A DNA stretch of 64,000 nt from assembly GCA_016870975.1 (NCBI GenBank), contig VGAE01000005.1, positions 1-64,000 on the forward strand. The letters run 5' to 3'. The translations under genes were made by a program, and so were the position numbers. Positions 1 to 64,000 of this stretch are shown here, piece by piece (the first letter of the stretch is position 1; every line of letters begins with the position of its first letter). Under the pieces are notes generated by a model. That model saw only the letters and a program-made list of their open reading frames with translations. It was not told where the DNA came from and did no database searches. The stretch comes from Actinomycetota bacterium (GTDB lineage Bacteria > Actinomycetota > Actinomycetes > Nanopelagicales > Nanopelagicaceae).

Positions 1-86
1 TATGCAAGCTCCGTCATGAACCTAGAACCACATCAGCGTATTTGCAAACTAAAGCAGTATCTTGGGCGCCAAAATCTTCATTTTCA

Positions 87-107
87 GGCGAGAGGCGTAA
101 TCTCGCC
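87..107 (+). promoter_or_regulatory. Hairpin immediately before dinB
   Basis: A perfect 7-bp inverted repeat, GGCGAGA (87-93) and TCTCGCC (101-107), with a 7-nt loop, ends 4 nt before ATG 112. In RNA it could occlude the ribosome-binding region or end transcription from upstream, but no T-run follows. Function is unknown. The rest of bases 1-111 shows no recognisable gene. Confidence 0.4.
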
Positions 108-111
108 GCTT

Positions 112-1299
112 ATGAGTGACATGAAGCATGAGGCGTCAACAATTCTCCATGTCGACATGGATGCATTCTTCGCCTCGATATCTGAGCTCTCCTACCCAGA
201 ACATCGAGGCAAACCGTTAGTTGTCGGAGCAGGCGCTCGCGGAGTTGTACTCTCCGCAAATTACGCAGCTAGAAAATTTGGTATTCGCGCCGCCATGCCG
301 GTAACCCAGGCGCAACGAATAGCACCAACTGCAGTCTTCATCCCACCAGACCATGATCGTTACTCAGAAGTTTCTCGAAGAGTGATGGAAATATTCTTTC
401 AATTTACACCATATGTGGAACCACTTTCGTTAGATGAAGCTTTTTTAGACGTCAGTGGCGCGCTTCGCATTTTCGGAAAGGGGCGTGATATTGCAGATTC
501 AATTAGAGAGCGAGTTAGAAATGAAGAGAAAATAACTTGTTCAGTTGGAATTGCATCATCTAAATTTATTGCCAAGCTAGCATCGGGTAGGTGTAAACCA
601 GATGGAGTGCTCGAGATTCCGAAGGATCGAGTCTTAACTTTTCTGCATCCGCTGCCAGTAACAGAGTTGTGGGGAGTTGGACCAAAGACCGGTGAAGTAT
701 TAAAGCAACTTGGCTTAAGGACTGTTTCTGATATTGCAAATACCCCTCTAGATACCTTAAAAAGAGCCCTTGGCGAGAGCGCAGGAGAGGCGCTTTACGA
801 ATTAGCCTGGGGAAGAGATTTCCGCGAAGTTATAGTCGATTCTCCAGAAAAAAGTATAAGCGCTGCTGAAACTTTTTCTTATGACCTAGAAGATATTGAA
901 GATATCGAACGGGAATTATTGCGCCTTGCCGAGCGCGTTACTCAGCGCTTACGTGGACGATCACTCCGAGCGAGAACCATTACTCTTAAGGTGCGCTTCT
1001 CTGACTTCACAAATCTCACTAAGTCGAGAACTTTGGCCTTACCAATCAATGGGATGCGCGAGGTTTTTGAAATTTCAAGAGAATTGTATAAATCTTTAAA
1101 GTTAACCGGCTCGCGGATTAGGCTCCTTGGAATCGGTCTAGATCAACTGGTCGACGAAGATGGCGCTGTCGAGCAACTTGAACTTGGAAGTCGCGACCGA
1201 GGTTGGCGAGAGGCGCAGATTGCTATCGATAGAGCAATCGCTCGTTTCGGCCATGGCTCAGTTCAACCCGCTCGACTCATCGAAGATGACTCTCAGTGA
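112..1299 (+). CDS. dinB: DNA polymerase IV (Y-family translesion polymerase)
   Basis: Error-prone polymerase that copies past damaged template bases. The 395-residue protein has the Y-family catalytic motifs: HVDMDAFF at residues 13-20 (Asp15) and SLDEA at 106-110 (Asp108, Glu109). These are followed by a helix-hairpin-helix region (LWGVGPKTGEVLKQLGL) and a little-finger domain. A C-terminal EQLEL segment may be the sliding-clamp-binding peptide. An in-frame ATG at 16 would add 32 residues that do not look like the family, so I place the start at 112; ATG 121 is also possible. A small hairpin lies just upstream (87-107). The DUF3040 gene follows after 63 nt. The family is certain and the exact start is not. 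Confidence 0.95.
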   Translation: MSDMKHEASTILHVDMDAFFASISELSYPEHRGKPLVVGAGARGVVLSANYAARKFGIRAAMPVTQAQRIAPTAVFIPPDHDRYSEVSRRVMEIFFQFTPYVEPLSLDEAFLDVSGALRIFGKGRDIADSIRERVRNEEKITCSVGIASSKFIAKLASGRCKPDGVLEIPKDRVLTFLHPLPVTELWGVGPKTGEVLKQLGLRTVSDIANTPLDTLKRALGESAGEALYELAWGRDFREVIVDSPEKSISAAETFSYDLEDIEDIERELLRLAERVTQRLRGRSLRARTITLKVRFSDFTNLTKSRTLALPINGMREVFEISRELYKSLKLTGSRIRLLGIGLDQLVDEDGAVEQLELGSRDRGWREAQIAIDRAIARFGHGSVQPARLIEDDSQ

Positions 1300-1347
1300 G
1301 TCTGCAGGAGTAAATAATCAATTCGACTTTCGCTAGGTAGCCCCCTC

Positions 1348-1353
1348 TACTAT
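1348..1353 (+). promoter_or_regulatory. Putative -10 box of the DUF3040 gene
   Basis: TACTAT fits the actinobacterial TANNNT -10 pattern and ends 9 nt before ATG 1363, so the leader would be about 3 nt. No convincing -35 is visible. Confidence 0.4.
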
Positions 1354-1362
1354 TCTCTGGTT

Positions 1363-1704
1363 ATGCCACTTTCCGAGCATGAAAAGCGCCTCCTTGCAGA
1401 GATGGAAGAGGCCCTTGCCGCGGACGATCCCCGTCTGATCTCCACCTTTAACGGCAAGACCCCAAATCGCTCGCGGGCGGTAATTGGCTTTTTATTGATA
1501 GTCGCTGGCCTCTTCGTGCTTCTCGCAGGTTTAGTCGGCCAGACACCTCTACTCGGCGTATTTGGCTTTGCGATTGCCCTAGGCGGTGCCGTCCTGGCCC
1601 TTTCAAACCTAGGTGGATTAATGGCTCGTTCCAGTAGCCCAAAGAGAGGGTCGAAGTGGAGCGCCCGATTTGAGGAGCGTTGGAATCGTAGAAGTCCTGA
1701 ATAG
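1363..1704 (+). CDS. DUF3040 small membrane protein
   Basis: A 113-residue protein of the actinobacterial DUF3040 family, which has no established function. The family N-terminus is clear (MPLSEHEKRLLAEMEEAL, then a DPRL element). Two hydrophobic membrane spans follow at about residues 37-57 and 60-83, and the tail is basic and probably cytoplasmic (KRGSKWSARFEERW). It lies between dinB and mraZ, an arrangement I recall from other actinobacteria. A strong terminator follows directly. A putative -10 box close to the ATG suggests it has its own nearly leaderless promoter. Confidence 0.85.
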   Translation: MPLSEHEKRLLAEMEEALAADDPRLISTFNGKTPNRSRAVIGFLLIVAGLFVLLAGLVGQTPLLGVFGFAIALGGAVLALSNLGGLMARSSSPKRGSKWSARFEERWNRRSPE

Positions 1705-1719
1705 CCAGAAATAGAGCTT

Positions 1720-1746
1720 AAAAAGCCCGCTTCGGCGGGCTTTTTT
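1720..1746 (+). terminator. Intrinsic terminator after the DUF3040 gene
   Basis: AAAAAGCCCGC, a TTCG tetraloop, then GCGGGC followed by six T residues: a textbook Rho-independent terminator. It separates dinB/DUF3040 from the dcw cluster and is the only strong example in the window. Confidence 0.93.
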
Positions 1747-1780
1747 CATTTCCAATGAAGTTGCACCAAGGGTAGATAAA

Positions 1781-1825
1781 TGGAGTAAGGTGGTTGAAAA
1801 TGGAGTAAAAGGGAGTAAAGTGGGG
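1781..1825 (+). promoter_or_regulatory. MraZ operator: five 10-bp-spaced repeats
   Basis: Five units begin exactly 10 bp apart at 1781, 1791, 1801, 1811 and 1821: TGGAGTAAGG, TGGTTGAAAA, TGGAGTAAAA, GGGAGTAAAG, TGGGGAATTG. MraZ is known to bind clusters of TGGGN-type pentamers separated by 5 nt upstream of its own gene, and this spacing fits. TAAGGT (1786-1791) and TAAAGT (1816-1821) inside the array could be -10 boxes, so MraZ binding would block the promoter. The array sits 43 nt before mraZ. Confidence 0.85.
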
Positions 1826-1867
1826 AATTGAGCGGGACGGGGGTCTCGCCAACTTGGGGAGGTTCAA

Positions 1868-2299
1868 ATGTTTTTGGGTACCCATGAACCTCGATTAGAT
1901 GAAAAAGGGAGATTGATTCTTCCCGCCAAATTTCGTGATGAATTAGCGAGCGGACTTGTAATTACCAAAGGTCAAGAGCGATGTCTTTATGTTTTCCCAA
2001 GCAATGAATTTGCACGAATTACCGAACAACTTCGACAGGCGCCGTTAACTCAGAAGGCAGCGCGTGACTACATGCGCGTGATGTTCGCTGGCGCTCATGA
2101 CGAGATCCCAGATAAACAAGGTCGAGTGATGCTTCCGAATGGTCTTCGCGAATATGCAAATCTGAAGAGAGATTGCGTAGTCATTGGCGCAAATACCCGA
2201 GTTGAAATCTGGGATGAAAAATCTTGGAAGAGCTACCTCAAAGATCGTGAGAAAGGTTTTGCCGAAGTTTCAGAGGAGGTGTTCCCGGGACTGTTCTAG
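1868..2299 (+). CDS. mraZ: Transcriptional regulator MraZ
   Basis: First gene of the dcw cluster. It is a 143-residue double SpoVT/AbrB-fold protein that forms a ring and binds repeats upstream of its own gene. The N-terminal copy has [19 protein letters not shown] and the second has the matching DKQGRVMLP, the two half-motifs expected of MraZ. A strong Shine-Dalgarno (GGGGAGG) precedes ATG 1868. The operator array at 1781-1825 makes autoregulation very likely. MraZ typically represses dcw transcription and antagonises RsmH function; here this is inferred from the family. Confidence 0.96.
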
Positions 2300-2303
2300 G
2301 AGC

Positions 2304-2409
2304 TTCCTCTTCTCTGGCCACCGCCGACCTTCAGCCCGAACGGCGCCTCTTCCCCGGTGCCGCTCGACCCCCAGCATCCGTCGGCCGGCGGTGACCAGAG
2401 AAGAGGGAA
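2304..2409 (+). ncRNA. mraW-type structured RNA between mraZ and rsmH
   Basis: A long, nearly perfect inverted repeat pairs TTCCTCTTCTCTGGCCACC and adjoining bases (2304-2329) with the arm at 2383-2409. It encloses an inner hairpin: CGGCGCC (2341-2347), loop TCTTCCCC, GGTGCCG (2356-2362). The loop holds CTTCCCC (2349-2355), which I recall as the conserved loop of the actinobacterial mraW RNA motif found before mraW (rsmH). The location matches. The biochemical role of that motif is not established. The local GC content is clearly above that of the flanking genes. Confidence 0.8.
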
Positions 2410-2426
2410 TCTAAACAAGGGTTGCT

Positions 2427-3383
2427 ATGAAAAAGAATCAAGTTCAACACCTGCCAGTGATGCTAGATCGTTGCGTAGCCCTTTTAACTCCAGCCTTAGA
2501 GAATCGACAAGAAGCGGTAGTCGTTGACGCAACGATTGGTTTAGGAGGTCACGCCGAAGCACTTCTTGAAAAATTCCCCCATATTCGCCTTATTGGAATC
2601 GATAGAGATGAGAGCGCGCTCGAGAAATCTAGAGAGCGACTTTCTCAATTCGCCTCGAGAATTAACTTCTTTCATGCTGTGTATGACCAGATTCCAACCC
2701 TCTTATCAGGAATGGGTATCCATGGCGTAGCCGGGATTCTCTTTGATTTAGGCGTTTCTTCGCTCCAACTAGATGATCTCGAGCGCGGCTTTTCTTACTC
2801 GAAAGAAGCCCCTCTTGATATGAGGATGGATAGATCGAGATCTTTGACTGCCGCAAATGTACTCAATGACTATTCGCAGGAAGATTTAACTCGCATTATT
2901 AAAGTTTTTGGCGAGGAGAGATTTGCAAATCGAATCGCAAAAAATATTATTAAGGCTCGTGGAACGCACAAGCTAGAGAGCACAGCGGAACTCGCAGAAA
3001 TTGTAAAAGCTAGTATCCCCGCTCCTGCTCGAAGGTTAGGCAGAAATCCCGCCAAGCGAACATTTCAAGCAATTCGAATTGAAGTCAATCAAGAGCTAGA
3101 AATCCTAAAGCGAGTGATTCCTCAAGCGATAGATTGCATTGAGCTTCACGGCCGAATGATCGTGATGTCATTTCAATCGCTGGAAGATCGAATCGTTAAA
3201 CAAGCATTTGCAGATGTAACAAAATCCAAATCTCCAGTTGGACTTCCGATAGAATTAATCGAGCATAAAGCCAAATTCAGATTGGTATTCAACGGTAGCG
3301 AAACTCCTGACGAGTTAGAGATAACCAGAAATCCCCGATCGCAATCCGTTCGTCTCCGGGCCATAGAGCGGATCGCAATCTGA
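2427..3383 (+). CDS. rsmH: 16S rRNA (cytosine-1402-N4) methyltransferase
   Basis: Methylates N4 of C1402 in the ribosomal P site using S-adenosylmethionine. The 318-residue protein has HLPVMLDRCVALL at the N-terminus, the SAM-binding DATIGLGGHAEALL at about residues 34-47, and GILFDLGVSSLQLD, all RsmH signatures. RNPAKRTFQAIRIEVNQEL, also typical, lies in the C-terminal half. The stop overlaps the start of ftsL by one base (TGATG), so the two are translationally coupled. It is preceded by the mraW-type RNA. Confidence 0.97.
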   Translation: MKKNQVQHLPVMLDRCVALLTPALENRQEAVVVDATIGLGGHAEALLEKFPHIRLIGIDRDESALEKSRERLSQFASRINFFHAVYDQIPTLLSGMGIHGVAGILFDLGVSSLQLDDLERGFSYSKEAPLDMRMDRSRSLTAANVLNDYSQEDLTRIIKVFGEERFANRIAKNIIKARGTHKLESTAELAEIVKASIPAPARRLGRNPAKRTFQAIRIEVNQELEILKRVIPQAIDCIELHGRMIVMSFQSLEDRIVKQAFADVTKSKSPVGLPIELIEHKAKFRLVFNGSETPDELEITRNPRSQSVRLRAIERIAI

Positions 3384-3784
3384 TGGCACTTCCTTTATCC
3401 ACTCCGATAACTCGATCGAGGGTAGCTTTTGTTGAGAAATCCTCGCGCGCGATTCTCAAGTTGGTCCCAGAGCTTCGACCCGTTGCCGGCCAACGAGCCA
3501 GTGATCGAATTTTTTATGGCGTCATCGGAGCGATTCTCGTCGTGGGTTTATTGGGCATACTTGGAATCAACATTTTGTTGGGCAGCGATGCGGTAAGGAT
3601 TAAGAACCTTAAATTAGAGGCAATTCAATTGGCTGAAGAACGAGAAGCCGCGCGAAGGGAAATCTCACGTATTTCAGACCCAGAGAACCTTGCTCGTAGA
3701 GCTAGCGCATTGGGAATGGTTGAAAATAACAATATTAAGTTCATCTTGATGCGTCCTGAAGTCGCCACGAAAGCCGGTGAATAA
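3383..3784 (+). CDS. ftsL: Cell division protein FtsL-like (septum formation initiator)
   Basis: A 133-residue bitopic membrane protein. A basic cytoplasmic N-terminus of about 45 residues leads to one span (about 45-67, FYGVIGAILVVGLLGILG) and then a coiled-coil external part (LEAIQLAEEREAARREI) with a DPENLARRASALGMV element. This is the FtsL/FtsB architecture, and the position between rsmH and ftsI is that of ftsL. FtsL should join FtsQ and a FtsB-like protein to activate FtsW-FtsI. Sequence conservation in this family is poor, so the name rests on topology and synteny. Confidence 0.85.
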   Translation: MALPLSTPITRSRVAFVEKSSRAILKLVPELRPVAGQRASDRIFYGVIGAILVVGLLGILGINILLGSDAVRIKNLKLEAIQLAEEREAARREISRISDPENLARRASALGMVENNNIKFILMRPEVATKAGE

Positions 3785-5566
3785 ATGGCTTCTGGATTAT
3801 TTGAAAAGCGAATTAGATGTTTAGTTGCTGTATCACTAGTTTTGCTAATCACATTTTCCATTAGGCTGATTGATGTACAAGCAGTTAGAGCCGCGGGATA
3901 TGCAAATAAAGCGGATCTTGAATTGACTAAGAAATCAATAATTTTGGCACCGAGAGGTTCAATAACTGATGTCAACGGTGTTGAGTTTGCTAGAAGCGTT
4001 ACCGCTTATCGATTACTCGTCGATCAAGCAATAGTTGATTTTCCAAGAAAGTTGGCTGCAATCGCGGCTCCTATTCTAAATATTGACAAGGACTACTTGG
4101 AGAACAAGCTGATTGGTGAAAGAAGATACGTCGTAATCAGTCAGAGCGTGAAACCTGCAATCTGGAGAAAACTTCAAGAAGCGATTACTCAATACAATGA
4201 CGAGGTTTCCAAAGAAGATGGCGGTTATGCAAATGAATTGGCTGGATTCTTCGCCGAGCGTATTTATGCCCGTGAGTACCCGCAAGGAGGACTTGCTGCG
4301 GCTGTAATTGGATTTGTAAATCAATCAGGTGACGGAGCCGCAGGACTTGAATACTCAATGAATTCCACGCTCTCTGGAGTAAATGGCGAGTACACCTATG
4401 CCAATGCTGCCGGAGCCATAATTCCTGGCACCCAAAAAATTACAGTGGAGGAGAAGCGTGGTAACACAATCCGTTTGACTATTGATCGAGATATTCAGTG
4501 GATTGCGCAGCGCGAAATTCGTAAAGCTGTCACAAAAGCGAGGGCGCAATCAGGGACGGTTATAGTTATGGATCCAGCAACTGGTGCAATCTTGGCTCAC
4601 GCAACATTTCCGACTTTTGAACCTGGCAAAACGAAAGGTGTGGATTCACGGCGCTGGCAAAACCCATCCGTGCAAGAGGTCTATGAACCTGGCTCTACCG
4701 GAAAAGTCATTACTTTTGCTGCTGCGATGCAGGAGGGCAAAGTCTCGCCTGAGACTGTCCTAACAGTCCCTGACAAGATTAAGCGCTACGACAAAGTTTT
4801 CCATGACCACGATCCTCATCCAGTACTGAGACTTACTCTAACAGGAGCCTTGGCACAATCGAGCAACGTGGCATCGATAAAAGTTGGAGAGATGATTTCT
4901 CACGAGAAATTACATGACTATCTAATAAAATTTGGAATAGCTAATAAAACAGGTTCAGGTCTACCAGGTGAAGAATCAGGGAAATTGTTGGAAGTCTCTG
5001 AATGGTCTGGCACCACGGCACCAACAGTCGCATTTGGTCAGGGTTACTCATTAACAGCCATGCAGGCGACTTCAGTCTTCGCAACAATCGCAAACGATGG
5101 CGTGCGGGTTGCACCAATGTTGATTGCGGGCACTACCGATGCGGGTGGAAGGTTTTCGCCAAATGAAAATCGAAAGAGTGACCGGATAATAAGTGCTCAA
5201 ACCGCATCACGACTAAGAGCGATGATGGAAAGCGTTGTCTCCAGTTCGGGAACTGCACCGCAAGCAGCAATAACTGGTTATCGAGTTGCTGGTAAAACTG
5301 GTACGGCGAAAAGAATTGATGACTCGTGCGGTTGCTATCGAGGTTACACATCATCATTTATTGGTTTTGCGCCTGCAGAATCTCCAAAATTCGTAGCAAG
5401 CGTCACGATTCAAGATCCTAAGGGCGTCTACTACGGAGGCTATTTGGGTGGACCAGTTTTTCGTGAAGTAATGGGTTTCGTACTTCGTGATCAACGGATT
5501 CCTCTCTCCGATTCAGGAAGAGTTGGATATGCCCTCGATGAAGGAGATCTGAAAAAGAAATCATGA
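3785..5566 (+). CDS. ftsI: Septal peptidoglycan transpeptidase (PBP3/PbpB, FtsI)
   Basis: Class B penicillin-binding protein that cross-links septal peptidoglycan outside the membrane. It has 593 residues with a single N-terminal span (about 12-30), a pedestal domain (APRGSITDVNG at about 55-65) and a C-terminal transpeptidase. Active-site motifs are Ser304-Thr-Gly-Lys307 in EPGSTGKVIT, SSN at 359-361, and KTG at 504-506. There is no PASTA domain. The ATG directly follows the ftsL stop, and the 3' end overlaps murE (ATGA). It should work with FtsW as the septal synthase pair. Confidence 0.96.
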   Translation: MASGLFEKRIRCLVAVSLVLLITFSIRLIDVQAVRAAGYANKADLELTKKSIILAPRGSITDVNGVEFARSVTAYRLLVDQAIVDFPRKLAAIAAPILNIDKDYLENKLIGERRYVVISQSVKPAIWRKLQEAITQYNDEVSKEDGGYANELAGFFAERIYAREYPQGGLAAAVIGFVNQSGDGAAGLEYSMNSTLSGVNGEYTYANAAGAIIPGTQKITVEEKRGNTIRLTIDRDIQWIAQREIRKAVTKARAQSGTVIVMDPATGAILAHATFPTFEPGKTKGVDSRRWQNPSVQEVYEPGSTGKVITFAAAMQEGKVSPETVLTVPDKIKRYDKVFHDHDPHPVLRLTLTGALAQSSNVASIKVGEMISHEKLHDYLIKFGIANKTGSGLPGEESGKLLEVSEWSGTTAPTVAFGQGYSLTAMQATSVFATIANDGVRVAPMLIAGTTDAGGRFSPNENRKSDRIISAQTASRLRAMMESVVSSSGTAPQAAITGYRVAGKTGTAKRIDDSCGCYRGYTSSFIGFAPAESPKFVASVTIQDPKGVYYGGYLGGPVFREVMGFVLRDQRIPLSDSGRVGYALDEGDLKKKS

Positions 5567-7044
5567 TCAGGCCGCTAGGGACATCTTCGCAAACGCTCGC
5601 CCATGTTGCGGATTTCCTAGCTCAAGATTTAGATCCATCACAACGAAATATCGAAGTTACTGGAGTATGCAGTGATTCTCGAAACATCCAAAACGGAGAT
5701 CTATTTCTAGCTTTCCCCGGCGAAAAGCGCCATGGCATGGAATTTATTGATCAAGCGATTGCAAAGGGCGCTCGGGCGGTCATCTCTGATTTCGAAGGCG
5801 TCCAAAAATCTCCTAGAAAATTACCTTCGATAAAGGTTGAAAATCATCAAGACTTGCCGGTATCTCTCACAGATTGGTTTTATGGTTTTCCTTCAAAGTC
5901 TATGAATTTATTTGGCATTACCGGGACTAATGGGAAAACGACCACCACTTATCTGCTATCAGAAATATATAAATTGGCCGGGCGAAAATCCGGCATTATC
6001 GGCACAGTAGCCATCGATATTGCTGGAGAACAAATACCAGCCAAAAATACAACTCCCACAGGTGATGAAATTATTTCAATTTTGGCAAGAATGCGGGAAT
6101 CTGCAGTCACTAATGTCGCAATTGAAGTTAGTAGCCATGCGCTAACGCAGAGTCGCGTATCAGGATTGAAATTCTCCGCCGTCGGATTCACTAACCTAAC
6201 GCAGGATCACTTGGACTATCACGGCAATATGGAGAATTACTTTCAAGCAAAACGCTCACTATTTACGACAAAATACTCTGGAAATGCATATATAAATATT
6301 GACAATGACTTTGGACGCAGACTAGCGGGCGAGGTAGATATTCCGTATCAAAAGTTATCGCTGAAAGGTCACGCTGATTGGAACTTGACGATACTCAATG
6401 AGACTGGAATGAAGAAGGAGATTAGGATTTTTGGTCCAAAAGGTCTAATAATTGAGTCAAAGACCTCCCTGATTGGTGAATTCAATTTTGAGAATCTGCT
6501 GCTTGCCATATCGATAGCTATTGAATCCGGAGTAGATGCTGAAACTGTCTCTCGTTCAATTCCTGAATTAAGTGGCGCACCAGGCCGCCTCCAACTCATA
6601 GTCAATGAGCCGTATCACGCATTTGTTGATTATGCCCATACCCCCGATGCTGTCTCGAGAGTTCTCGCAGCGGTCCGCGGAGTAAATGCCAGAAGAATCA
6701 TCGGAGTTCTCGGCTGCGGAGGCGATCGCGATCGAACCAAACGCAGCGCTATGGGTTCTGCCTTAAACAGCGGTAGTGACCTACCAATTTTTACGAGTGA
6801 TAATCCTCGAAGTGAATCTCCAGAGAAAATTCTCGAGGATATGGTTGCCGGGGTAAAATTAAAAGAAGGTGCGGAATTAATTATCGATCGAAGATCAGCC
6901 ATCAGACGCGCGGTTGAAATTGCAAAACCAGGCGATTTGATAATTGTTCTCGGGAAAGGTCATGAAGCCGGTCAGGAAATACTTGGGAAAATCGAGCCTT
7001 TCGACGATCGAATTGAACTCTTGGAAGCGATCGGTATCAAATGA
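5563..7044 (+). CDS. murE: UDP-MurNAc-tripeptide synthetase (meso-DAP adding)
   Basis: Cytoplasmic ligase that adds the third stem-peptide residue to UDP-MurNAc-L-Ala-D-Glu using ATP. The 493-residue protein has the P-loop GTNGKTT at 121-127, the central-domain EVSSHALTQSRV, and the C-terminal GCGGDRDRTKR. Asp413-Asn-Pro-Arg416 (DNPR) is the known signature for selecting meso-diaminopimelate rather than lysine, so the wall is predicted to be of the DAP type. It overlaps ftsI and murF by 4 nt each, which indicates coupled translation. Confidence 0.97.
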   Translation: MIRPLGTSSQTLAHVADFLAQDLDPSQRNIEVTGVCSDSRNIQNGDLFLAFPGEKRHGMEFIDQAIAKGARAVISDFEGVQKSPRKLPSIKVENHQDLPVSLTDWFYGFPSKSMNLFGITGTNGKTTTTYLLSEIYKLAGRKSGIIGTVAIDIAGEQIPAKNTTPTGDEIISILARMRESAVTNVAIEVSSHALTQSRVSGLKFSAVGFTNLTQDHLDYHGNMENYFQAKRSLFTTKYSGNAYINIDNDFGRRLAGEVDIPYQKLSLKGHADWNLTILNETGMKKEIRIFGPKGLIIESKTSLIGEFNFENLLLAISIAIESGVDAETVSRSIPELSGAPGRLQLIVNEPYHAFVDYAHTPDAVSRVLAAVRGVNARRIIGVLGCGGDRDRTKRSAMGSALNSGSDLPIFTSDNPRSESPEKILEDMVAGVKLKEGAELIIDRRSAIRRAVEIAKPGDLIIVLGKGHEAGQEILGKIEPFDDRIELLEAIGIK

Positions 7045-8450
7045 TTCCCATGAAGTTCGGTGAAATTGCGAGAATTATCGAGGGAGAACTTTTCGGAAAT
7101 CCCGAGACTCTTCTCTCCGGTAACTTTATATTTGACTCCCGGGAAATCCAGAATGGTGACGTTTTCATCGCACTCTCAGGAGAATTTAAGGACGGTCATG
7201 AATTCGCCCCTGATGCATTTAAACGCGGAGCCAAACTCGCAATAACTTCAAAAGGTGTCGCAGGCGATCACATAGTTGTTCCAGATGTATTACTTGCCAT
7301 TTCAAAGCTTGCCCATAATCTTAGGGTGGCTCTTAAGGAGCTTAAAGTTATTGGAATTACCGGATCGCAGGGAAAAACAACCACAAAAGACTTGCTTAAG
7401 TCGGTACTCTCAATATCTAGCGAAACAATCGCACCGCCCGGCTCTTATAATAATGAAATTGGCGTTCCAATCACTCTATTAAGGGCAAATGCCAAAACGA
7501 GATTTTGCATTCTTGAGATGGGTGCTCGTCACGAGGGAGATATCGCTCGACTAACTCAAATTGCTCAGCCAGATGTGGGTATAGTCCTTAACATTGGCCT
7601 CGCTCACCTTGGCGAATTTGGCTCTCGAGAGAATATTGCCCGGACCAAAGGCGAACTAATTCGCGGGCTCAAAAATGGCGCAACTGCAATTTTGGGAACA
7701 TATGACGAATTCACACCGAATCTTGCATCAGGCTTAAATCTGAAAGTGCTCCACTTCGGTGAAAAACCAGACTCCAATGTACGAGCTGCTCATATCGAGA
7801 TTAAGGGTGGATATGCCTCTTTCGATCTCGTAACTAAACAAGGTCGAGAACGCGTGGAATTACAGATTCTTGGTGAACATCAAATCGCGAATGCTTTAGC
7901 AGCAGCAGCAGCAGCCATCTCACTAGGTATTGATGTTCGACAGATATCAGAAGGACTTTCTCAACACACCGCACAGAGTAAATGGCGGATGGAGCTGCAC
8001 AAGATTAATGAAATCACTTTGATTAACGACTCATATAACTCTAATCCTGAAAGCTGCAAGGCGGCGATTCAAACTCTTCGACAACTATCCCAAGAAAGTG
8101 GCGGCAGATCTTGGGCGTTCTTAGGAAAGATGCATGAATTGGGTTCTGAGTCGAATTCGCTCCATAAAGAAATTGGAGAATTCGCAGTAAGTGCCAATTT
8201 AGACAATCTAATTACAATTGGAGAGCCTGCATTTACTGAAAATGTATCGAGCAAAAATATGCTATTTAAATCAGTACCAGACTGGAAATCTGCGACAGAA
8301 TTTCTAGTCGGAATTGAACCCGGAGATGTAGTGCTCATAAAAGGCTCACGAGCTGAAAAACTTGATCAATTAGCTAATGCCACTCTCGAATTTATCGAGG
8401 GGCGCCACTATGGTTCCGTTTCAGAAGAGGAAAGAGGAGAGCGCCAATGA
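7041..8450 (+). CDS. murF: UDP-MurNAc-tripeptide--D-Ala-D-Ala ligase
   Basis: Adds D-alanyl-D-alanine to complete the UDP-MurNAc-pentapeptide in the cytoplasm. It has 469 residues, with the ATP-binding GITGSQGKTTTKD at about 105-117, then LEMGARHEGDIARL, and NDSYNSNPES, which is characteristic of MurF. ATG 7041 overlaps the murE stop; an in-frame ATG at 7050 is a less likely alternative. The gene ends with an ATGA overlap into mraY. The D-Ala-D-Ala ligase itself is not in this window. Confidence 0.96.
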   Translation: MIPMKFGEIARIIEGELFGNPETLLSGNFIFDSREIQNGDVFIALSGEFKDGHEFAPDAFKRGAKLAITSKGVAGDHIVVPDVLLAISKLAHNLRVALKELKVIGITGSQGKTTTKDLLKSVLSISSETIAPPGSYNNEIGVPITLLRANAKTRFCILEMGARHEGDIARLTQIAQPDVGIVLNIGLAHLGEFGSRENIARTKGELIRGLKNGATAILGTYDEFTPNLASGLNLKVLHFGEKPDSNVRAAHIEIKGGYASFDLVTKQGRERVELQILGEHQIANALAAAAAAISLGIDVRQISEGLSQHTAQSKWRMELHKINEITLINDSYNSNPESCKAAIQTLRQLSQESGGRSWAFLGKMHELGSESNSLHKEIGEFAVSANLDNLITIGEPAFTENVSSKNMLFKSVPDWKSATEFLVGIEPGDVVLIKGSRAEKLDQLANATLEFIEGRHYGSVSEEERGERQ

Positions 8451-9502
8451 GAGGTATTCTGATTGCGGGCGCGAGCGCCTTCTTGTTGAGTTTCCTCCTG
8501 ACGCCCCTCTTTATAAAAGTTCTAACGCGTAAAGGTTTTGGGCAGCAAATTCGGGAAGACGGACCGAAAAGCCATCTAATTAAGCACGGCACACCAACGA
8601 TGGGTGGTGTAGTTCTAATATTGACAGCAATTCTTGGTTATCTAATTTCACACCTGGTTACGGAGACGCCTCTTTCAACTTCTGCTGTACTGGTTTTTGG
8701 ACTTGTTATCGCACTCGGCGCAGTTGGTTTCCTAGATGATTGGCTCAAGGTATTTAAGCAGAGATCTTTGGGTTTAAGAGCTAGAGAAAAGCTTTTTGGC
8801 CAAGCTCTTATTGCCGGAATCTTTGGTTATTTTGCCACTCAATTCCCTGACGAATCCGGAAATACTCCCCGCTCTCTTTATTTATCGACAGTCAGAGATA
8901 CCGGTATAAAGATGGCCCTATTTCTGGTGATTTTGTGGGCGATCATTTTGGTCTGTAGCTCAAGTAACGGAGTAAACCTCACCGATGGTTTGGATGGACT
9001 GGCTACCGGCGCAGCCATCATGTCTTTCCTGGCATTTATTTTGATTGGTGTCTGGAAATTTGGCCAAAGATGTGAAATTGCAGTTTCGAATTGTTACGTT
9101 ACGAGAGACCCACTGGATATGGCCGTTTTTGCGGCCGCTTTCGCCGGCGCTTGCGCCGGATTTCTCTGGTGGAATGCATCACCAGCTCGAATATTTATGG
9201 GGGATACCGGTGCTCTTGCTCTCGGTGGTGCACTGGCTGGACTTGCTATGACATTGAGAACCGAATTACTTTTGATTCCACTAGGTGGTCTTTTCGTGAT
9301 AATTACTCTTTCGGTAATTATTCAAACTGGATACTTCAAAATTTCAGGTGGCAAGAGAATTTTCAAGATGGCTCCACTTCAGCATCATTTTGAATTACTA
9401 GGCTGGGGAGAAGTAACTATTGTTATTAGATTTTGGATTATTGCTGGTATTTGTGTAGCAGCCGGACTCGGACTCTTCTATGCCCAGTGGGTTGGTGCAT
9501 GA
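8447..9502 (+). CDS. mraY: Phospho-MurNAc-pentapeptide transferase
   Basis: Integral membrane enzyme that transfers phospho-MurNAc-pentapeptide to undecaprenyl phosphate, making lipid I. The 351-residue protein is polytopic (about ten spans). It carries the family motifs: HGTPTMGGVVLIL near the start, the acidic DDWLKVFKQRSLGLRAREK loop, NLTDGLDGLATG with the catalytic aspartates, and the C-terminal PLQHHFELLGW. It starts within the murF stop and ends within the murD start (ATGA in both cases). Confidence 0.97.
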   Translation: MRGILIAGASAFLLSFLLTPLFIKVLTRKGFGQQIREDGPKSHLIKHGTPTMGGVVLILTAILGYLISHLVTETPLSTSAVLVFGLVIALGAVGFLDDWLKVFKQRSLGLRAREKLFGQALIAGIFGYFATQFPDESGNTPRSLYLSTVRDTGIKMALFLVILWAIILVCSSSNGVNLTDGLDGLATGAAIMSFLAFILIGVWKFGQRCEIAVSNCYVTRDPLDMAVFAAAFAGACAGFLWWNASPARIFMGDTGALALGGALAGLAMTLRTELLLIPLGGLFVIITLSVIIQTGYFKISGGKRIFKMAPLQHHFELLGWGEVTIVIRFWIIAGICVAAGLGLFYAQWVGA

Positions 9503-10860
9503 AATTCCTCGAGTCCCTAAAAGGTAGTCAAACATTGATATTCGGAGCTGGAGTAACCGGTACCGCTGCGGCTGAGTTTTTAAGAGACGCCGGATCTAAG
9601 GTGCATGTTATAGACGAGAAAGAAGAGAGTGCGGAAGTAATTCGAAGTTTGGAGAAGATATCGCTTGCCGAACAGCGCTTCGCAGTTGTTTCACCGGGTT
9701 GGCGACCTGATAACCCCTTAGTGAGATCAGCTAGAGGGGCTGGAATCGAAATTCTCTCCGAGATTGATTTTGCTTGGCGCATAAAGAATGAAGTAAATCC
9801 CGGACAAATCTGGGTATCCCTTACCGGTACAAATGGAAAAACAACCGCTGTGCAGATGGCTGAAGCGATGCTTAAAGCGAGTGGCATCGACGCCAAGGCT
9901 TGTGGAAACGTCGGCGATACCGCAATTGCGAACGTAGCCGGATCCAAACATACTCATTTGATTCTTGAACTATCGTCTTTTCAACTTAGCTGGAGCGAGG
10001 TGGCAAAATTCAAAGCCTCTGCTCTTCTGAACATCGCAGAAGATCATATTGATTGGCATGGTTCTTTTGCCGAGTACGCAAAAGCAAAATTTAAAATAGC
10101 AAAAATATGCGAGATCTTTATTGCAAACTCTGACGATTCGGTAGTGAAAACTGGTCTAGGTAATTTAGATAGATCAGCAATTACTTACACTCTTAATACT
10201 CCAGCCCAGGGCCAAATTGGATTAGTCGAAGAACTAATAGTGGATAGAGCATTTGCAACTGGCGATGCTGAAGTCATTTTTGAATTGCAAGATGTAAAGC
10301 CAGCCATTCCTCATAACGTTTCCAACGCTATGGCAGCTTCAGGACTTGCACTTTCTGTCGGCGCAAAGCCTGCAGCGATATCTTCGTCGTTGAAGTCATT
10401 TCACTTAGATCACCATAGATTAGAAGTGGTCTTTGAAAAAGAGGGAGTCAGGTGGATAGACGATTCCAAGGCGACCAACCCACACGCTGCCAAAGCAGCG
10501 CTCTATTCTCAAGAAAGTGCGATTTGGATTGCCGGTGGTCTGGCTAAAGGTGCAGATATGAATGAATTAGTTAAGTCGACTTCTAAGCGAATCAAAAGCG
10601 CTATCTTGATTGGAACAGACGCCCCTCTTATCGAAGCGGCTTTAAGAAAATATGCTCCGCAGATACCTATTGAAACTCTCAGTTTAGGGAAGACGGGAAT
10701 GGAATTGATGCGGGAAGTGGTTCATTTAGCAAATCACCAAGCTGCCTCGGGAGATACCGTCTTACTTGCGCCTGCCTGTGCTTCGATGGATCAATTTAAA
10801 GATTACGCTGATCGTGGCCAATGTTTTGCAAATGCGGTGAAGGAGGCCCTAGATGTCTAA
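9499..10860 (+). CDS. murD: UDP-MurNAc-L-alanine--D-glutamate ligase
   Basis: Adds D-glutamate to UDP-MurNAc-L-Ala in the cytoplasm. The 453-residue protein has an N-terminal Rossmann motif (LIFGAGVTGTAAAEFL), the ATP-binding SLTGTNGKTTAVQMAE, the central LELSSFQLSW and NIAEDHIDWHG, and the C-terminal LAPACASMDQFKDYADRG. The frame is open further upstream into mraY. ATG 9499 is chosen because it overlaps the mraY stop as ATGA and gives the family's usual N-terminus. It overlaps ftsW by 8 nt. Confidence 0.96.
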   Translation: MKFLESLKGSQTLIFGAGVTGTAAAEFLRDAGSKVHVIDEKEESAEVIRSLEKISLAEQRFAVVSPGWRPDNPLVRSARGAGIEILSEIDFAWRIKNEVNPGQIWVSLTGTNGKTTAVQMAEAMLKASGIDAKACGNVGDTAIANVAGSKHTHLILELSSFQLSWSEVAKFKASALLNIAEDHIDWHGSFAEYAKAKFKIAKICEIFIANSDDSVVKTGLGNLDRSAITYTLNTPAQGQIGLVEELIVDRAFATGDAEVIFELQDVKPAIPHNVSNAMAASGLALSVGAKPAAISSSLKSFHLDHHRLEVVFEKEGVRWIDDSKATNPHAAKAALYSQESAIWIAGGLAKGADMNELVKSTSKRIKSAILIGTDAPLIEAALRKYAPQIPIETLSLGKTGMELMREVVHLANHQAASGDTVLLAPACASMDQFKDYADRGQCFANAVKEALDV

Positions 10861-12010
10861 TAGAAGCGGTGTCACAAAATCGCTTTTTGCAACGCCGGCA
10901 TCTGCCTATTACCTAATTCTTGGTACGGTTTCCATACTCTCAATATTTGGAGTCGTGATGGTGTTAAGCGCATCATCCGTCAGAGCGATGAATGAGTCTG
11001 GCAACTCTTTTGCAATTGCAATTCGGCAGGTCTTATACCTAGGAATCTCGATATTTCTTGCCTGGCTCGCGATGAATTTGAAGGAGCGCCTCTGGATTCC
11101 ACAAGCTCGAATGGCGCTAATCGCATCAGTTATTTTCTTGCTTCTGCCTCAAGTCCCTGGGATTGGAAAGAGCGTGGGCGGAAATACCAACTGGATTGAG
11201 TATGGAGGATTTTCACTTCAGCCGAGCGAATTTGCAAAATTTGCCATGATTCTTTGGTGCGCTTTGATGATGCGAAATATCAACGATTTTGAAAATCCGC
11301 TTCCAAGACTTCTACCAGGCATGGCAATAGTTATGGCTCTGATCCTTGTGGGCAAAGATCTCGGAACGGCTCTTGTTGTAGGTGGAATTTTCTTATCAGT
11401 TCTATTTGTTTCCGGCATTCAACTAAAGAAGTTGCTGATACTTTCAGCCATATTGGCTTTCGGCGCCGCGGTTTTGGTCGCCTCTAATCAAACTAGGTTG
11501 AATCGATTAGCCGCATTCTCAAATCCATTCTCGGAGGAAAACTACAAGAGCGCCGGTTGGCAGCAAGCCCACAGCATCATGGGATTAGCATCTGGTGGTG
11601 CCTTCGGGACTGGGCTGGGCTCCGGTAAACAGAAATGGGGTAGTTTGCCAGAGGCCCATACCGACTTTATTTTTTCTGTGATCGGTGAAGAACTTGGATT
11701 AGTGGGCACTCTCGCGGTGCTCTCGCTTTACGCTCTTTTAATTCTCGCAATCTTTAGAGTCGCGCTAAGGGCTAATAAGCCTTTTGACAAGTACGTTCTT
11801 GTCGGAATTGGCTCTTGGATCGCAATCCAGGTTGTAATGAATGTTGGAAGCGTTATCAGCTTGATGCCAGTTGTAGGCGTAACGCTCCCATTCATCTCAT
11901 ACGGCGGCTCCTCATTAATCGCCACCCTTCTCGCAATTGGATATGTATTAGGTGTAATGAAAAGAGACCCCGCCATAGTCGAGGAAATCAGAAACCGCAG
12001 AGTGAAATAA
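10853..12010 (+). CDS. ftsW: Septal peptidoglycan polymerase FtsW (SEDS family)
   Basis: Membrane glycosyltransferase that polymerises lipid II at the septum with FtsI. The 385-residue protein has about ten spans. SEDS features include VMVLSASSV in the first span, GGNTNWIEYGGFSLQPSEFAKF, VGKDLGTALVVGG, GLGSGKQKWGSLPEAHTDFIFSVIGEELG (read here as two adjoining parts, GLGSGKQKWGSLPEAHTDF and IFSVIGEELG), and GVTLPFISYGGSSL near the end. A Shine-Dalgarno (GGAGG) lies inside the end of murD. Its place between murD and murG identifies FtsW rather than RodA. Confidence 0.95.
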   Translation: MSNRSGVTKSLFATPASAYYLILGTVSILSIFGVVMVLSASSVRAMNESGNSFAIAIRQVLYLGISIFLAWLAMNLKERLWIPQARMALIASVIFLLLPQVPGIGKSVGGNTNWIEYGGFSLQPSEFAKFAMILWCALMMRNINDFENPLPRLLPGMAIVMALILVGKDLGTALVVGGIFLSVLFVSGIQLKKLLILSAILAFGAAVLVASNQTRLNRLAAFSNPFSEENYKSAGWQQAHSIMGLASGGAFGTGLGSGKQKWGSLPEAHTDFIFSVIGEELGLVGTLAVLSLYALLILAIFRVALRANKPFDKYVLVGIGSWIAIQVVMNVGSVISLMPVVGVTLPFISYGGSSLIATLLAIGYVLGVMKRDPAIVEEIRNRRVK

Positions 12011-12013
12011 GAG

Positions 12014-13102
12014 ATGAAGCGGAGGATATTTTTTGCTGGCGGTGGAACAGCTGGGCACGTTGAACCTGCGCTGGCCGTAGCTGACGAGATAGTAAAATTG
12101 CACGGTCAGTGGGAATGTATTTTTCTTGGCACAGAGAGTGGAATTGAATCGAAACTGGTTTCGGAGCGCGGATATCAGTTGCGAACGATTTCAAAGGTAT
12201 CGTTGCCGCGGAAGATATCGGTAGCTTCACTTCTTTTCCCAATTAAATTTATTCACGCTATTCGACAAACTCGACAAACAATTGCGCAAGCCGATGCAGT
12301 AATTGGATTTGGCGGTTACATCAGCGCGGCGGCCTATTTAGCGGCTCGAACAAAATCAATACCAATTCTGGTGCATGAGGCAAATGCGAAACCAGGATGG
12401 GCAAATAGACTAGGTAGGAGATTTGCTGATGTTGTGGCAGTTAACTTTCCCAAAGTTAAATTAATCTGGCCCGAGTCAATATTGACGGGTATTCCAATTA
12501 GATCTGGCATTGCGGATCTCGCCGTCTCAGGTGATATGAAGCGAAATGAAAGGGCGATTCGCCTTGGACTAGATTCAAATCGCCCAATACTTGCGGTGTT
12601 TGGTGGCTCCCAAGGGTCAAGTCGCATAAACGCGGCCATCGCCGAATACCTACTTAACCCGAGCGTTACTGGGGTTCAAATTATTCACGCGACTGGTCCA
12701 AATAACCCGCTACCTGAAGCTCGAAGCGATTACCTTCCAATGCCATATTTTGAAGATATGCCAACAATCTATGCGCTCGCCGATTATCTGATTACTCGAA
12801 GCGGCGCCGTGACATGTGCCGAATTACTTACCGTCGGGAAATTCGCCATTCTGGTGCCCCTGCCTCATGGAAATGGCGAACAGATGGAAAACGCTTCGGA
12901 GTTAGTCGACTCCGGTAATGCAGTCTTGGTTTCTGATGAAGAATTCGATGGCAATTGGCTCCGACAAAATCTTCCTAGAATCCTTGGAACTAAACACAAT
13001 CAACTTTCTACTACTAGGCGCAATATAAATGCCGCAAATGAAATTGCTAGATTTACAAGTGAATTGCTCCAAAACAGAGGCGAGAAAACCAATGATAAAT
13101 AA
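12014..13102 (+). CDS. murG: UDP-GlcNAc:lipid I GlcNAc transferase
   Basis: Peripheral membrane glycosyltransferase that converts lipid I to lipid II on the cytoplasmic face. The 362-residue protein opens with the donor/acceptor loop FFAGGGTAGHVEPALAVAD, followed by FLGTESGIESKLV and GFGGYISAAAYLAA. The C-domain has FGGSQGSSRIN and RSGAVTCAELLTVGKFAILVP, which bind UDP-GlcNAc in the family. It starts 3 nt after ftsW and overlaps murC by 11 nt. Confidence 0.96.
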   Translation: MKRRIFFAGGGTAGHVEPALAVADEIVKLHGQWECIFLGTESGIESKLVSERGYQLRTISKVSLPRKISVASLLFPIKFIHAIRQTRQTIAQADAVIGFGGYISAAAYLAARTKSIPILVHEANAKPGWANRLGRRFADVVAVNFPKVKLIWPESILTGIPIRSGIADLAVSGDMKRNERAIRLGLDSNRPILAVFGGSQGSSRINAAIAEYLLNPSVTGVQIIHATGPNNPLPEARSDYLPMPYFEDMPTIYALADYLITRSGAVTCAELLTVGKFAILVPLPHGNGEQMENASELVDSGNAVLVSDEEFDGNWLRQNLPRILGTKHNQLSTTRRNINAANEIARFTSELLQNRGEKTNDK

Positions 13103-14480
13103 TTGGGCGAGCCGACTTCCGGAAATGTCCATTCACTTTGTCGGCATAGGCGGATCTGGCATGAGTGGAATTGCCCGAGTCATGGCAGCCCGAGGAGCAA
13201 GAATCTCCGGAAGTGATCTCCACGATTCCACGACTCTAGATAGTTTGCGAGCTTTAGATTTTAAGATTCAAATTGGCCATCACCCAGAAAATGTAGAGGG
13301 AGCAGAACTTGTTATTCGCTCCAGCGCAATTCCAAGCTCGAATCCGGAAATTATCGCTGCCAACAACTTGGGCATTTCAGTGATCGGTCGTGCTGAAGCG
13401 CTAGCGGCGCTATTGATTGGTAAACGGTCTGTCGCGGTTGCAGGAACTCATGGAAAAACCACCACTACATCTATGTTGACAGTTGCGCTACAGCACAGCG
13501 GGTTGGATCCCTCATTTGCCATTGGAGCTTCAATGAGAAACTCCGGGACGAACGCTCATCATGGAAACGGAGAAATATTTGTAGTTGAAGCGGATGAGTC
13601 CGATGGTTCATTTACTAGCTATCACCCTGCTGGAGCAGTAATAACAAATATTGAGCTAGACCATGTAGATAACTTCCAAAACTTAGAGCAAATTGACAAT
13701 CTCTTCTCCGAATTCTGCAGAACGGTGCAGGATTTCATAGTGGTTTGTAGCGATGATGTAGGCATCTCACGACTACTACAGAGAATCGCTGGCTCAGATT
13801 TAAAGATTGTTACCTATGGAACTCAGGCAGACCCCAACCTCTTGTTGGATCGGATTCATTTAGCGCCCACAACATCATCAGCGCGACTAACATTTAATGG
13901 ACGTGTACTGGGGGAGATGAAACTTGCAATTCCGGGTCGACATAATCTGTTGAATGCAGCCGCTGCTATGGCTGCAGGTATCGAACTTGGGGCGCCAGTT
14001 AATAATCTGTTGGAAGGAATTGCCTCCTTTAGTGGCGCGCGCCGAAGATTTGAGATTCGCGGTGAGGTAAATGGAGTTACGGTTATCGACGATTATGGTC
14101 ATCATCCAACAGAGATAAAAGCGACCATTGAGATAGCACGATCTTTTGCGGGGTCGGGTCGGGTCATCGTTATCTTCCAACCACATAGATTTTCTCGAAC
14201 AAAAGCATTTGCCGATAAATTGGCTGAGGAATTGGGAGCGGCAGATCACACCTACCTCTTAGAAATATATCCAGCAGATGAGCAACCCATAGCAGGCGTT
14301 ACTTCAGCAGTAATTGCCCATCGAATGAGTTCCAAAAGCGTTACTTATGAACCTTCAATGCCCGATGTGATATCTCAAGTAGTCTCTAAAGCCAAGCAAG
14401 GAGATCTAGTCTTGACACTAGGTGCCGGAGATGTGACCGCGCTGGCACCACTAATTCTAGAGAACCTACAGAGAAAATAG
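13092..14480 (+). CDS. murC: UDP-MurNAc--L-alanine ligase
   Basis: Adds L-alanine to UDP-MurNAc, the first stem-peptide step. The 462-residue protein has IHFVGIGGSGMSGIARVM near the N-terminus, the ATP motif AGTHGKTTTTSML, EADESDGSF, and YGHHPTEIKATIEIAR in the C-domain. ATG 13092 gives the normal family start. The frame runs further upstream into murG, but that extension is not family-like. murC lies 1 nt before the TTG start of ftsQ. No murB is found in this cluster. Confidence 0.96.
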   Translation: MINNWASRLPEMSIHFVGIGGSGMSGIARVMAARGARISGSDLHDSTTLDSLRALDFKIQIGHHPENVEGAELVIRSSAIPSSNPEIIAANNLGISVIGRAEALAALLIGKRSVAVAGTHGKTTTTSMLTVALQHSGLDPSFAIGASMRNSGTNAHHGNGEIFVVEADESDGSFTSYHPAGAVITNIELDHVDNFQNLEQIDNLFSEFCRTVQDFIVVCSDDVGISRLLQRIAGSDLKIVTYGTQADPNLLLDRIHLAPTTSSARLTFNGRVLGEMKLAIPGRHNLLNAAAAMAAGIELGAPVNNLLEGIASFSGARRRFEIRGEVNGVTVIDDYGHHPTEIKATIEIARSFAGSGRVIVIFQPHRFSRTKAFADKLAEELGAADHTYLLEIYPADEQPIAGVTSAVIAHRMSSKSVTYEPSMPDVISQVVSKAKQGDLVLTLGAGDVTALAPLILENLQRK

Positions 14481-14481
14481 A

Positions 14482-15198
14482 TTGAAAAGAATTATTGCGG
14501 CCCTTTTACTTGCCATAACTGCGTATCTTCTCGGCTGGACCAATCTATTTGCAGTTAAGAGTTTTGAGGTCATTGATGAGAATTCGACCAGAAAGACAAT
14601 CATCGAGAATTCACTCGATCTGTCCGCACAAATAGGGAAGCCGATGGCGCGAATTGATCGACGGGAATTAAATGGGCGATTGAAAAGTTTGACTTGGGCC
14701 GACCAGATAGACCTCTCTCGCAATTTTCTTACTGGCAAAATCACACTGACCGTTCTCCCTGAGGTTGCATTGGCAAAGTTGAATTCCGGTTGGACTGCCG
14801 TCCCGGGTCAGGTGCCTTACCTCGCCGAGGATTTATCACTAATTTATGTAAATAGGGATGAGGCCTACTTTCTCGAGAAAAGTCCTTTACTGAAGCCGGG
14901 GAGCGAGCTTCCCGAGATTAACTTGGGTAGCGATGATGAGGATCTAAAGAGGTCAATTCGAGATCTAATCAGCGAATTGAAGAAGTGGGCGATTCTTGGA
15001 ATTAGCGCTCCGGACGAAGGGAATATCAGCTCAACTCTCATTCAAGAACGTCGAAAGTTGGAGGTTTATTGGGGAAATGTCAAAGAGACTGAATTGAAGC
15101 TTGAAGTATTAAATAGATTGCTTGATTTGAAAGAGAATCAACGAGCGAAAAGTTTCGACCTATCGAATCCGCTCTCGCCAATCGCAAATTCAAATTAA
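14482..15198 (+). CDS. ftsQ: Cell division protein FtsQ (POTRA domain)
   Basis: Bitopic division protein of the FtsQ-FtsL-FtsB complex. The 238-residue protein has one N-terminal span (about 4-22, IIAALLLAITAYLLGW), then a POTRA-like region starting at VKSFEVIDEN. The IDRRELNGRLKSLTWADQIDLSRNF stretch (read in parts: IDRRELNGRLKSL, then TWADQIDLSRNF) matches the FtsQ core, followed by a beta domain. It begins with TTG one base after the murC stop. The family is divergent, and the murC-ftsQ-ftsZ order supports the name. It is the last gene before the ftsZ leader. Confidence 0.88.
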   Translation: MKRIIAALLLAITAYLLGWTNLFAVKSFEVIDENSTRKTIIENSLDLSAQIGKPMARIDRRELNGRLKSLTWADQIDLSRNFLTGKITLTVLPEVALAKLNSGWTAVPGQVPYLAEDLSLIYVNRDEAYFLEKSPLLKPGSELPEINLGSDDEDLKRSIRDLISELKKWAILGISAPDEGNISSTLIQERRKLEVYWGNVKETELKLEVLNRLLDLKENQRAKSFDLSNPLSPIANSN

Positions 15199-15322
15199 AA
15201 CTTCCGTTATAGATTTCTCGTGTCGGTATTTGATACCTAACCCCTGCCCGCCTACTTTTGCTCGCACCATAAATGGAAACCCTAACTCTAAAGTTGAGAA
15301 TTAGAGTCAGAGAGAGGCAGAG
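15199..15322 (+). promoter_or_regulatory. ftsZ leader region with hairpin
   Basis: This 124-nt non-coding gap before ftsZ holds a perfect 7-bp inverted repeat: ACTCTAA (15285-15291), a 9-nt loop, TTAGAGT (15301-15307). It ends 15 nt before the ATG. TACTTT near 15253-15258 could be a -10 box. Dedicated ftsZ promoters are usual in actinobacteria, so an independent promoter is plausible but not proven here. Confidence 0.45.
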
Positions 15323-16450
15323 ATGGCGACACCACAAAATTATTTGGCGGTCATAAAGGTCGTCGGCATTGGCGGTGGCGGCGTTAATGCTGTCAATCGA
15401 ATGATCGATGCTGGATTAAAAGGCGTTGAATTCATTGCGATAAATACTGATGCACAAGCTCTCTTAATGAGTGACGCTGATGTCAAATTAGATATTGGTA
15501 GAAAATTAACGCGCGGACTTGGCGCAGGTGCTAATCCTGAAATTGGAAAACAAGCTGCAATCGATCACACTGAAGAGATCGAAGAAGTTCTTCGTGGCTC
15601 CGATATGGTTTTTGTAACTGCAGGAGAAGGCGGCGGTACCGGCACTGGTGGAGCACCACTAGTTGCAAGAATTGCTAAGAATGTCGGAGCGCTAACTGTC
15701 GGCGTTGTTACAAAGCCATTTAGTTTTGAGGGAAAACGTAGAACTGCACAAGCAGAAATTGGAATTGAGGAACTTCGAGATGAAGTCGATACCCTGATTG
15801 TTATTCCAAATGATCGGTTACTTTCAATCTCGGATAGATCCATCTCAGCGCCGGAAGCATTCCGCACTGCAGACCAAGTTCTACTCTCTGGAGTGCAGGG
15901 AATAACTGATTTGATCACAACTCCTGGACTAATTAATTTGGATTTTGCCGATGTAAAGAGCGTTATGGATGGTGCTGGCTCAGCGCTAATGGGCATTGGC
16001 TCTGCGCGCGGTGAAGCGAGAGCGACCCGAGCCGCTGAATTGGCAATTTCTTCACCTTTGCTTGAGGCATCCATTGAAGGCGCTCATGGAGTGCTTCTAT
16101 CAATTGCGGGTGGATCTGACTTGGGGCTTTTCGAGATTAGTGAAGCGGCGGAATTAGTTGCAAAGTACGCCCACCCAGATGCCAATATCATCTTTGGAAC
16201 TGTTATTGACGATTCACTGGGTGATGAGGTCAGAGTTACGGTAATCGCTGCCGGATTTGAAGGTGGAGTACCGAAACGCGTATCAGTTCCAGTTTTTACC
16301 TCAGCCTCGTTAAATGGACGTGCCGATCCCATACCTTCGAATGACCCGATCTCAGTTGCCATGGAGACCCCGGAACCATCCAGGCGTCGAATAACTTTTG
16401 AAGAATTGGTAGCCGAAGATGATATCGACGTACCAGATTTCATGAAGTAG
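15323..16450 (+). CDS. ftsZ: Cell division GTPase FtsZ
   Basis: Tubulin homologue that forms the cytokinetic ring. The 375-residue protein has [17 protein letters not shown] near the N-terminus, the tubulin GTP motif [10 protein letters not shown] at about 105-114, IVIPNDRLL, and the T7 region with [12 protein letters not shown] variable linker leads to the C-terminal [10 protein letters not shown], the conserved peptide that binds partners such as SepF and FtsW in actinobacteria. No ftsA lies nearby, as expected for the phylum. pgeF starts 2 nt downstream. Confidence 0.98.
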
Positions 16451-16452
16451 GA

Positions 16453-17139
16453 ATGGCGAGGACGCTTTTTACCAATCGCTTCGAGGGGATAAGTACTGGC
16501 CCATTTGAATCGAAGAATCTTGCGCTCCACGTGGGAGATAGTGAAACAGCCGTAATAGCTAATCGGGAGAAGTTGGCTCGAGAGATGGGACTGGCTCCGG
16601 AAAAGATCTTTTATATGAACCAAGTTCACGGTAAACAAATTGCCATTATTGACGAGAATTCGGATTCAAGGAGCCCATCTGTTGCAGATGGGTTATACAC
16701 AGAACTACGCAACGTAGCCCTAGTCACTTTAGTTGCAGATTGTTCACCGCTTTTGATATTTGGTGGGAACGCCATCGCAGCGGTGCACGTTGGTAGGCGT
16801 GGCTTAGTGGCCGGTGTCGTTGAAGCGATTATTGAAACATTTAAGAGACGTGGCATCTCAGAAACAAATTTAAAGGCAGAAATTGGACCTGCAATCTGCA
16901 AAAATTGTTATCAAGTTGATTTAGAAAGCTACAGAAGTGTTGTCGCCTTGGAGCCCACAGCCGGAAGTGATGAGAATAAAAGGTGCCTTGACATCTCAGC
17001 CGGTATCAGCGCGAAGCTAAATAGATTTGGAGTTAATCACCGTATTTCAAGTATCTGTGTCTGCCATACTCCGGGTTATTTCTCTAACCGAAGAGATGGC
17101 ATTACCGGCAGACAGGCGGGTGTAATTTGGCTGAACTGA
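16453..17139 (+). CDS. pgeF: YfiH/PgeF family copper-type oxidase or peptidoglycan editing factor
   Basis: A 228-residue member of the DUF152/laccase-like YfiH family. Members have been linked to purine nucleoside phosphorylase or adenosine deaminase activity, and in E. coli to correcting misincorporated residues in peptidoglycan precursors. Candidate metal residues are His in MNQVHGKQI, Cys in VADCSPLL and His in AAVHVGRRG; the last differs slightly from the common AVHAGWRG. VCHTPGYFSNRRDG closes the domain. It directly follows ftsZ, as in many Gram-positives. The true substrate here is unknown. Confidence 0.88.
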   Translation: MARTLFTNRFEGISTGPFESKNLALHVGDSETAVIANREKLAREMGLAPEKIFYMNQVHGKQIAIIDENSDSRSPSVADGLYTELRNVALVTLVADCSPLLIFGGNAIAAVHVGRRGLVAGVVEAIIETFKRRGISETNLKAEIGPAICKNCYQVDLESYRSVVALEPTAGSDENKRCLDISAGISAKLNRFGVNHRISSICVCHTPGYFSNRRDGITGRQAGVIWLN

Positions 17140-17804
17140 GACGAAAACAAGAGTTAGCTCTAAATTTAGGCGAAGTCAAAGCCGCAATCCCATCTCAGGT
17201 AACTTTGATAGTTGTCACTAAGACTTTTCCACTCTCAGATGTTGAAATTCTCTATCAACTTGGCGAGCGACAATTTGCCGAAAATCGAGATGATGAAGGT
17301 CGAGAAAAATCTGAATTAATGCCGAATGATTCAATTTGGCACTTCCAAGGACGCGTTCAAAGTAAGAAACTGAGGTCTATAGTTAAATGGAGCGATTTTA
17401 TTCACTCTCTGGAAGACCTAGATCACGCAAAAAAGATAAATGAAATCGCTCAAGAGCTTGGGAAAATTCAGAAAGTATTTCTCCAGATAAATCTTGATGA
17501 AGATGAGAGAGACGAAGGGCGAAGTGGTATTGATGCCAAGGAGATGTTCGCTTATGTCGAAGGACTGCAATTACTCTCATCGGTTGAAATCTTAGGTTTG
17601 ATGGGTATTGCTCCGCTAAATCGAGACCCACGTCTCGCTTTTGAGAAGCTGGCAAAATTATCTGAGGCACTCCAGAGACTGGCACCTAGCGCTACCTATA
17701 TTTCTGCTGGGATGAGTGGTGATTACAGGCAAGCCCTGGAATTTGGAACGACACATCTTCGAATTGGCAGCTCAATACTCGGAACGCGCACCGGAAAAGC
17801 CTAA
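17127..17804 (+). CDS. YggS/PLPBP family pyridoxal phosphate homeostasis protein
   Basis: A 225-residue single-domain alanine-racemase-fold protein that binds PLP but has no known enzymatic activity; it helps maintain B6 balance. The PLP lysine lies in LIVVTKTFP at about residues 28-36. FAENRDDEGREK, WHFQGRVQSKK (the family GxxQxxK) and SAGMSGDYRQAL followed by TTHLRIGSSILG match YggS. Translation starts with TTG 17127, overlapping the end of pgeF by 13 nt. The order ftsZ-pgeF-yggS-sepF-yggT is the standard actinobacterial and firmicute arrangement. Confidence 0.92.
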   Translation: MAELRRKQELALNLGEVKAAIPSQVTLIVVTKTFPLSDVEILYQLGERQFAENRDDEGREKSELMPNDSIWHFQGRVQSKKLRSIVKWSDFIHSLEDLDHAKKINEIAQELGKIQKVFLQINLDEDERDEGRSGIDAKEMFAYVEGLQLLSSVEILGLMGIAPLNRDPRLAFEKLAKLSEALQRLAPSATYISAGMSGDYRQALEFGTTHLRIGSSILGTRTGKA

Positions 17805-17807
17805 AAT
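17802..17807 (+). promoter_or_regulatory. -10 box of sepF, leaderless type
   Basis: TAAAAT, made from the stop codon of the preceding gene, lies exactly 6 nt before ATG 17814. Transcription would begin at or within a base of the start codon. No Shine-Dalgarno is present. Confidence 0.6.
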
Positions 17808-17813
17808 TTACCC

Positions 17814-18251
17814 ATGCCCAGTGCCCTGCGAAGAATGACCAACTATCTAGGTCTGACCGAAGATGACGGTTCACAAGTTCCTTCCGTCGATCGCCGCGCT
17901 GTCAAAGTCACAAAACCCTTGGCGCCGAAATTAAGCGTTGCTCAGAGCGCTCTGCCGCAATCGCAAGGCGCCATGGATCGGATAGTTACCATCACGCCTC
18001 GCTTTTATAGCGAAGCCCGGGCGATAGGGGAGTACTACCGCGAAGGAAATCCAGTAATTATGAATTTGAGCGATATGGAAGAGTCAGAGAGAAAACGTTT
18101 AATAGATTTTGCATCTGGATTAGTTTTTGGTCACGCCGGAACAATTGAACGAGTAACTTCCAAAGTTTTCCTTCTGACTCCACCAAACGTGACTGTAAGT
18201 GGTGAAGAGAAGAGCGCAGCCGCGCAAGCAAGCCTGTTCAATCAAAGCTAA
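17814..18251 (+). CDS. sepF: FtsZ-anchoring protein SepF
   Basis: Membrane anchor and alignment factor for FtsZ filaments, essential in actinobacteria that lack FtsA. The 145-residue protein begins with an amphipathic-type N-terminus (MPSALRRMTNYLGLTEDDG), then a variable linker, then the SepF core (RIVTITPRFYSEARAIGEYY, VIMNLSDMEESERKRLIDFA). A FGHAGTIERVTSKVFLLTP block ends the core. The -10 box 6 nt before the ATG argues for a leaderless transcript in addition to operon read-through. Confidence 0.94.
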   Translation: MPSALRRMTNYLGLTEDDGSQVPSVDRRAVKVTKPLAPKLSVAQSALPQSQGAMDRIVTITPRFYSEARAIGEYYREGNPVIMNLSDMEESERKRLIDFASGLVFGHAGTIERVTSKVFLLTPPNVTVSGEEKSAAAQASLFNQS

Positions 18252-18253
18252 TC

Positions 18254-18532
18254 TTGTTCAATATCACTGGCTGGATTGTTTTTGCGCTAAACATATATCT
18301 GCTGGCTTTGTTTACGCGGTTAATTCTTGATTATGTGAGGATGTTCCGTCCGGATTGGCGACCACGCGGCATTCTGATGCCACTCGCAGAAATAATTTAT
18401 ACGTTAACTGATCGCCCACTTTCTTTTGTTCGACGGTTTGTGCCACCACTGAGATTGGGACCGGTCGCTCTGGACCTCTCCTTTATTCTCTTGTTCTTCG
18501 CAATCTCTATTCTGACCGGAATCCTTCGTTAA
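18254..18532 (+). CDS. YggT family membrane protein
   Basis: A 92-residue membrane protein with two hydrophobic spans (about 3-20 and 70-90) and the YggT signature LILDYVRMFRPDWRP...LTDRPLSFVRRFVPPLR in between (given as two separate parts). Its function is not established; the gene usually follows sepF. The start is TTG 18254, two bases after the sepF stop. Its 3' end overlaps the end of convergent ileS by 26 nt. In Streptomyces and Mycobacterium the next gene is divIVA (wag31), which is missing here. Confidence 0.88.
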   Translation: MFNITGWIVFALNIYLLALFTRLILDYVRMFRPDWRPRGILMPLAEIIYTLTDRPLSFVRRFVPPLRLGPVALDLSFILLFFAISILTGILR

Positions 18533-21500
18533 TTCGTAGCTCAAGCTGCAAGCCCAATTCATCCTCACCTATAGCAAGTTCAGGGTGTAGCTCCATCTCT
18601 ACTGCTAGTACTTCATCTTTTATATAACTGGTGGCACTACTAATTGCAGAAATAAATTCTGGCTTACTATTCCATCTGATTCGTATCCGATCACTGATAT
18701 CAAAACCCGAGTTTTTCCGCTCATCTTGAATAGCTCGAATCGCCTCACGTACCACTCCTTTATCAATCAAACGCTGGTCCAAGGCAAGATCAAGTGCCAC
18801 GCTCTCGCCAGCATGGGAGGTGACCGACCAACCAGATCTCGGAGTTTCAGTAATCACAAGATCAGACTCGATGATGTTATATGAATTTCCTGCGGCCTCA
18901 ATTTTTACCTCACTTTGAAATCTAATTGTGGCAACTAACTTTTCTGGATTAGCCGAAGCAATCGATTTCGCAATCTCTTGTACGTTTGCGCCGTATCGAC
19001 TTCCTAAAGATTTAAAATTCGCCTTAACGGTAACATCAACCAGGTCGTTTCCAACGCCAGCGAGATCATCTAATTGCTCCACATTCAGCTCGTCTGCAAT
19101 TTGATCTTTCAACTCTGCGGGCAGATTTTTCCAACCCGTAGCAGATATCAAAGCGCGCGAAAGGGGTTGACGGACTTTCAATTGAGATTGCGCTCTGGCT
19201 GCACGCCCTAATTCAACGAGCCTTCTAGCGAGAGCAACATTCGAGGACAGTTCGTTGTCTATTAAGGATTCATCTGAGATTGGAAAATCTGCAAGATGAA
19301 CTGATAGAGGCAGTTTTGGGTTTACCTGACGATTCAATGATTGCCATACGTGCTCAGTTATAAAGGGCACCATGGGGGCCATAAGCAAAGTTAGAGTTTC
19401 TGAGCAAGTATGTAGAGTTGCGAGGGCCGCAGGATCTCCGCCCCAGAAGCGGCGACGCGATCGCCGCACATACCAATTAGATAAGTCATCTATAAACTGG
19501 GAGAGAGCCGCGCCTGCTCCTTGCGAATCAAAATTTTCGTAAGAATCATCTACTAATTTAGTAACACTATTTAGTTCGCTCAGAATCCATCGATCCATCA
19601 TCGGTCGATCTTTAGGTGCGACGAAAGTTTCAGGTACAAAATCCGAAGCGCTCCCATAAAGTGCTAGAAAAGAAACGGTATTCCAATAGGTTAAAAGAGT
19701 TTTTCTCACAACTTCAGAGATAATTTCGTGACCAACTCTACGGGCGCTCCATGGCGATCCAGAGGCAAGCATGTACCAACGGACAGCATCCGCACCATGT
19801 CGATTCATCAGCGGCATTGGCTCCAAAACATTTCCGAGATGTTTGCTCATCTTGCGGCCATCTTTATCGAGAATATGACCGAGACATAGAACGGTCTTGT
19901 AAGATGATTTATCAAAGACCATAGTTCCAATTGCCATGAGCGTGTAAAACCAGCCTCTCGTCTGGTCAATGGCTTCACAAATAAAATTCGCAGGATAGGA
20001 CTCGGTAAACTTCTTCTTGGAGTCTTCTTTGTGTGGATAACCCCATTGGGCAAAAGGCATGGCGCCTGAGTCGTACCAACAATCTATTACTTCCGGCGTG
20101 CGTTTCATCAACTTCTTGCAATCTGGACAATTGAATTCGACTTCATCCACAAATGGTCGATGTAGCTCTAGTTCACCTAAGTCACGCCCCGCCAACTTAG
20201 AGAGCTCACTTCGCGACGGGACTGCTTTTTCATGTCCATCCTCACAACGCCAAATGGGTAGTGGCGTGCCCCAAAATCGGTTTCGAGAGAGCGCCCAATC
20301 AACATTGTTGTTGAGCCAATCGCCGTAGCGCCCGCTCTTTATAGTCTCCGGATGCCAGTCGGTGGCGGCATTTTCCCGCAACAGTTCATCCTTTATTTTT
20401 GTTGTTCTGACGTACCAAGATGGTTGCGCGTAGTAGATCAAGGGAGTGTGGCATCTCCAACAATGTGGATAGGAGTGTTCGTACGGTTGCTGTTTGAAGA
20501 GTCTTCCGTTCTCCTTGAGTGACTTAACGAGTGGTTTATCAGCGTCTTTGAAGAACATATTTCCAATTAGAGCCAACCCAGATTCAAAGTGACCACTTGC
20601 CGAGACTGGATTAACAACTGGTAAACCATATTTGCGGCAAGTCGCCAAATCATCTGCTCCGAAAGCAGGCGATTGATGAACTAAACCAGTGCCATCTTCG
20701 GTGGTCACATAATCAGCTAGCACTATGAAGTGCGCATTCGGAATATCAATCAAATCAAATGGTCTCTGATATTTAATATTTTCCAATTCGCGTCCAGATA
20801 ATCTAGATAGCTCTTCGTAATCTGCTCCAACCACGGCAACGAGGGGCTCTGCCACGATGAGAACTTCTGACTGAACTTTCTCAGTTGGCGCAGTACGCAC
20901 AATTAAGTAAGTGACCTCGGGATTGACGGCAATTGCAGTATTAGAAACTAGGGTCCAAGGAGTTGTTGTCCAAACTAAGAGACTAGCTTTGAGCTTTTGT
21001 AGCTCTCCAGTGATTATTGGGAAGCGAACATAAACTGATTGATCGGTAACAGTTTCGTAGCCTTGGGCAAGTTCATGATCGGATAGACCTGTTCCGCAGC
21101 GCGGGCAATATGGTGCTACTCGATTGTCTTGGACTAAGAGCCCTTTCTTATGTATCTCGGTAAGCGACCACCAAACACTTTCAATGTATTCATCTGACAT
21201 CGTCCAATAAGCCTCGTCGAAATCTACCCAGAAGCCCATTCGCTCTGTCATTTCAGTAAAGGCGTCGACATGTCGCTGTACCGATTCACGGCACTTGTCA
21301 TTGAATGCGGCAATTCCAAATTTCTCGATATCGCCCTTCCCAGAAAATCCCAATTCTTTCTCAACAGCAATTTCTACTGGGAGTCCATGGCAATCCCACC
21401 CTGCTTTTCGAATTACATGTTTGCCTTTCATCGTGTGAAAACGCGGAAATACATCTTTGAAAACTCGTGCTTCAATGTGATGCGTTCCAGGCATTCCGTT

Positions 21501-21665
21501 TGCAGTAGGCGGACCTTCATAAAAGGTCCAAGATTCTCCGCCGCTTCGTGAAGTCACACTTCGATGAAAAACATCTTCGCCATGCCAAAAATCGAGAATT
21601 GATTTTTCAATTGCAGGCAAATCAATCTGCGGGCTTAGCGGCTGATATGGCGAATTGCCTGGCAC
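18507..21665 (-). CDS. ileS: Isoleucyl-tRNA synthetase, type 2-like, GTHH signature
   Basis: Charges tRNA-Ile in the cytoplasm. The 1052-residue class Ia enzyme has its first signature as Gly60-Thr-His-His63 (PTANGMPGTHHIEARV), a rearranged form of HIGH. The second signature is KMSKH, near residue 600 (DKDGRKMSKHLGN). Editing-domain motifs (LVWTTTPWTLVSNTAIAV) and a C-terminal anticodon region are present. I choose the GTG start at 21665 because GGAGGA lies just upstream and is sequestered by the T-box leader; the frame is open further up. It is transcribed against its neighbours and overlaps yggT at the 3' end. A replacement by transfer is possible. Confidence 0.95.
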   Translation of the reverse strand: MPGNSPYQPLSPQIDLPAIEKSILDFWHGEDVFHRSVTSRSGGESWTFYEGPPTANGMPGTHHIEARVFKDVFPRFHTMKGKHVIRKAGWDCHGLPVEIAVEKELGFSGKGDIEKFGIAAFNDKCRESVQRHVDAFTEMTERMGFWVDFDEAYWTMSDEYIESVWWSLTEIHKKGLLVQDNRVAPYCPRCGTGLSDHELAQGYETVTDQSVYVRFPIITGELQKLKASLLVWTTTPWTLVSNTAIAVNPEVTYLIVRTAPTEKVQSEVLIVAEPLVAVVGADYEELSRLSGRELENIKYQRPFDLIDIPNAHFIVLADYVTTEDGTGLVHQSPAFGADDLATCRKYGLPVVNPVSASGHFESGLALIGNMFFKDADKPLVKSLKENGRLFKQQPYEHSYPHCWRCHTPLIYYAQPSWYVRTTKIKDELLRENAATDWHPETIKSGRYGDWLNNNVDWALSRNRFWGTPLPIWRCEDGHEKAVPSRSELSKLAGRDLGELELHRPFVDEVEFNCPDCKKLMKRTPEVIDCWYDSGAMPFAQWGYPHKEDSKKKFTESYPANFICEAIDQTRGWFYTLMAIGTMVFDKSSYKTVLCLGHILDKDGRKMSKHLGNVLEPMPLMNRHGADAVRWYMLASGSPWSARRVGHEIISEVVRKTLLTYWNTVSFLALYGSASDFVPETFVAPKDRPMMDRWILSELNSVTKLVDDSYENFDSQGAGAALSQFIDDLSNWYVRRSRRRFWGGDPAALATLHTCSETLTLLMAPMVPFITEHVWQSLNRQVNPKLPLSVHLADFPISDESLIDNELSSNVALARRLVELGRAARAQSQLKVRQPLSRALISATGWKNLPAELKDQIADELNVEQLDDLAGVGNDLVDVTVKANFKSLGSRYGANVQEIAKSIASANPEKLVATIRFQSEVKIEAAGNSYNIIESDLVITETPRSGWSVTSHAGESVALDLALDQRLIDKGVVREAIRAIQDERKNSGFDISDRIRIRWNSKPEFISAISSATSYIKDEVLAVEMELHPELAIGEDELGLQLELRINEGFRSE

Positions 21666-21848
21666 AGTTCCTCCAGTTCGATCAGGCTCGATCTGACTTG
21701 GAGGGGCGATCAACGACCGCGGTACCACCCACCTTGTTCATCTTTCGATGAACCACTAACTTGCAGTCGGCTCTACTTGGCCTTTCGGCTCTCTTCTTCC
21801 GACACGCTCTCGGGTGATGGCCCGGTCACTGCGTTTTCTTAAGCAAGC
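21666..21848 (-). promoter_or_regulatory. Translational T-box riboswitch of ileS
   Basis: Read on the minus strand, the leader holds the conserved T-box GGTGGGTGGTACCGCGG (about 21735-21717), with UGGU able to pair with an uncharged tRNA acceptor end. A short stem I carries a candidate AUC (Ile) specifier at 21818-21816. Downstream, CCUCCA (21704-21699) can pair with UGGAGG (21675-21670), which contains the ileS ribosome-binding site. There is no terminator with a T-run. This is the actinobacterial class in which uncharged tRNA-Ile frees the start site for translation. Confidence 0.92.
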
Positions 21849-21854
21849 GCCCTA

Positions 21855-21860
21855 ATTGTA
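21855..21860 (-). promoter_or_regulatory. -10 box of the ileS leader
   Basis: On the minus strand TACAAT is preceded by TTGCCA (21885-21880) with a 19-bp spacer. The spacer is long, but this pair sits just upstream of the T-box stem I. Confidence 0.45.
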
Positions 21861-21902
21861 TTCCACGAACCGCGGCGAGTGGCAATTGGGCTGGCGAACC
21901 CC

Positions 21903-21908
21903 TAGCCT
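21903..21908 (+). promoter_or_regulatory. Putative -10 box of the traR/dksA-like gene
   Basis: TAGCCT ends 8 nt before GTG 21917. It fits TANNNT and would give an almost leaderless transcript, divergent from ileS. Confidence 0.4.
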
Positions 21909-21916
21909 TCGGCGCT

Positions 21917-22666
21917 GTGCCTGCGAAAAAAGCCTCTAAAAAAAGTCTTCCTGTGAAAAAGCAGGCCAATAAATCAAAAAAGACTGCGGCAAAGAAACTG
22001 GTAGCTAAAAAGAGCGCTGCGCCAACTCCACAGAAAAAGCCTTCACCTAAAACTGTGAAGAAGGCAGCGCCCTCCATTATTAAAGGCCAGCATAAAACGG
22101 CTCTAACTTCTAGCACGGCAAGAGGCACCACAACGATTTCGGTTTACAAACCGGAAATTGAATCTAGCGATATTGCTGTAGTGGAAGAGAAGCGGTTAGT
22201 GCTCCCGCCACCAATTCGCAAAGTTAAGCCAGGAAAGAAGCCGGCTCCACTCAAGCCGATAAAAGCGGCACCGGCACCACTTGTTGTTAGCGAAGGTACC
22301 GAGAATTGGACTGCTCTTGAACTGAAAGCGATAAGAAGTGAACTAGCTGAAGATTTAATTCGTTTGAAAAAGGAGCTCGCAGAAGTCGAAAGCGAAATGG
22401 ATGCTCTAATCGAAGCTTCAGGAGTTGGCGCAGGTGATGATCAAGCTGATGCCGGTACTAAGACTTTTGAACGAGAACATGAAATGTCATTGGTCTACAA
22501 TGCAAGGGATATGGTCTTACAAACAGAGAGAGCTCTAGAGCGGATCGACACCAAGACTTATGGTCGGTGCGAAGACTGTGGAAACCCAATTGGAAAGGCC
22601 AGACTTAAAGTTTTTCCGAGAGCGACGTTATGTATGGTCTGTAAGCAGAAGGAAGAGCGCCGCTGA
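21917..22666 (+). CDS. TraR/DksA zinc-finger protein with Lys/Ala-rich N-terminus
   Basis: A 249-residue protein whose C-terminus is a DksA/TraR zinc finger (CEDCGNPIGKARL, then ATLCMVCKQKEE: two Cys-x2-Cys pairs). Before it lies a coiled coil (SELAEDLIRLKKELAEVESEM), the DksA-type hairpin that can reach into the RNA polymerase secondary channel. The first 100 residues are a low-complexity Lys/Ala/Pro tail that may bind nucleic acid. GTG 21917 is assumed; no Shine-Dalgarno is seen. The same order (traR-lspA-rluD) occurs in Streptomyces. Whether it acts on transcription like DksA is unknown. Confidence 0.85.
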   Translation: MPAKKASKKSLPVKKQANKSKKTAAKKLVAKKSAAPTPQKKPSPKTVKKAAPSIIKGQHKTALTSSTARGTTTISVYKPEIESSDIAVVEEKRLVLPPPIRKVKPGKKPAPLKPIKAAPAPLVVSEGTENWTALELKAIRSELAEDLIRLKKELAEVESEMDALIEASGVGAGDDQADAGTKTFEREHEMSLVYNARDMVLQTERALERIDTKTYGRCEDCGNPIGKARLKVFPRATLCMVCKQKEERR

Positions 22667-23184
22667 CATCGTCGGTCCAGATCAAGATTCGTCGAGATTT
22701 CATTCTTGTCTCGACTGGAATTTTTGGCTTAGATCTTGCAACAAAAAATTGGGCCGAAACTTACCTGCGATACTCACCTGACATAAAGTTAATTGGTGAT
22801 TTCTTAAAGCTCTCTTATTCGACAAATTCAGGGGCAGCATTCAATTTCTTGACCGAAGCAACTCTTATCCTTTCAACTCTGAAGTTTGTAGTTGCCGGTC
22901 TTTTAATTTATTTGGTGCGCCACGTAACAAGTTTACGTTGGGCAATAGCTATGGCATTGCTATTAGGAGGCGTGCTAGGCAATTTGTTTGACCGAGTTTT
23001 TAGATCTCCCGGAATCTGGCGCGGAGAGGTAATTGATTGGATAGAACTGCCCAATTGGCCTACCTTCAATATCGCAGATAGCGCAATTGTGATTGCCGGA
23101 ATAGGTCTGGCCGCCCTCGCTACTTTCAACATTCCATTTCGTGACGACCGCGGAAATCGTGATTCAGATGGAGTTAAGAAGTGA
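22663..23184 (+). CDS. lspA: Lipoprotein signal peptidase II, apparent CTG start
   Basis: Membrane aspartyl protease that removes the signal peptide from prolipoproteins after Lgt acts. The 173-residue product has LDLATKNWAE, NSGAAFNF, GGVLGNLFDRVF (catalytic Asp) and FNIADSAI (second catalytic Asp), with four spans. In this frame the nearest upstream stop is at 22642, and no ATG, GTG or TTG occurs before TTG 22849, which would delete the first span and NSGAAFN. CTG 22663 overlaps the preceding stop (CTGA) and has AGGAAG 7 nt upstream, so it is the likely start. rluD overlaps the end by 4 nt. Confidence 0.9.
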   Translation: MTSSVQIKIRRDFILVSTGIFGLDLATKNWAETYLRYSPDIKLIGDFLKLSYSTNSGAAFNFLTEATLILSTLKFVVAGLLIYLVRHVTSLRWAIAMALLLGGVLGNLFDRVFRSPGIWRGEVIDWIELPNWPTFNIADSAIVIAGIGLAALATFNIPFRDDRGNRDSDGVKK

Positions 23185-24119
23185 CTGCTGAAGGTGAACG
23201 CAGAACCGTCGAGATTCCAGACGAACTAGATGGCGAGCGCGCAGATATAGCAGTATCTAAGCTGTTAGAAGTTTCTCGAAGTTCAGCAGCAGACCTCCTT
23301 AATGCTGGACGAGTGCGATTAGGGAAAGCGCAATTATCTAAATCTGATCGAGTGGCCGCGGGAAGAAAAATTGAAATTCAATTACCTGAATTAATCGACC
23401 CACTGGATTTTACAAGAGTCACGAGTGAATCCATTCAAGTTGTATATGAAGATGACGATGTAGCTGTGGTCGATAAGCCGGTAGGGACCGCCGCCCACCC
23501 AAGCCCAGGATGGCAGGGACCTACTGTCCTCGGCGATCTCATCTCTCTCGGTTGCAGAATTTCAACTTCGGGATCGGAAGAAAGAAAAGGCATAGTTCAA
23601 AGACTTGACGTTGGGACGTCCGGCTTGATGGTTGTAGCAAAAAATGAAATCGCGTACCTCAACTTAAAAGATCAATTTAGATCAAGAAAAGTAGAGAAGG
23701 TTTATCACGCACTAGTTCAAGGACATATGGACCCGACGGAAGGCACCATTGATGCTCCCATCGGAAGACATCCCCGAGAAGATTATCGATTTGCCGTGGT
23801 AGCTAATGGGAAACCCAGCATCACCCATTTTGAATTAATTGAATGTCTAGCGAGTATCAGCCTTCTTAGAATCGAACTTGAGACGGGAAGAACCCACCAG
23901 ATCAGGGTTCACTTCAATGCGCTCCGCCATCCACTAGTTGGCGATCTGGCATATGGCGCCGATCCAGTACTCGCCGAACGCTTAGAGTTACGCCGTCCGT
24001 GGCTCCATGCCATGGAACTAGCCTTCTTACAGCCTACGAGTGGAAAGCGAATCGCTCTGTCTTCACCTTACCCCGCGGATTTGAAACGCGCCCTTTCGAT
24101 TTTAACCGCTACCTCTTGA
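23181..24119 (+). CDS. rluD: RluA/RluD family 23S rRNA pseudouridine synthase
   Basis: Isomerises uridine to pseudouridine in RNA. The 312-residue protein has an N-terminal S4 RNA-binding domain (ERADIAVSKLLEVSRSSAADLL) split here as ERADIAVSKLLEV and SRSSAADLL, and a catalytic domain with the aspartate in IVQRLDVGTSGLMVVAKN. ETGRTHQIRVHF is the closing family motif. GTG 23181 overlaps the lspA stop (GTGA). RluD of E. coli modifies helix 69; the precise target here is inferred only from family and synteny. Confidence 0.9.
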   Translation: MTAEGERRTVEIPDELDGERADIAVSKLLEVSRSSAADLLNAGRVRLGKAQLSKSDRVAAGRKIEIQLPELIDPLDFTRVTSESIQVVYEDDDVAVVDKPVGTAAHPSPGWQGPTVLGDLISLGCRISTSGSEERKGIVQRLDVGTSGLMVVAKNEIAYLNLKDQFRSRKVEKVYHALVQGHMDPTEGTIDAPIGRHPREDYRFAVVANGKPSITHFELIECLASISLLRIELETGRTHQIRVHFNALRHPLVGDLAYGADPVLAERLELRRPWLHAMELAFLQPTSGKRIALSSPYPADLKRALSILTATS

Positions 24120-24127
24120 CCGAGTAG

Positions 24128-24133
24128 TAATCT
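24128..24133 (+). promoter_or_regulatory. Putative -10 box of dnaE
   Basis: TAATCT ends 8 nt before ATG 24142. There is no Shine-Dalgarno in this short gap, consistent with a leaderless or nearly leaderless transcript. Confidence 0.45.
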
Positions 24134-24141
24134 CACCGCCC

Positions 24142-27100
24142 ATGAGTAAGGGATTTGTGCATTTGCATGTTCATACCGAGTATTCAATGCTCGATGGCGC
24201 AGCGCGAATCGATCAACTGGCAAAAGAGGTAAAGAATCAAGGCGGAAATGCCATAGCAATTACTGATCACGGAAATGTTTTTGGAGCTTTTGATTTTTAT
24301 AAAACCATGCAATCTGAAGGTGTTAAGCCCATTATTGGAATCGAAGCATATGTGGCACCAGAATCTAGATTTGATAAGAAACGTGTTAAGTGGGCTGATG
24401 GTGGAGAAGATGATGTTTCTGGCGGTGGCGCATATACCCATATGACAATTCTTGCTGAGAATAATCTTGGATTATCGAACTTATTCAAATTAGCTTCGTT
24501 GGCCTCTCTAGAAGGTTTTTATTACAAACCAAGAGTTGATGCCGAACTTCTCCAGAAATACTCATCGGGTTTAATTGCTACAACTGGATGTCCCGGCGGT
24601 GAAATTCAAACGAGATTGCGTATGGGAGCGTACAACGAGGCGCGCGCGGCAGCAGCCAAGTACCTAGAGATTTTTGGAGCTGGAAACTTCTTTGTCGAAC
24701 TGATGGACCACGGTCTTGATATCGAACGGCGCGTTAAGGATGGACTACTGCAGCTCTCCAAAGAACTGGGAATCCCACTTCTGGCCACAAATGACTTGCA
24801 CTATGTATACGCGAGCGACGCACGCCATCATGAAGCGATTCTCTCGGTTGGCTCCGGAGGGACCTTGGCCGACCCAAAGAGATTTAAATTCGATAGCGAT
24901 GAGTTCTACCTAAAGGACGCAGCCACTATGCGTCACATATTTAGAGACGTTGAGATTGCATGCGATAACACCCTATTGGTGGCTGAGAGATGCAACGTGA
25001 AACTTCGCGAAAATGAAAACCTTTTGCCTAAGTTTCCCGTTCCTTCTGGAGAGGATGAAAATTCTTGGCTAGTTAAACAGGCGAAGATTGGTCTAGAAAA
25101 GAAACTACCTAAACATTCTCCTGAGTATCAAAAACGGCTCGACTTTGAATTAGAAGTCATGACCAAGATGGGTTTTGCGGGATATTTTCTTGTCGTAGCA
25201 GATTTGGTTTCCCACGCACAGTCTGTCGGAATAAGAGTAGGTCCGGGGAGAGGTTCGGCTGCCGGATCTTTAGTTTCTTTTTCTCTTGGAATCACCGCAC
25301 TGGATCCGATTGAACACGGCTTGCTTTTTGAAAGATTCCTTAATCCAGATCGTATCTCCATGCCTGATATCGATTTGGATTTCGACGAGCGTCGCCGTAG
25401 CGAGATGATTCGGTACGCAATTGATAAATATGGTGAAGATCGAGTAGCTCAGATAATCACTTTCAATACGATTAAATCCAAACAGGCAATTAAGGATGCA
25501 ACAAGAGTTCTTGGATATCCTTTCGCCCTTGGAGATAAATTAACTAAGGCATTACCACCTTCGATTATGGGTAAAGATATTTCGCTCTCAGGAATATTCG
25601 ATAAAGAACATGAGCGATTCCAGGAAGCACAGGAGTTTCGAAACATTTACGAAGAAGATGCTGACGCAAAAATAATTGTTGATATGGCGCGAGGCATAGA
25701 AGGTCTTAAACGTCAACCCGGAGTCCATGCTGCGGGCGTCATTTTGAGTCGAGACCCGCTTCTAGATGTCATTCCGATTCATAGAAGAGATACCGACGGT
25801 GCCACCATCACTCAATTCGATATGAGCGCATGTGAATCGACCGGCTTATTAAAGATGGACTTTCTTGGACTTAGAAATCTTTCTGTCTTAGATGATTGCA
25901 TTGCCAATATAGAGAAAAATCGAGGTGAGAAAATTGTCCTGGAGGGTTTAGAACTATCAGATAAGAAAACTTTTGAAATGCTTTCTAGAGGTGAAACCTT
26001 GGGGGTATTCCAACTTGATAGTGCTCCCATTCGAGCCCTGCTTCGCTCAATGGCTCCAGATGCTTTTGCCGATATTTCAGCTGTAATTGCACTTTATCGC
26101 CCAGGACCGTTGGGGGTTAACGCGCACAATGATTATGCAGATCGAAAGAATAAGCGGAAGCGAATTGAATCAATTCATCCAGAACTACAGGCTCCTCTCA
26201 GTGAAATTCTTGACGACACATATGGATTAATTGTTTATCAAGAACAGGTAATGGCTATTGCGCAAAAAGTAGCGGGCTTTTCGCTTGCTCGTGCAGATTT
26301 ATTGCGAAAAGCTATGGGAAAGAAGAACAAAGAAATACTCGATAAAGAGTATGTTCATTTTGAAGCTGGAATGACTCAAAATGGTTTCTCAAGTAACGCA
26401 ATTGAAGAGTTATGGAAAACTCTGATTCCGTTCTCCGACTACGCTTTTAATAGAGCTCATAGCGCCGGGTATGGAGTTATTTCATTTTGGACTGCTTACT
26501 TGAAGGCAAATTACCCAACTGAGTACATGGCTGCACTTCTTACTAGCGTGCAAAGCGATAAAGAGAAGACCGCTCTCTATTTGAGTGAGTGTCGACGTAT
26601 GGGGATAAAGGTTTTTGCTCCGGATGTAAATGAATCGGATGCTGAATATACGCCCAGAAAAAACGATATTCGATTTGGGCTAGCGGCAATAAGAAATGTC
26701 GGAGAAAACGTAGTGGCTTCAATTACGCGAAACCGAAATGAGAGAGGCAGGTTCGAATCTTTCGGCGACTTTCTTGCAAAAGTTGATGCCACAGTTTGCA
26801 ATAAAAAGACTATTGAGTCGCTAATTAAAGCCGGCGCCTTTGATTCTCTAGGACATTCGCGGCAAGGCTTAATGAGCGTTTATTTAGAGGCGATAGATTC
26901 AGTTTCTGCAGTAAAAAGAGCTGAAGCAATTGGACAATTCGATCTTTTTGGTGGCAATTCCCAAATTGTCTCAGGGGTTGCTGGGGTAGCACTAGATATC
27001 CCGCCCCAGGAGTGGGAGAAGCCACTACTTCTTTCCTATGAACGAGAAATGCTAGGTCTCTACGTTTCGGATCATCCACTATTGGGTGTAGAAAACGTAC

Positions 27101-27645
27101 TTCGTAATGCCCGAGACATAACCATAAGCCAATTGATTGACGATAGCGTTGGACACGAAAGCGTATTCACAATCGCCGGACTAATAACAAATGTTCAGCG
27201 AAAAGTAAGTAAACAAGGGTCAACTTGGGCGATTGTCACAATTGAAGATCTAGAAGGTTCTGTCGATGTAGTATTTTTCTCTAATTCTTATCAACAACAC
27301 GCTCTTTATTTGATTGAAGATCGAATTGTCTCTATTCGGGGACGAATTGATAAACGCGAAGATACGCTTCGAATCACTGCAATTGATCTATCTATTCCCG
27401 ATGTAAATCAGGCGCCGATTGGTCCGTACATAATTAGAGTCGAGGCTGAACGATGCACGCCGCCGGTCGTTGACCGCATGAAGGAAATTCTCCGATCACA
27501 CCCAGGAACTAGAGAAGTCCATTTGAGAATCGAAGGCGGGATAAAGGAGACGACCTTCCGCCTTGATGATTCACTGCGGGTAACCGCCTCGCCAAGTCTT
27601 AGCGCTGATCTGAAGACAATTCTGGGGCCTAATTGTCTCGTTTAG
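24142..27645 (+). CDS. dnaE: DNA polymerase III alpha subunit (DnaE1 type)
   Basis: Main replicative polymerase. The 1167-residue protein begins with a PHP domain (FVHLHVHTEYSMLDGA), which in actinobacteria can be the proofreading exonuclease. The C-family polymerase core follows, with GPGRGSAAGSLV and the catalytic aspartates in MPDIDLDFDERRR. Then come GVHAAGVILS, the helix-hairpin-helix region, and a C-terminal OB fold (FTIAGLITNVQRKVS). Length is normal and no intein is visible. ATG 24142 lies 22 nt after rluD. Confidence 0.97.
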   Translation: MSKGFVHLHVHTEYSMLDGAARIDQLAKEVKNQGGNAIAITDHGNVFGAFDFYKTMQSEGVKPIIGIEAYVAPESRFDKKRVKWADGGEDDVSGGGAYTHMTILAENNLGLSNLFKLASLASLEGFYYKPRVDAELLQKYSSGLIATTGCPGGEIQTRLRMGAYNEARAAAAKYLEIFGAGNFFVELMDHGLDIERRVKDGLLQLSKELGIPLLATNDLHYVYASDARHHEAILSVGSGGTLADPKRFKFDSDEFYLKDAATMRHIFRDVEIACDNTLLVAERCNVKLRENENLLPKFPVPSGEDENSWLVKQAKIGLEKKLPKHSPEYQKRLDFELEVMTKMGFAGYFLVVADLVSHAQSVGIRVGPGRGSAAGSLVSFSLGITALDPIEHGLLFERFLNPDRISMPDIDLDFDERRRSEMIRYAIDKYGEDRVAQIITFNTIKSKQAIKDATRVLGYPFALGDKLTKALPPSIMGKDISLSGIFDKEHERFQEAQEFRNIYEEDADAKIIVDMARGIEGLKRQPGVHAAGVILSRDPLLDVIPIHRRDTDGATITQFDMSACESTGLLKMDFLGLRNLSVLDDCIANIEKNRGEKIVLEGLELSDKKTFEMLSRGETLGVFQLDSAPIRALLRSMAPDAFADISAVIALYRPGPLGVNAHNDYADRKNKRKRIESIHPELQAPLSEILDDTYGLIVYQEQVMAIAQKVAGFSLARADLLRKAMGKKNKEILDKEYVHFEAGMTQNGFSSNAIEELWKTLIPFSDYAFNRAHSAGYGVISFWTAYLKANYPTEYMAALLTSVQSDKEKTALYLSECRRMGIKVFAPDVNESDAEYTPRKNDIRFGLAAIRNVGENVVASITRNRNERGRFESFGDFLAKVDATVCNKKTIESLIKAGAFDSLGHSRQGLMSVYLEAIDSVSAVKRAEAIGQFDLFGGNSQIVSGVAGVALDIPPQEWEKPLLLSYEREMLGLYVSDHPLLGVENVLRNARDITISQLIDDSVGHESVFTIAGLITNVQRKVSKQGSTWAIVTIEDLEGSVDVVFFSNSYQQHALYLIEDRIVSIRGRIDKREDTLRITAIDLSIPDVNQAPIGPYIIRVEAERCTPPVVDRMKEILRSHPGTREVHLRIEGGIKETTFRLDDSLRVTASPSLSADLKTILGPNCLV

Positions 27646-27664
27646 CCGAATACCGCAAGTAGAC

Positions 27665-27670
27665 TAAGAT
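27665..27670 (+). promoter_or_regulatory. Putative -10 box of the DsbA-like gene
   Basis: TAAGAT within GTAGACTAAGATT lies 23 nt before ATG 27694, leaving room for the visible Shine-Dalgarno CAAGGAGA. A very similar string, GTAGACTAAGGTT, precedes the ABC exporter gene near 62373. Confidence 0.45.
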
Positions 27671-27693
27671 TTTGGGTAAATCAAGGAGATTAC

Positions 27694-28434
27694 ATGCCGA
27701 AAGAACCACGTCAAAGAAACCGCGACCATAAGCCCAAAGGCGACACGCTTACTAGAAATTTAGTTCTCGGTATGGTTGGACTTGTAGTTGTCTCTGGCGT
27801 GATTTTCACCGTTCTTGATCGTCAATCTGCAAAGAAAACTGATTTTGATGTGGCAATTGAGAAAGTCGATGCCTCAAATAATGGCCCAATCCTTAACGCT
27901 TCAATTGAGCCCACGGACGATTTCGGGATAGCTTTCAATAAGGGCACGCTCCCCAAAATTGATATTTGGGAGGACCCACAATGTTCATTCTGCAAGGATT
28001 TCGAAACGGAGATCGGAGATTACCTCGACGAATTAGTCCGTGCAAATCAAGCCGAAGTTACTTATCGAATGACATCATTTCTAGGAAATGAATCTGTACA
28101 AGCAGCCAACGCCGCATTTTGTGCTGCCGACGAAGGACGCTTCTTGGCCTACCACAAGGCGATCTACACTGTGCAGGGGCGCGAGGGTTCAGGAACATAT
28201 ACGGTCCCAAATCTTTTGGAGATTGGAAACCGTTTGGGCATGACCTCAGAGTCATTCACGAGTTGCGTAACTGAAAACAAATACGCTGACCGTGCTAAAT
28301 CTGTTTATGACTCTATGCCTAAATACAATGTAAAGGGAACACCGACCGTCTTCATCAATGGCACTGTTTGGCAACGAAGCGGTGTCGAATTTAATTTGGA
28401 TGAGTTTAGAGCTGCGGTAGAAGCCGCTAAGTAG
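27694..28434 (+). CDS. Membrane-anchored DsbA-family thiol oxidoreductase
   Basis: A 246-residue protein with a basic N-terminus, one span (about 22-41) and an external thioredoxin-like domain. The active site is Cys97-Ser-Phe-Cys100 in IWEDPQCSFCKDFE, and the cis-proline loop is KGTPTVFING. DsbA-like proteins of this shape form or isomerise disulfides in exported proteins of actinobacteria; a VKOR or DsbB partner is not in the window. An AAGGAG ribosome-binding site precedes ATG 27694. lgt starts 5 nt downstream, so the two are probably co-transcribed. Confidence 0.88.
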   Translation: MPKEPRQRNRDHKPKGDTLTRNLVLGMVGLVVVSGVIFTVLDRQSAKKTDFDVAIEKVDASNNGPILNASIEPTDDFGIAFNKGTLPKIDIWEDPQCSFCKDFETEIGDYLDELVRANQAEVTYRMTSFLGNESVQAANAAFCAADEGRFLAYHKAIYTVQGREGSGTYTVPNLLEIGNRLGMTSESFTSCVTENKYADRAKSVYDSMPKYNVKGTPTVFINGTVWQRSGVEFNLDEFRAAVEAAK

Positions 28435-28439
28435 TAGGC

Positions 28440-29258
28440 GTGATTCCATCTCCTAGCCAATCTCTACTCGAGATTGGACCGCTCACCATTCACTTCTATG
28501 CCTTATGCATAATTGTTGGTGTTGCAGTGGCAATATTTATTGGAAATAAGAGATATGTTAGAAATGGGGGCGCCCAAGGAATTGTTGGAGATGTAGCTAT
28601 CTATGCTGTCCCCGCAGGGATTGTCGGCGGACGTCTGTATCACGTAATTACATCACCGCAGCGCTATTTTGGCGATGGCGGAAAACCAATAGAAGCGCTT
28701 TACATCTGGCAAGGTGGATTGGGTATTTGGGGGGCGATCTCGCTAGGGACTTTGGTCGCATTTCTTGCATATCGAAAACTCAAAAACAATCGAGATATCT
28801 CGTTCTCTATCTTCGCAGATGCGCTTGCTCCTGGGCTTTTGATTGCTCAGGCGATTGGGCGTATTGGAAACTGGTTCAATGTTGAATTATTTGGCAGACC
28901 GCTTGATGCTTTTTGGTCGTTACAAGTTCCGCCGCGATATCGACCCAGTGGATATACTCAATTTGAAACTTTTCATCCCACCTTCCTTTACGAATCAATC
29001 TGGTGTCTTTTTGCTGCCTTAGTCTTGGTCAAGTGGAAAGTATTTGAAAATCTTCGAAGCGGTTCAGTATTCATCTCCTACGTAGCTCTCTATTCGATAG
29101 GTAGATTATGGATCGAAAGTTTGAGAATTGATGACGCAAATCTCATACTTGGTTTGAGACTTAACATTTGGACAAGTTTGATTCTACTGGGTATCTCGTT
29201 GGCAATACTTTGGAAACGAAATTTTCAGCGTCCTTCACCTTCAAATATCGAAATTTAA
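28440..29258 (+). CDS. lgt: Prolipoprotein diacylglyceryl transferase
   Basis: Transfers diacylglycerol from phosphatidylglycerol to the lipobox cysteine, the first step of lipoprotein maturation. The 272-residue polytopic protein has IHFYALCIIVGVAVA, YHVITSPQRYFGDGGKP, WQGGLGIWGA and the Lgt signature AIGRIGNWFNVELFG. FHPTFLYESIWCLF is also typical. The start is GTG 28440. LspA, the next enzyme in the pathway, is encoded about 5.8 kb upstream in the same orientation. Confidence 0.95.
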   Translation: MIPSPSQSLLEIGPLTIHFYALCIIVGVAVAIFIGNKRYVRNGGAQGIVGDVAIYAVPAGIVGGRLYHVITSPQRYFGDGGKPIEALYIWQGGLGIWGAISLGTLVAFLAYRKLKNNRDISFSIFADALAPGLLIAQAIGRIGNWFNVELFGRPLDAFWSLQVPPRYRPSGYTQFETFHPTFLYESIWCLFAALVLVKWKVFENLRSGSVFISYVALYSIGRLWIESLRIDDANLILGLRLNIWTSLILLGISLAILWKRNFQRPSPSNIEI

Positions 29259-29270
29259 CCTGCCACGAGA

Positions 29271-29276
29271 TAGTCT
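29271..29276 (+). promoter_or_regulatory. -10 box of the VIT1/CCC1 gene, leaderless type
   Basis: TAGTCT lies exactly 6 nt before ATG 29283, placing the predicted transcription start on the A of the start codon. No Shine-Dalgarno is visible. Confidence 0.55.
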
Positions 29277-29282
29277 TTCTAC

Positions 29283-29990
29283 ATGGAGATTGCCGATCAA
29301 CGAAATGGCGTAGAAGCCCATCGTGCTCATAGAGCTGGCTGGCTTCGTGCCGCAGTCCTTGGTTCGAACGATGGACTTGTCTCAACTGCGTCGTTGATGA
29401 TTGGTATTGTAAGCGCGGGCAAAAATGATTTTGTAGTTACAGCAGGCATCGCAGCAATAGTGGCCGGCGCAATGTCAATGGCGGTAGGAGAGTACGTCTC
29501 AGTAAAATCGCAAAATGATATTGAGAAATCCGATCGAGAATTGGAAATTCGTCAATTAGCTGATGATGCTAAAGGTGAATTAGAGGAGCTAACGCAGATT
29601 TATGAATCGCGAGGAATTTCAAGACGTCTCGCAGAACAGGTTGCGCAAGAACTCCACGATAAAGATGCTCTCGCTGCTCACCTGCGCGAAGAATTAGGAC
29701 ATCACGTCGCGACTCGAGCGAGACCAATTCAGGCTGCAGTAGCTTCAGCGCTAAGTTTCACTGCCGGTGGGTTAATTCCCTTCCTCGGCGCATTTGCTCC
29801 AAGTCTGGGTGGAAAAGCGATCTCGATAATTGCCACAACGTTTGTGGGTTTGATAATCGCCGGTGTTATTAGCGCCAAGACTGCCGGGTCCAGCGTAAGC
29901 AAGACTACTTTCAGAATATTGGCAGGTGGCGCTCTCGGAATGGCAATTACGGCTGGAGTCGGCCAACTCGCGCATATCTCTGGAATTTGA
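29283..29990 (+). CDS. VIT1/CCC1-family iron/manganese transporter
   Basis: A 235-residue membrane protein of the VIT1/CCC1 family, which moves Fe2+ or Mn2+ out of the cytoplasm. RAAVLGSNDGLVSTASLMIG is the family's first-span motif, and AGAMSMAVGEYVSVKSQND is the second. A charged central region with several Glu and His residues (about 85-140) corresponds to the cytosolic metal-binding domain. Three further spans follow. Metal specificity cannot be read from the sequence. The gene appears to have its own promoter and a weak hairpin downstream. Confidence 0.88.
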   Translation: MEIADQRNGVEAHRAHRAGWLRAAVLGSNDGLVSTASLMIGIVSAGKNDFVVTAGIAAIVAGAMSMAVGEYVSVKSQNDIEKSDRELEIRQLADDAKGELEELTQIYESRGISRRLAEQVAQELHDKDALAAHLREELGHHVATRARPIQAAVASALSFTAGGLIPFLGAFAPSLGGKAISIIATTFVGLIIAGVISAKTAGSSVSKTTFRILAGGALGMAITAGVGQLAHISGI

Positions 29991-30000
29991 AGCAATTTTC

Positions 30001-30053
30001 TAACTTCAGCTACTTGATAGACTTGGTCGAAGTTAAAAGACATCGCAGTCTTT
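30001..30053 (+). promoter_or_regulatory. pyk upstream region with two inverted repeats
   Basis: TAACTTC (30001-30007) and GAAGTTA (30029-30035) form a perfect 7-bp inverted repeat around TAGACT (30018-30023), a likely -10 box. A second hairpin, AAAGAC (30036-30041) and GTCTTT (30048-30053), would lie in the pyk leader. The first could be an operator; the second is a weak terminator candidate or leader structure. Confidence 0.4.
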
Positions 30054-30083
30054 GATCAATCCTGTATTTGAGCGAGGTTTCTT

Positions 30084-31523
30084 TTGCGGAGAGCAAAAAT
30101 TGTTTGCACCCTCGGTCCTGCCGTGGGCACTGATGCAAAAATATCTGAGCTAATCTCGGCTGGAATGAATGTCGCGAGATTGAATCTATCTCACGGCGAA
30201 CAGAGCGAACATCTACAGAGATTGCTTTCGGTAAGAAAAGCGGCTGAAAGCGCTGGAGTGGCAGTAGCAATCATGGCGGATTTACAGGGTCCGAAAATTC
30301 GTTTGGGCAGATTTAGTGCCGGTTCCCATGATCTTGAAATTGGCGATCTGCTGACAATTACTACCGATGAAGTTGAGGGGACTAAAGAACTGGTAGGAAC
30401 GACATACAAGGGCTTGCCCGGAGATTGTAAACCCGGAGATTTACTTCTCATAGATGACGGTCTAGTAGTCGTTGAAGTGTTAAAAGTAGATAAGAAAACT
30501 GTTCAAACCAAATGTTTGGAAGCAGGACAGATTTCCAGCAGCAAGGGCATTAATCTACCTGGCGTCACGGTTTCTGTTCCGGCAATGTCAGATAAAGACG
30601 AGTCTGACTTAAGGTGGGCGCTCCGTTCTGGAGCGGATTTAATTGCGCTATCGTTTGTGAGAAGTGCAGAAGATATTAATGCGGTACACGCGATAATGAA
30701 AGAAGAGGGAATCTTCCGACCGGTGATAGCTAAAATTGAAAAGCCTCAGGCTGTTGCAAATTTGGATTCAATTATTGAGGCTTTTGACGGAATTATGGTG
30801 GCCCGTGGTGACCTTGGCGTAGAAATGCCAATTGAAGAGATTCCGCTCATACAGAAGCGATGCATCACAATGGCTAGAGAGCAGGCCAAACCAGTAATTG
30901 TTGCAACTCAGATGCTAGATTCGATGATAACTAATTCCAGACCCACTCGAGCAGAGGCTACAGATTGCGCAAATGCGGTTTTGGATGGCGCAGATGCACT
31001 TATGCTATCTGGAGAAACAAGTATCGGAAATTTTCCCATTGAATCTGTTCAAACAATGGCACGAATTATCGAAAAGACTGAAACTGATGCCCTGCATCTA
31101 ATTCCACATCTACTGCATAATCCAAAAACTAAAGGAGGCGCCATAACTAAAGCCGCCTCTGAAGTTGGTCAAGTTATTGGAGCAAAGATGTTAGCCACAT
31201 TTACTAAGTCTGGAGATTCCGCTCGACGGATGTCTCGTTTGCGATCCAGTATTCCCATTGTGGCCTTGACTCCCGATGAGAATACATACCGCCAATTAGC
31301 GCTCACCTGGGGAGTGGAATCAATGCTTGCGCCGTTAGTTGAAACGACCGATCAAATGGTTAAGCAAGTTGATGCGATTCTCTTAAACACGGAAAGAGTG
31401 AATCGCGGCGAATCGATAATGATTGTTGCTGGTTCACCGCCAGGCATTCCTGGATCAACTAATGCGATGCGGGTGCACAATATCGGTGATGCCGTTGGCG
31501 GCATCGCCCCGGCCTATCGCTAA
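30084..31523 (+). CDS. pyk: Pyruvate kinase
   Basis: Last step of glycolysis: converts phosphoenolpyruvate and ADP to pyruvate and ATP. The 479-residue protein has RRAKIVCTLGPAVG at the N-terminus, MNVARLNLSHG, MADLQGPKIRLG, the catalytic IAKIEKPQAV with its lysine, and MVARGDLGVEMP, with a C-terminal domain of normal size. The start is TTG 30084, preceded by a weak GAGG. Its stop codon forms the first bases of the -10 box of the following tRNA gene. Confidence 0.96.
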   Translation: MRRAKIVCTLGPAVGTDAKISELISAGMNVARLNLSHGEQSEHLQRLLSVRKAAESAGVAVAIMADLQGPKIRLGRFSAGSHDLEIGDLLTITTDEVEGTKELVGTTYKGLPGDCKPGDLLLIDDGLVVVEVLKVDKKTVQTKCLEAGQISSSKGINLPGVTVSVPAMSDKDESDLRWALRSGADLIALSFVRSAEDINAVHAIMKEEGIFRPVIAKIEKPQAVANLDSIIEAFDGIMVARGDLGVEMPIEEIPLIQKRCITMAREQAKPVIVATQMLDSMITNSRPTRAEATDCANAVLDGADALMLSGETSIGNFPIESVQTMARIIEKTETDALHLIPHLLHNPKTKGGAITKAASEVGQVIGAKMLATFTKSGDSARRMSRLRSSIPIVALTPDENTYRQLALTWGVESMLAPLVETTDQMVKQVDAILLNTERVNRGESIMIVAGSPPGIPGSTNAMRVHNIGDAVGGIAPAYR

Positions 31524-31526
31524 ACT
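31521..31526 (+). promoter_or_regulatory. -10 box of the tRNA gene
   Basis: TAAACT begins with the pyk stop codon and ends 8 nt before the mature 5' end of the tRNA, so the primary transcript would start about 2 nt upstream of it. Confidence 0.45.
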
Positions 31527-31534
31527 TCGTCCGC

Positions 31535-31607
31535 GCCTCGGTACTCCAACGGTAGAGAGGACGGTCTCAAAAACCGTATAGTGTCGGTTCGAATCCGACT
31601 CGAGGCA
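31535..31607 (+). tRNA. tRNA with anticodon CAA (Leu) and short variable loop
   Basis: A 73-nt cloverleaf. The acceptor stem GCCTCGG pairs with TCGAGGC, with discriminator A at 31607. The D arm has 3 good pairs. The anticodon stem ACGGT/ACCGT holds the loop CTCAAAA with CAA at 31568-31570, and the T arm GTCGG/CCGAC holds loop TTCGAAT. The variable loop is only 5 nt (ATAGT), whereas bacterial tRNA-Leu normally has a long variable arm. CCA is not encoded. Leucine identity is read from the anticodon alone. Confidence 0.88.
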
Positions 31608-31622
31608 CAAAAAGGTCAAGTG

Positions 31623-32210
31623 ATGGCTATCTCAAGAATTCTCATTGCAGAAGACGAAACTTTAATTCGCATGGACCTATCAGAGATGTTAAAAGAAGCC
31701 GGCTACGAAGTTGTTGGAGAGGCAACTGACGGTGTCGAGGCAATTGAATTGGCAAAGGTGCTTAAACCAGATCTAGCGATATTAGATGTCAAAATGCCGA
31801 AGCTTGATGGAATCTCTGCTGCATCTGAAATTATCTCAATCTGTCCTACTTTGATGTTGACGGCATTTAGCCAGCGCGAATTGGTTGAGCGAGCTCGTGA
31901 TGCCGGAGTTATGGGCTATGTTGTAAAACCATTCACTATTGCAGATCTTATTCCGGCAATTGAAATTGCCTTCAGTCGGTTTGTAGAATTAATAACTTTG
32001 AGAGACGAAATTACAGATCTAACGGAGAGATTAGAAACTCGAAAATTGCTTGATCGTGCTAAAGCGGTATTAATGCAAACACTCAATCTCTCCGAAGCTC
32101 AGGCGTACCAGTGGATTCAAAAAACTGCGATGGATCAAAGAACCACCATGAAAGAATTAGCTTTGGCAATTTTAGATCCCAAGCAAATCAAGAACGATCT
32201 GCCAAAATAA
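31623..32210 (+). CDS. pdtaR: Response regulator with ANTAR RNA-binding domain (PdtaR type)
   Basis: Two-component antiterminator. The 195-residue protein has a receiver domain with acidic Glu10-Asp11, phosphoacceptor Asp55 (LAILDVKMP) and Lys in GYVVKPF, then an ANTAR domain from about 125 (LLDRAKAVLMQTLNLSEAQA, then WIQKTAMDQRTTMKELA). ANTAR domains bind paired hexaloop hairpins in mRNA. ATG 31623 follows the tRNA by 15 nt; the frame is open through part of the tRNA, which is not coding. A cognate PdtaS-like kinase is not in the window. The 3' end overlaps the convergent thioesterase gene by 23 nt. Confidence 0.92.
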   Translation: MAISRILIAEDETLIRMDLSEMLKEAGYEVVGEATDGVEAIELAKVLKPDLAILDVKMPKLDGISAASEIISICPTLMLTAFSQRELVERARDAGVMGYVVKPFTIADLIPAIEIAFSRFVELITLRDEITDLTERLETRKLLDRAKAVLMQTLNLSEAQAYQWIQKTAMDQRTTMKELALAILDPKQIKNDLPK

Positions 32211-32595
32211 GGCAGGTAATTCGGGCGGTGCACGTGCGCTCACCTTTGTCGTTTGTGATTTCTACTTGGTAGCAACAGAGAGTATTGCCAAGCGAGATAG
32301 CAGTAGCAACTCCGGTAACCAATCCACTAGTTGCCGATTTATGGTGCGTTGCATTTATATCTAATCCGACTATTTTGCGAGTTGGTCCAGCGTGAAGTTG
32401 AGTTCCGATTGAACCAAGGCTTTCTGCCAGTACGACGCTGGCCCCACCATGCAACAGTCCAAGAGGTTGAGTGTTTCCCTCAACTGGCATAGTGGCGACT
32501 AATTTTTGAGGCGAAACTTCAAGGATTTCGATTCCCATCTTCTGAGCTAGAGCGCCCCCGCCACGTTCCTTCAATATCTTCATGAAATCAGTCAT
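32188..32595 (-). CDS. Hotdog-fold thioesterase (PaaI/YdiI-like)
   Basis: A 135-residue single hotdog-domain protein. Residues around LGLLHGGASVVLAESLGSIG form the PaaI-type catalytic and binding helix (HGG, then Glu), and VGLDINATHHKSATSG matches the family's second motif. Such enzymes hydrolyse acyl-CoA thioesters; the substrate is not predictable. It is divergent from polA, convergent with pdtaR, and read from a leaderless-type promoter. Confidence 0.88.
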   Translation of the reverse strand: MTDFMKILKERGGGALAQKMGIEILEVSPQKLVATMPVEGNTQPLGLLHGGASVVLAESLGSIGTQLHAGPTRKIVGLDINATHHKSATSGLVTGVATAISLGNTLCCYQVEITNDKGERTCTARITCLILADRS

Positions 32596-32601
32596 GGCTA
32601 G

Positions 32602-32607
32602 AGTGTA
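32602..32607 (-). promoter_or_regulatory. -10 box of the thioesterase gene, leaderless type
   Basis: On the minus strand TACACT lies exactly 6 nt before the ATG at 32595. On the plus strand the overlapping TAGAGT (32599-32604) could serve polA, so the two divergent promoters would compete for the same bases. Confidence 0.5.
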
Positions 32608-32644
32608 GATGGAGAAGCGTGTGCCATCTAGGATTCAGTTGACG

Positions 32645-35221
32645 ATGAAACCACGAATTTTGCTCATTGATGGCCATTCGCTGGCATATCGAGCTTTTTA
32701 TGCCCTTCCTGTTGATAATTTCTCGACAAGCAGCGGCCAACCAACAAATGCAATCTATGGATTGGCATCTATGTTAATAAATCTAATTAGAGACGAAAAG
32801 CCTACTCACGTAATCATTGCATTTGATGTATCGAGAAAAACATTTAGAAAGGAAGTATTTCCCGAATACAAAGCGAATCGGGCAGCCACTCCTGATGAGT
32901 TTAGATCTCAACTTTCATATATAGATGAACTTGTCCAAGCATTTCAAATTCCGAGTTTTGAAGTGGCTGGTTTCGAGGCCGATGACGTAATTGCATCAAT
33001 CATTGAAAATTCGCCTAAGAATTCGGAGATTCTTATTTGCACCGGAGATCGCGATGCCTTCCAGTTAATCACTCAGAGCGTCACAGTTCTCTATCCTAAG
33101 AAGGGCGTTACTGACCTCTCCCGAATGTCGCCCGAGGCTTTGCAGGAGCGATACGGGTTAACACCCGAGCAGTATCCGGATTACGCAGCTCTCAGAGGTG
33201 ACCCCAGCGATAACTTGCCATCTATTCCGGGAGTCGGCGAAAAGACTGCTGCTAAGTGGATTAACGGGTACGGAAGTTTGAAGAATTTGATTGAACACAG
33301 CTCGGAAATAAAGGGCAAAGTCGGCGAATCACTTCGCGAAAATCTCAAGATTGTATTGAAGAACCGAGAGCTTACTGAATTACGAAAAGATGTTCCGATC
33401 CAATTCAATTTTGGAGAATTAGTTTGGCGCGGTGTAGATCTCATTAAAACCAATCAACTTTTTGAAGAACTTGAAATTAAGGCACTTCGAGAACGAGTAC
33501 AAGTGCTCGTCTTGGACCAAGCAAAAGCTAGCTCAACTTCTCATAATAATAATGCAGTTCGGAGAGAGAATACGCAAACAACTGAATGGAAAAAGCTGTC
33601 TTCGACTGATTTCATGGCGGCCTTAAGCAATGAACCAAAGGTTGCCGCGCTAACGGGAGGAAATCTTCTATATGCAGTGACGGTCACAGGCGCTGCGGTA
33701 TCTACCGAAGTAAAGCCTGGCTTGCTTTCCGGAAAAATTGTCATTACCCATAGTGGTAAAGATCTAGTTAAGTGCGATTTGGGCTGCGAGGTCGTATTTG
33801 ATTCTGAAATTGCGGCTTATCTAATAAATCCAGGAACTAGAGATTTAGACTTACCGGCAATTGCAAAAAAATATCTAGAATCGGAATTGTCCCCATCTAA
33901 ACTAGAATTATTTACTGAGCTCATCGAGCCAGACTATGTTTTCGCTCTATACAAACTCGAAGAGTTATTGATTCAAGAAATGAAGTCGCGCGAGCTTCTT
34001 AAGCTCTTTAAAGAACTTGAAATGCCAACAATGGTGCTACTTGCCGAAATGGAGAAGGTTGGCATCGGTGTCGATAAAGATTATTTGAATAAATTTCGGG
34101 CTGAGTTTTTTGAAGTCGAAAATGGGGCCATTAAAGCTGCTTATAAGGAGGCCGGCGAGGAATTTAATATCTCATCGCCAAAGCAACTCCAAGTTGTACT
34201 CTTTGAAAAATTGAAACTCCCCAAAACGAAGCGAATTAAGACGGGCTACAGCACCGATGCCGAGTCTTTAGAGTGGTTATTTAATACGACCCAGCATAAA
34301 GTGCTGGCCAATATTTTGAAAATACGAGAATTCGCAAAACTACGGACAACCGTGGAGGGACTTATTGAATTTGTTGGAAGCGATTCCCGAATTCACACTA
34401 GCTTTCAGCAAACGGTGACAGCGACCGGAAGACTTTCTTCAATTGACCCAAATCTTCAGAACATCCCAATTCGCAGTAAAGAGGGAAGACGCATTCGAGA
34501 GGCTTTTGTTGCTATTACTCCATTTAGTCAATTGATGACTGCTGACTATAGCCAGATTGAAATGAGAATTATGGCTCATCTGTCTCAAGACGAAGGATTG
34601 TTAAAAGCTTTTGCGGAAGGCGAGGATTTGCATAAAACTGTTGCGGCGCAAGTTTTTGGAGTATCTGTTACGAAAGTAAACGAGAATATGCGACGGCAGA
34701 TTAAAGCTATGTCTTATGGTTTGGCATACGGACTCTCCTCTTTCGGGTTAGCGCAACAATTAGATATTGCTCCTAACGAGGCGAGTGCTCTAATGGATCG
34801 GTACTTTCTTCGATTCGGTGAAATCCAGAGATATTTGAGAGAGGTAGTCCGAATCGCGCGAGACGAGGGATATACGGAAACTATTATGGGGCGAAGGCGC
34901 TATCTGCCGGACCTCAATCACGAGAATCGACAACGTCGCGAGATTGCAGAGCGAATGGCGCTAAATGCACCAATTCAAGGCTCGGCGGCCGACATTATTA
35001 AAGTTGCCATGATCCGTGTTGCCGATGCAATAAAGCGAAATGGTATGAAGTCGAGATTGTTACTCCAAGTCCATGATGAATTGATCTTTGAAGTAGTTGC
35101 AAATGAGAGCTCATCTTTCGAGGAACTGGTTCGTCGCGAGATGGGTTCTGCATATCCGTTGCGGGCTCCACTAGACGTAAACGTTGGATTTGGTCGAAAC
35201 TGGCACGAGGCCGCTCACTAA
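32645..35221 (+). CDS. polA: DNA polymerase I
   Basis: Repair polymerase and Okazaki-fragment processor. The 858-residue protein has a 5'-3' exonuclease domain (MKPRILLIDGHSLAYRAF, then FEADDVIAS and ICTGDRDAFQL). The middle domain lacks the usual DxE metal residues of a 3'-5' exonuclease and looks degenerate, as in other actinobacteria. A family A polymerase domain follows (TGRLSSIDPNLQNIP, MTADYSQIEMRIMAHLS, RRQIKAMSYGLAYG, LLQVHDELIFEV). I prefer ATG 32645 because the protein then starts like the family and a -10 box lies at 32599; ATG 32609 is the alternative. Confidence 0.96.
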   Translation: MKPRILLIDGHSLAYRAFYALPVDNFSTSSGQPTNAIYGLASMLINLIRDEKPTHVIIAFDVSRKTFRKEVFPEYKANRAATPDEFRSQLSYIDELVQAFQIPSFEVAGFEADDVIASIIENSPKNSEILICTGDRDAFQLITQSVTVLYPKKGVTDLSRMSPEALQERYGLTPEQYPDYAALRGDPSDNLPSIPGVGEKTAAKWINGYGSLKNLIEHSSEIKGKVGESLRENLKIVLKNRELTELRKDVPIQFNFGELVWRGVDLIKTNQLFEELEIKALRERVQVLVLDQAKASSTSHNNNAVRRENTQTTEWKKLSSTDFMAALSNEPKVAALTGGNLLYAVTVTGAAVSTEVKPGLLSGKIVITHSGKDLVKCDLGCEVVFDSEIAAYLINPGTRDLDLPAIAKKYLESELSPSKLELFTELIEPDYVFALYKLEELLIQEMKSRELLKLFKELEMPTMVLLAEMEKVGIGVDKDYLNKFRAEFFEVENGAIKAAYKEAGEEFNISSPKQLQVVLFEKLKLPKTKRIKTGYSTDAESLEWLFNTTQHKVLANILKIREFAKLRTTVEGLIEFVGSDSRIHTSFQQTVTATGRLSSIDPNLQNIPIRSKEGRRIREAFVAITPFSQLMTADYSQIEMRIMAHLSQDEGLLKAFAEGEDLHKTVAAQVFGVSVTKVNENMRRQIKAMSYGLAYGLSSFGLAQQLDIAPNEASALMDRYFLRFGEIQRYLREVVRIARDEGYTETIMGRRRYLPDLNHENRQRREIAERMALNAPIQGSAADIIKVAMIRVADAIKRNGMKSRLLLQVHDELIFEVVANESSSFEELVRREMGSAYPLRAPLDVNVGFGRNWHEAAH

Positions 35222-35291
35222 GAATTGACCCCGGAGAGGCCCAGAAAGTACTCTTCGCATCCTTGCTTTGGGAGCTTGCATCGCCTAAGAC

Positions 35292-35339
35292 CTAGTAGGA
35301 AATGCCCTTTGGAGTCGGCCCCTGAGCTTGCCCTACTAG
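35292..35339 (+). promoter_or_regulatory. Hairpin in the rpsA leader
   Basis: The 140-nt gap between polA and rpsA holds a perfect 8-bp inverted repeat, CTAGTAGG (35292-35299) and CCTACTAG (35332-35339), with a 32-nt loop. It ends 22 nt before the TTG start. Autoregulatory leaders are known for rpsA in other bacteria, but I cannot match this one to a described class. Confidence 0.45.
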
Positions 35340-35361
35340 TTGCAGTAAAACTTGGAGGATC

Positions 35362-36720
35362 TTGTCCACTCAAATTTCTATTAATGATGTTGGTTCCGCA
35401 GCCGAATTTCTCGCAGCCATCGAAGGAACCATAAAGAATTTTAATGACGGAGATCTTGTCTCCGGAATTGTCGTCCAAGTAGACCGCGACGAAGTGCTTC
35501 TTGATATTGGATACAAGACAGAAGGCGTTATTCCATCTCGTGAGCTATCAATAAGAAATGATTTAGATCCCAGCGAACTTGTGAAGATTGGCGAGCGCAT
35601 AGAGGCGCTAGTTCTTCAAAAAGAGGATAAAGAGGGTCGCCTAATCCTCTCTAAGAAGCGAGCTCAATATGAAAAGGCTTGGGGCGAAATTGAGAGTAAG
35701 AAAGAACGTGATGAAGTTGTAGTTGGAACCGTAATCGAAGTAGTAAAGGGCGGTTTAATAGTTGATATCGGACTTCGAGGATTTCTCCCAGCTTCATTAG
35801 TAGAGATGCGCCGAGTCAGAGATCTATCTCCATATATTGGCAAACAAGTTGAGATGAAAATTATCGAACTCGATAAAAATAGAAATAATGTAGTTCTCTC
35901 TCGTCGCGCTTACCTTGAACAGACACAGTCTGAATCGCGAACTACATTCTTGAATCAACTACAAAAAGGTCAAGTTCGCACCGGCGTGGTTTCATCGATC
36001 GTTAATTTCGGGGCATTCGTAGATTTGGGTGGAGTTGACGGCTTAGTTCACGTTTCTGAGCTTTCTTGGAAACATATCGATCATCCTGGAGAAGTAGTCG
36101 AAGTGGGCGATGAAGTCACTGTAGAAGTCCTCGAAGTAGATTTTGAAAGAGAGCGAGTCTCTCTATCTTTGAAGGCCACGCAGGAAGATCCTTGGCAGGC
36201 ATTCGCTAGATCTCATACCATCAAACAAGTCGTACCAGGAGAGGTGACCAAACTCGTTCCTTTCGGTGCATTTATCAAAGTATTTGATGGAATCGAAGGG
36301 CTAGTACATATTTCAGAACTCGCAGACCGACATGTTGAAATTCCAGAACAAGTTGTTCAAGTTGGCGACCAACTATTCGTAAAAATTATTGATATTGATC
36401 TGGAACGTCGCCGAATCTCACTTTCGCTGAGGCAAGCTAACGAAGGTCAGGACGTACCTGTTGAGGCATTTGATGCAACTCAATACGGCATGCCAGCTCG
36501 TTATGATGAAAACGGAATCTTTATTTATCCTGAAGGTTTCGATCCGCAAACTCAAGGGTGGCAACCAGGGTTTGAAGCGCAACGTGAGGCTTGGGAGCGT
36601 CAATATGCCGAGGCGCAAGCTAGATTCCTCGCGCACAAGAAACAAAAGTCGGAAGCGCAAGCAGCAGATGCTGCCGCGGCCGCTTCAACTCCTGCGCAAT
36701 CAGATGAACCAACTGCCTAA
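35362..36720 (+). CDS. rpsA: 30S ribosomal protein S1
   Basis: mRNA-binding ribosomal protein. The 452-residue protein has four S1 (OB-fold) repeats, beginning around GDLVSGIVVQVDRDEVLLDI (about 32), GTVIEVVKGGLIVDIG (about 118), TGVVSSIVNFGAFVDLGGVD (about 205) and PGEVTKLVPFGAFIKV (about 290). A C-terminal tail rich in Gln, Ala and acidic residues follows. Four domains is the usual actinobacterial number. Translation starts at TTG 35362 behind a strong GGAGG. The leader contains an 8-bp hairpin. Confidence 0.95.
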   Translation: MSTQISINDVGSAAEFLAAIEGTIKNFNDGDLVSGIVVQVDRDEVLLDIGYKTEGVIPSRELSIRNDLDPSELVKIGERIEALVLQKEDKEGRLILSKKRAQYEKAWGEIESKKERDEVVVGTVIEVVKGGLIVDIGLRGFLPASLVEMRRVRDLSPYIGKQVEMKIIELDKNRNNVVLSRRAYLEQTQSESRTTFLNQLQKGQVRTGVVSSIVNFGAFVDLGGVDGLVHVSELSWKHIDHPGEVVEVGDEVTVEVLEVDFERERVSLSLKATQEDPWQAFARSHTIKQVVPGEVTKLVPFGAFIKVFDGIEGLVHISELADRHVEIPEQVVQVGDQLFVKIIDIDLERRRISLSLRQANEGQDVPVEAFDATQYGMPARYDENGIFIYPEGFDPQTQGWQPGFEAQREAWERQYAEAQARFLAHKKQKSEAQAADAAAAASTPAQSDEPTA

Positions 36721-36765
36721 AAGTGTCAGGATTCCCTAGCCTCTAAGTGATTTAGGAGTCGAGCG

Positions 36766-37362
36766 ATGATCTCGATAGCTCTCACAGGTGGTATCGGTGC
36801 GGGAAAATCCTTAGTTGCTGAGTTATTCGCAGATCTAGGTGCAATTTGTATTGACTCCGATCAGCTTGCTCGAGAAGTTATCGAACGTGGCAAACCTGGG
36901 TTCGATGAAGTGATTGCACGATTTGGTGATGAAATTCTGCTCGATGGTGAAATTGATCGCTCAAAACTGGCTGCGATTGTTTTTCAAAACGCTGACGCCC
37001 GAAGAGATTTAGAAAACATTATTCATCCAAAAGTTCGCGAACTGGCAACAAAGTTAACTTCTTTAGCAGGTGAAAATGCCGTTGTCATAAATGAGATACC
37101 TCTACTTTTCGAAACCAAAGGACAGGATAGGTTCGACTTAGTTATAACGGTAGAGGCCAATATAGAAGATCGACGAGCGCGATTGCTCACCCGAGGCCTT
37201 AAGGGCTACGAGATTGAAAAACGCATTGCGGCTCAGGCAACTCGCGAAGAACGAGAATCCATTTCAGATTTCGTAATAGAAAACGATGGGGATGTTCCAG
37301 CGCTTGAGAGGCAAGTCTTAAGTATCTGGGAGAACGAATTAAGGCATCGCATAGAGAAATGA
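36766..37362 (+). CDS. coaE: Dephospho-CoA kinase
   Basis: Phosphorylates dephospho-CoA at the 3' ribose hydroxyl, the last step of coenzyme A synthesis. The 198-residue P-loop kinase has [16 protein letters not shown] at about 5-20, [14 protein letters not shown] with the acid that contacts substrate, HPKVRE, and [16 protein letters not shown] ribosome-binding site precedes ATG 36766. It overlaps uvrB by 4 nt; the rpsA-coaE-uvrB order is common in actinobacteria. Confidence 0.95.
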
Positions 37363-39437
37363 GCAGAGTCGCTACATCAACACCCCGAGCCGATAAACCA
37401 TTTAAGGTAATCAGCGAATTCAAACCTGCCGGAGACCAACCAACAGCCATTGCTGAATTAACTGAGGGAGTTCAGCGGGGCGAGAGTGACATAGTTTTGC
37501 TTGGCGCAACAGGTACGGGAAAGTCAGCAACCGTTGCCTGGTTAATAGAACAAGTACAACGACCTACATTGGTGTTAGCGCCAAATAAGACTTTAGCCGC
37601 CCAGTTAGCAAATGAATTCCGCGAGTTGATGCCAGAAAATGCAGTTGAGTATTTTGTATCGTATTACGACTATTACCAACCCGAAGCATACGTTCCACAA
37701 ACGGATACTTTCATTGAGAAGGATGCCTCTGTAAATTCAGAAGTAGAGAGATTACGCTACTCGGCAACGTATTCACTCCTAACTAGACGTGATGTGATCG
37801 TAGTTGCAACAGTTTCCTGTATATACGGACTTGGTACACCACAGGAATACATAGATCGAATGATTCGAATTGGCGTGGGTGATTCGATAGAACGAAACGG
37901 ACTGCTAAGAAAATTTGTCGAAATACAGTACAAGAGAAATGACGTTGCATTTGAAAGAGGAACATTTCGTGTTCGTGGCGATACTGTCGAGATTATTCCC
38001 GTTTATGAGGAATTAGCTATTAGAATCGAGATGTTCGGTGATGAGATTGAGAGATTGACAACTTTAAACCCACTTACAGGCGAAATTGTAAGCGACGTCA
38101 AGGAAGTATTTATATTCCCAGCTACCCACTACTCGGCCGGTCCGGAGACTATGAAGCGCGCCATGTCGGATATAGAAAATGAGTTAGAAGAGCGACTAAG
38201 AGAATTAGAAAAACAGAATAAGTTACTGGAAGCTCAACGATTGCGTATGCGAACCCAGTTCGATTTAGAGATGATGGCTCAACTTGGTTTCTGCTCAGGA
38301 ATCGAAAATTATTCAAGACATATAGATGGTCGTCTGCCTGGCAGCGCACCGAATTGTTTACTCGATTATTTCCCAGCTGATTTTCTCTGCGTAATTGATG
38401 AATCACATATCACTGTCCCTCAAATTGGCGCCATGTATGAGGGGGATGCTTCGAGAAAGCGCACATTAGTGGAGCACGGATTCAGATTGCCCAGCGCTCT
38501 TGACAATAGACCTCTCAAATTTAATGAGTTTCTTGAGAGAACTCCGCAGAAGGTATATCTCTCGGCAACCCCAGGTCCATATGAATTAGATCAGTCAAAT
38601 GGATCGTACGTGGAACAAGTCATTCGTCCTACCGGCCTGGTAGACCCGCGCATAATTGTTAAGCCCACAAAGAATCAAATTGATGATCTAATGCATGAGA
38701 TCAAATTGCGTGCTGATCGAAACGAAAGAGTTCTAGTTACTACACTTACTAAAAAGATGGCAGAAGACCTTTCTGATTATTTTGCAAATAATGGAGTTCG
38801 AGTTAGGTATCTCCATTCAGAAGTCGATACCTTACGTCGAGTCGAACTTCTCAGGGAATTACGTAAGGGCGAATACGATGTTCTTATTGGTATAAACCTA
38901 CTTCGAGAGGGACTAGACCTTCCTGAAGTATCCCTCGTATCAATTTTAGATGCGGATAAAGAAGGCTTTTTGCGTTCAACTAGATCCCTCATTCAGACAA
39001 TTGGACGCGCTGCAAGAAATGTTTCGGGCGAAGTCCACATGTATGCAGATAATCTGACTGACTCAATGCGCAACGCTATTGATGAAACGAATCGTCGACG
39101 AATAAAACAAGAAAACTACAATCGCGATATGGGCATTGATCCAACACCTTTACGGAAACGAATTGCCGATATTACCGATTTAATTGAGCGCGAGAGTTTG
39201 GACACAGCGCAAGTAGTTGCTTCCAGTGGGCGAGGTGTGAGCGAAACACCGGTTGGCGTTCATGCCAAATCGCTCGTAGCCTTGCCTCGCCTTGAACTTT
39301 TAGGATTGATTAATTCGCTGACCGAGCAGATGCGAAGCGCTGCTGAGCAATTGCAATTTGAATTGGCAGCGAGGTTACGTGATGAGATAAGGGAATTGAA
39401 AAAGGAGCTGCGCGGAATGGATGAGGCAGGGCATTGA
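37359..39437 (+). CDS. uvrB: Excinuclease ABC subunit B
   Basis: Damage-verifying helicase-like subunit of nucleotide excision repair. The 692-residue protein has Walker [16 protein letters not shown], the beta-hairpin region [21 protein letters not shown] (Walker B), and helicase motifs ending in [14 protein letters not shown] and [10 protein letters not shown]-terminal UVR motif ([20 protein letters not shown]) is present and binds UvrA or UvrC. ATG 37359 overlaps the coaE stop, and the TGATG junction couples it to uvrA. Confidence 0.97.
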
Positions 39438-42277
39438 TGAGCGCTGATCGCCTTATAGTTAGAGGTGCAAAAGAGCACAACTTAAAGAATGCATCCTTGG
39501 ATTTGCCGAGAAACTCGTTAATTGTTTTTACGGGACTTTCCGGCTCAGGAAAATCATCTCTGGCTTTTGACACCATATTTGCAGAAGGCCAACGCAGATA
39601 CGTCGAATCTCTCTCGGCCTATGCTCGTCAATTCTTAGGGCAGATGGATAAACCCGATGTAGATTTTATTGAGGGACTTTCACCGGCAGTTTCCATTGAT
39701 CAGAAATCAACTAACCGTAACCCCAGATCAACAGTAGGAACTATCACTGAAGTTTATGATTATTTGCGTCTTCTATTTTCGAGGGCAGGTAAGCCACATT
39801 GTCCAAAGTGCAGCAAACCGATTACAAAGCAAACTCCTCAAAATATAGTAGATCAAATCTTGGCTTTGCCAAACGAAACAAGGTTTCAGGTTTTAGCTCC
39901 TATGATTCGCTCTCGAAAGGGCGAATTCGCAGATCTCTTTAAAGATCTTCAGGCTCAAGGTTATGCGCGGGCACGAGTTGATGGCGCGACAATTCAACTG
40001 AGTGATCCTCCTAAATTGAAAAAACAAGAGAAACACACAATTGAAGTAGTCATTGACCGACTTGTTGCAAAGCCGGAATCACAACAACGGCTTACGGATT
40101 CGATTGAGACGGGCTTGAAACTTGCCAACGGTATCGTCACATTGGAATTTGTAGATGCCAAGGGGAAAGAGGAAAAGGAGCGGACTTACAGTGAATTGCT
40201 CGCCTGTCATGATTGTGGCATCTCAATTCAAGAAATGGAACCTCGGTCATTCTCATTTAATTCGCCATTTGGCGCCTGCCCGGAATGCACAGGAATTGGG
40301 TCAAAGTTAGAAGTTGATGAAGAGTTAATTATTCCGGATGACAGCATCTCAATCAGTGACGGTGCAATCGCACCCTGGGCCGGAGGACAGAGCGCCGAAT
40401 ACTTCAATAATCTACTTGAAGCATTAGCAAAGGACATTAAATTCTCAATGAATACTCCTTGGTCAAAGCTGTCCACCAAGGCTAAAGAGGCGATTCTCAA
40501 TGGTTACGAATACGAAGTACACGTTAAATATCGAAATAGATATGGCAGAGTGAGAAGTTACTCCACAGGTTTTGAAGGCGTAATTCCATTTATAGAGAGA
40601 CGCCACGGTGAAACGGAAAGTGATTACAGCCGCGAAAAATATGAGGCGTATATGCGAGAAACACCCTGTGCCGTCTGTAAAGGAACTCGATTAAAGCCTG
40701 AGGTTCTAGCCGTCACCCTGGCTGAAAAGAACATCGCTGAAATTTGTGAACTTTCAATTGAAGAGTGCGCCAAGTTTCTCAAAGAAATCAAACTTGGCTC
40801 ACGTGAGGTCAAGATTGCTGAGAGAGTTATGAAAGAAGTAAATGCCAGACTTGGATTCCTATTGGATGTTGGATTGGAATATTTAACTCTAGCCAGACCT
40901 GCCGCTTCGCTATCCGGTGGCGAAGCTCAACGAATCCGCCTCGCAACCCAAATTGGCTCTGGTCTAGTTGGCGTTCTATATGTTCTTGATGAACCTAGCA
41001 TTGGGCTACATCAGCGAGACAATCGAAGACTCATCGAGACCCTTACACATTTGAGAGATCTTGGGAACACATTAATTGTTGTTGAGCATGATGAGGAAAC
41101 GATTAGAACCTCCGATTGGATTGTAGATATCGGTCCAGGTGCCGGTGAACACGGTGGTGAAATTGTCGTTTCAGGGAGCTTAGAAGACCTGATGAATTCT
41201 AAGAAATCAATTACCGGCGCATATATTTCTGGCAGAAGTCAGATACCCACGCCAAAGAAACGACGTCCAGTAGATCAAAAACGTATGCTTACGGTCAAAG
41301 AAGCTAAGGAAAATAATCTTAAAAATATTGATGTTCAATTCCCCTTAGGACTTTTCATTTCAGTGACCGGTGTTAGCGGATCAGGTAAATCCACATTAGT
41401 AAATGACATTCTGTACTCAGTGCTCGCAAATAAATTAAATGGTGCCCGAATTGTTGCGGGTCGACATCGAACCATTACGGGAATCGAACAATTGGATAAG
41501 GTGGTTCATGTAGATCAATCTCCAATCGGCCGAACCCCGCGATCAAATCCAGCCACTTACACCGGTGTATTCGACAAGATTCGCGCGCTATTCTCAGAAA
41601 CAAGCGAGGCAAAAATACGTGGGTATCAGCAAGGTAGGTTTTCATTCAACGTAAAAGGTGGGCGTTGTGAAAATTGTGCTGGGGATGGCACGATCACCAT
41701 AGAAATGAATTTCTTACCAGATGTGTATGTTCCATGCGAAGTATGCCATGGCGCTCGCTATAACAGAGAAACCTTGGAGGTTCATTACAAAGGGAAAACT
41801 ATTGCGGAAGTCCTGGACATGCCGATTGAAAGAGCTTCTGAATTTTTCGAATCCATTCCAGCGATTCATAGATTCTTGAAAACTTTATGTGATGTTGGTT
41901 TGGGGTATGTAAGGCTTGGGCAATCCGCGCCTACGCTTTCCGGAGGTGAGGCCCAGCGTGTAAAACTGGCAACTGAGTTACAGCGTCGCTCGACCGGTAG
42001 AACTATCTATGTTCTGGATGAGCCGACTACCGGTTTACATTTTGAAGACGTTAGAAAACTCCTTGGGGTATTACAGCGACTGGTTGATAGTGGCAACACA
42101 GTAGTTGTAATTGAACACAATCTTGATGTGATCAAATGCGCCGATTGGATAATTGATTTAGGACCTGAAGGGGGCTCAGGCGGAGGAACTGTTATTGCTG
42201 AAGGAACTCCTGAATCCGTGGCCAAGAACTCTCAGAGCTACACCGCAAAGTACCTTTCACCCATTCTAAAGAAGTAG
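39437..42277 (+). CDS. uvrA: Excinuclease ABC subunit A
   Basis: Damage-sensing ABC-type ATPase of nucleotide excision repair. The 946-residue protein has two nucleotide-binding domains ([14 protein letters not shown] near 30-45 and [14 protein letters not shown] near 650), two LSGGEAQR signatures, and zinc-finger cysteines (CPKCSKP, CHDCG with [14 protein letters not shown] with CEVCHG). ATG 39437 shares its A with the uvrB stop; a TTG one codon earlier is possible. uvrC follows 5 nt downstream. Confidence 0.97.
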
Positions 42278-42282
42278 CACTG

Positions 42283-44187
42283 ATGTCAGACCCTAAAAAT
42301 TATCGCCCTTCAAATGTTCCAGACGAACCTGGGGTATATAGGTTTTTTAACAACGCTGGAAAAGTCATCTACGTTGGCAAAGCGAGGTCGCTAAAGAATC
42401 GCATCAACTCTTACTTTCAAAATAACTTGCCCGAAAAAACATTTCGAATGGTTCAAGCCTCTGAGCGCGTAGATTGGACCGTCGTAGAGAGTGAAGTCGC
42501 GGCACTACAGCTTGAATTTAGTTGGATAAAGGAAGAAAACCCTGAGTACAACGTTCAGTTTAAGGATGATAAGTCGTACCCGTATCTGGCCATAAGCGTT
42601 AAAGAAGAAGTTCCAAGAGTTTTTGTCACCCGGCGACAAAAACAGAAAGGAATTAAATATTTTGGACCGTACGCACATGCTTGGGCATTACGCACGACCT
42701 TTGACTTGATTCTTGAGACTTACCCAATCCGATCGTGTTCCGCAAGCAACTTTGAGCGGGCTCAGAAATCTAAGCGTCACTGTCTTCTCGGCGATATTGG
42801 AAAATGTACCGCTCCATGTGTAGGGCGCATAACTGCGGATGAACATCGGCAACTTGTAAATCTACTGATTGAATTCATGGACTCGGGTAATCAGGATATT
42901 GAAAATCACCTAAAGGCTGAGATGGCAAGGGCTTCAGCGGCTGAAGATTTTGAAAGAGCAGCAAAACTACGTGACAAATTACGAGGGCTTGAAATAGCCA
43001 ATGAATCCAATGAGGCTGCAATTTCAGAGAGCATCTCTGCAGACTTTATTGCGATCCATGAAGATATTACGCATTCCGCCGCTTCAATCTTTCGAATCAG
43101 GAAAGGGCGAATAGTGGGGTCTAGATCCTGGATCATTGATCGTACTAATCTCGTAGAAGATGTTGATTTAGCTACCGCTGCTCTTGAAATGATATATCGA
43201 GACTTGGAGATTTCAACTGAAATTGAAATTAATCTAGCCGTGACTGGATTATCCGAGCTGGAAAATTTCCTTGGTGAACGAGCAGGCCGACGAGTGAAAC
43301 TAAGTCAGCCGAATAGGGGAGAGCGACTGGAAATACTTGAAGTCGTCCGTCGGAATGCAAATCAAGCGCTAATCCAATTTCTCAGTAAGCGTTCAAACGA
43401 CGCCGCTATATCTGGAAGAGCGTTGGAAGAGCTCGCAAATGCCGTAGAAATGGAGGAACTACCACTTCGAATCGAGTGCTTTGATATCTCAAATATTCAA
43501 GGGACCTCAGTCGTGGCATCAATGGTTGTCTTTGAAGATGGCCAACCAAAAAAGAGTGATTATCGAAGATTTGGCATCGAAGATAAAGAAAAATTTGATG
43601 ATACCCGAGCTATGAATCACGTTATCACGAGACGCTTTAAACGCTATTTAGCTGAAAAAGATTTAAGTGATCTTGAGGGTTCCGCCAGACCGAAATTCGC
43701 ATATCCACCGCAACTATTGATTGTCGACGGTGGTAGAGGCCAAGTAAATGCTGCCGCAAGAGCGCTTGCCGATCTAGGAATCACCAACGTGACGCTTGTG
43801 GGATTGGCGAAGCGACTGGAGGAAATCTGGTTCCCAGATCGCGCCTACCCGGTGATTCTGCCAAGGAATAGTGAGGCGCTATATCTAGTACAACGCATTC
43901 GAGATGAAGCTCACCGATTCGCCATTACATTTCACCGCTCTAAGCGTTCGCGACTAATGCTCGAATCTCTTTTGGATGAAATTTCTGGGCTCGGCGAGAG
44001 CCGACGATCCGCATTGATGCAGCGCTACGGCTCGATCGCAGCCTTGCGAAAAGCAACAGCAGAAGAAATCGCCGCTATCCCCGGCATTGGTGCGAAGACT
44101 TCCAAAATGATTGTCAGCGTTCTGCAAAGAAATGAATCCATTACTCAGGTAGATGCAAAAACTGGCGAAATTATCGAGCATCCTTGA
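42283..44187 (+). CDS. uvrC: Excinuclease ABC subunit C
   Basis: Dual-incision nuclease of nucleotide excision repair. The 634-residue protein has an N-terminal GIY-YIG nuclease (EPGVYRFFNNAGKVIYVGKA), a Cys cluster region (CLLGDIGKCTAPCVG), a UVR motif near 215-235 (FERAAKLRDKLRGLE), an RNase H-like nuclease (IECFDISNIQGTSVVASMVV; LIVDGGRGQVNAA) and a C-terminal helix-hairpin-helix pair (IAAIPGIGAKTSKMIV). uvrB, uvrA and uvrC lie together here, so the excinuclease genes form a single run. Confidence 0.97.
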   Translation: MSDPKNYRPSNVPDEPGVYRFFNNAGKVIYVGKARSLKNRINSYFQNNLPEKTFRMVQASERVDWTVVESEVAALQLEFSWIKEENPEYNVQFKDDKSYPYLAISVKEEVPRVFVTRRQKQKGIKYFGPYAHAWALRTTFDLILETYPIRSCSASNFERAQKSKRHCLLGDIGKCTAPCVGRITADEHRQLVNLLIEFMDSGNQDIENHLKAEMARASAAEDFERAAKLRDKLRGLEIANESNEAAISESISADFIAIHEDITHSAASIFRIRKGRIVGSRSWIIDRTNLVEDVDLATAALEMIYRDLEISTEIEINLAVTGLSELENFLGERAGRRVKLSQPNRGERLEILEVVRRNANQALIQFLSKRSNDAAISGRALEELANAVEMEELPLRIECFDISNIQGTSVVASMVVFEDGQPKKSDYRRFGIEDKEKFDDTRAMNHVITRRFKRYLAEKDLSDLEGSARPKFAYPPQLLIVDGGRGQVNAAARALADLGITNVTLVGLAKRLEEIWFPDRAYPVILPRNSEALYLVQRIRDEAHRFAITFHRSKRSRLMLESLLDEISGLGESRRSALMQRYGSIAALRKATAEEIAAIPGIGAKTSKMIVSVLQRNESITQVDAKTGEIIEHP

Positions 44188-44193
44188 CAGAGA

Positions 44194-44199
44194 TAGCAT
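44194..44199 (+). promoter_or_regulatory. Putative -10 box of rapZ
   Basis: TAGCAT ends 9 nt before ATG 44209, giving a predicted leader of about 3 nt. A nearby TTGACA (44184-44189) is too close to be its -35. Confidence 0.4.
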
Positions 44200-44208
44200 G
44201 ATGTAACC

Positions 44209-45081
44209 ATGACACGTGAAGTTGTAATCATCACTGGAATGAGTGGCGCGGGCCGCTCAACGGTGGCTCACTCCCTGGAAGATTCTGGTTGGTACGTAAT
44301 AGATAATCTTCCTCCTCAACTTCTTACTTCCGTAATCAAAATGACGGAGCACACCGAAGATTCCATCGCAGTCGTCATTGACGTTCGCGGAAGGCAATTT
44401 TTTGGCGATCTAAATAGATCGCTTGCTGATGTTGTCGAAATTGGAGTCTCTAGAAAAATCATCTTTGTCGATGCATCTGATGAGGTATTGATAAGAAGGT
44501 TTGAATCTTCCAGAAGGCCACATCCGCTGCAGCGCAACGACAGAATTTTGGATGGAATTGATAGGGAGCGCGCGAAATTGAACGAACTTCGCGCCAGAGC
44601 AGACTTAGTTGTAGACACCTCACAATTTAATATTCACCAATTGGAACGGAAAATAAATGAACTATTCCAGAGTGGCTCATTAGCTGCTCTCAAGGTAAAC
44701 ACCCTTTCGTTCGGATATAAATTTGGAGTTCCAGCCGATGCCGATTTAGTTATGGACTGCAGGTTTATTCCCAACCCGCATTGGCAAGCAGAACTAAGAC
44801 CGAAAAATGGGTTGGATAAAGAAGTTAGTTCTGCCGTTTTGAGCGCAGCCCAAGTTCCTGAATTCCTCGACCGATATGTTTCCATGTTTGAAAGTGTTGC
44901 AGCTGGATATTTGCGTGAAGGTAAGAAATTCATAACGCTGGCAATTGGCTGCACCGGCGGCAAACATCGCAGCGTTGCAATTGCCGAAGAGTTAGCGAGG
45001 AGATTGAACGGCAAATCACTTACAAGCGATTTCGATATTTCAGCCCACGCAATTCATAGAGATCTAGGCAGGGAACGTTGA
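44209..45081 (+). CDS. rapZ: RapZ/YvcJ family nucleotide-binding protein
   Basis: A 290-residue P-loop protein. The Walker A is GMSGAGRSTVAHSLED at about 7-22, followed by YVIDNLPPQLL, VIDVRGRQFF, RRPHPL and the C-terminal IGCTGGKHRSVAIAEEL. In E. coli RapZ is an RNase adaptor for the GlmZ small RNA; in Gram-positives the family binds nucleotides and its role is unclear. The rapZ-yvcK-whiA trio is conserved in actinobacteria and firmicutes. The gene overlaps the next one by 4 nt (TTGA). Confidence 0.92.
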   Translation: MTREVVIITGMSGAGRSTVAHSLEDSGWYVIDNLPPQLLTSVIKMTEHTEDSIAVVIDVRGRQFFGDLNRSLADVVEIGVSRKIIFVDASDEVLIRRFESSRRPHPLQRNDRILDGIDRERAKLNELRARADLVVDTSQFNIHQLERKINELFQSGSLAALKVNTLSFGYKFGVPADADLVMDCRFIPNPHWQAELRPKNGLDKEVSSAVLSAAQVPEFLDRYVSMFESVAAGYLREGKKFITLAIGCTGGKHRSVAIAEELARRLNGKSLTSDFDISAHAIHRDLGRER

Positions 45082-45758
45082 TTGCAGGGTCAAAAATCGT
45101 CGCATTTGGCGGAGGCCATGCCCTGGGAAACCCTCCCTTGGCTGCATTATGGGATAGAGATCAGGACCCAATCGCAGGCCTTGATTGTGTGGGGCAATTG
45201 TTAAAAGTGGTAGGTCGCGTCCTTCCGATGTCGCGAGAACCTCTAGAAATTCAGGGCAGGCTCCGTACCTGGGAGGGAGCTCAGGTAGTTCGCGGCCAGA
45301 AAGAGGTGGCCCTTGCCAGGGGCGAGCTCGAAGAACTAACTCTCATTCCCGAGAATGCAAAACCAACTGAAGAAGGATTAAGAGCGATTGCTGATGCAGA
45401 TTTTTTGACGATCTGTCCAGGGTCTTGGTTTTCAAGTGTGATGCCACATTTAATAATAGCGCCCCAGCGAAAGGCGATCTGCGAATTAAAAGCTCGCAAA
45501 ATTTTGATTCTTAATTGGCCTGCTAATGTCACGAATCCCCCCGAAGAGCTGGGTGACACTGGGGCAGCCAATCATCTTGAAGTTATTCGCACTTTTGCAC
45601 CTGATTTCAAATGTGATTTTGCTATCGCGGATCAGATAATCACGGGCGGTGAACTCATTTCAAGCCAGATAGCCAGAAATTCCGGGAGTGATCAGCATGA
45701 TTCGAAAAAATTAGCTCTCTGTTCTCGAGAAATTATGAGCGCCGAAGTGATTAGATAA
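45078..45758 (+). CDS. Shortened YvcK/CofD-family protein (CuvA-like)
   Basis: It sits in the yvcK slot between rapZ and whiA and is homologous to YvcK/CuvA, a UDP-sugar-binding protein that supports growth on gluconeogenic carbon and cell-wall synthesis. It has only 226 residues; family members are about 310-340 or more. The N-terminal strand IVAFGGGH (7-14) runs directly into [10 protein letters not shown] (15-24), which matches the later GHxxGNLxLAAL motif. The intervening block with DDGGSSGRLR and PPGDxR is gone. Downstream KVVGRVLPM and [14 protein letters not shown] are intact, and the frame is open. It is either a reduced but functional variant or a decaying gene. Confidence 0.82.
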
Positions 45759-45763
45759 CCCTC

Positions 45764-46741
45764 ATGGCAATGACTGCTTCTGTTAAGGATGAGTTAAGTC
45801 GTCTCTCGGTCTCTAAACCATGCTGCCGGAAAGCTGAGGTCTCTTCAATATTGCGCTTCGCGGGTGGACTCCATCTCACCGCCGGAAAGATCATGGTTGA
45901 AATAGAACTTGATACTGCTCAGGCTGCTCGCAGAATTCGAAAAGATATTGGCGATATTTATGGTCACGAGTCAGACCTCGCAGTAATAAGCGCAGGGGGA
46001 TTACGAAAAGGAAGTCGCTATTTAGTAAGAGTTACTAAAGATGGAGATGCCCTAGCGAGACAGACTGGTTTGGTTGATTCAAATTCGAGGCCAGTTCGTG
46101 GTCTACCACCGCAAGTTGTTTCAGCGGGTGTATGCGATGCGGAAGCTGCATGGCGTGGCGCATTTCTGGCTCATGGTTCATTAACTGAGCCTGGGAGATC
46201 TTCGGCGCTAGAGATAACTTGTCCAGGCCCGGAGGCAGCGTTGGCATTAGTCGGCGCAGCGCGTCGACTTGGAATAACTGCAAAGGCACGAGAAGTCCGT
46301 GGCGTAGATCGAGTTGTAATCAGAGATGGCGATGCAATTGGAGTTTTTTTGACAAGGTTGGGCGCGCACGAAAGTGTGATGGCTTGGGAAGAACGTAGGA
46401 TGAGAAGAGAGGTAAGAGCCACTGCAAATCGATTAGCGAATTTCGATGATGCGAATTTGCGGAGATCTGCCCGAGCAGCAGTCGCGGCTTCAGCACGGGT
46501 ACAGCGCGCTCTAGAAATTTTAGGAGAGGAAATTCCAGGTCACTTACGTGAAGCGGGCGAGCTTCGAATCAATCATGGACAAGCGAGTTTAGAAGAGTTG
46601 GGTTCTTTGGCATCGCCGCCGATGACGAAAGATGCGATCGCCGGAAGAATACGTCGACTGCTTGCGATGGCAGATAAGCGAGCTTCCGAGTTAGGCATTC
46701 CGGATACCGAGGCTGGTCTCACACCTGATCTGCTTGGCTAA
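45764..46741 (+). CDS. whiA: WhiA family DNA-binding regulator
   Basis: A 325-residue protein with an N-terminal LAGLIDADG-like fold ([36 protein letters not shown]) and a C-terminal helix-turn-helix ([20 protein letters not shown], then [12 protein letters not shown]). In Streptomyces WhiA activates sporulation and division genes such as ftsZ and ftsW; in non-sporulating bacteria it affects division and chromosome segregation. ATG 45764 lies 5 nt after the yvcK-like gene; ATG 45770 is also possible. Confidence 0.95.
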
Positions 46742-46748
46742 TTACACA

Positions 46749-47840
<1,092 letters not shown>

Positions 47841-47844
47841 CGCA

Positions 47845-49032
47845 TTGCTCTCTGAATTCACCCCAAATCAGGTCGCCGGAAAAAGAGTATTTCTTCGCTG
47901 TGATTTAAATGTTCCATTAGAAGGTGATCGAATTACCGATGATGGTCGAATTAGAGCATCGCTACCAACGATCAATTCGTTACTTTCAGCAGGTTGCGCA
48001 ATCGTGATTTGTGCACACCTAGGTCGACCTAAAGGGGAAGTAAAAAAGGAACTCTCTCTCGCTCCAGTTGCAATTCGCTTGAGTGAATTAATCGGAAAGC
48101 CAGTAAAATTTTTAACAGAATCGATCGGAGCACTCGCCGAAAAAGCTGTGCTTTCTACGGGCGCGGGTGAGATTACGCTTCTTGAAAATATTCGATTCAA
48201 TCCCGCTGAAACATCAAAGGATGAGAGCGAGAGAATAGTGTTGGCTCGAGAGCTGGTTAAAGGTGTGGATTTCTATGTTGGTGATGGCTTCGGCACTGTT
48301 CATAGAAAGCATGCTTCGGTATACGAGCTTGCAAAGTTACTTCCACATGCCGCTGGAAAACTTGTGGCCGCTGAAGTTCAGGTATTGCAGCAATTAATGG
48401 AAAGTCCACAATCACCTTATATGGTGGTTCTGGGTGGCGCTAAAGTTTCTGAAAAGATTGCTGTAATCAAGAATTTGATCACAAGAGTTGATCGCTTAGC
48501 TATTGGTGGCGGGATGGTTTTCACATTTCTAGCAGCTAAAGGGTTTTCCGTTGGCAAATCCTTACTGGAATCAGATTCTGTGGAGCTTGTCAAAGAGATT
48601 CTTACCATCGCAGAATCTCGCGGAGTCGACGTTATGCTTCCGACAGATATTCTTGGCGCTCCAACGTTTTCAGACCAAGCGGCACAGCGATTTCATGTTG
48701 ACTCGATTCCTGCCGAAATAATGGGATTAGATATTGGCCCAGATAGCGCGAGAGAATTCTCTGAAGCTATTTCCTCATCTGACACAGTTTTCTGGAATGG
48801 ACCTATGGGCGTTTTTGAATTTTCCCACTTTGCTAGCGGAACAAAGACTGTCGCTCAAGCTCTCACTGAAGTAAAAGGACTTTCAGTTGTTGGCGGCGGC
48901 GACACTGCAGCCGCAATTCGAGCACTAGGTTTTCAAGATTCTCAATTTGGCTACGTCTCGACTGGCGGCGGCGCCTCTCTCGAGTATCTTGAGGGCAAGA
49001 CTCTCCCAGGCCTAGAAGCATTGAGCAGTTAG
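47845..49032 (+). CDS. pgk: Phosphoglycerate kinase
   Basis: Transfers phosphate from 1,3-bisphosphoglycerate to ADP. The 395-residue protein has KRVFLRCDLNVPLEGDRITD, ICAHLGRPKG, the substrate loop FGTVHRKHASVYELA, and GGGDTAAAIRALG near the C-terminus. No ATG or GTG fits. TTG 47845, 4 nt after the gap stop, gives the family length; TTG 47824, inside gap, would add 7 residues. It lies between gap and tpiA, with 9 nt to the tpiA GTG. Confidence 0.93.
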   Translation: MLSEFTPNQVAGKRVFLRCDLNVPLEGDRITDDGRIRASLPTINSLLSAGCAIVICAHLGRPKGEVKKELSLAPVAIRLSELIGKPVKFLTESIGALAEKAVLSTGAGEITLLENIRFNPAETSKDESERIVLARELVKGVDFYVGDGFGTVHRKHASVYELAKLLPHAAGKLVAAEVQVLQQLMESPQSPYMVVLGGAKVSEKIAVIKNLITRVDRLAIGGGMVFTFLAAKGFSVGKSLLESDSVELVKEILTIAESRGVDVMLPTDILGAPTFSDQAAQRFHVDSIPAEIMGLDIGPDSAREFSEAISSSDTVFWNGPMGVFEFSHFASGTKTVAQALTEVKGLSVVGGGDTAAAIRALGFQDSQFGYVSTGGGASLEYLEGKTLPGLEALSS

Positions 49033-49041
49033 GAAAATGAA

Positions 49042-49815
49042 GTGCGCCGCCCATTAATTGCAGGTAATTGGAAAATGAACTTAAATCATCTCGAAGCAAT
49101 TGCGGTAATTCAGAAGCTTGCTTACTCACTCGACGAACGAGACTTTGATGCGGTGGATGTAGCGATATTCCCGCCCTTTACCGATCTTCGATCGGTGCAG
49201 ACTTTAGTAGATGGCGATCGGTTGCGAATTGCTTATGGCGCACAGGATGTATCTCCGGAAAAATCGGGAGCTTTTACTGGTGATATTTCAGCAAGCATGT
49301 TGAAAAAACTCGATTGCACCTATGTGATTGTTGGTCATTCAGAGCGCCGTGCCATACATGGCGAAAATTATGAAATCCTCAATAAGAAATTGCGAGCAGT
49401 TCTCAATAGCGAGATGCGTCCAATATTTTGTATCGGCGAAGCACTGGAGATTCGAGAGAGCGGTCAAGATGTCAGCTATGTGATCGACCAACTAAAGAAT
49501 GGAATGAAAGGGTTACATAAACCTGATTTAAAGAAAATAATCTTTGCATATGAGCCAGTTTGGGCAATTGGAACAGGTAAGACCGCGACTCCAGAAGATG
49601 CGCAAGAAGTCTGTGGCGCTATCCGTAAGGAATTGATCAAGATTGGAAGTGAAGAAATTTCACAGAATGCGCAAATTCTCTACGGCGGCTCAGTAAAGTC
49701 AGCGAACATAGTTGAAATCATGAAGCAAGAGGATATTGACGGCGCTCTCGTCGGAGGCGCCAGCTTGGAGCCGGAAGAATTTGCCCGAATCTGTAAGTTC
49801 CATCGGGTTATATAA
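49042..49815 (+). CDS. tpiA: Triosephosphate isomerase
   Basis: Interconverts dihydroxyacetone phosphate and glyceraldehyde-3-phosphate. The 257-residue TIM barrel has AGNWKMN with the catalytic Lys near residue 11, IVGHSERR with the catalytic His, FAYEPVWAIGTGKTATPE with the catalytic Glu, and LYGGSVKSAN with the phosphate-binding loop. GTG 49042 is preceded by AGGA. It completes the lower-glycolysis run with gap and pgk. Confidence 0.96.
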   Translation: MRRPLIAGNWKMNLNHLEAIAVIQKLAYSLDERDFDAVDVAIFPPFTDLRSVQTLVDGDRLRIAYGAQDVSPEKSGAFTGDISASMLKKLDCTYVIVGHSERRAIHGENYEILNKKLRAVLNSEMRPIFCIGEALEIRESGQDVSYVIDQLKNGMKGLHKPDLKKIIFAYEPVWAIGTGKTATPEDAQEVCGAIRKELIKIGSEEISQNAQILYGGSVKSANIVEIMKQEDIDGALVGGASLEPEEFARICKFHRVI

Positions 49816-49859
49816 GAACTCGGAGGCGGTAAGATAGCGACCTAAAGGGAGGCACCAAA

Positions 49860-50087
49860 TTGGCTTTAGCACTTTCAATTCTGCTTGTAATAACCAGCAT
49901 ATTGATGGTCCTCCTGGTCTTACTTCACAAAGGTAAGGGAAGTGGGCTATCGGATTTGTTCGGAGGTGGACTCTCGTCAACATATGGCGGCTCATCTGTT
50001 GTGGAGAAGAACCTTGATCGAATAACTGTCGTCGTAGGTGGGCTCTGGTTCGCCTCTGTTATTGCACTCGGTTTAGTTTTAAAATAA
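49860..50087 (+). CDS. secG: Protein translocase subunit SecG
   Basis: A small integral subunit of the SecYEG channel. The 75-residue protein has two membrane spans (about 4-22 and 55-73) flanking the conserved loop HKGKGSGLSDLFGGG. It begins with TTG 49860 behind a strong Shine-Dalgarno (GGGAGG). Its place after tpiA is the conserved one in many bacteria. Confidence 0.93.
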   Translation: MALALSILLVITSILMVLLVLLHKGKGSGLSDLFGGGLSSTYGGSSVVEKNLDRITVVVGGLWFASVIALGLVLK

Positions 50088-50122
50088 TTTTGATTGAGAG
50101 AACTAAGGAGTAGGGGAGAGAT

Positions 50123-50470
50123 ATGGCTGGAGGAAGCGCAATCCGAGGTTCGCGCGTTGGCGCTGGCCCAATGGGCGAGGCAGAACGCGGCGAGGCAATC
50201 GCTCGATTTCGAATCTCCTATTGGTGTTTAAATGACCATGAAACTAAGCCTTCTTTTGCAGATGATGGCACAGTAGCCATCCCGGAGGAATGGGATTGCC
50301 CGAGATGTGGTTTTCCGGCAGGACGCGATAAGAACAATCCACCGTCACCGCTAAAAAATGAGCCATATAAGACCCATTTGGCTTATGTAAAAGAGCGACG
50401 GACCGAAGCGGAAGCAAAGAAAATTCTCGAAGCAGCTCTCAAGAAATTGCGGGCCGACGAAGAAGATTAA
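50123..50470 (+). CDS. rbpA: RNA polymerase-binding protein RbpA
   Basis: Actinobacteria-specific transcription factor that binds group 1 and 2 sigma factors and stabilises the open complex. The 115-residue protein starts MAGGSAIRGSRVGAGPMGE (the N-terminal tail and RbpA core linker). It has a core domain with CxxxH and CPRC pairs (YWCLNDHETKPSF; WDCPRCGFPAG), then the C-terminal sigma-interaction helices (KTHLAYVKERRTEAEAKKIL). A GGGGAGAG ribosome-binding site precedes the ATG. It overlaps convergent pgi by 3 nt at the stop codons. Confidence 0.96.
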   Translation: MAGGSAIRGSRVGAGPMGEAERGEAIARFRISYWCLNDHETKPSFADDGTVAIPEEWDCPRCGFPAGRDKNNPPSPLKNEPYKTHLAYVKERRTEAEAKKILEAALKKLRADEED

Positions 50471-51960
50471 TTCTGTAGCGACTGAGCTGCAGCTAAAAGA
50501 CGTTTGATACCTCGCTCGCGTTCTTTAAGGTGGACTCTGAAAATAGGTAGTTTTCGTGATGCAATAGCTTCGTAATCTCCAGCTGCCTGGGCCGAAATTA
50601 ACTTAGCGAAGTTATAACTTTCACCCGGTATATCAAGATCGGAATTCTGTTGCGCAGTAATCTGAAGAAAAAGTCCAGTTGCCGGTCCGCCCTTATGAAA
50701 TTGCCCAGTTGAATGTAGAAAGCGCGGGCCCCAACCAAATGTGACTGCTTTATCAGTACGAACAGATAGAAGATCTCTAAGTGAGCTAATTTGATTAGAG
50801 TTTCGATTCAAGTAAGCCATCACAGCTATATATCCACATTGTATTTCTAGAAACCTTTCCAAAAATTCTTCAAGCGAAGTAGCGGATATATTTCCGTATA
50901 GTTTTAGATCATTATCCTCAAAAATCAGGGGAGGATCAGTTGCTTCGCGCTTCAAAATAGCGCTCGTGCGTTCCTTAGACTCGGCGACATTTGGCTGGTT
51001 AAAAGGGTCGACCTTTAACAAGTAGCAAAGAAGAGCGGTGGTCCATTCCCAAAAAATGAATTGGGCGCCAAGAGGACCATGTACAGACTTCATATCCGAT
51101 TCTGAAAAGGTTATAGCGTTATCGTGCTTACGACTCACTATAACTGGCAAAACACCACGTCCGTCTTTCCCAGTGGATTCACCGATCAATTGCTCGATCC
51201 AATCGCCCAGTCCAGAGATTGAATCTGAATCACAGAATTCCGGAAATGGAGAGCCGGCGAGCGAAGCGGCTACCGTGATTGGCTCCGAATTTGGAAGTGC
51301 AAAGCTCTTTGCCGCAACTTCAGCGTCATCTAGAAGTTCCGATACATCAATTCCTAATAGCGCTGCCGGAACCAGTCCAAATGCACTGAGAGCGCTAAAT
51401 CTGCCTCCAACTTTAGGGTTGGCGAGGACAACTCTTACACCAAGTGAATTTCCGTGAGATGCGAGCGCGCTCCCCGGATCGGTAACAAATATGAAGTGTT
51501 CTCTTGGATCCCCTCCCAATTTCTCGATCTCCCTTTGAAAAAAGGCTAATTGCGATTTAGTTTCTATTGTTGTTCCGGACTTACTCGATACGATGATGCA
51601 AGTTCTAGCTAGCCCATCGCTTAGAACTTCAGAAATTTGTTCGGGATCTGTCGAATCGAGTACTTCAAGTTTCTTTGAATAATGTGCTGCGATAACTTCT
51701 GGCGCTAGGGAAGAGCCTCCCATTCCACAGAGAATAAAGCGCTCATGACCCAGTTCACGGGACCAAGCAGATAGCGAATCTAACTCGGGGAGAAGTTGGC
51801 GGGAGGTTATCGGTAGGTCAACCCAATCGAGACGATCTGCCGCCTCATTTTCTGCTCGCTCGCCCCAGATAGTTTTGTCTTTCAGAGCCAATCTACGTGC
51901 AATTGGATTGAGGATCTCTCGGAAATTTGGATTCTGATCAAAGCCACGAGAATAAATCAA
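50467..51960 (-). CDS. pgi: Glucose-6-phosphate isomerase (divergent, SIS-domain type)
   Basis: Interconverts glucose-6-phosphate and fructose-6-phosphate. The 497-residue protein has two SIS-type sugar-phosphate domains: FILCGMGGSSLAPEVIA with IVSSKSGTTIET, then VGGRFSALSAFGLVP with a second half ending in FGWGPRFLHSTGQFHKGGP. It resembles the isomerase half of the fused transaldolase-isomerase found in some actinobacteria more than E. coli Pgi; here transaldolase is a separate adjacent gene. The ATG overlaps the tal stop (ATGA). It is the last gene of the ctaA-tkt-tal-pgi run. Confidence 0.88.
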   Translation of the reverse strand: MIYSRGFDQNPNFREILNPIARRLALKDKTIWGERAENEAADRLDWVDLPITSRQLLPELDSLSAWSRELGHERFILCGMGGSSLAPEVIAAHYSKKLEVLDSTDPEQISEVLSDGLARTCIIVSSKSGTTIETKSQLAFFQREIEKLGGDPREHFIFVTDPGSALASHGNSLGVRVVLANPKVGGRFSALSAFGLVPAALLGIDVSELLDDAEVAAKSFALPNSEPITVAASLAGSPFPEFCDSDSISGLGDWIEQLIGESTGKDGRGVLPVIVSRKHDNAITFSESDMKSVHGPLGAQFIFWEWTTALLCYLLKVDPFNQPNVAESKERTSAILKREATDPPLIFEDNDLKLYGNISATSLEEFLERFLEIQCGYIAVMAYLNRNSNQISSLRDLLSVRTDKAVTFGWGPRFLHSTGQFHKGGPATGLFLQITAQQNSDLDIPGESYNFAKLISAQAAGDYEAIASRKLPIFRVHLKERERGIKRLLAAAQSLQN

Positions 51961-53051
51961 TGGCCAACCTTTTCAACAGCAGATATGAGACTGAGCCATG
52001 GCTTGATGAATTTATCAATCCCTTCTTCCTCGAGCTTGTCAGCGACCTTCTCAATGTCGATGCCAACCTTGCCGAGGTTAGAGAGGATTTCTTCTGACTC
52101 AAAGTAATTCGAGGTAATCGTGTTGCCCTTGAAAGTCTGCGATGCTGTCGCGGCCTCTAGCGTTGCTTCAGGCATTGTGTTAACAGTATGCGGCGCAATC
52201 AATTCATTTACATACATGGCAGGGTCGTAATTCGGGTCCTTAACCCCAGTGGAGGCCCAGAGTGGTCGTTGTAAGGCGGCACCATTTCTTTCCAACTCTC
52301 TCCAAATAGGCGAATTTCGAATATCACTGAAATGTTGGTATGCCAGTCGGGCATTAGCAATTGCGCTTTTGCCGAGCATCGCCTCTGATTTGAGCGCTTT
52401 GAGTTGTGGATCAATCTCCGTGTCAACGCGACTTACAAAAAAAGAAGCTACCGAGTGGATTCCTGAAGTGGGCAAGCCTGAAGTTGCGCGATCCGTAAGG
52501 CCAGAAATGTATGACTCTAGAACTTCTTTGTATCTCGAGACCGAGAAGATAATTGTGACGTTGACACTAATTCCTTCTCCTATAAGCTGGCGGATAGCTG
52601 GCAGGCCTTCCTTTGTTGCTGGAATCTTAATCAATAGATTTGGCATATCTACTTTATTCCAAAGCGCGCGAGCCTGTTTAACTGTGCTGGCAGTATCTCT
52701 TGCGAATCGAGGATCGACTTCGATGCTTACTCGACCATCTACACCCTCACTCATTTCATAAGTTTTTCGGAACAACTCGCAAGCATTCTTAACGTCGCTG
52801 CATGTTAGCTGGGTAATTATTTCTTCTGTATCCAAACCAGCTTTGCGAAATCTAATAATATCCTCTCTGTAGAGGGCCGAACCCGAGATTGAACTTGAGA
52901 AAATTGCGGGGTTCGTCGTCACACCTACTACATGACTTTTCGAAATAAGATCAGATAGATGCCTAGCTCGACCTCCCGTAACGAGACGTTCTCGAGATAG
53001 ATCATCGAGCCAGATAGACACTCCGGCATTTGAAATTTTCGAAAGGGACAT
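51957..53051 (-). CDS. tal: Transaldolase
   Basis: Moves a dihydroxyacetone unit between sugar phosphates in the non-oxidative pentose phosphate branch. The 364-residue protein has GVSIWLDDLSRERL and VGVTTNPAIFSSSISGS at the N-terminus. The Schiff-base lysine is in NLLIKIPATKEG, followed by ISVNVTIIFSVSRY and WASTGVKDPNYDPAMYV. ATG 53051 overlaps the tkt stop by one base; a GTG one codon earlier is possible. It is the long actinobacterial/cyanobacterial transaldolase form. Confidence 0.95.
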   Translation of the reverse strand: MSLSKISNAGVSIWLDDLSRERLVTGGRARHLSDLISKSHVVGVTTNPAIFSSSISGSALYREDIIRFRKAGLDTEEIITQLTCSDVKNACELFRKTYEMSEGVDGRVSIEVDPRFARDTASTVKQARALWNKVDMPNLLIKIPATKEGLPAIRQLIGEGISVNVTIIFSVSRYKEVLESYISGLTDRATSGLPTSGIHSVASFFVSRVDTEIDPQLKALKSEAMLGKSAIANARLAYQHFSDIRNSPIWRELERNGAALQRPLWASTGVKDPNYDPAMYVNELIAPHTVNTMPEATLEAATASQTFKGNTITSNYFESEEILSNLGKVGIDIEKVADKLEEEGIDKFIKPWLSLISAVEKVGH

Positions 53052-55117
53052 CACCGCGCCTTTAATAAAGTTTTCTGCGCAGCCGCTACCACTCGCGAGA
53101 CGGTAAAGCCAAATTCTTCAAATAATTTGATGTGAGCCGCGGATGCTCCGAAGTGTTCGATTGAAACGCTCTCGCCAATATCTCCGATGAAATCGCGCCA
53201 CCCTTGAGCAATCCCAGCCTCTATGCTGACACGCGCCTTAACTCTGGTTGGCCAAACTTTCTCGCGATACTCAATCGGTTGTTCGTGAAACCACTCCAAA
53301 CAAGGCGCGCTCACTACTTGAACTCGCTCACCTTTAGCGTTGAGTTCAGCCGCAGCCGAAAGGGCTAGCGAGACTTCGGAGCCAGTAGCAATCATCAAGA
53401 GAGTTGGCTCTTTCGCCTCTAGCAAGATGTAGGCACCCTTTGAAACACCTTCAGCGCCACCGTAAATATTTCTATCTAGTACGGGAAGATTCTGTCGAGA
53501 AAGAACTATTCCGGTTGGCTTTTTGCGACGAAGGGTTTCGCGCCAGGCAATTGAGACTTCATTAGCATCTGCTGGGCGGACAATATTGAGTCCAGGAATG
53601 GCACGCAAAGCTGCAAGATGCTCTACTGGTTGATGAGTTGGCCCATCCTCCCCAAGACCAATCGAATCGTGGGTCCAGATATAAATTACCGGCAATTTCA
53701 TAAGTGAACTGAGTCTTACAGCGCCACGCATGTAGTCGCTAAATACTAAGAACGTACCTCCAAAAGGTATGACACCACCATGAAGAGCCATTCCATTCAA
53801 AATAGCAGCCATAGCATGTTCGCGAATGCCGAAGAAGATATTTCTCCCATAGGGATTTGCATCTTTCATAGACGATCCGGTTGGCAAGAATGAACCACCG
53901 GCTTCGATAAAAGTGTTATTACTCTCTGCTAAATCCGCGGAACCGCCGATCAATTCAGGCAGCATCCGCGCTATTTTATTTATGACTTCGCCGGAGGCTT
54001 TTCGAGTAGCAATCTCCTTTCCAGCTTCGAAAACGGGAAAAGCCGACTCTATCTCCTTCGGCAACTGTTGGTTTTGCAGTCGATCGAGCAGCTGATATTT
54101 ATCTGGATTCTCAACTCGCCAGGTTTCTAATTTAGACTGCCAAATCTTGCGAAGTTCGGAATTTCTCTTTTTCACCTCCTCGACATGGGTGCGAATCTCA
54201 CTTGGATAATGAAACGTCTCGTCATGCAAGCCCAATACTTTCTTCGTGGCGCTTACCTCTTCGGCGCCAAGAGCCGAGCCATGAGATTTTGCCGTATTTT
54301 TCGCTTTGGGAGCCGGCCAAGCAATGACGCTCTTTAATCTAATTAACGTTGGTCGTGCAATCTCTTCGCAGGCTTTCACCATAGCCTCTTCTAAAGAGAT
54401 CCGATCCACATTGCCGTCGCTCAGCGCTGGCACCTCAATCACGTTCCAGCCATATGCTCGATACCTTCCGCTGACATCCTCAGTAAAAGCGTTATGCGTG
54501 TCTCCGTCAATAGAAATTCGGTTATCGTCATAAATCAATTTCAGAGAACCGAGCGCTTGGGTTCCGGCTAAAGATGATGCCTCTGCACTTACTCCTTCTT
54601 GAATATCGCCATCACTACAAATGACCCAGATATTGTGGTCGAAGGGGCTATTTCCAGCTTTTTCATTGGGATCCAATAAACCTCGTTTGAAACGTGCCGC
54701 CATTGCTAGACCAACTGCATTTGCTATCCCTTGGCCAAGTGGCCCCGTGGTTGTCTCGACTCCTGGAGTGTGACCATATTCGGGATGGCCGGGTGTTTGC
54801 GATCCCCAGGTGCGAAAAGCTTTGAGATCTTCGAGAGAGAGACCATAGCCGCTGAAAAGTAATTGGATATAGAGAGTAAGTGAGGAATGACCACAGGAGA
54901 GAACGAAACGGTCGCGACCTATCCAAGATGGATCTGAAGGATCATGGCGAAGGAAACGCTGAAAGAGCGTGTAGGCGACGGGAGCTAACGACATCGCAGT
55001 GCCCGGATGGCCATTTCCTACTTTTTGAACCGCATCCATGGCAAGGCCTCTGACCACAGCAACAGCTCTATCGTCTAGCTCTTGCCAGGCTGGTGGCGTT
55101 GGCGGCATAACGGTCAT
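53051..55117 (-). CDS. tkt: Transketolase
   Basis: Thiamine diphosphate enzyme of the pentose phosphate pathway. The 688-residue protein has GNGHPGTAMSLAP, the ThDP motif CSDGDIQEGVSAEASSLAG followed by IYDDNRISIDG, and the middle pyrimidine domain with GIREHAMAAILNGMALHGG and HDSIGLGEDGPTHQPVEHLA. A normal C-terminal domain follows. ATG 55117 overlaps the ctaA stop by 4 nt. In Streptomyces and Mycobacterium tkt follows ctaB in a cluster near ctaA and the suf genes; here ctaA itself reads into tkt and no ctaB is present. Confidence 0.96.
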   Translation of the reverse strand: MTVMPPTPPAWQELDDRAVAVVRGLAMDAVQKVGNGHPGTAMSLAPVAYTLFQRFLRHDPSDPSWIGRDRFVLSCGHSSLTLYIQLLFSGYGLSLEDLKAFRTWGSQTPGHPEYGHTPGVETTTGPLGQGIANAVGLAMAARFKRGLLDPNEKAGNSPFDHNIWVICSDGDIQEGVSAEASSLAGTQALGSLKLIYDDNRISIDGDTHNAFTEDVSGRYRAYGWNVIEVPALSDGNVDRISLEEAMVKACEEIARPTLIRLKSVIAWPAPKAKNTAKSHGSALGAEEVSATKKVLGLHDETFHYPSEIRTHVEEVKKRNSELRKIWQSKLETWRVENPDKYQLLDRLQNQQLPKEIESAFPVFEAGKEIATRKASGEVINKIARMLPELIGGSADLAESNNTFIEAGGSFLPTGSSMKDANPYGRNIFFGIREHAMAAILNGMALHGGVIPFGGTFLVFSDYMRGAVRLSSLMKLPVIYIWTHDSIGLGEDGPTHQPVEHLAALRAIPGLNIVRPADANEVSIAWRETLRRKKPTGIVLSRQNLPVLDRNIYGGAEGVSKGAYILLEAKEPTLLMIATGSEVSLALSAAAELNAKGERVQVVSAPCLEWFHEQPIEYREKVWPTRVKARVSIEAGIAQGWRDFIGDIGESVSIEHFGASAAHIKLFEEFGFTVSRVVAAAQKTLLKAR

Positions 55118-56022
55118 CGGAGAATCCGTACGTTACCTGTAATCGTTAGATTCCAGGCGGAAAGCCACAATAAAATCGAGCCCAGGATATGAAAGGCAAC
55201 AAGCAACTCTGGTAGGCCCGTGAAATATTGGGTGTAGCCAATCGCTCCTTGAAGCAAGGACGCTAATAAGAATACCTTGATTCGCTTTCCTAGCAGTTGT
55301 CGAGTGGCGCCGCTCTCGCCAACTTGAATTGAAATAAATAGCGCAACTGCAATCCCTAGAAGCGCAATTACCAGATCAGCATGAATCCATGAGACTGTGC
55401 GAGCATCTAGGGGAAACCTTTCGGCAGTGGAATCGCCGGCGTGAGGCCCACTGCCGGTAGCGATAGTTCCAGCAGTCAAGACAATAAAGGTAAGAATTAC
55501 TAAAGCTCGCGCCAAATTTTTTGTCAATTTTGTGGTGATCAATTTGATCGTGGGGTAGCCATAAATACGTTGTCTAAGGGAAAGAGCAGCAGCAATCAAT
55601 AAAATCGATAACATGAAGTGTCCAGCAACAGTGGCTGGATTCAATCCAGTCAATACCGTGATGCCGCCTAAGAGCGCTTGCGCCAATATTCCCAGGATTT
55701 GAATCGCCCCCAAACCGAATAGCTCTCTACGATTGCGGAGAATCGAAATTACCAGCGCTAAAGCGTTTAAAAATAGCACGAATGTCAGTAGTCGATTTCC
55801 AAATTCAATCCAAGCATGCAGAGGCGCTTCAGGTTGATTGGCTGTTGGAGTGTAAGAACCTGGAGTGCATTCCGGCCATGTTGAACAGCCCAAACCGGAA
55901 CCAGTTAAGCGAACTGCCGCGCCGGTGACGACAATCGCAGATTGTGTAATAACCATCAATGTGGCAACTCTTCGTAGAAACCGGGGAGCAATTTCTGCTT
56001 CGCTCGCGCTCCTGTGGGCCAT
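55114..56022 (-). CDS. ctaA: Heme A synthase (COX15/CtaA)
   Basis: Oxidises the methyl group of heme O to make heme A for cytochrome aa3 oxidase. The 302-residue protein has about eight spans, with VVTGAAVRLTGSGLGCSTWPEC at the start (the conserved GSGLxCxxWP with a Cys pair) and heme-ligand histidines in the HAWIEFGNRL, AGHFMLS, HADLVIALLG and AFHILGSI segments. It is divergent from sufR, with 67 nt between starts, and heads a unit with tkt, tal and pgi. The heme O synthase ctaB is not in the window. Confidence 0.93.
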   Translation of the reverse strand: MAHRSASEAEIAPRFLRRVATLMVITQSAIVVTGAAVRLTGSGLGCSTWPECTPGSYTPTANQPEAPLHAWIEFGNRLLTFVLFLNALALVISILRNRRELFGLGAIQILGILAQALLGGITVLTGLNPATVAGHFMLSILLIAAALSLRQRIYGYPTIKLITTKLTKNLARALVILTFIVLTAGTIATGSGPHAGDSTAERFPLDARTVSWIHADLVIALLGIAVALFISIQVGESGATRQLLGKRIKVFLLASLLQGAIGYTQYFTGLPELLVAFHILGSILLWLSAWNLTITGNVRILR

Positions 56023-56028
56023 GGGCAG

Positions 56029-56034
56029 AGCCTA
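56029..56034 (-). promoter_or_regulatory. -10 box of ctaA, leaderless type
   Basis: On the minus strand TAGGCT lies exactly 6 nt before the ATG at 56022, predicting a leaderless transcript for the ctaA-tkt-tal-pgi unit. Confidence 0.5.
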
Positions 56035-56076
56035 CGGAGAGCTCGCCCGCCGAGTGGCGTGGCCAGCGGATTTACG

Positions 56077-56090
56077 CAACAATAATGTTG
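56077..56090 (+). promoter_or_regulatory. SufR-type operator overlapping the sufR start
   Basis: CAAC-N6-GTTG (56077-56080 and 56087-56090), within the larger perfect inverted repeat CAACA-ATAA-TGTTG. CAAC-N6-GTTG is the site described for cyanobacterial SufR. The last G is the first base of the GTG start of sufR, so binding would block transcription at or just before the gene. Confidence 0.7.
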
Positions 56091-56788
56091 TGAAAACAGC
56101 CACTCGAAACCCAGACCTGCGCACCCGCGATCAGGTCGCGCGGGTAATCCTTGAATCTGGCCCTTCAACGGCGGTCGTTTTAGCCGAACGCCTACATCTC
56201 ACCCCCGCTGGCATTCGGCGCCATCTAGATGCCCTGATCGATGAGGGTTTACTTGAGGAACGTGAGCCATATTCAAGAAGTGCGCGAACGAGAGGGCGTC
56301 CTTCTAAAGTTTTTGTAATGAGCGATAGAGGGCGTGAGCTTTTCGAGCACTCTTATGATGATTTAGCGGTATCAGCACTAAAGTATCTTGCTGCCACAGT
56401 CGGCGAGCATCACTTGTCAGGTTTTGCTAGACAGCGCGCTGAAGAGATAGTTCGTAAAGGCCAAGATCGAGTAAAGCCAGGTAAATCGGCACGGGAGAAA
56501 TCACGTCAATTAGCAAAATTTCTAACTGATGAAGGTTATGCAGCTAGTTCACATTCCAAAGGTATTGGTGTTGAACTATGTCAACACCACTGTCCAATTG
56601 CTCATGTTGCAGTTGAGTTCCCTCAATTGTGCGAAGAAGAGACAAAGGCATTCTCCACTCTCATGGGGTCTCACGTGCAACGATTAGCAACTATCGCAGA
56701 TGGCGATGGAGTCTGTACAACTTTTATCCCCGAGCCAACGTTGGCAAGCAAAACAATCGAGCAAAAAAATAGAAAAGGACGCTCATGA
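56090..56788 (+). CDS. sufR: Iron-sulfur cluster-sensing repressor SufR
   Basis: Represses the suf operon when its own Fe-S cluster is present. The 232-residue protein has a winged helix at the N-terminus ([19 protein letters not shown], then [20 protein letters not shown]). A C-terminal sensor carries [21 protein letters not shown], read as CQHHC, then a Cys 12-13 residues later; these are the cluster ligands known from SufR. GTG 56090 gives the family start; the frame is open further upstream across the ctaA promoter. The operator lies on the start codon. The stop overlaps sufB (ATGA). Confidence 0.92.
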
Positions 56789-58197
56789 CACAGATCGCGC
56801 ACCCTGAACTAGAAGGTCTTGGAAAGTACCAGTATGGCTGGGCCGATAAAGATATCGCAGGTGAGACCAGCAAACGTGGCTTGAGCGAGGTCGTAGTGCG
56901 GGATATCTCTAGTAAGAAAAACGAACCAGCCTGGATGTTGGATTTACGACTAAAAGGACTCTCGCTATTCGAAAAGAAGCCGATGCCAACTTGGGGTTCT
57001 GATCTATCTACCATAGATTTTGATAACATCAAATACTTCGTTCGTTCAACTGAGAAACAAGCAAAATCTTGGGAAGAACTTCCGGAAGATATTAAGAACA
57101 CTTACGACAAGTTGGGTATCCCTGAGGCAGAGCGTCAACGCTTGGTCGCCGGAGTGGCCGCTCAGTATGAATCTGAAGTCGTATATCACTCAATTCGTGA
57201 GGATCTCGAAAAACAAGGAGTTCTCTTCCTAGATACAGACAGCGGTTTAAAGCAACACGAAGAGCTATTCAAAGAGTATTTCGGCACAGTAATTCCAGTT
57301 GGCGATAACAAGTTCGCCGCTCTAAACACTGCAGTCTGGTCGGGCGGCTCATTTATTTACGTTCCAAAAGGGGTTCATGTAGAAATTCCACTACAGGCAT
57401 ACTTCCGAATTAACACCGAAAATATGGGGCAGTTTGAGCGAACCTTGATTATTGCTGATGAAGATTCATATGTTCATTATGTTGAGGGATGCACCGCACC
57501 TATTTACTCAACAGATTCGCTTCACTCGGCAGTCGTCGAAATCATCGTGAAGAAGAATGCCCGAGTTCGCTACACAACTATCCAAAATTGGTCTAACAAT
57601 GTCTACAACCTAGTTACCAAACGTGCTACCTGTGCCGAAGGTGCAGCGATGGAGTGGATTGATGGAAATATCGGATCCAAAGTGACTATGAAGTACCCAT
57701 CTGTGTTCATGATGGGGCCACATGCCAAAGGTGAAACTCTCTCAATTGCATTCGCTGGAGAAGGTCAGCATCAAGATGCCGGCGCAAAGATGGTCCACGC
57801 CGCGCCACACACATCTTCAACCATCATCTCTAAGTCAGTAGCGACAGGTGGCGGTCGCACTTCATATCGTGGCCAGGTTCAAATACAAGAGGGCGCCCAT
57901 CACTCAAAGAGCACAGTCAAATGCGACGCGCTCCTTGTAGATACGATCTCTCGATCTGACACTTACCCATATGTCGATGTTCGCGAGGATGATGTAGCCA
58001 TGGGCCACGAAGCAACCGTCTCCAAGATAAGTGATGACCAACTCTTTTATCTCATGTCACGCGGCTTAACTGAGAATGAAGCGATGGCGATGATTGTTAG
58101 GGGTTTTATCGAGCCAATCGCGCGAGAACTTCCAATGGAATATGCACTCGAGCTAAACCGGTTAATTGAACTTCAAATGGAAGGCGCGGTTGGTTAA
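56785..58197 (+). CDS. sufB: Fe-S cluster scaffold subunit SufB
   Basis: Core of the SufBC2D scaffold on which Fe-S clusters are built. The 470-residue protein has the SufB N-terminal region ([20 protein letters not shown]), the beta-helix core ([31 protein letters not shown]) and C-terminal DLLVDT-like and [20 protein letters not shown] motifs. Neither an intein nor a frameshift is visible; in mycobacteria sufB can carry an intein. It overlaps sufR by 4 nt and sufD by 1 nt. Confidence 0.97.
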
Positions 58198-59282
58198 TGA
58201 GCGTCCTCTCAACGAACTACTTAACCCCAACAGGACGCGAGGAGGCATGGCGATTCACACCGCTAAAGCGTCTCGCAGGGCTTCACGATCTATCAGTTCC
58301 TGTTAGGGACCTGATTTCAATCGGACTTGTAGGGCAACCAAGAAACGGATTCAAGATAGAGACCATTGACTCCGCAAAGATTGCACCAATTTCAAATACA
58401 AATGATGTGGTAATTCAAAGAGTGCGTGAAACGGCCACTCAAGTAGTTCATCTACAGATTGAAAAAGCAGCGGTAGTAAATGAGCCAATCTTTCTAAAAC
58501 GGAAAGCTTCTGGTGATAAGGAATTTTCTAGAACTGTGATTACAGCTGCTGCGCACTCCAAAGCTACTGTCGTGGTTGAAAATGTTGGTCATGCGCTTCT
58601 TGGTGAAGAAATTGAAATCCGAGTTGAAGTAGGCGCAAATCTAACTTTCATAACCCTTCAGGAATGGAGTGGTGAATCCATTCACTTAGGACGCCACCAT
58701 GCAATTGTCGGACGTGATGCCAATTTCAATTCCATCACCGTAACAATTGGGGGATCGCTAGTGCGATTGCTTCCAACAGTTGAATATTCTGATCAAGGTG
58801 GATCTGCCGAGTTACTCGGTCTCTATTTTGCAACTGATGGCCAACATTTGGAGCACCGAGTTCACGTAGAGCATGGAATTCCTAATGGAAAATCGCGAGT
58901 AACGTATAAAGGAATTTTGGCGGGTGCCGAGGCGAGGACTGTTTGGATCGGTGATGTATTTATCCGCGGAAATGCGGAGGGGACTGATACTTATGAATTA
59001 AATAAGAATCTCTTGTTAACCGACGGTGCGAGGGCCGACTCGGTTCCTAACCTAGAGATTGAAACAGGCCAAATAGTTGGAGCAGGACACGCGAGCACCA
59101 CGGGTCGTTTTGATGATGAACAGCTGTTCTATTTGATGTCTCGAGGTATCCCTATTTCAGAAGCGCGCAAACTTGTTATACGTGGCTTCTTTGGCGAGAT
59201 CGTCGGCAAGATTGGCATCCCTGAAGTTGAAGATAGGTTGATGGAGCGGGTCGATTCTCAATTGGCAAACGTAGGCGAATAA
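58197..59282 (+). CDS. sufD: Fe-S cluster scaffold subunit SufD
   Basis: Paralogue of SufB and its partner in the scaffold. The 361-residue protein starts with GREEAWRFTPLKRLAGL, typical of SufD. It has the shared beta-helix core with SRVTYKGILAGAEARTVWIG and a C-terminal DSVPNLEIETGQIVGAGHAS, then FYLMSRGIPISEARKLVIRG. It overlaps sufB and the Rieske gene by one base each, which implies coupled translation. Confidence 0.96.
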   Translation: MSVLSTNYLTPTGREEAWRFTPLKRLAGLHDLSVPVRDLISIGLVGQPRNGFKIETIDSAKIAPISNTNDVVIQRVRETATQVVHLQIEKAAVVNEPIFLKRKASGDKEFSRTVITAAAHSKATVVVENVGHALLGEEIEIRVEVGANLTFITLQEWSGESIHLGRHHAIVGRDANFNSITVTIGGSLVRLLPTVEYSDQGGSAELLGLYFATDGQHLEHRVHVEHGIPNGKSRVTYKGILAGAEARTVWIGDVFIRGNAEGTDTYELNKNLLLTDGARADSVPNLEIETGQIVGAGHASTTGRFDDEQLFYLMSRGIPISEARKLVIRGFFGEIVGKIGIPEVEDRLMERVDSQLANVGE

Positions 59283-59590
59283 TGTCTGCCCAGATCAAAT
59301 TCTCAGATTTAATAAATCGAAAACCCTTAAAGGCATTTATAGGCGAGAGTGAAGTCTGTATCGTGCGCGTCGATGAGGAAGTTTTTGCGGTAGCCGATAC
59401 CTGCTCACATTCGAATGCATCGCTATCGGAAGGTGATGTCAATGAATTCAAAATTGAATGCTGGCTCCATGGCGCAGAATTTGATTTACGTACCGGCGCG
59501 GTTGTAACCCCACCGGCAACTCAGCCCCTACAGAAATATGAAGTTTTGCGTGATGGAGACGCCATCACGATCATGGAACCAGGACGCTAG
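59282..59590 (+). CDS. Rieske-type [2Fe-2S] ferredoxin in the suf operon
   Basis: A 102-residue single Rieske domain with ligands Cys41-Ser-His43 and Cys60-Trp-Leu-His63. The second half of the motif reads CWLHGAEFDLRTG, as in small NirD/BphF-type ferredoxins. Placement between sufD and sufC, overlapping sufD by one base, is a recurring actinobacterial arrangement. It may donate electrons during cluster assembly, but the role is not established. No membrane span is present, so it is cytoplasmic. Confidence 0.92.
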   Translation: MSAQIKFSDLINRKPLKAFIGESEVCIVRVDEEVFAVADTCSHSNASLSEGDVNEFKIECWLHGAEFDLRTGAVVTPPATQPLQKYEVLRDGDAITIMEPGR

Positions 59591-59598
59591 GAGTAAGC

Positions 59599-60351
59599 GT
59601 GTCACAACTAGTTATAAAGAATTTACAGGTGGGCGTCGAAACCGAATCAGGTTTGACCGAAATCCTCAAAGGTGTTGATTTGACCATAAATTCTGGAGAA
59701 GTTCATGCGATCATGGGTCCTAATGGTTCCGGAAAATCAACTTTGGCGTACTCAATAGCTGGACATCCCAAATACACGGTCACTGGTGGATCGGTGACTC
59801 TAGATGGCGCAGATGTTCTCGAGATGAGCGTTGATGAACGCGCTAAAGCAGGTATATTTTTGGCAATGCAATACCCAGTAGAAGTTCCCGGCGTATCGGT
59901 AGCCAACTTCCTACGTACTGCAGCCACAGCTCTTCGCGGTGAAGCTCCTAAAGTTAGAACCTGGGTAGGAGAAGTTAAGGAGGCCATGAGCAAACTTGCC
60001 ATGGACCCAGCATTCTCAGAAAGAAGCGTAAATGAGGGTTTCTCTGGCGGAGAGAAGAAGCGCCATGAGATCCTGCAGATGGAGTTATTAAAGCCAAAGA
60101 TTGCCATATTGGATGAAACTGATTCTGGACTTGATGTAGATGCACTTCGAGTTGTCTCGGAAGGCGTAAACCGCGTTAAGCAAGACCAAAATTTAGGGAT
60201 CATGCTAATTACCCACTACACCCGAATTCTTCGATATATAAAGCCGGATTTCGTACATGTATTTGCCGGCGGAAAAATTGTTGAAGAAGGTGGCCCAGAA
60301 CTAGCCCATCGCTTGGAGGAGAAGGGCTACTCGGAATACGTGAAGGCATAA
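59599..60351 (+). CDS. sufC: Fe-S assembly ATPase SufC
   Basis: ABC-type ATPase of the SufBC2D scaffold. The 250-residue protein has Walker A IMGPNGSGKSTLAYSIAGHP at about 38-57, the Q-loop MQYPVEVPGVS, the signature GFSGGEKKRHEILQ, and Walker B IAILDETDSGLDVDAL. The C-terminal VHVFAGGKIVEEGGPELA is typical. The start is GTG 59599, after GGAG, 8 nt behind the Rieske gene. Confidence 0.97.
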   Translation: MSQLVIKNLQVGVETESGLTEILKGVDLTINSGEVHAIMGPNGSGKSTLAYSIAGHPKYTVTGGSVTLDGADVLEMSVDERAKAGIFLAMQYPVEVPGVSVANFLRTAATALRGEAPKVRTWVGEVKEAMSKLAMDPAFSERSVNEGFSGGEKKRHEILQMELLKPKIAILDETDSGLDVDALRVVSEGVNRVKQDQNLGIMLITHYTRILRYIKPDFVHVFAGGKIVEEGGPELAHRLEEKGYSEYVKA

Positions 60352-61608
60352 ATGTCACAGCTGCTAGATGTATCAACAATTAAACGAGATTTTCCGATTT
60401 TTGAGCGGACAATCAACGGTCAAAAGCTGGTATATCTAGATAGCGCAGCTACATCTCAAAAACCGCTTGCGGTATTGGATGCCGAACGAGCCTTTTATGT
60501 GAATCACAACGCAGCTGCCCATCGCGGTGCGCATAAACTGGCGGAAGAGGCAACCGAAGCTTTTGAAGGCGCGAGAGCGTTTACAGCTAAATTTCTGAAT
60601 AGTCCGAAAGATGAGATTATATTTACCAAATCGGCCACCGAGGCTATTAATCTTGTTGCATATTCATTAGGAAACGCAGATGCAGGATCTCAGTTTCAGA
60701 TCTCGCAAGATGACGAAATTCTCGTCTCAGAGATGGAGCACCATGCCAATCTAGTTCCTTGGCAAGAACTCGCAAAGAGAAGTGGCGCAAAACTAAAGTG
60801 GTTCAAAGTAACCGATCAAGGCCGACTCGACCTAAGCGATATTGATTCAAAAATAGGTAAGCGAACACGAATCATCGCTCTTACTCAACAGTCAAATGTG
60901 CTTGGCACAATCAATGATTTCTCCGAGATAAGTAAACGAGCGCGATCCGTCGGCTCACTTTTTCTCATCGACGCGTGCCAATCGGCACCTCATTTGAAAC
61001 TGGATGTAACCGAACTTGGTTGCGATTTCTTAACGTTCTCGGGACATAAAGCTCTTGGTCCGACCGGCATCGGAGTTCTATGGGGCAGAAAAGAGCTTTT
61101 AGATTCGATGCCACCCTTCCTAACTGGCGGCTCGATGATCGAAATGGTGACGATGGAGAGTTCCACCTATCTTCCGGCTCCGCGCAGATTCGAACCTGGC
61201 GTGCCGAATATGGCACAGGCGGTAGGTCTCGCAGCTGGTTTGAGGTATTTGACTGAAATCGGATTAGAGAAAATTCAAGATCATGAATTAGCTCTTACCA
61301 AGGTTGCTCTTGAGGAACTTAAGAAGATTCCAGAGTTGAAAATCGTTGGCCCTGAAGAACTAACCAATCGTGGCGGTGTGATTTCATTTGAATTGGAAGG
61401 CATTCATCCTCATGACCTCGGGCAGGCGCTCGACCAATACGGAATAGCGGTAAGAACAGGGCACCATTGCGCTTGGCCCTTAATGAGAAGATTTAATTCA
61501 GTAGCAACCACCAGGGCTTCGTTTTATCTGTACAACGACCTCGAAGATATCGATGAGCTCGTATCGGGAGTCAAAAAAGCTCAGAAATTTTTCAAAGGAA
61601 ACAAGTAA
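60352..61608 (+). CDS. sufS: Cysteine desulfurase SufS
   Basis: PLP enzyme that mobilises sulfur from cysteine. The 418-residue class V aminotransferase-fold protein has YLDSAATSQKP, the PLP lysine Lys233 in FSGHKALGPTGIG, and the persulfide cysteine Cys373 in VRTGHHCAWPLMRRF, the group II (SufS) form. The ATG directly follows the sufC stop. It should hand sulfur to SufU, encoded next. Confidence 0.97.
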   Translation: MSQLLDVSTIKRDFPIFERTINGQKLVYLDSAATSQKPLAVLDAERAFYVNHNAAAHRGAHKLAEEATEAFEGARAFTAKFLNSPKDEIIFTKSATEAINLVAYSLGNADAGSQFQISQDDEILVSEMEHHANLVPWQELAKRSGAKLKWFKVTDQGRLDLSDIDSKIGKRTRIIALTQQSNVLGTINDFSEISKRARSVGSLFLIDACQSAPHLKLDVTELGCDFLTFSGHKALGPTGIGVLWGRKELLDSMPPFLTGGSMIEMVTMESSTYLPAPRRFEPGVPNMAQAVGLAAGLRYLTEIGLEKIQDHELALTKVALEELKKIPELKIVGPEELTNRGGVISFELEGIHPHDLGQALDQYGIAVRTGHHCAWPLMRRFNSVATTRASFYLYNDLEDIDELVSGVKKAQKFFKGNK

Positions 61609-62052
61609 ATGGAGTTAGAGAGCCTCTACCAAGAGGTAATTCTTGATCATTACAAACGACCAAAGAACAAAACACTGCACCCCAATCCGATGGTTCAAGT
61701 TCATCATATAAACACAAGCTGTGGCGACGAAATCACGTTAAATCTCTCAATGAAGAATGGAAAGATTACCGATCTCTCGTGGGAGGGAGTGGGTTGTTCC
61801 ATCTCACAGGCGAGCGCATCGGTAATGAGCGAACTACTTCACGAGAAGAGTCGAGAGAATGCTCTTACTTTACTTGGAGAATTTCAAGAGATGCTGCAGA
61901 GTAAAGGTGCGATTCATGGAAATGAGGATCGACTTCAGGATGGCGTTGCCTTTGCCGGCGTTGCTAAATTCCCAGCTCGTGTAAAATGCGCATTATTGGC
62001 CTGGATGGCATTTAAAGATGCCGGCTCTAGAATCGAGGATCACAATGAGTAA
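61609..62052 (+). CDS. sufU: Zinc-dependent sulfurtransferase SufU
   Basis: Accepts persulfide sulfur from SufS. The 147-residue IscU-fold protein has the conserved ligands Cys38 and Asp40 (NTSCGDE), Cys63 (GVGCSISQASASVM) and Cys127 (PARVKCALLAW). The insertion between the second and third cysteines distinguishes SufU from IscU. It abuts sufS and overlaps the SufT-like gene by 8 nt. Confidence 0.95.
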   Translation: MELESLYQEVILDHYKRPKNKTLHPNPMVQVHHINTSCGDEITLNLSMKNGKITDLSWEGVGCSISQASASVMSELLHEKSRENALTLLGEFQEMLQSKGAIHGNEDRLQDGVAFAGVAKFPARVKCALLAWMAFKDAGSRIEDHNE

Positions 62053-62359
62053 TGCAACTCTCTCTGATGTAACAGAGGCGATGAAGGATGTCATTGATCC
62101 AGAGCTAGGCATTAACGTTGTTGATTTAGGGCTAATTTACGACGTCTCAATTGATAATGAGAATGTGGCAACTCTAGATATGACACTTACTTCAGCTGCG
62201 TGTCCGCTACAAGACGTTATTGAGGATCAAACGCGCTCAGTCCTTCAAGATCTAGTTAAGGATGTTCGCATCAATTGGGTATGGATGCCACCTTGGGGGC
62301 CAAACAAGATTACAGATGATGGACGCGAGCAACTTCGCGCTATTGGTTTTACTGTTTAG
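62045..62359 (+). CDS. sufT: SufT/MIP18-family (DUF59) Fe-S maturation factor
   Basis: A 104-residue DUF59 protein with DVTEAMKDVIDPELGINVVDLG and LTSAACPLQDVIEDQ, which includes the conserved Cys of the family. These proteins help load Fe-S clusters onto targets. The ATG 62045 start overlaps sufU; the frame opens 9 codons earlier, but that would extend deep into sufU. It is the last gene of the suf run and is followed by a separate promoter. Confidence 0.92.
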   Translation: MSNATLSDVTEAMKDVIDPELGINVVDLGLIYDVSIDNENVATLDMTLTSAACPLQDVIEDQTRSVLQDLVKDVRINWVWMPPWGPNKITDDGREQLRAIGFTV

Positions 62360-62378
62360 CGCCGGCATCTTCGTAGAC

Positions 62379-62384
62379 TAAGGT
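62379..62384 (+). promoter_or_regulatory. -10 box of the ABC exporter gene, leaderless type
   Basis: TAAGGT lies exactly 6 nt before GTG 62391. An overlapping TAGACT (62374-62379) is an alternative. No Shine-Dalgarno is visible. Confidence 0.5.
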
Positions 62385-62390
62385 TATTGC

Positions 62391-64000
62391 GTGTCTCAAC
62401 ATGCGATCTGGACTTCCTTTCGGTCACTAACATCTGATGAGTCTGTAAAGAACCAGCGACTCAAGTCGGGAACAATCTATCGAATTGCCAGGTACGCGAC
62501 TCCTTATCGCATCTCACTTATTTTTTTTCTAGCCACTGTAATGGTTGATGCAGTCCTTGTCGTAACCTCACCGTTACTACTAAAAAGATTAATCGACCAA
62601 GGTGTCATCCCGAGCAATTCAGAAGTGGTAACTCAGATGGCTCTTTTGGTTGGCCTTGTTGCGCTCGCGGATGCAGTCTTCAGCCTCATCGGCAGATGGT
62701 TCTCATCAAGGATTGGTGAAGGTCTGATCTTTGATCTTCGTACCGAAGTCTTCGGGCATGTCCAGAGACAGCCACTCGCATTCTTCACGCGCACGCAGAC
62801 AGGTTCACTTATCTCAAGGTTGAACTCAGATGTCATCGGAGCTCAACAAGCTTTCACCAGCACACTCTCCGGACTTTTGAGCAACACCCTCACATTGATT
62901 TTAGTCATCGGAGCCATGCTCACACTTTCTTGGCAGATAACGTTGCTCTCCTTGATTTTGCTACCAATTTTCTTAATTCCAACCAAATGGGTAGGTCGCC
63001 GTCTAGCGAATCTGACGCGCGAGTCCTTTGGATTGAACGCTGAAATGTCAACCACAATGACGGAACGCTTTAATGTTTCGGGAGCACTCTTGGTTGCGTT
63101 ATATGGAAATCTAGATTCAGAGCGTAAAGCCTTCTCAACTAGGGCGAGAAAAGTCGCAGACATCGGCATATCAATCGCACTTCTTCAAAGATTCTTTTTC
63201 GTCGCCCTTACCTCGATTGCTGCAATTGCAACCGCATTGGCTTATGGCGTCGGCGGCTGGCTGACAATCAATAAGGAAATTACCCTCGGAACCTTACTTG
63301 CAATAGCGACTCTTTTGGTTCGACTTTATGGACCATTAACAGCGCTATCTAATGTTCGAGTCGACGTCATGACCGCCCTTGTTTCGTTTGAGAGAGTTTT
63401 TGAAGTACTTGATTTGCAGCCGATGGTCAAGGAGAAATCAGATGCGAAGGAATTGCCATACGGTGATTTGGATGTCTCCTTTGAAGATGTTCGATTCTCA
63501 TATCCGAGAGCAGAAGAAATCTCGCTCGCATCACTGGAAGGGACTGCAAAACCAGAAGTTGTCGATTCGGGTGAAATACTCAAGGGCATTTCATTTCTCT
63601 GTAAACCAGGCACTTTGACAGCCCTTGTTGGGCTATCCGGCTCTGGCAAGACAACGATAGCGAGCCTAATACCACGGCTTTACGATGTTACTGCAGGCTC
63701 AATCAAGATTAATTCATTAGATGTTCGTAATTTGAAATTAGCTAACCTCAGATCAGCCATCGGCGTAGTAACACAAGACGCACATATGTTCCATCAATCA
63801 ATTGCAGATAATCTTCGATACTCAAAACCTGATGCAACTGAAAGCGAGATGCAACGGGCCTGCGAAGCTGCTGCAATTTGGGATTTCATATCGTCGCTTA
63901 CAAATGGTTTTGAGACGATTGTTGGAGATCGAGGCCACCGACTTTCCGGAGGAGAGAAACAGCGGTTAGCGATTGCTCGCCTTCTTTTGAAAGAGCCGAG
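62391..64000 (+). CDS. ABC exporter, fused permease-ATPase (3' end beyond window)
   Basis: A half-transporter of the ABCB/MsbA type, cut by the window edge after about 536 residues. The N-terminal permease has about six spans, starting near residue 44 (LIFFLATVMVDAVLVV). An ATPase domain follows, with Walker A LVGLSGSGKTT (near 63628-63660), a Q-loop (VVTQDAHMFHQS) and the signature LSGGEKQRLAIARLLL near the edge. The region just before Walker A has an insertion-like segment (AEEISLASLEGTAKPEVVDS). The substrate cannot be predicted; multidrug or lipid export is typical for the family. The start is GTG 62391. Confidence 0.9.
   Translation, partial: MSQHAIWTSFRSLTSDESVKNQRLKSGTIYRIARYATPYRISLIFFLATVMVDAVLVVTSPLLLKRLIDQGVIPSNSEVVTQMALLVGLVALADAVFSLIGRWFSSRIGEGLIFDLRTEVFGHVQRQPLAFFTRTQTGSLISRLNSDVIGAQQAFTSTLSGLLSNTLTLILVIGAMLTLSWQITLLSLILLPIFLIPTKWVGRRLANLTRESFGLNAEMSTTMTERFNVSGALLVALYGNLDSERKAFSTRARKVADIGISIALLQRFFFVALTSIAAIATALAYGVGGWLTINKEITLGTLLAIATLLVRLYGPLTALSNVRVDVMTALVSFERVFEVLDLQPMVKEKSDAKELPYGDLDVSFEDVRFSYPRAEEISLASLEGTAKPEVVDSGEILKGISFLCKPGTLTALVGLSGSGKTTIASLIPRLYDVTAGSIKINSLDVRNLKLANLRSAIGVVTQDAHMFHQSIADNLRYSKPDATESEMQRACEAAAIWDFISSLTNGFETIVGDRGHRLSGGEKQRLAIARLLLKEP

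Follow-up and report, generated by a model that had tools for sequence, protein, structure and literature searches.

GlmR (YvcK, CuvA) has been described as a conserved regulator of Gram-positive bacteria and as an accessory enzyme of UDP-GlcNAc synthesis. Its catalytic aspartates are important for function: in Listeria, changes of D40, D41 and N198 lower the uridyltransferase activity ~100-fold, and the mutant gave no rescue of lysozyme sensitivity (PMC10128056), and D38A D39A, a catalytically dead mutant of the B. subtilis protein, does not complement (PMC13046274). The residues that matter most for UDP-GlcNAc binding, Tyr265 and Arg301, belong to the C-terminal part of the protein (PMC5482804). 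A stimulating effect of GlmR on GlmS has also been proposed in B. subtilis (PMC6171935).

The slot between rapZ and whiA is where yvcK (glmR, cuvA) normally lies. In the window, the 64-kb stretch of DNA analyzed here, this slot is occupied by a 226 aa ORF with a TTG start (45078-45758, +), as an earlier reading of the sequence alone (the sequence-only reading) had noticed, while the corresponding gene of the closest relative encodes 318 aa. The upstream rapZ (yvcJ; 44209-45081, +) is intact, and its stop codon overlaps the yvcK start in the sequence TTGA; whiA (45764-46741, +), also intact, starts 5 bp past the yvcK stop. The ORF matches the Pfam CofD profile (PF01933) only at positions 82-288 of 290 (E 5e-27) and the NCBIfam YvcK profile (TIGR01826) only at 82-283, where its 109 bits lie below the curated cut-off of 196. 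Despite this sub-cut-off score, its descent from the GlmR/YvcK family is clear.

The window belongs to G000, a draft MAG of 1.45 Mb in 81 contigs (88% complete, 5.2% contaminated), of which ~1.25 Mb was examined as stretches. The ORF is the only CofD-family/YvcK/GlmR match found in this genome, and a search of the draft for a second yvcK copy or for the lost block elsewhere found neither. The closest relative, G003, is the Nanopelagicales-type MAG REEB480 ('Actinomycetales bacterium'; contig JAGWYB010000015.1); Candidatus Nanopelagicales and Planktophila are among the other named records of its group. The yvcK gene of G003 is 79% identical to the window gene; gene order is identical between the two genomes over the compared stretches, and the flanks on both sides of yvcK match at ~78-80%.

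DNA alignment with the syntenic G003 gene showed that 234 bp (78 codons) are missing in frame between GGGH and GHALGN, in agreement with the N-terminal block deletion proposed from the sequence alone. The junction (GGC/CATGCC; 45116-45119, +), whose placement is ambiguous by 2 bp, lies between the near-repeats GGCCACGG and GGTCATGC of the G003 gene; a joint between two similar strings, GGCCACGGT and GGTCATGCC in the relative, had also been anticipated. The earlier reading omitted a further in-frame deletion, 42 bp (14 codons) long, which is located near the C-terminus (45641-45662, +, the placement of the gap being ambiguous here) between the near-repeats GGCAATGAGCTAAT and GGCGGCGAACTCGT of the G003 gene. 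The N-terminal deletion thus measures 78 codons rather than the 85-100 residues given earlier, and both deletions sum to 92 codons. The position of both joints between similar strings would fit deletion between short near-repeats; as only 2 bp are strictly identical there for the first deletion in the comparison with G003, slippage is an inferred mechanism.

The lost block of 78 codons includes VADNGGSSGRLR and LPPGDLR, as had been predicted, and its counterpart of the GlmR catalytic aspartate region is ADNGGSSGRLR. The catalytic aspartate block DD(N)GGSSGR, which is conserved in the aligned relatives, is absent from the ORF. The description of the lost part as the UDP-sugar contact region is only partly adequate: it fits the deleted block to some extent, but Tyr265 and Arg301 are located C-terminally to it. 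A search of 24 genomes of the genus found no other internally deleted yvcK copy, and none of the 108 aligned relatives has a comparable internal deletion, the 4 short copies among them being contig ends. Judged from these comparisons, the yvcK deletion is not a product of chance. We also considered whether yvcK is merely one of many gapped genes in the window, which was rejected: it alone among the genes of the 64 kb shows a large gap relative to G003. A reduced form shared within the genus or among the 108 aligned relatives was likewise rejected, none being found; in the wider family, where only the stronger matches were listed singly, such a form may still occur. The common junction by which the sequence-only reading proposed to recognize a real reduced family is present in no relative.

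In the structural model of the intact G003 protein, the 78 lost codons hold strand 29-34, helices 41-50, 56-64 and 70-80, and most of helix 13-23, and the 14-codon deletion removes most of helix 268-280. The mean pLDDT of the AlphaFold model was 74.0 for the window protein (modelled from an alignment of the same relatives), falling below 50 at the joint, and 89.5 for the intact G003 protein. The nearest solved structures of the YvcK kind are 2O2Z and 2HZB, and the TM-scores to chain A of 2O2Z were 0.60/0.45 for the window protein versus 0.83/0.85 for its intact sister. The counterparts of B. subtilis Tyr265 and Arg301 fall outside the part that could be aligned by sequence to BH3568. With the catalytic aspartates and a core strand deleted, uridyltransferase activity is presumed to be absent, and an enzyme function of the window GlmR is very unlikely.

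The retained part of the gene has changed as well, which had also escaped the earlier reading. We compared the 56 columns that are conserved in at least 97% of the 107 other relatives and are present in both the window gene and G003. The window yvcK departs at 7 of these columns, six times privately and once in common with G003, while the sister departs at 1 and the 107 others at 0.30 on average (maximum 4). At codons 19-20 (45132-45137, +), within a helix of the intact model, Leu-Leu is replaced by Pro-Pro, both sites being L in 107/107 other relatives. Phe is replaced by Leu at codon 62 (45261-45263, +; F in 107/107), and Gly by Cys at codon 113 (45414-45416, +; G in 107/107), which turns the GPGSW loop into CPGSW. 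Leu is replaced by Trp at codon 147 (45516-45518, +; L in 106/107) and Gly by Asp at codon 160 (45555-45557, +; G in 106/107). The same test in the same genome gave 0/111 departures for rapZ and 1/243 for whiA, so that yvcK shows the excess of conserved-site change over its neighbours looked for in a pseudogene, with modest likelihood support. The comparison of the window with the sister at conserved sites is borderline when taken alone (Fisher p 0.06). Over all sites, 15 residues are specific to the window gene and 8 to the sister, an excess that is not significant, so the relaxation of selection on yvcK is probably recent or partial.

In the codon model, omega was 0.17 on the window yvcK branch versus 0.07 in the background (2dlnL 4.58), and, synonymous sites being close to saturated, omega = 1 on this branch was not rejected (2dlnL 3.36); the model thus leaves drift versus constraint undecided. 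The pairwise dN/dS of yvcK against G003 was 0.098, a value that mostly reflects the time before the deletions, and the dN/dS of whiA was 0.008. The yvcK frame contains neither a stop codon nor a frameshift. However, ~29% of neutral-drift simulations changing ~10% of the codons also stay without a stop, which makes an open frame no more than mildly unexpected, although the two in-frame deletions add to this. Relative to the close full-length relatives, the gene nevertheless carries the disabling change of a pseudogene, with two deletions and the catalytic block gone.

Further losses were seen in G000, some of them in a census of broken genes from which shadow ORFs, and ORFs faulted only for a stop within an over-long start, were set aside by eye. 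The dxs remnant (contig 1, 61923-62366, -; L164, about 1845-2366) lacks codons 1 to ~469 (1.4 kb) and carries two in-frame stops, TAG and TAA, and no other dxs was found in G000. The glmS remnant (contig 11; L157, 6382-6627, -) retains ~66 codons before running into the alr flank, which amounts to a loss of ~1.6 kb relative to G003 between flanks that are 86% identical; beside this remnant, the only other candidate in G000 is a SIS-domain paralogue nearest to NagB-II, which scores under the cut-off of that family. In metH (contig 9, 33211-33711, +; L242), 167 codons are joined in frame to the final few (QAK-YFN), a joint read from the translation, and ~985 codons are lost. The glmU gene is intact. 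When the comparison was reversed, no similarly cut gene was found in G003 outside the contig ends. The two stops in dxs point to biological losses in G000 rather than assembly errors, and with metH fused in frame, an open reading frame says little for function in this genome.

Given the proposed effect of GlmR on GlmS, the loss of glmS in G000 may have taken away part of the purpose of GlmR, which we offer as a suggestion only. As a general cause it was rejected, since glmS is still present in most relatives without yvcK, so that glmR can be lost while glmS stays. G000 also harbors remnants of a beta-galactosidase gene, a second glycosidase gene and an alcohol dehydrogenase-like gene. A NagB-II-like SIS protein adjoins a BadF/BcrA-type kinase-like protein (L159, 1756-3653, -), and the two may form an amino-sugar scavenging pair. 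In another genome, G013, no full-length dxs was found, only an N-terminal fragment of ~50 residues (contig 23) that perhaps marks a contig end.

In the wider family, yvcK is present in 267 of the 296 genomes searched and in 105/108 of the better ones, and its absence is taken as derived because yvcK occurs throughout the class. In G061, G077, G176, G190, G193, G194 and G224, a spacer of ~100-140 bp with no yvcK separates rapZ from the whiA that comes after it; G034 also lacks yvcK and keeps rapZ, with a rapZ-whiA spacer of ~100 bp. The family search gave no match to yvcK elsewhere in any of these genomes. On the rapZ+whiA tree, yvcK absence takes 5 changes, or 4 without the long-branched G034. 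Holding seven yvcK-less genomes together, as a single loss would have it, was rejected (p-AU 1.7e-53), while the five yvcK-less genomes of one genus are compatible with one event (p 0.17). The spacers (L149-L155, 100-140 bp) differ by lineage, and two of them contain AATTGACCTC, possibly part of a whiA promoter. In G034, whiA itself has a 94-bp out-of-frame deletion (L137, 3700-4000), and in the yvcK-less G061, glmS seemingly consists of two separate ORFs whose matches lie ~270 bp apart (contig 79, 7144-9163).

The window yvcK is thus probably a recently inactivated glmR of a freshwater-type bacterium, at an early stage of erosion, before any stop codon or frameshift. We envisage that glmR came under relaxed selection in the G000 lineage, that errors of replication or recombination between short near-repeats removed the 78 and 14 codons, in either order, and that near-invariant residues started to change; the product, if made, would be expected to lack uridyltransferase activity. 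The same sort of loss has struck dxs, glmS and metH in G000, and other lineages of the family are already fully rid of yvcK while retaining rapZ and whiA. The sequence-only reading had instead preferred a shortened but functional protein that binds its ligand differently. A shortened GlmR maintained by selection in a changed, non-catalytic role, for example as a partner of RapZ, would account for the open frame, for both deletions being in frame and for the preserved rapZ overlap and whiA spacing, and the low dN/dS and a C-terminal half that is mostly still recognizable agree with it. The form is, however, unique to one genome in a family that repeatedly loses yvcK; it lacks a core strand and the catalytic aspartates, bears prolines in a helix and an altered GPGSW loop, and the dead-looking metH of G000 is fused in frame just as well. 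As the second deletion, the six private changes and the broken dxs, glmS and metH favor decay, we regard a selected, reduced GlmR as improbable. Still harder to credit is a shortened GlmR acting as a non-enzymatic regulator in a GlmS-less lineage, with amino-sugar control rewired around scavenged amino sugars.

It is also unlikely, if slightly less so than a functional reduced protein, that reads or strains were wrongly joined and that the organism has a full yvcK. The fragmented, incomplete and partly contaminated state of the G000 draft would allow such an artefact, and several core-gene deletions within one draft genome are suspicious in themselves. At under 10 bases, however, the similar strings of the joint fall short of the overlaps that assemblers normally use. 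Near-invariant residues are changed in the retained part too, the dxs remnant has its two stop codons, and the yvcK flanks match G003 on both sides in a window where no other gene shows such a loss. A dead protein whose frame persists because whiA is supplied with ribosomes that have just translated yvcK would add to decay rather than exclude it, and we see this as a possible but doubtful contribution. The TTGA overlap with rapZ, the 5-bp gap to whiA and the very strong constraint on whiA speak for such coupling, as do the ~100-140 bp of other sequence ahead of whiA in the yvcK-less genomes; on the other hand, two in-frame deletions may reflect chance or ascertainment, an open frame having been picked. 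Within the decay of glmR that we favor, translation through yvcK into whiA could be an extra reason for the open frame.

A family of actinobacteria with small genomes has thus lost GlmR repeatedly, and G000 appears to display an intermediate stage of this process. Having lost most of glmS and dxs, G000 may rely on external amino sugars and possibly on external isoprenoid precursors. Naturally glmR-free genomes offer a place to ask what substitutes for GlmR.

Compared with the GlmR/YvcK/CuvA family (UPF0052, TIGR01826), the window locus shares the rapZ-yvcK-whiA order, the GGGH start, the GHxxGN and PGSW motifs and the C-terminal half, and it differs by the missing 78 codons, the 14 codons missing on the C-terminal side and the six private changes at near-invariant sites. 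CofD/FbiA (2-phospho-L-lactate transferase) has the Pfam family PF01933 and the fold in common with it, but the gene order and the best family match of the window gene indicate YvcK, and its structural match to CofD is more distant. The closest parallel in process is the decay of genes in bacterial genomes that are streamlined or undergoing reduction, in which core genes are likewise cut by deletion, remnants stay in place and independent losses are repeated among relatives. From this decay the window yvcK shows no categorical difference; it appears to have been caught before its frame broke.
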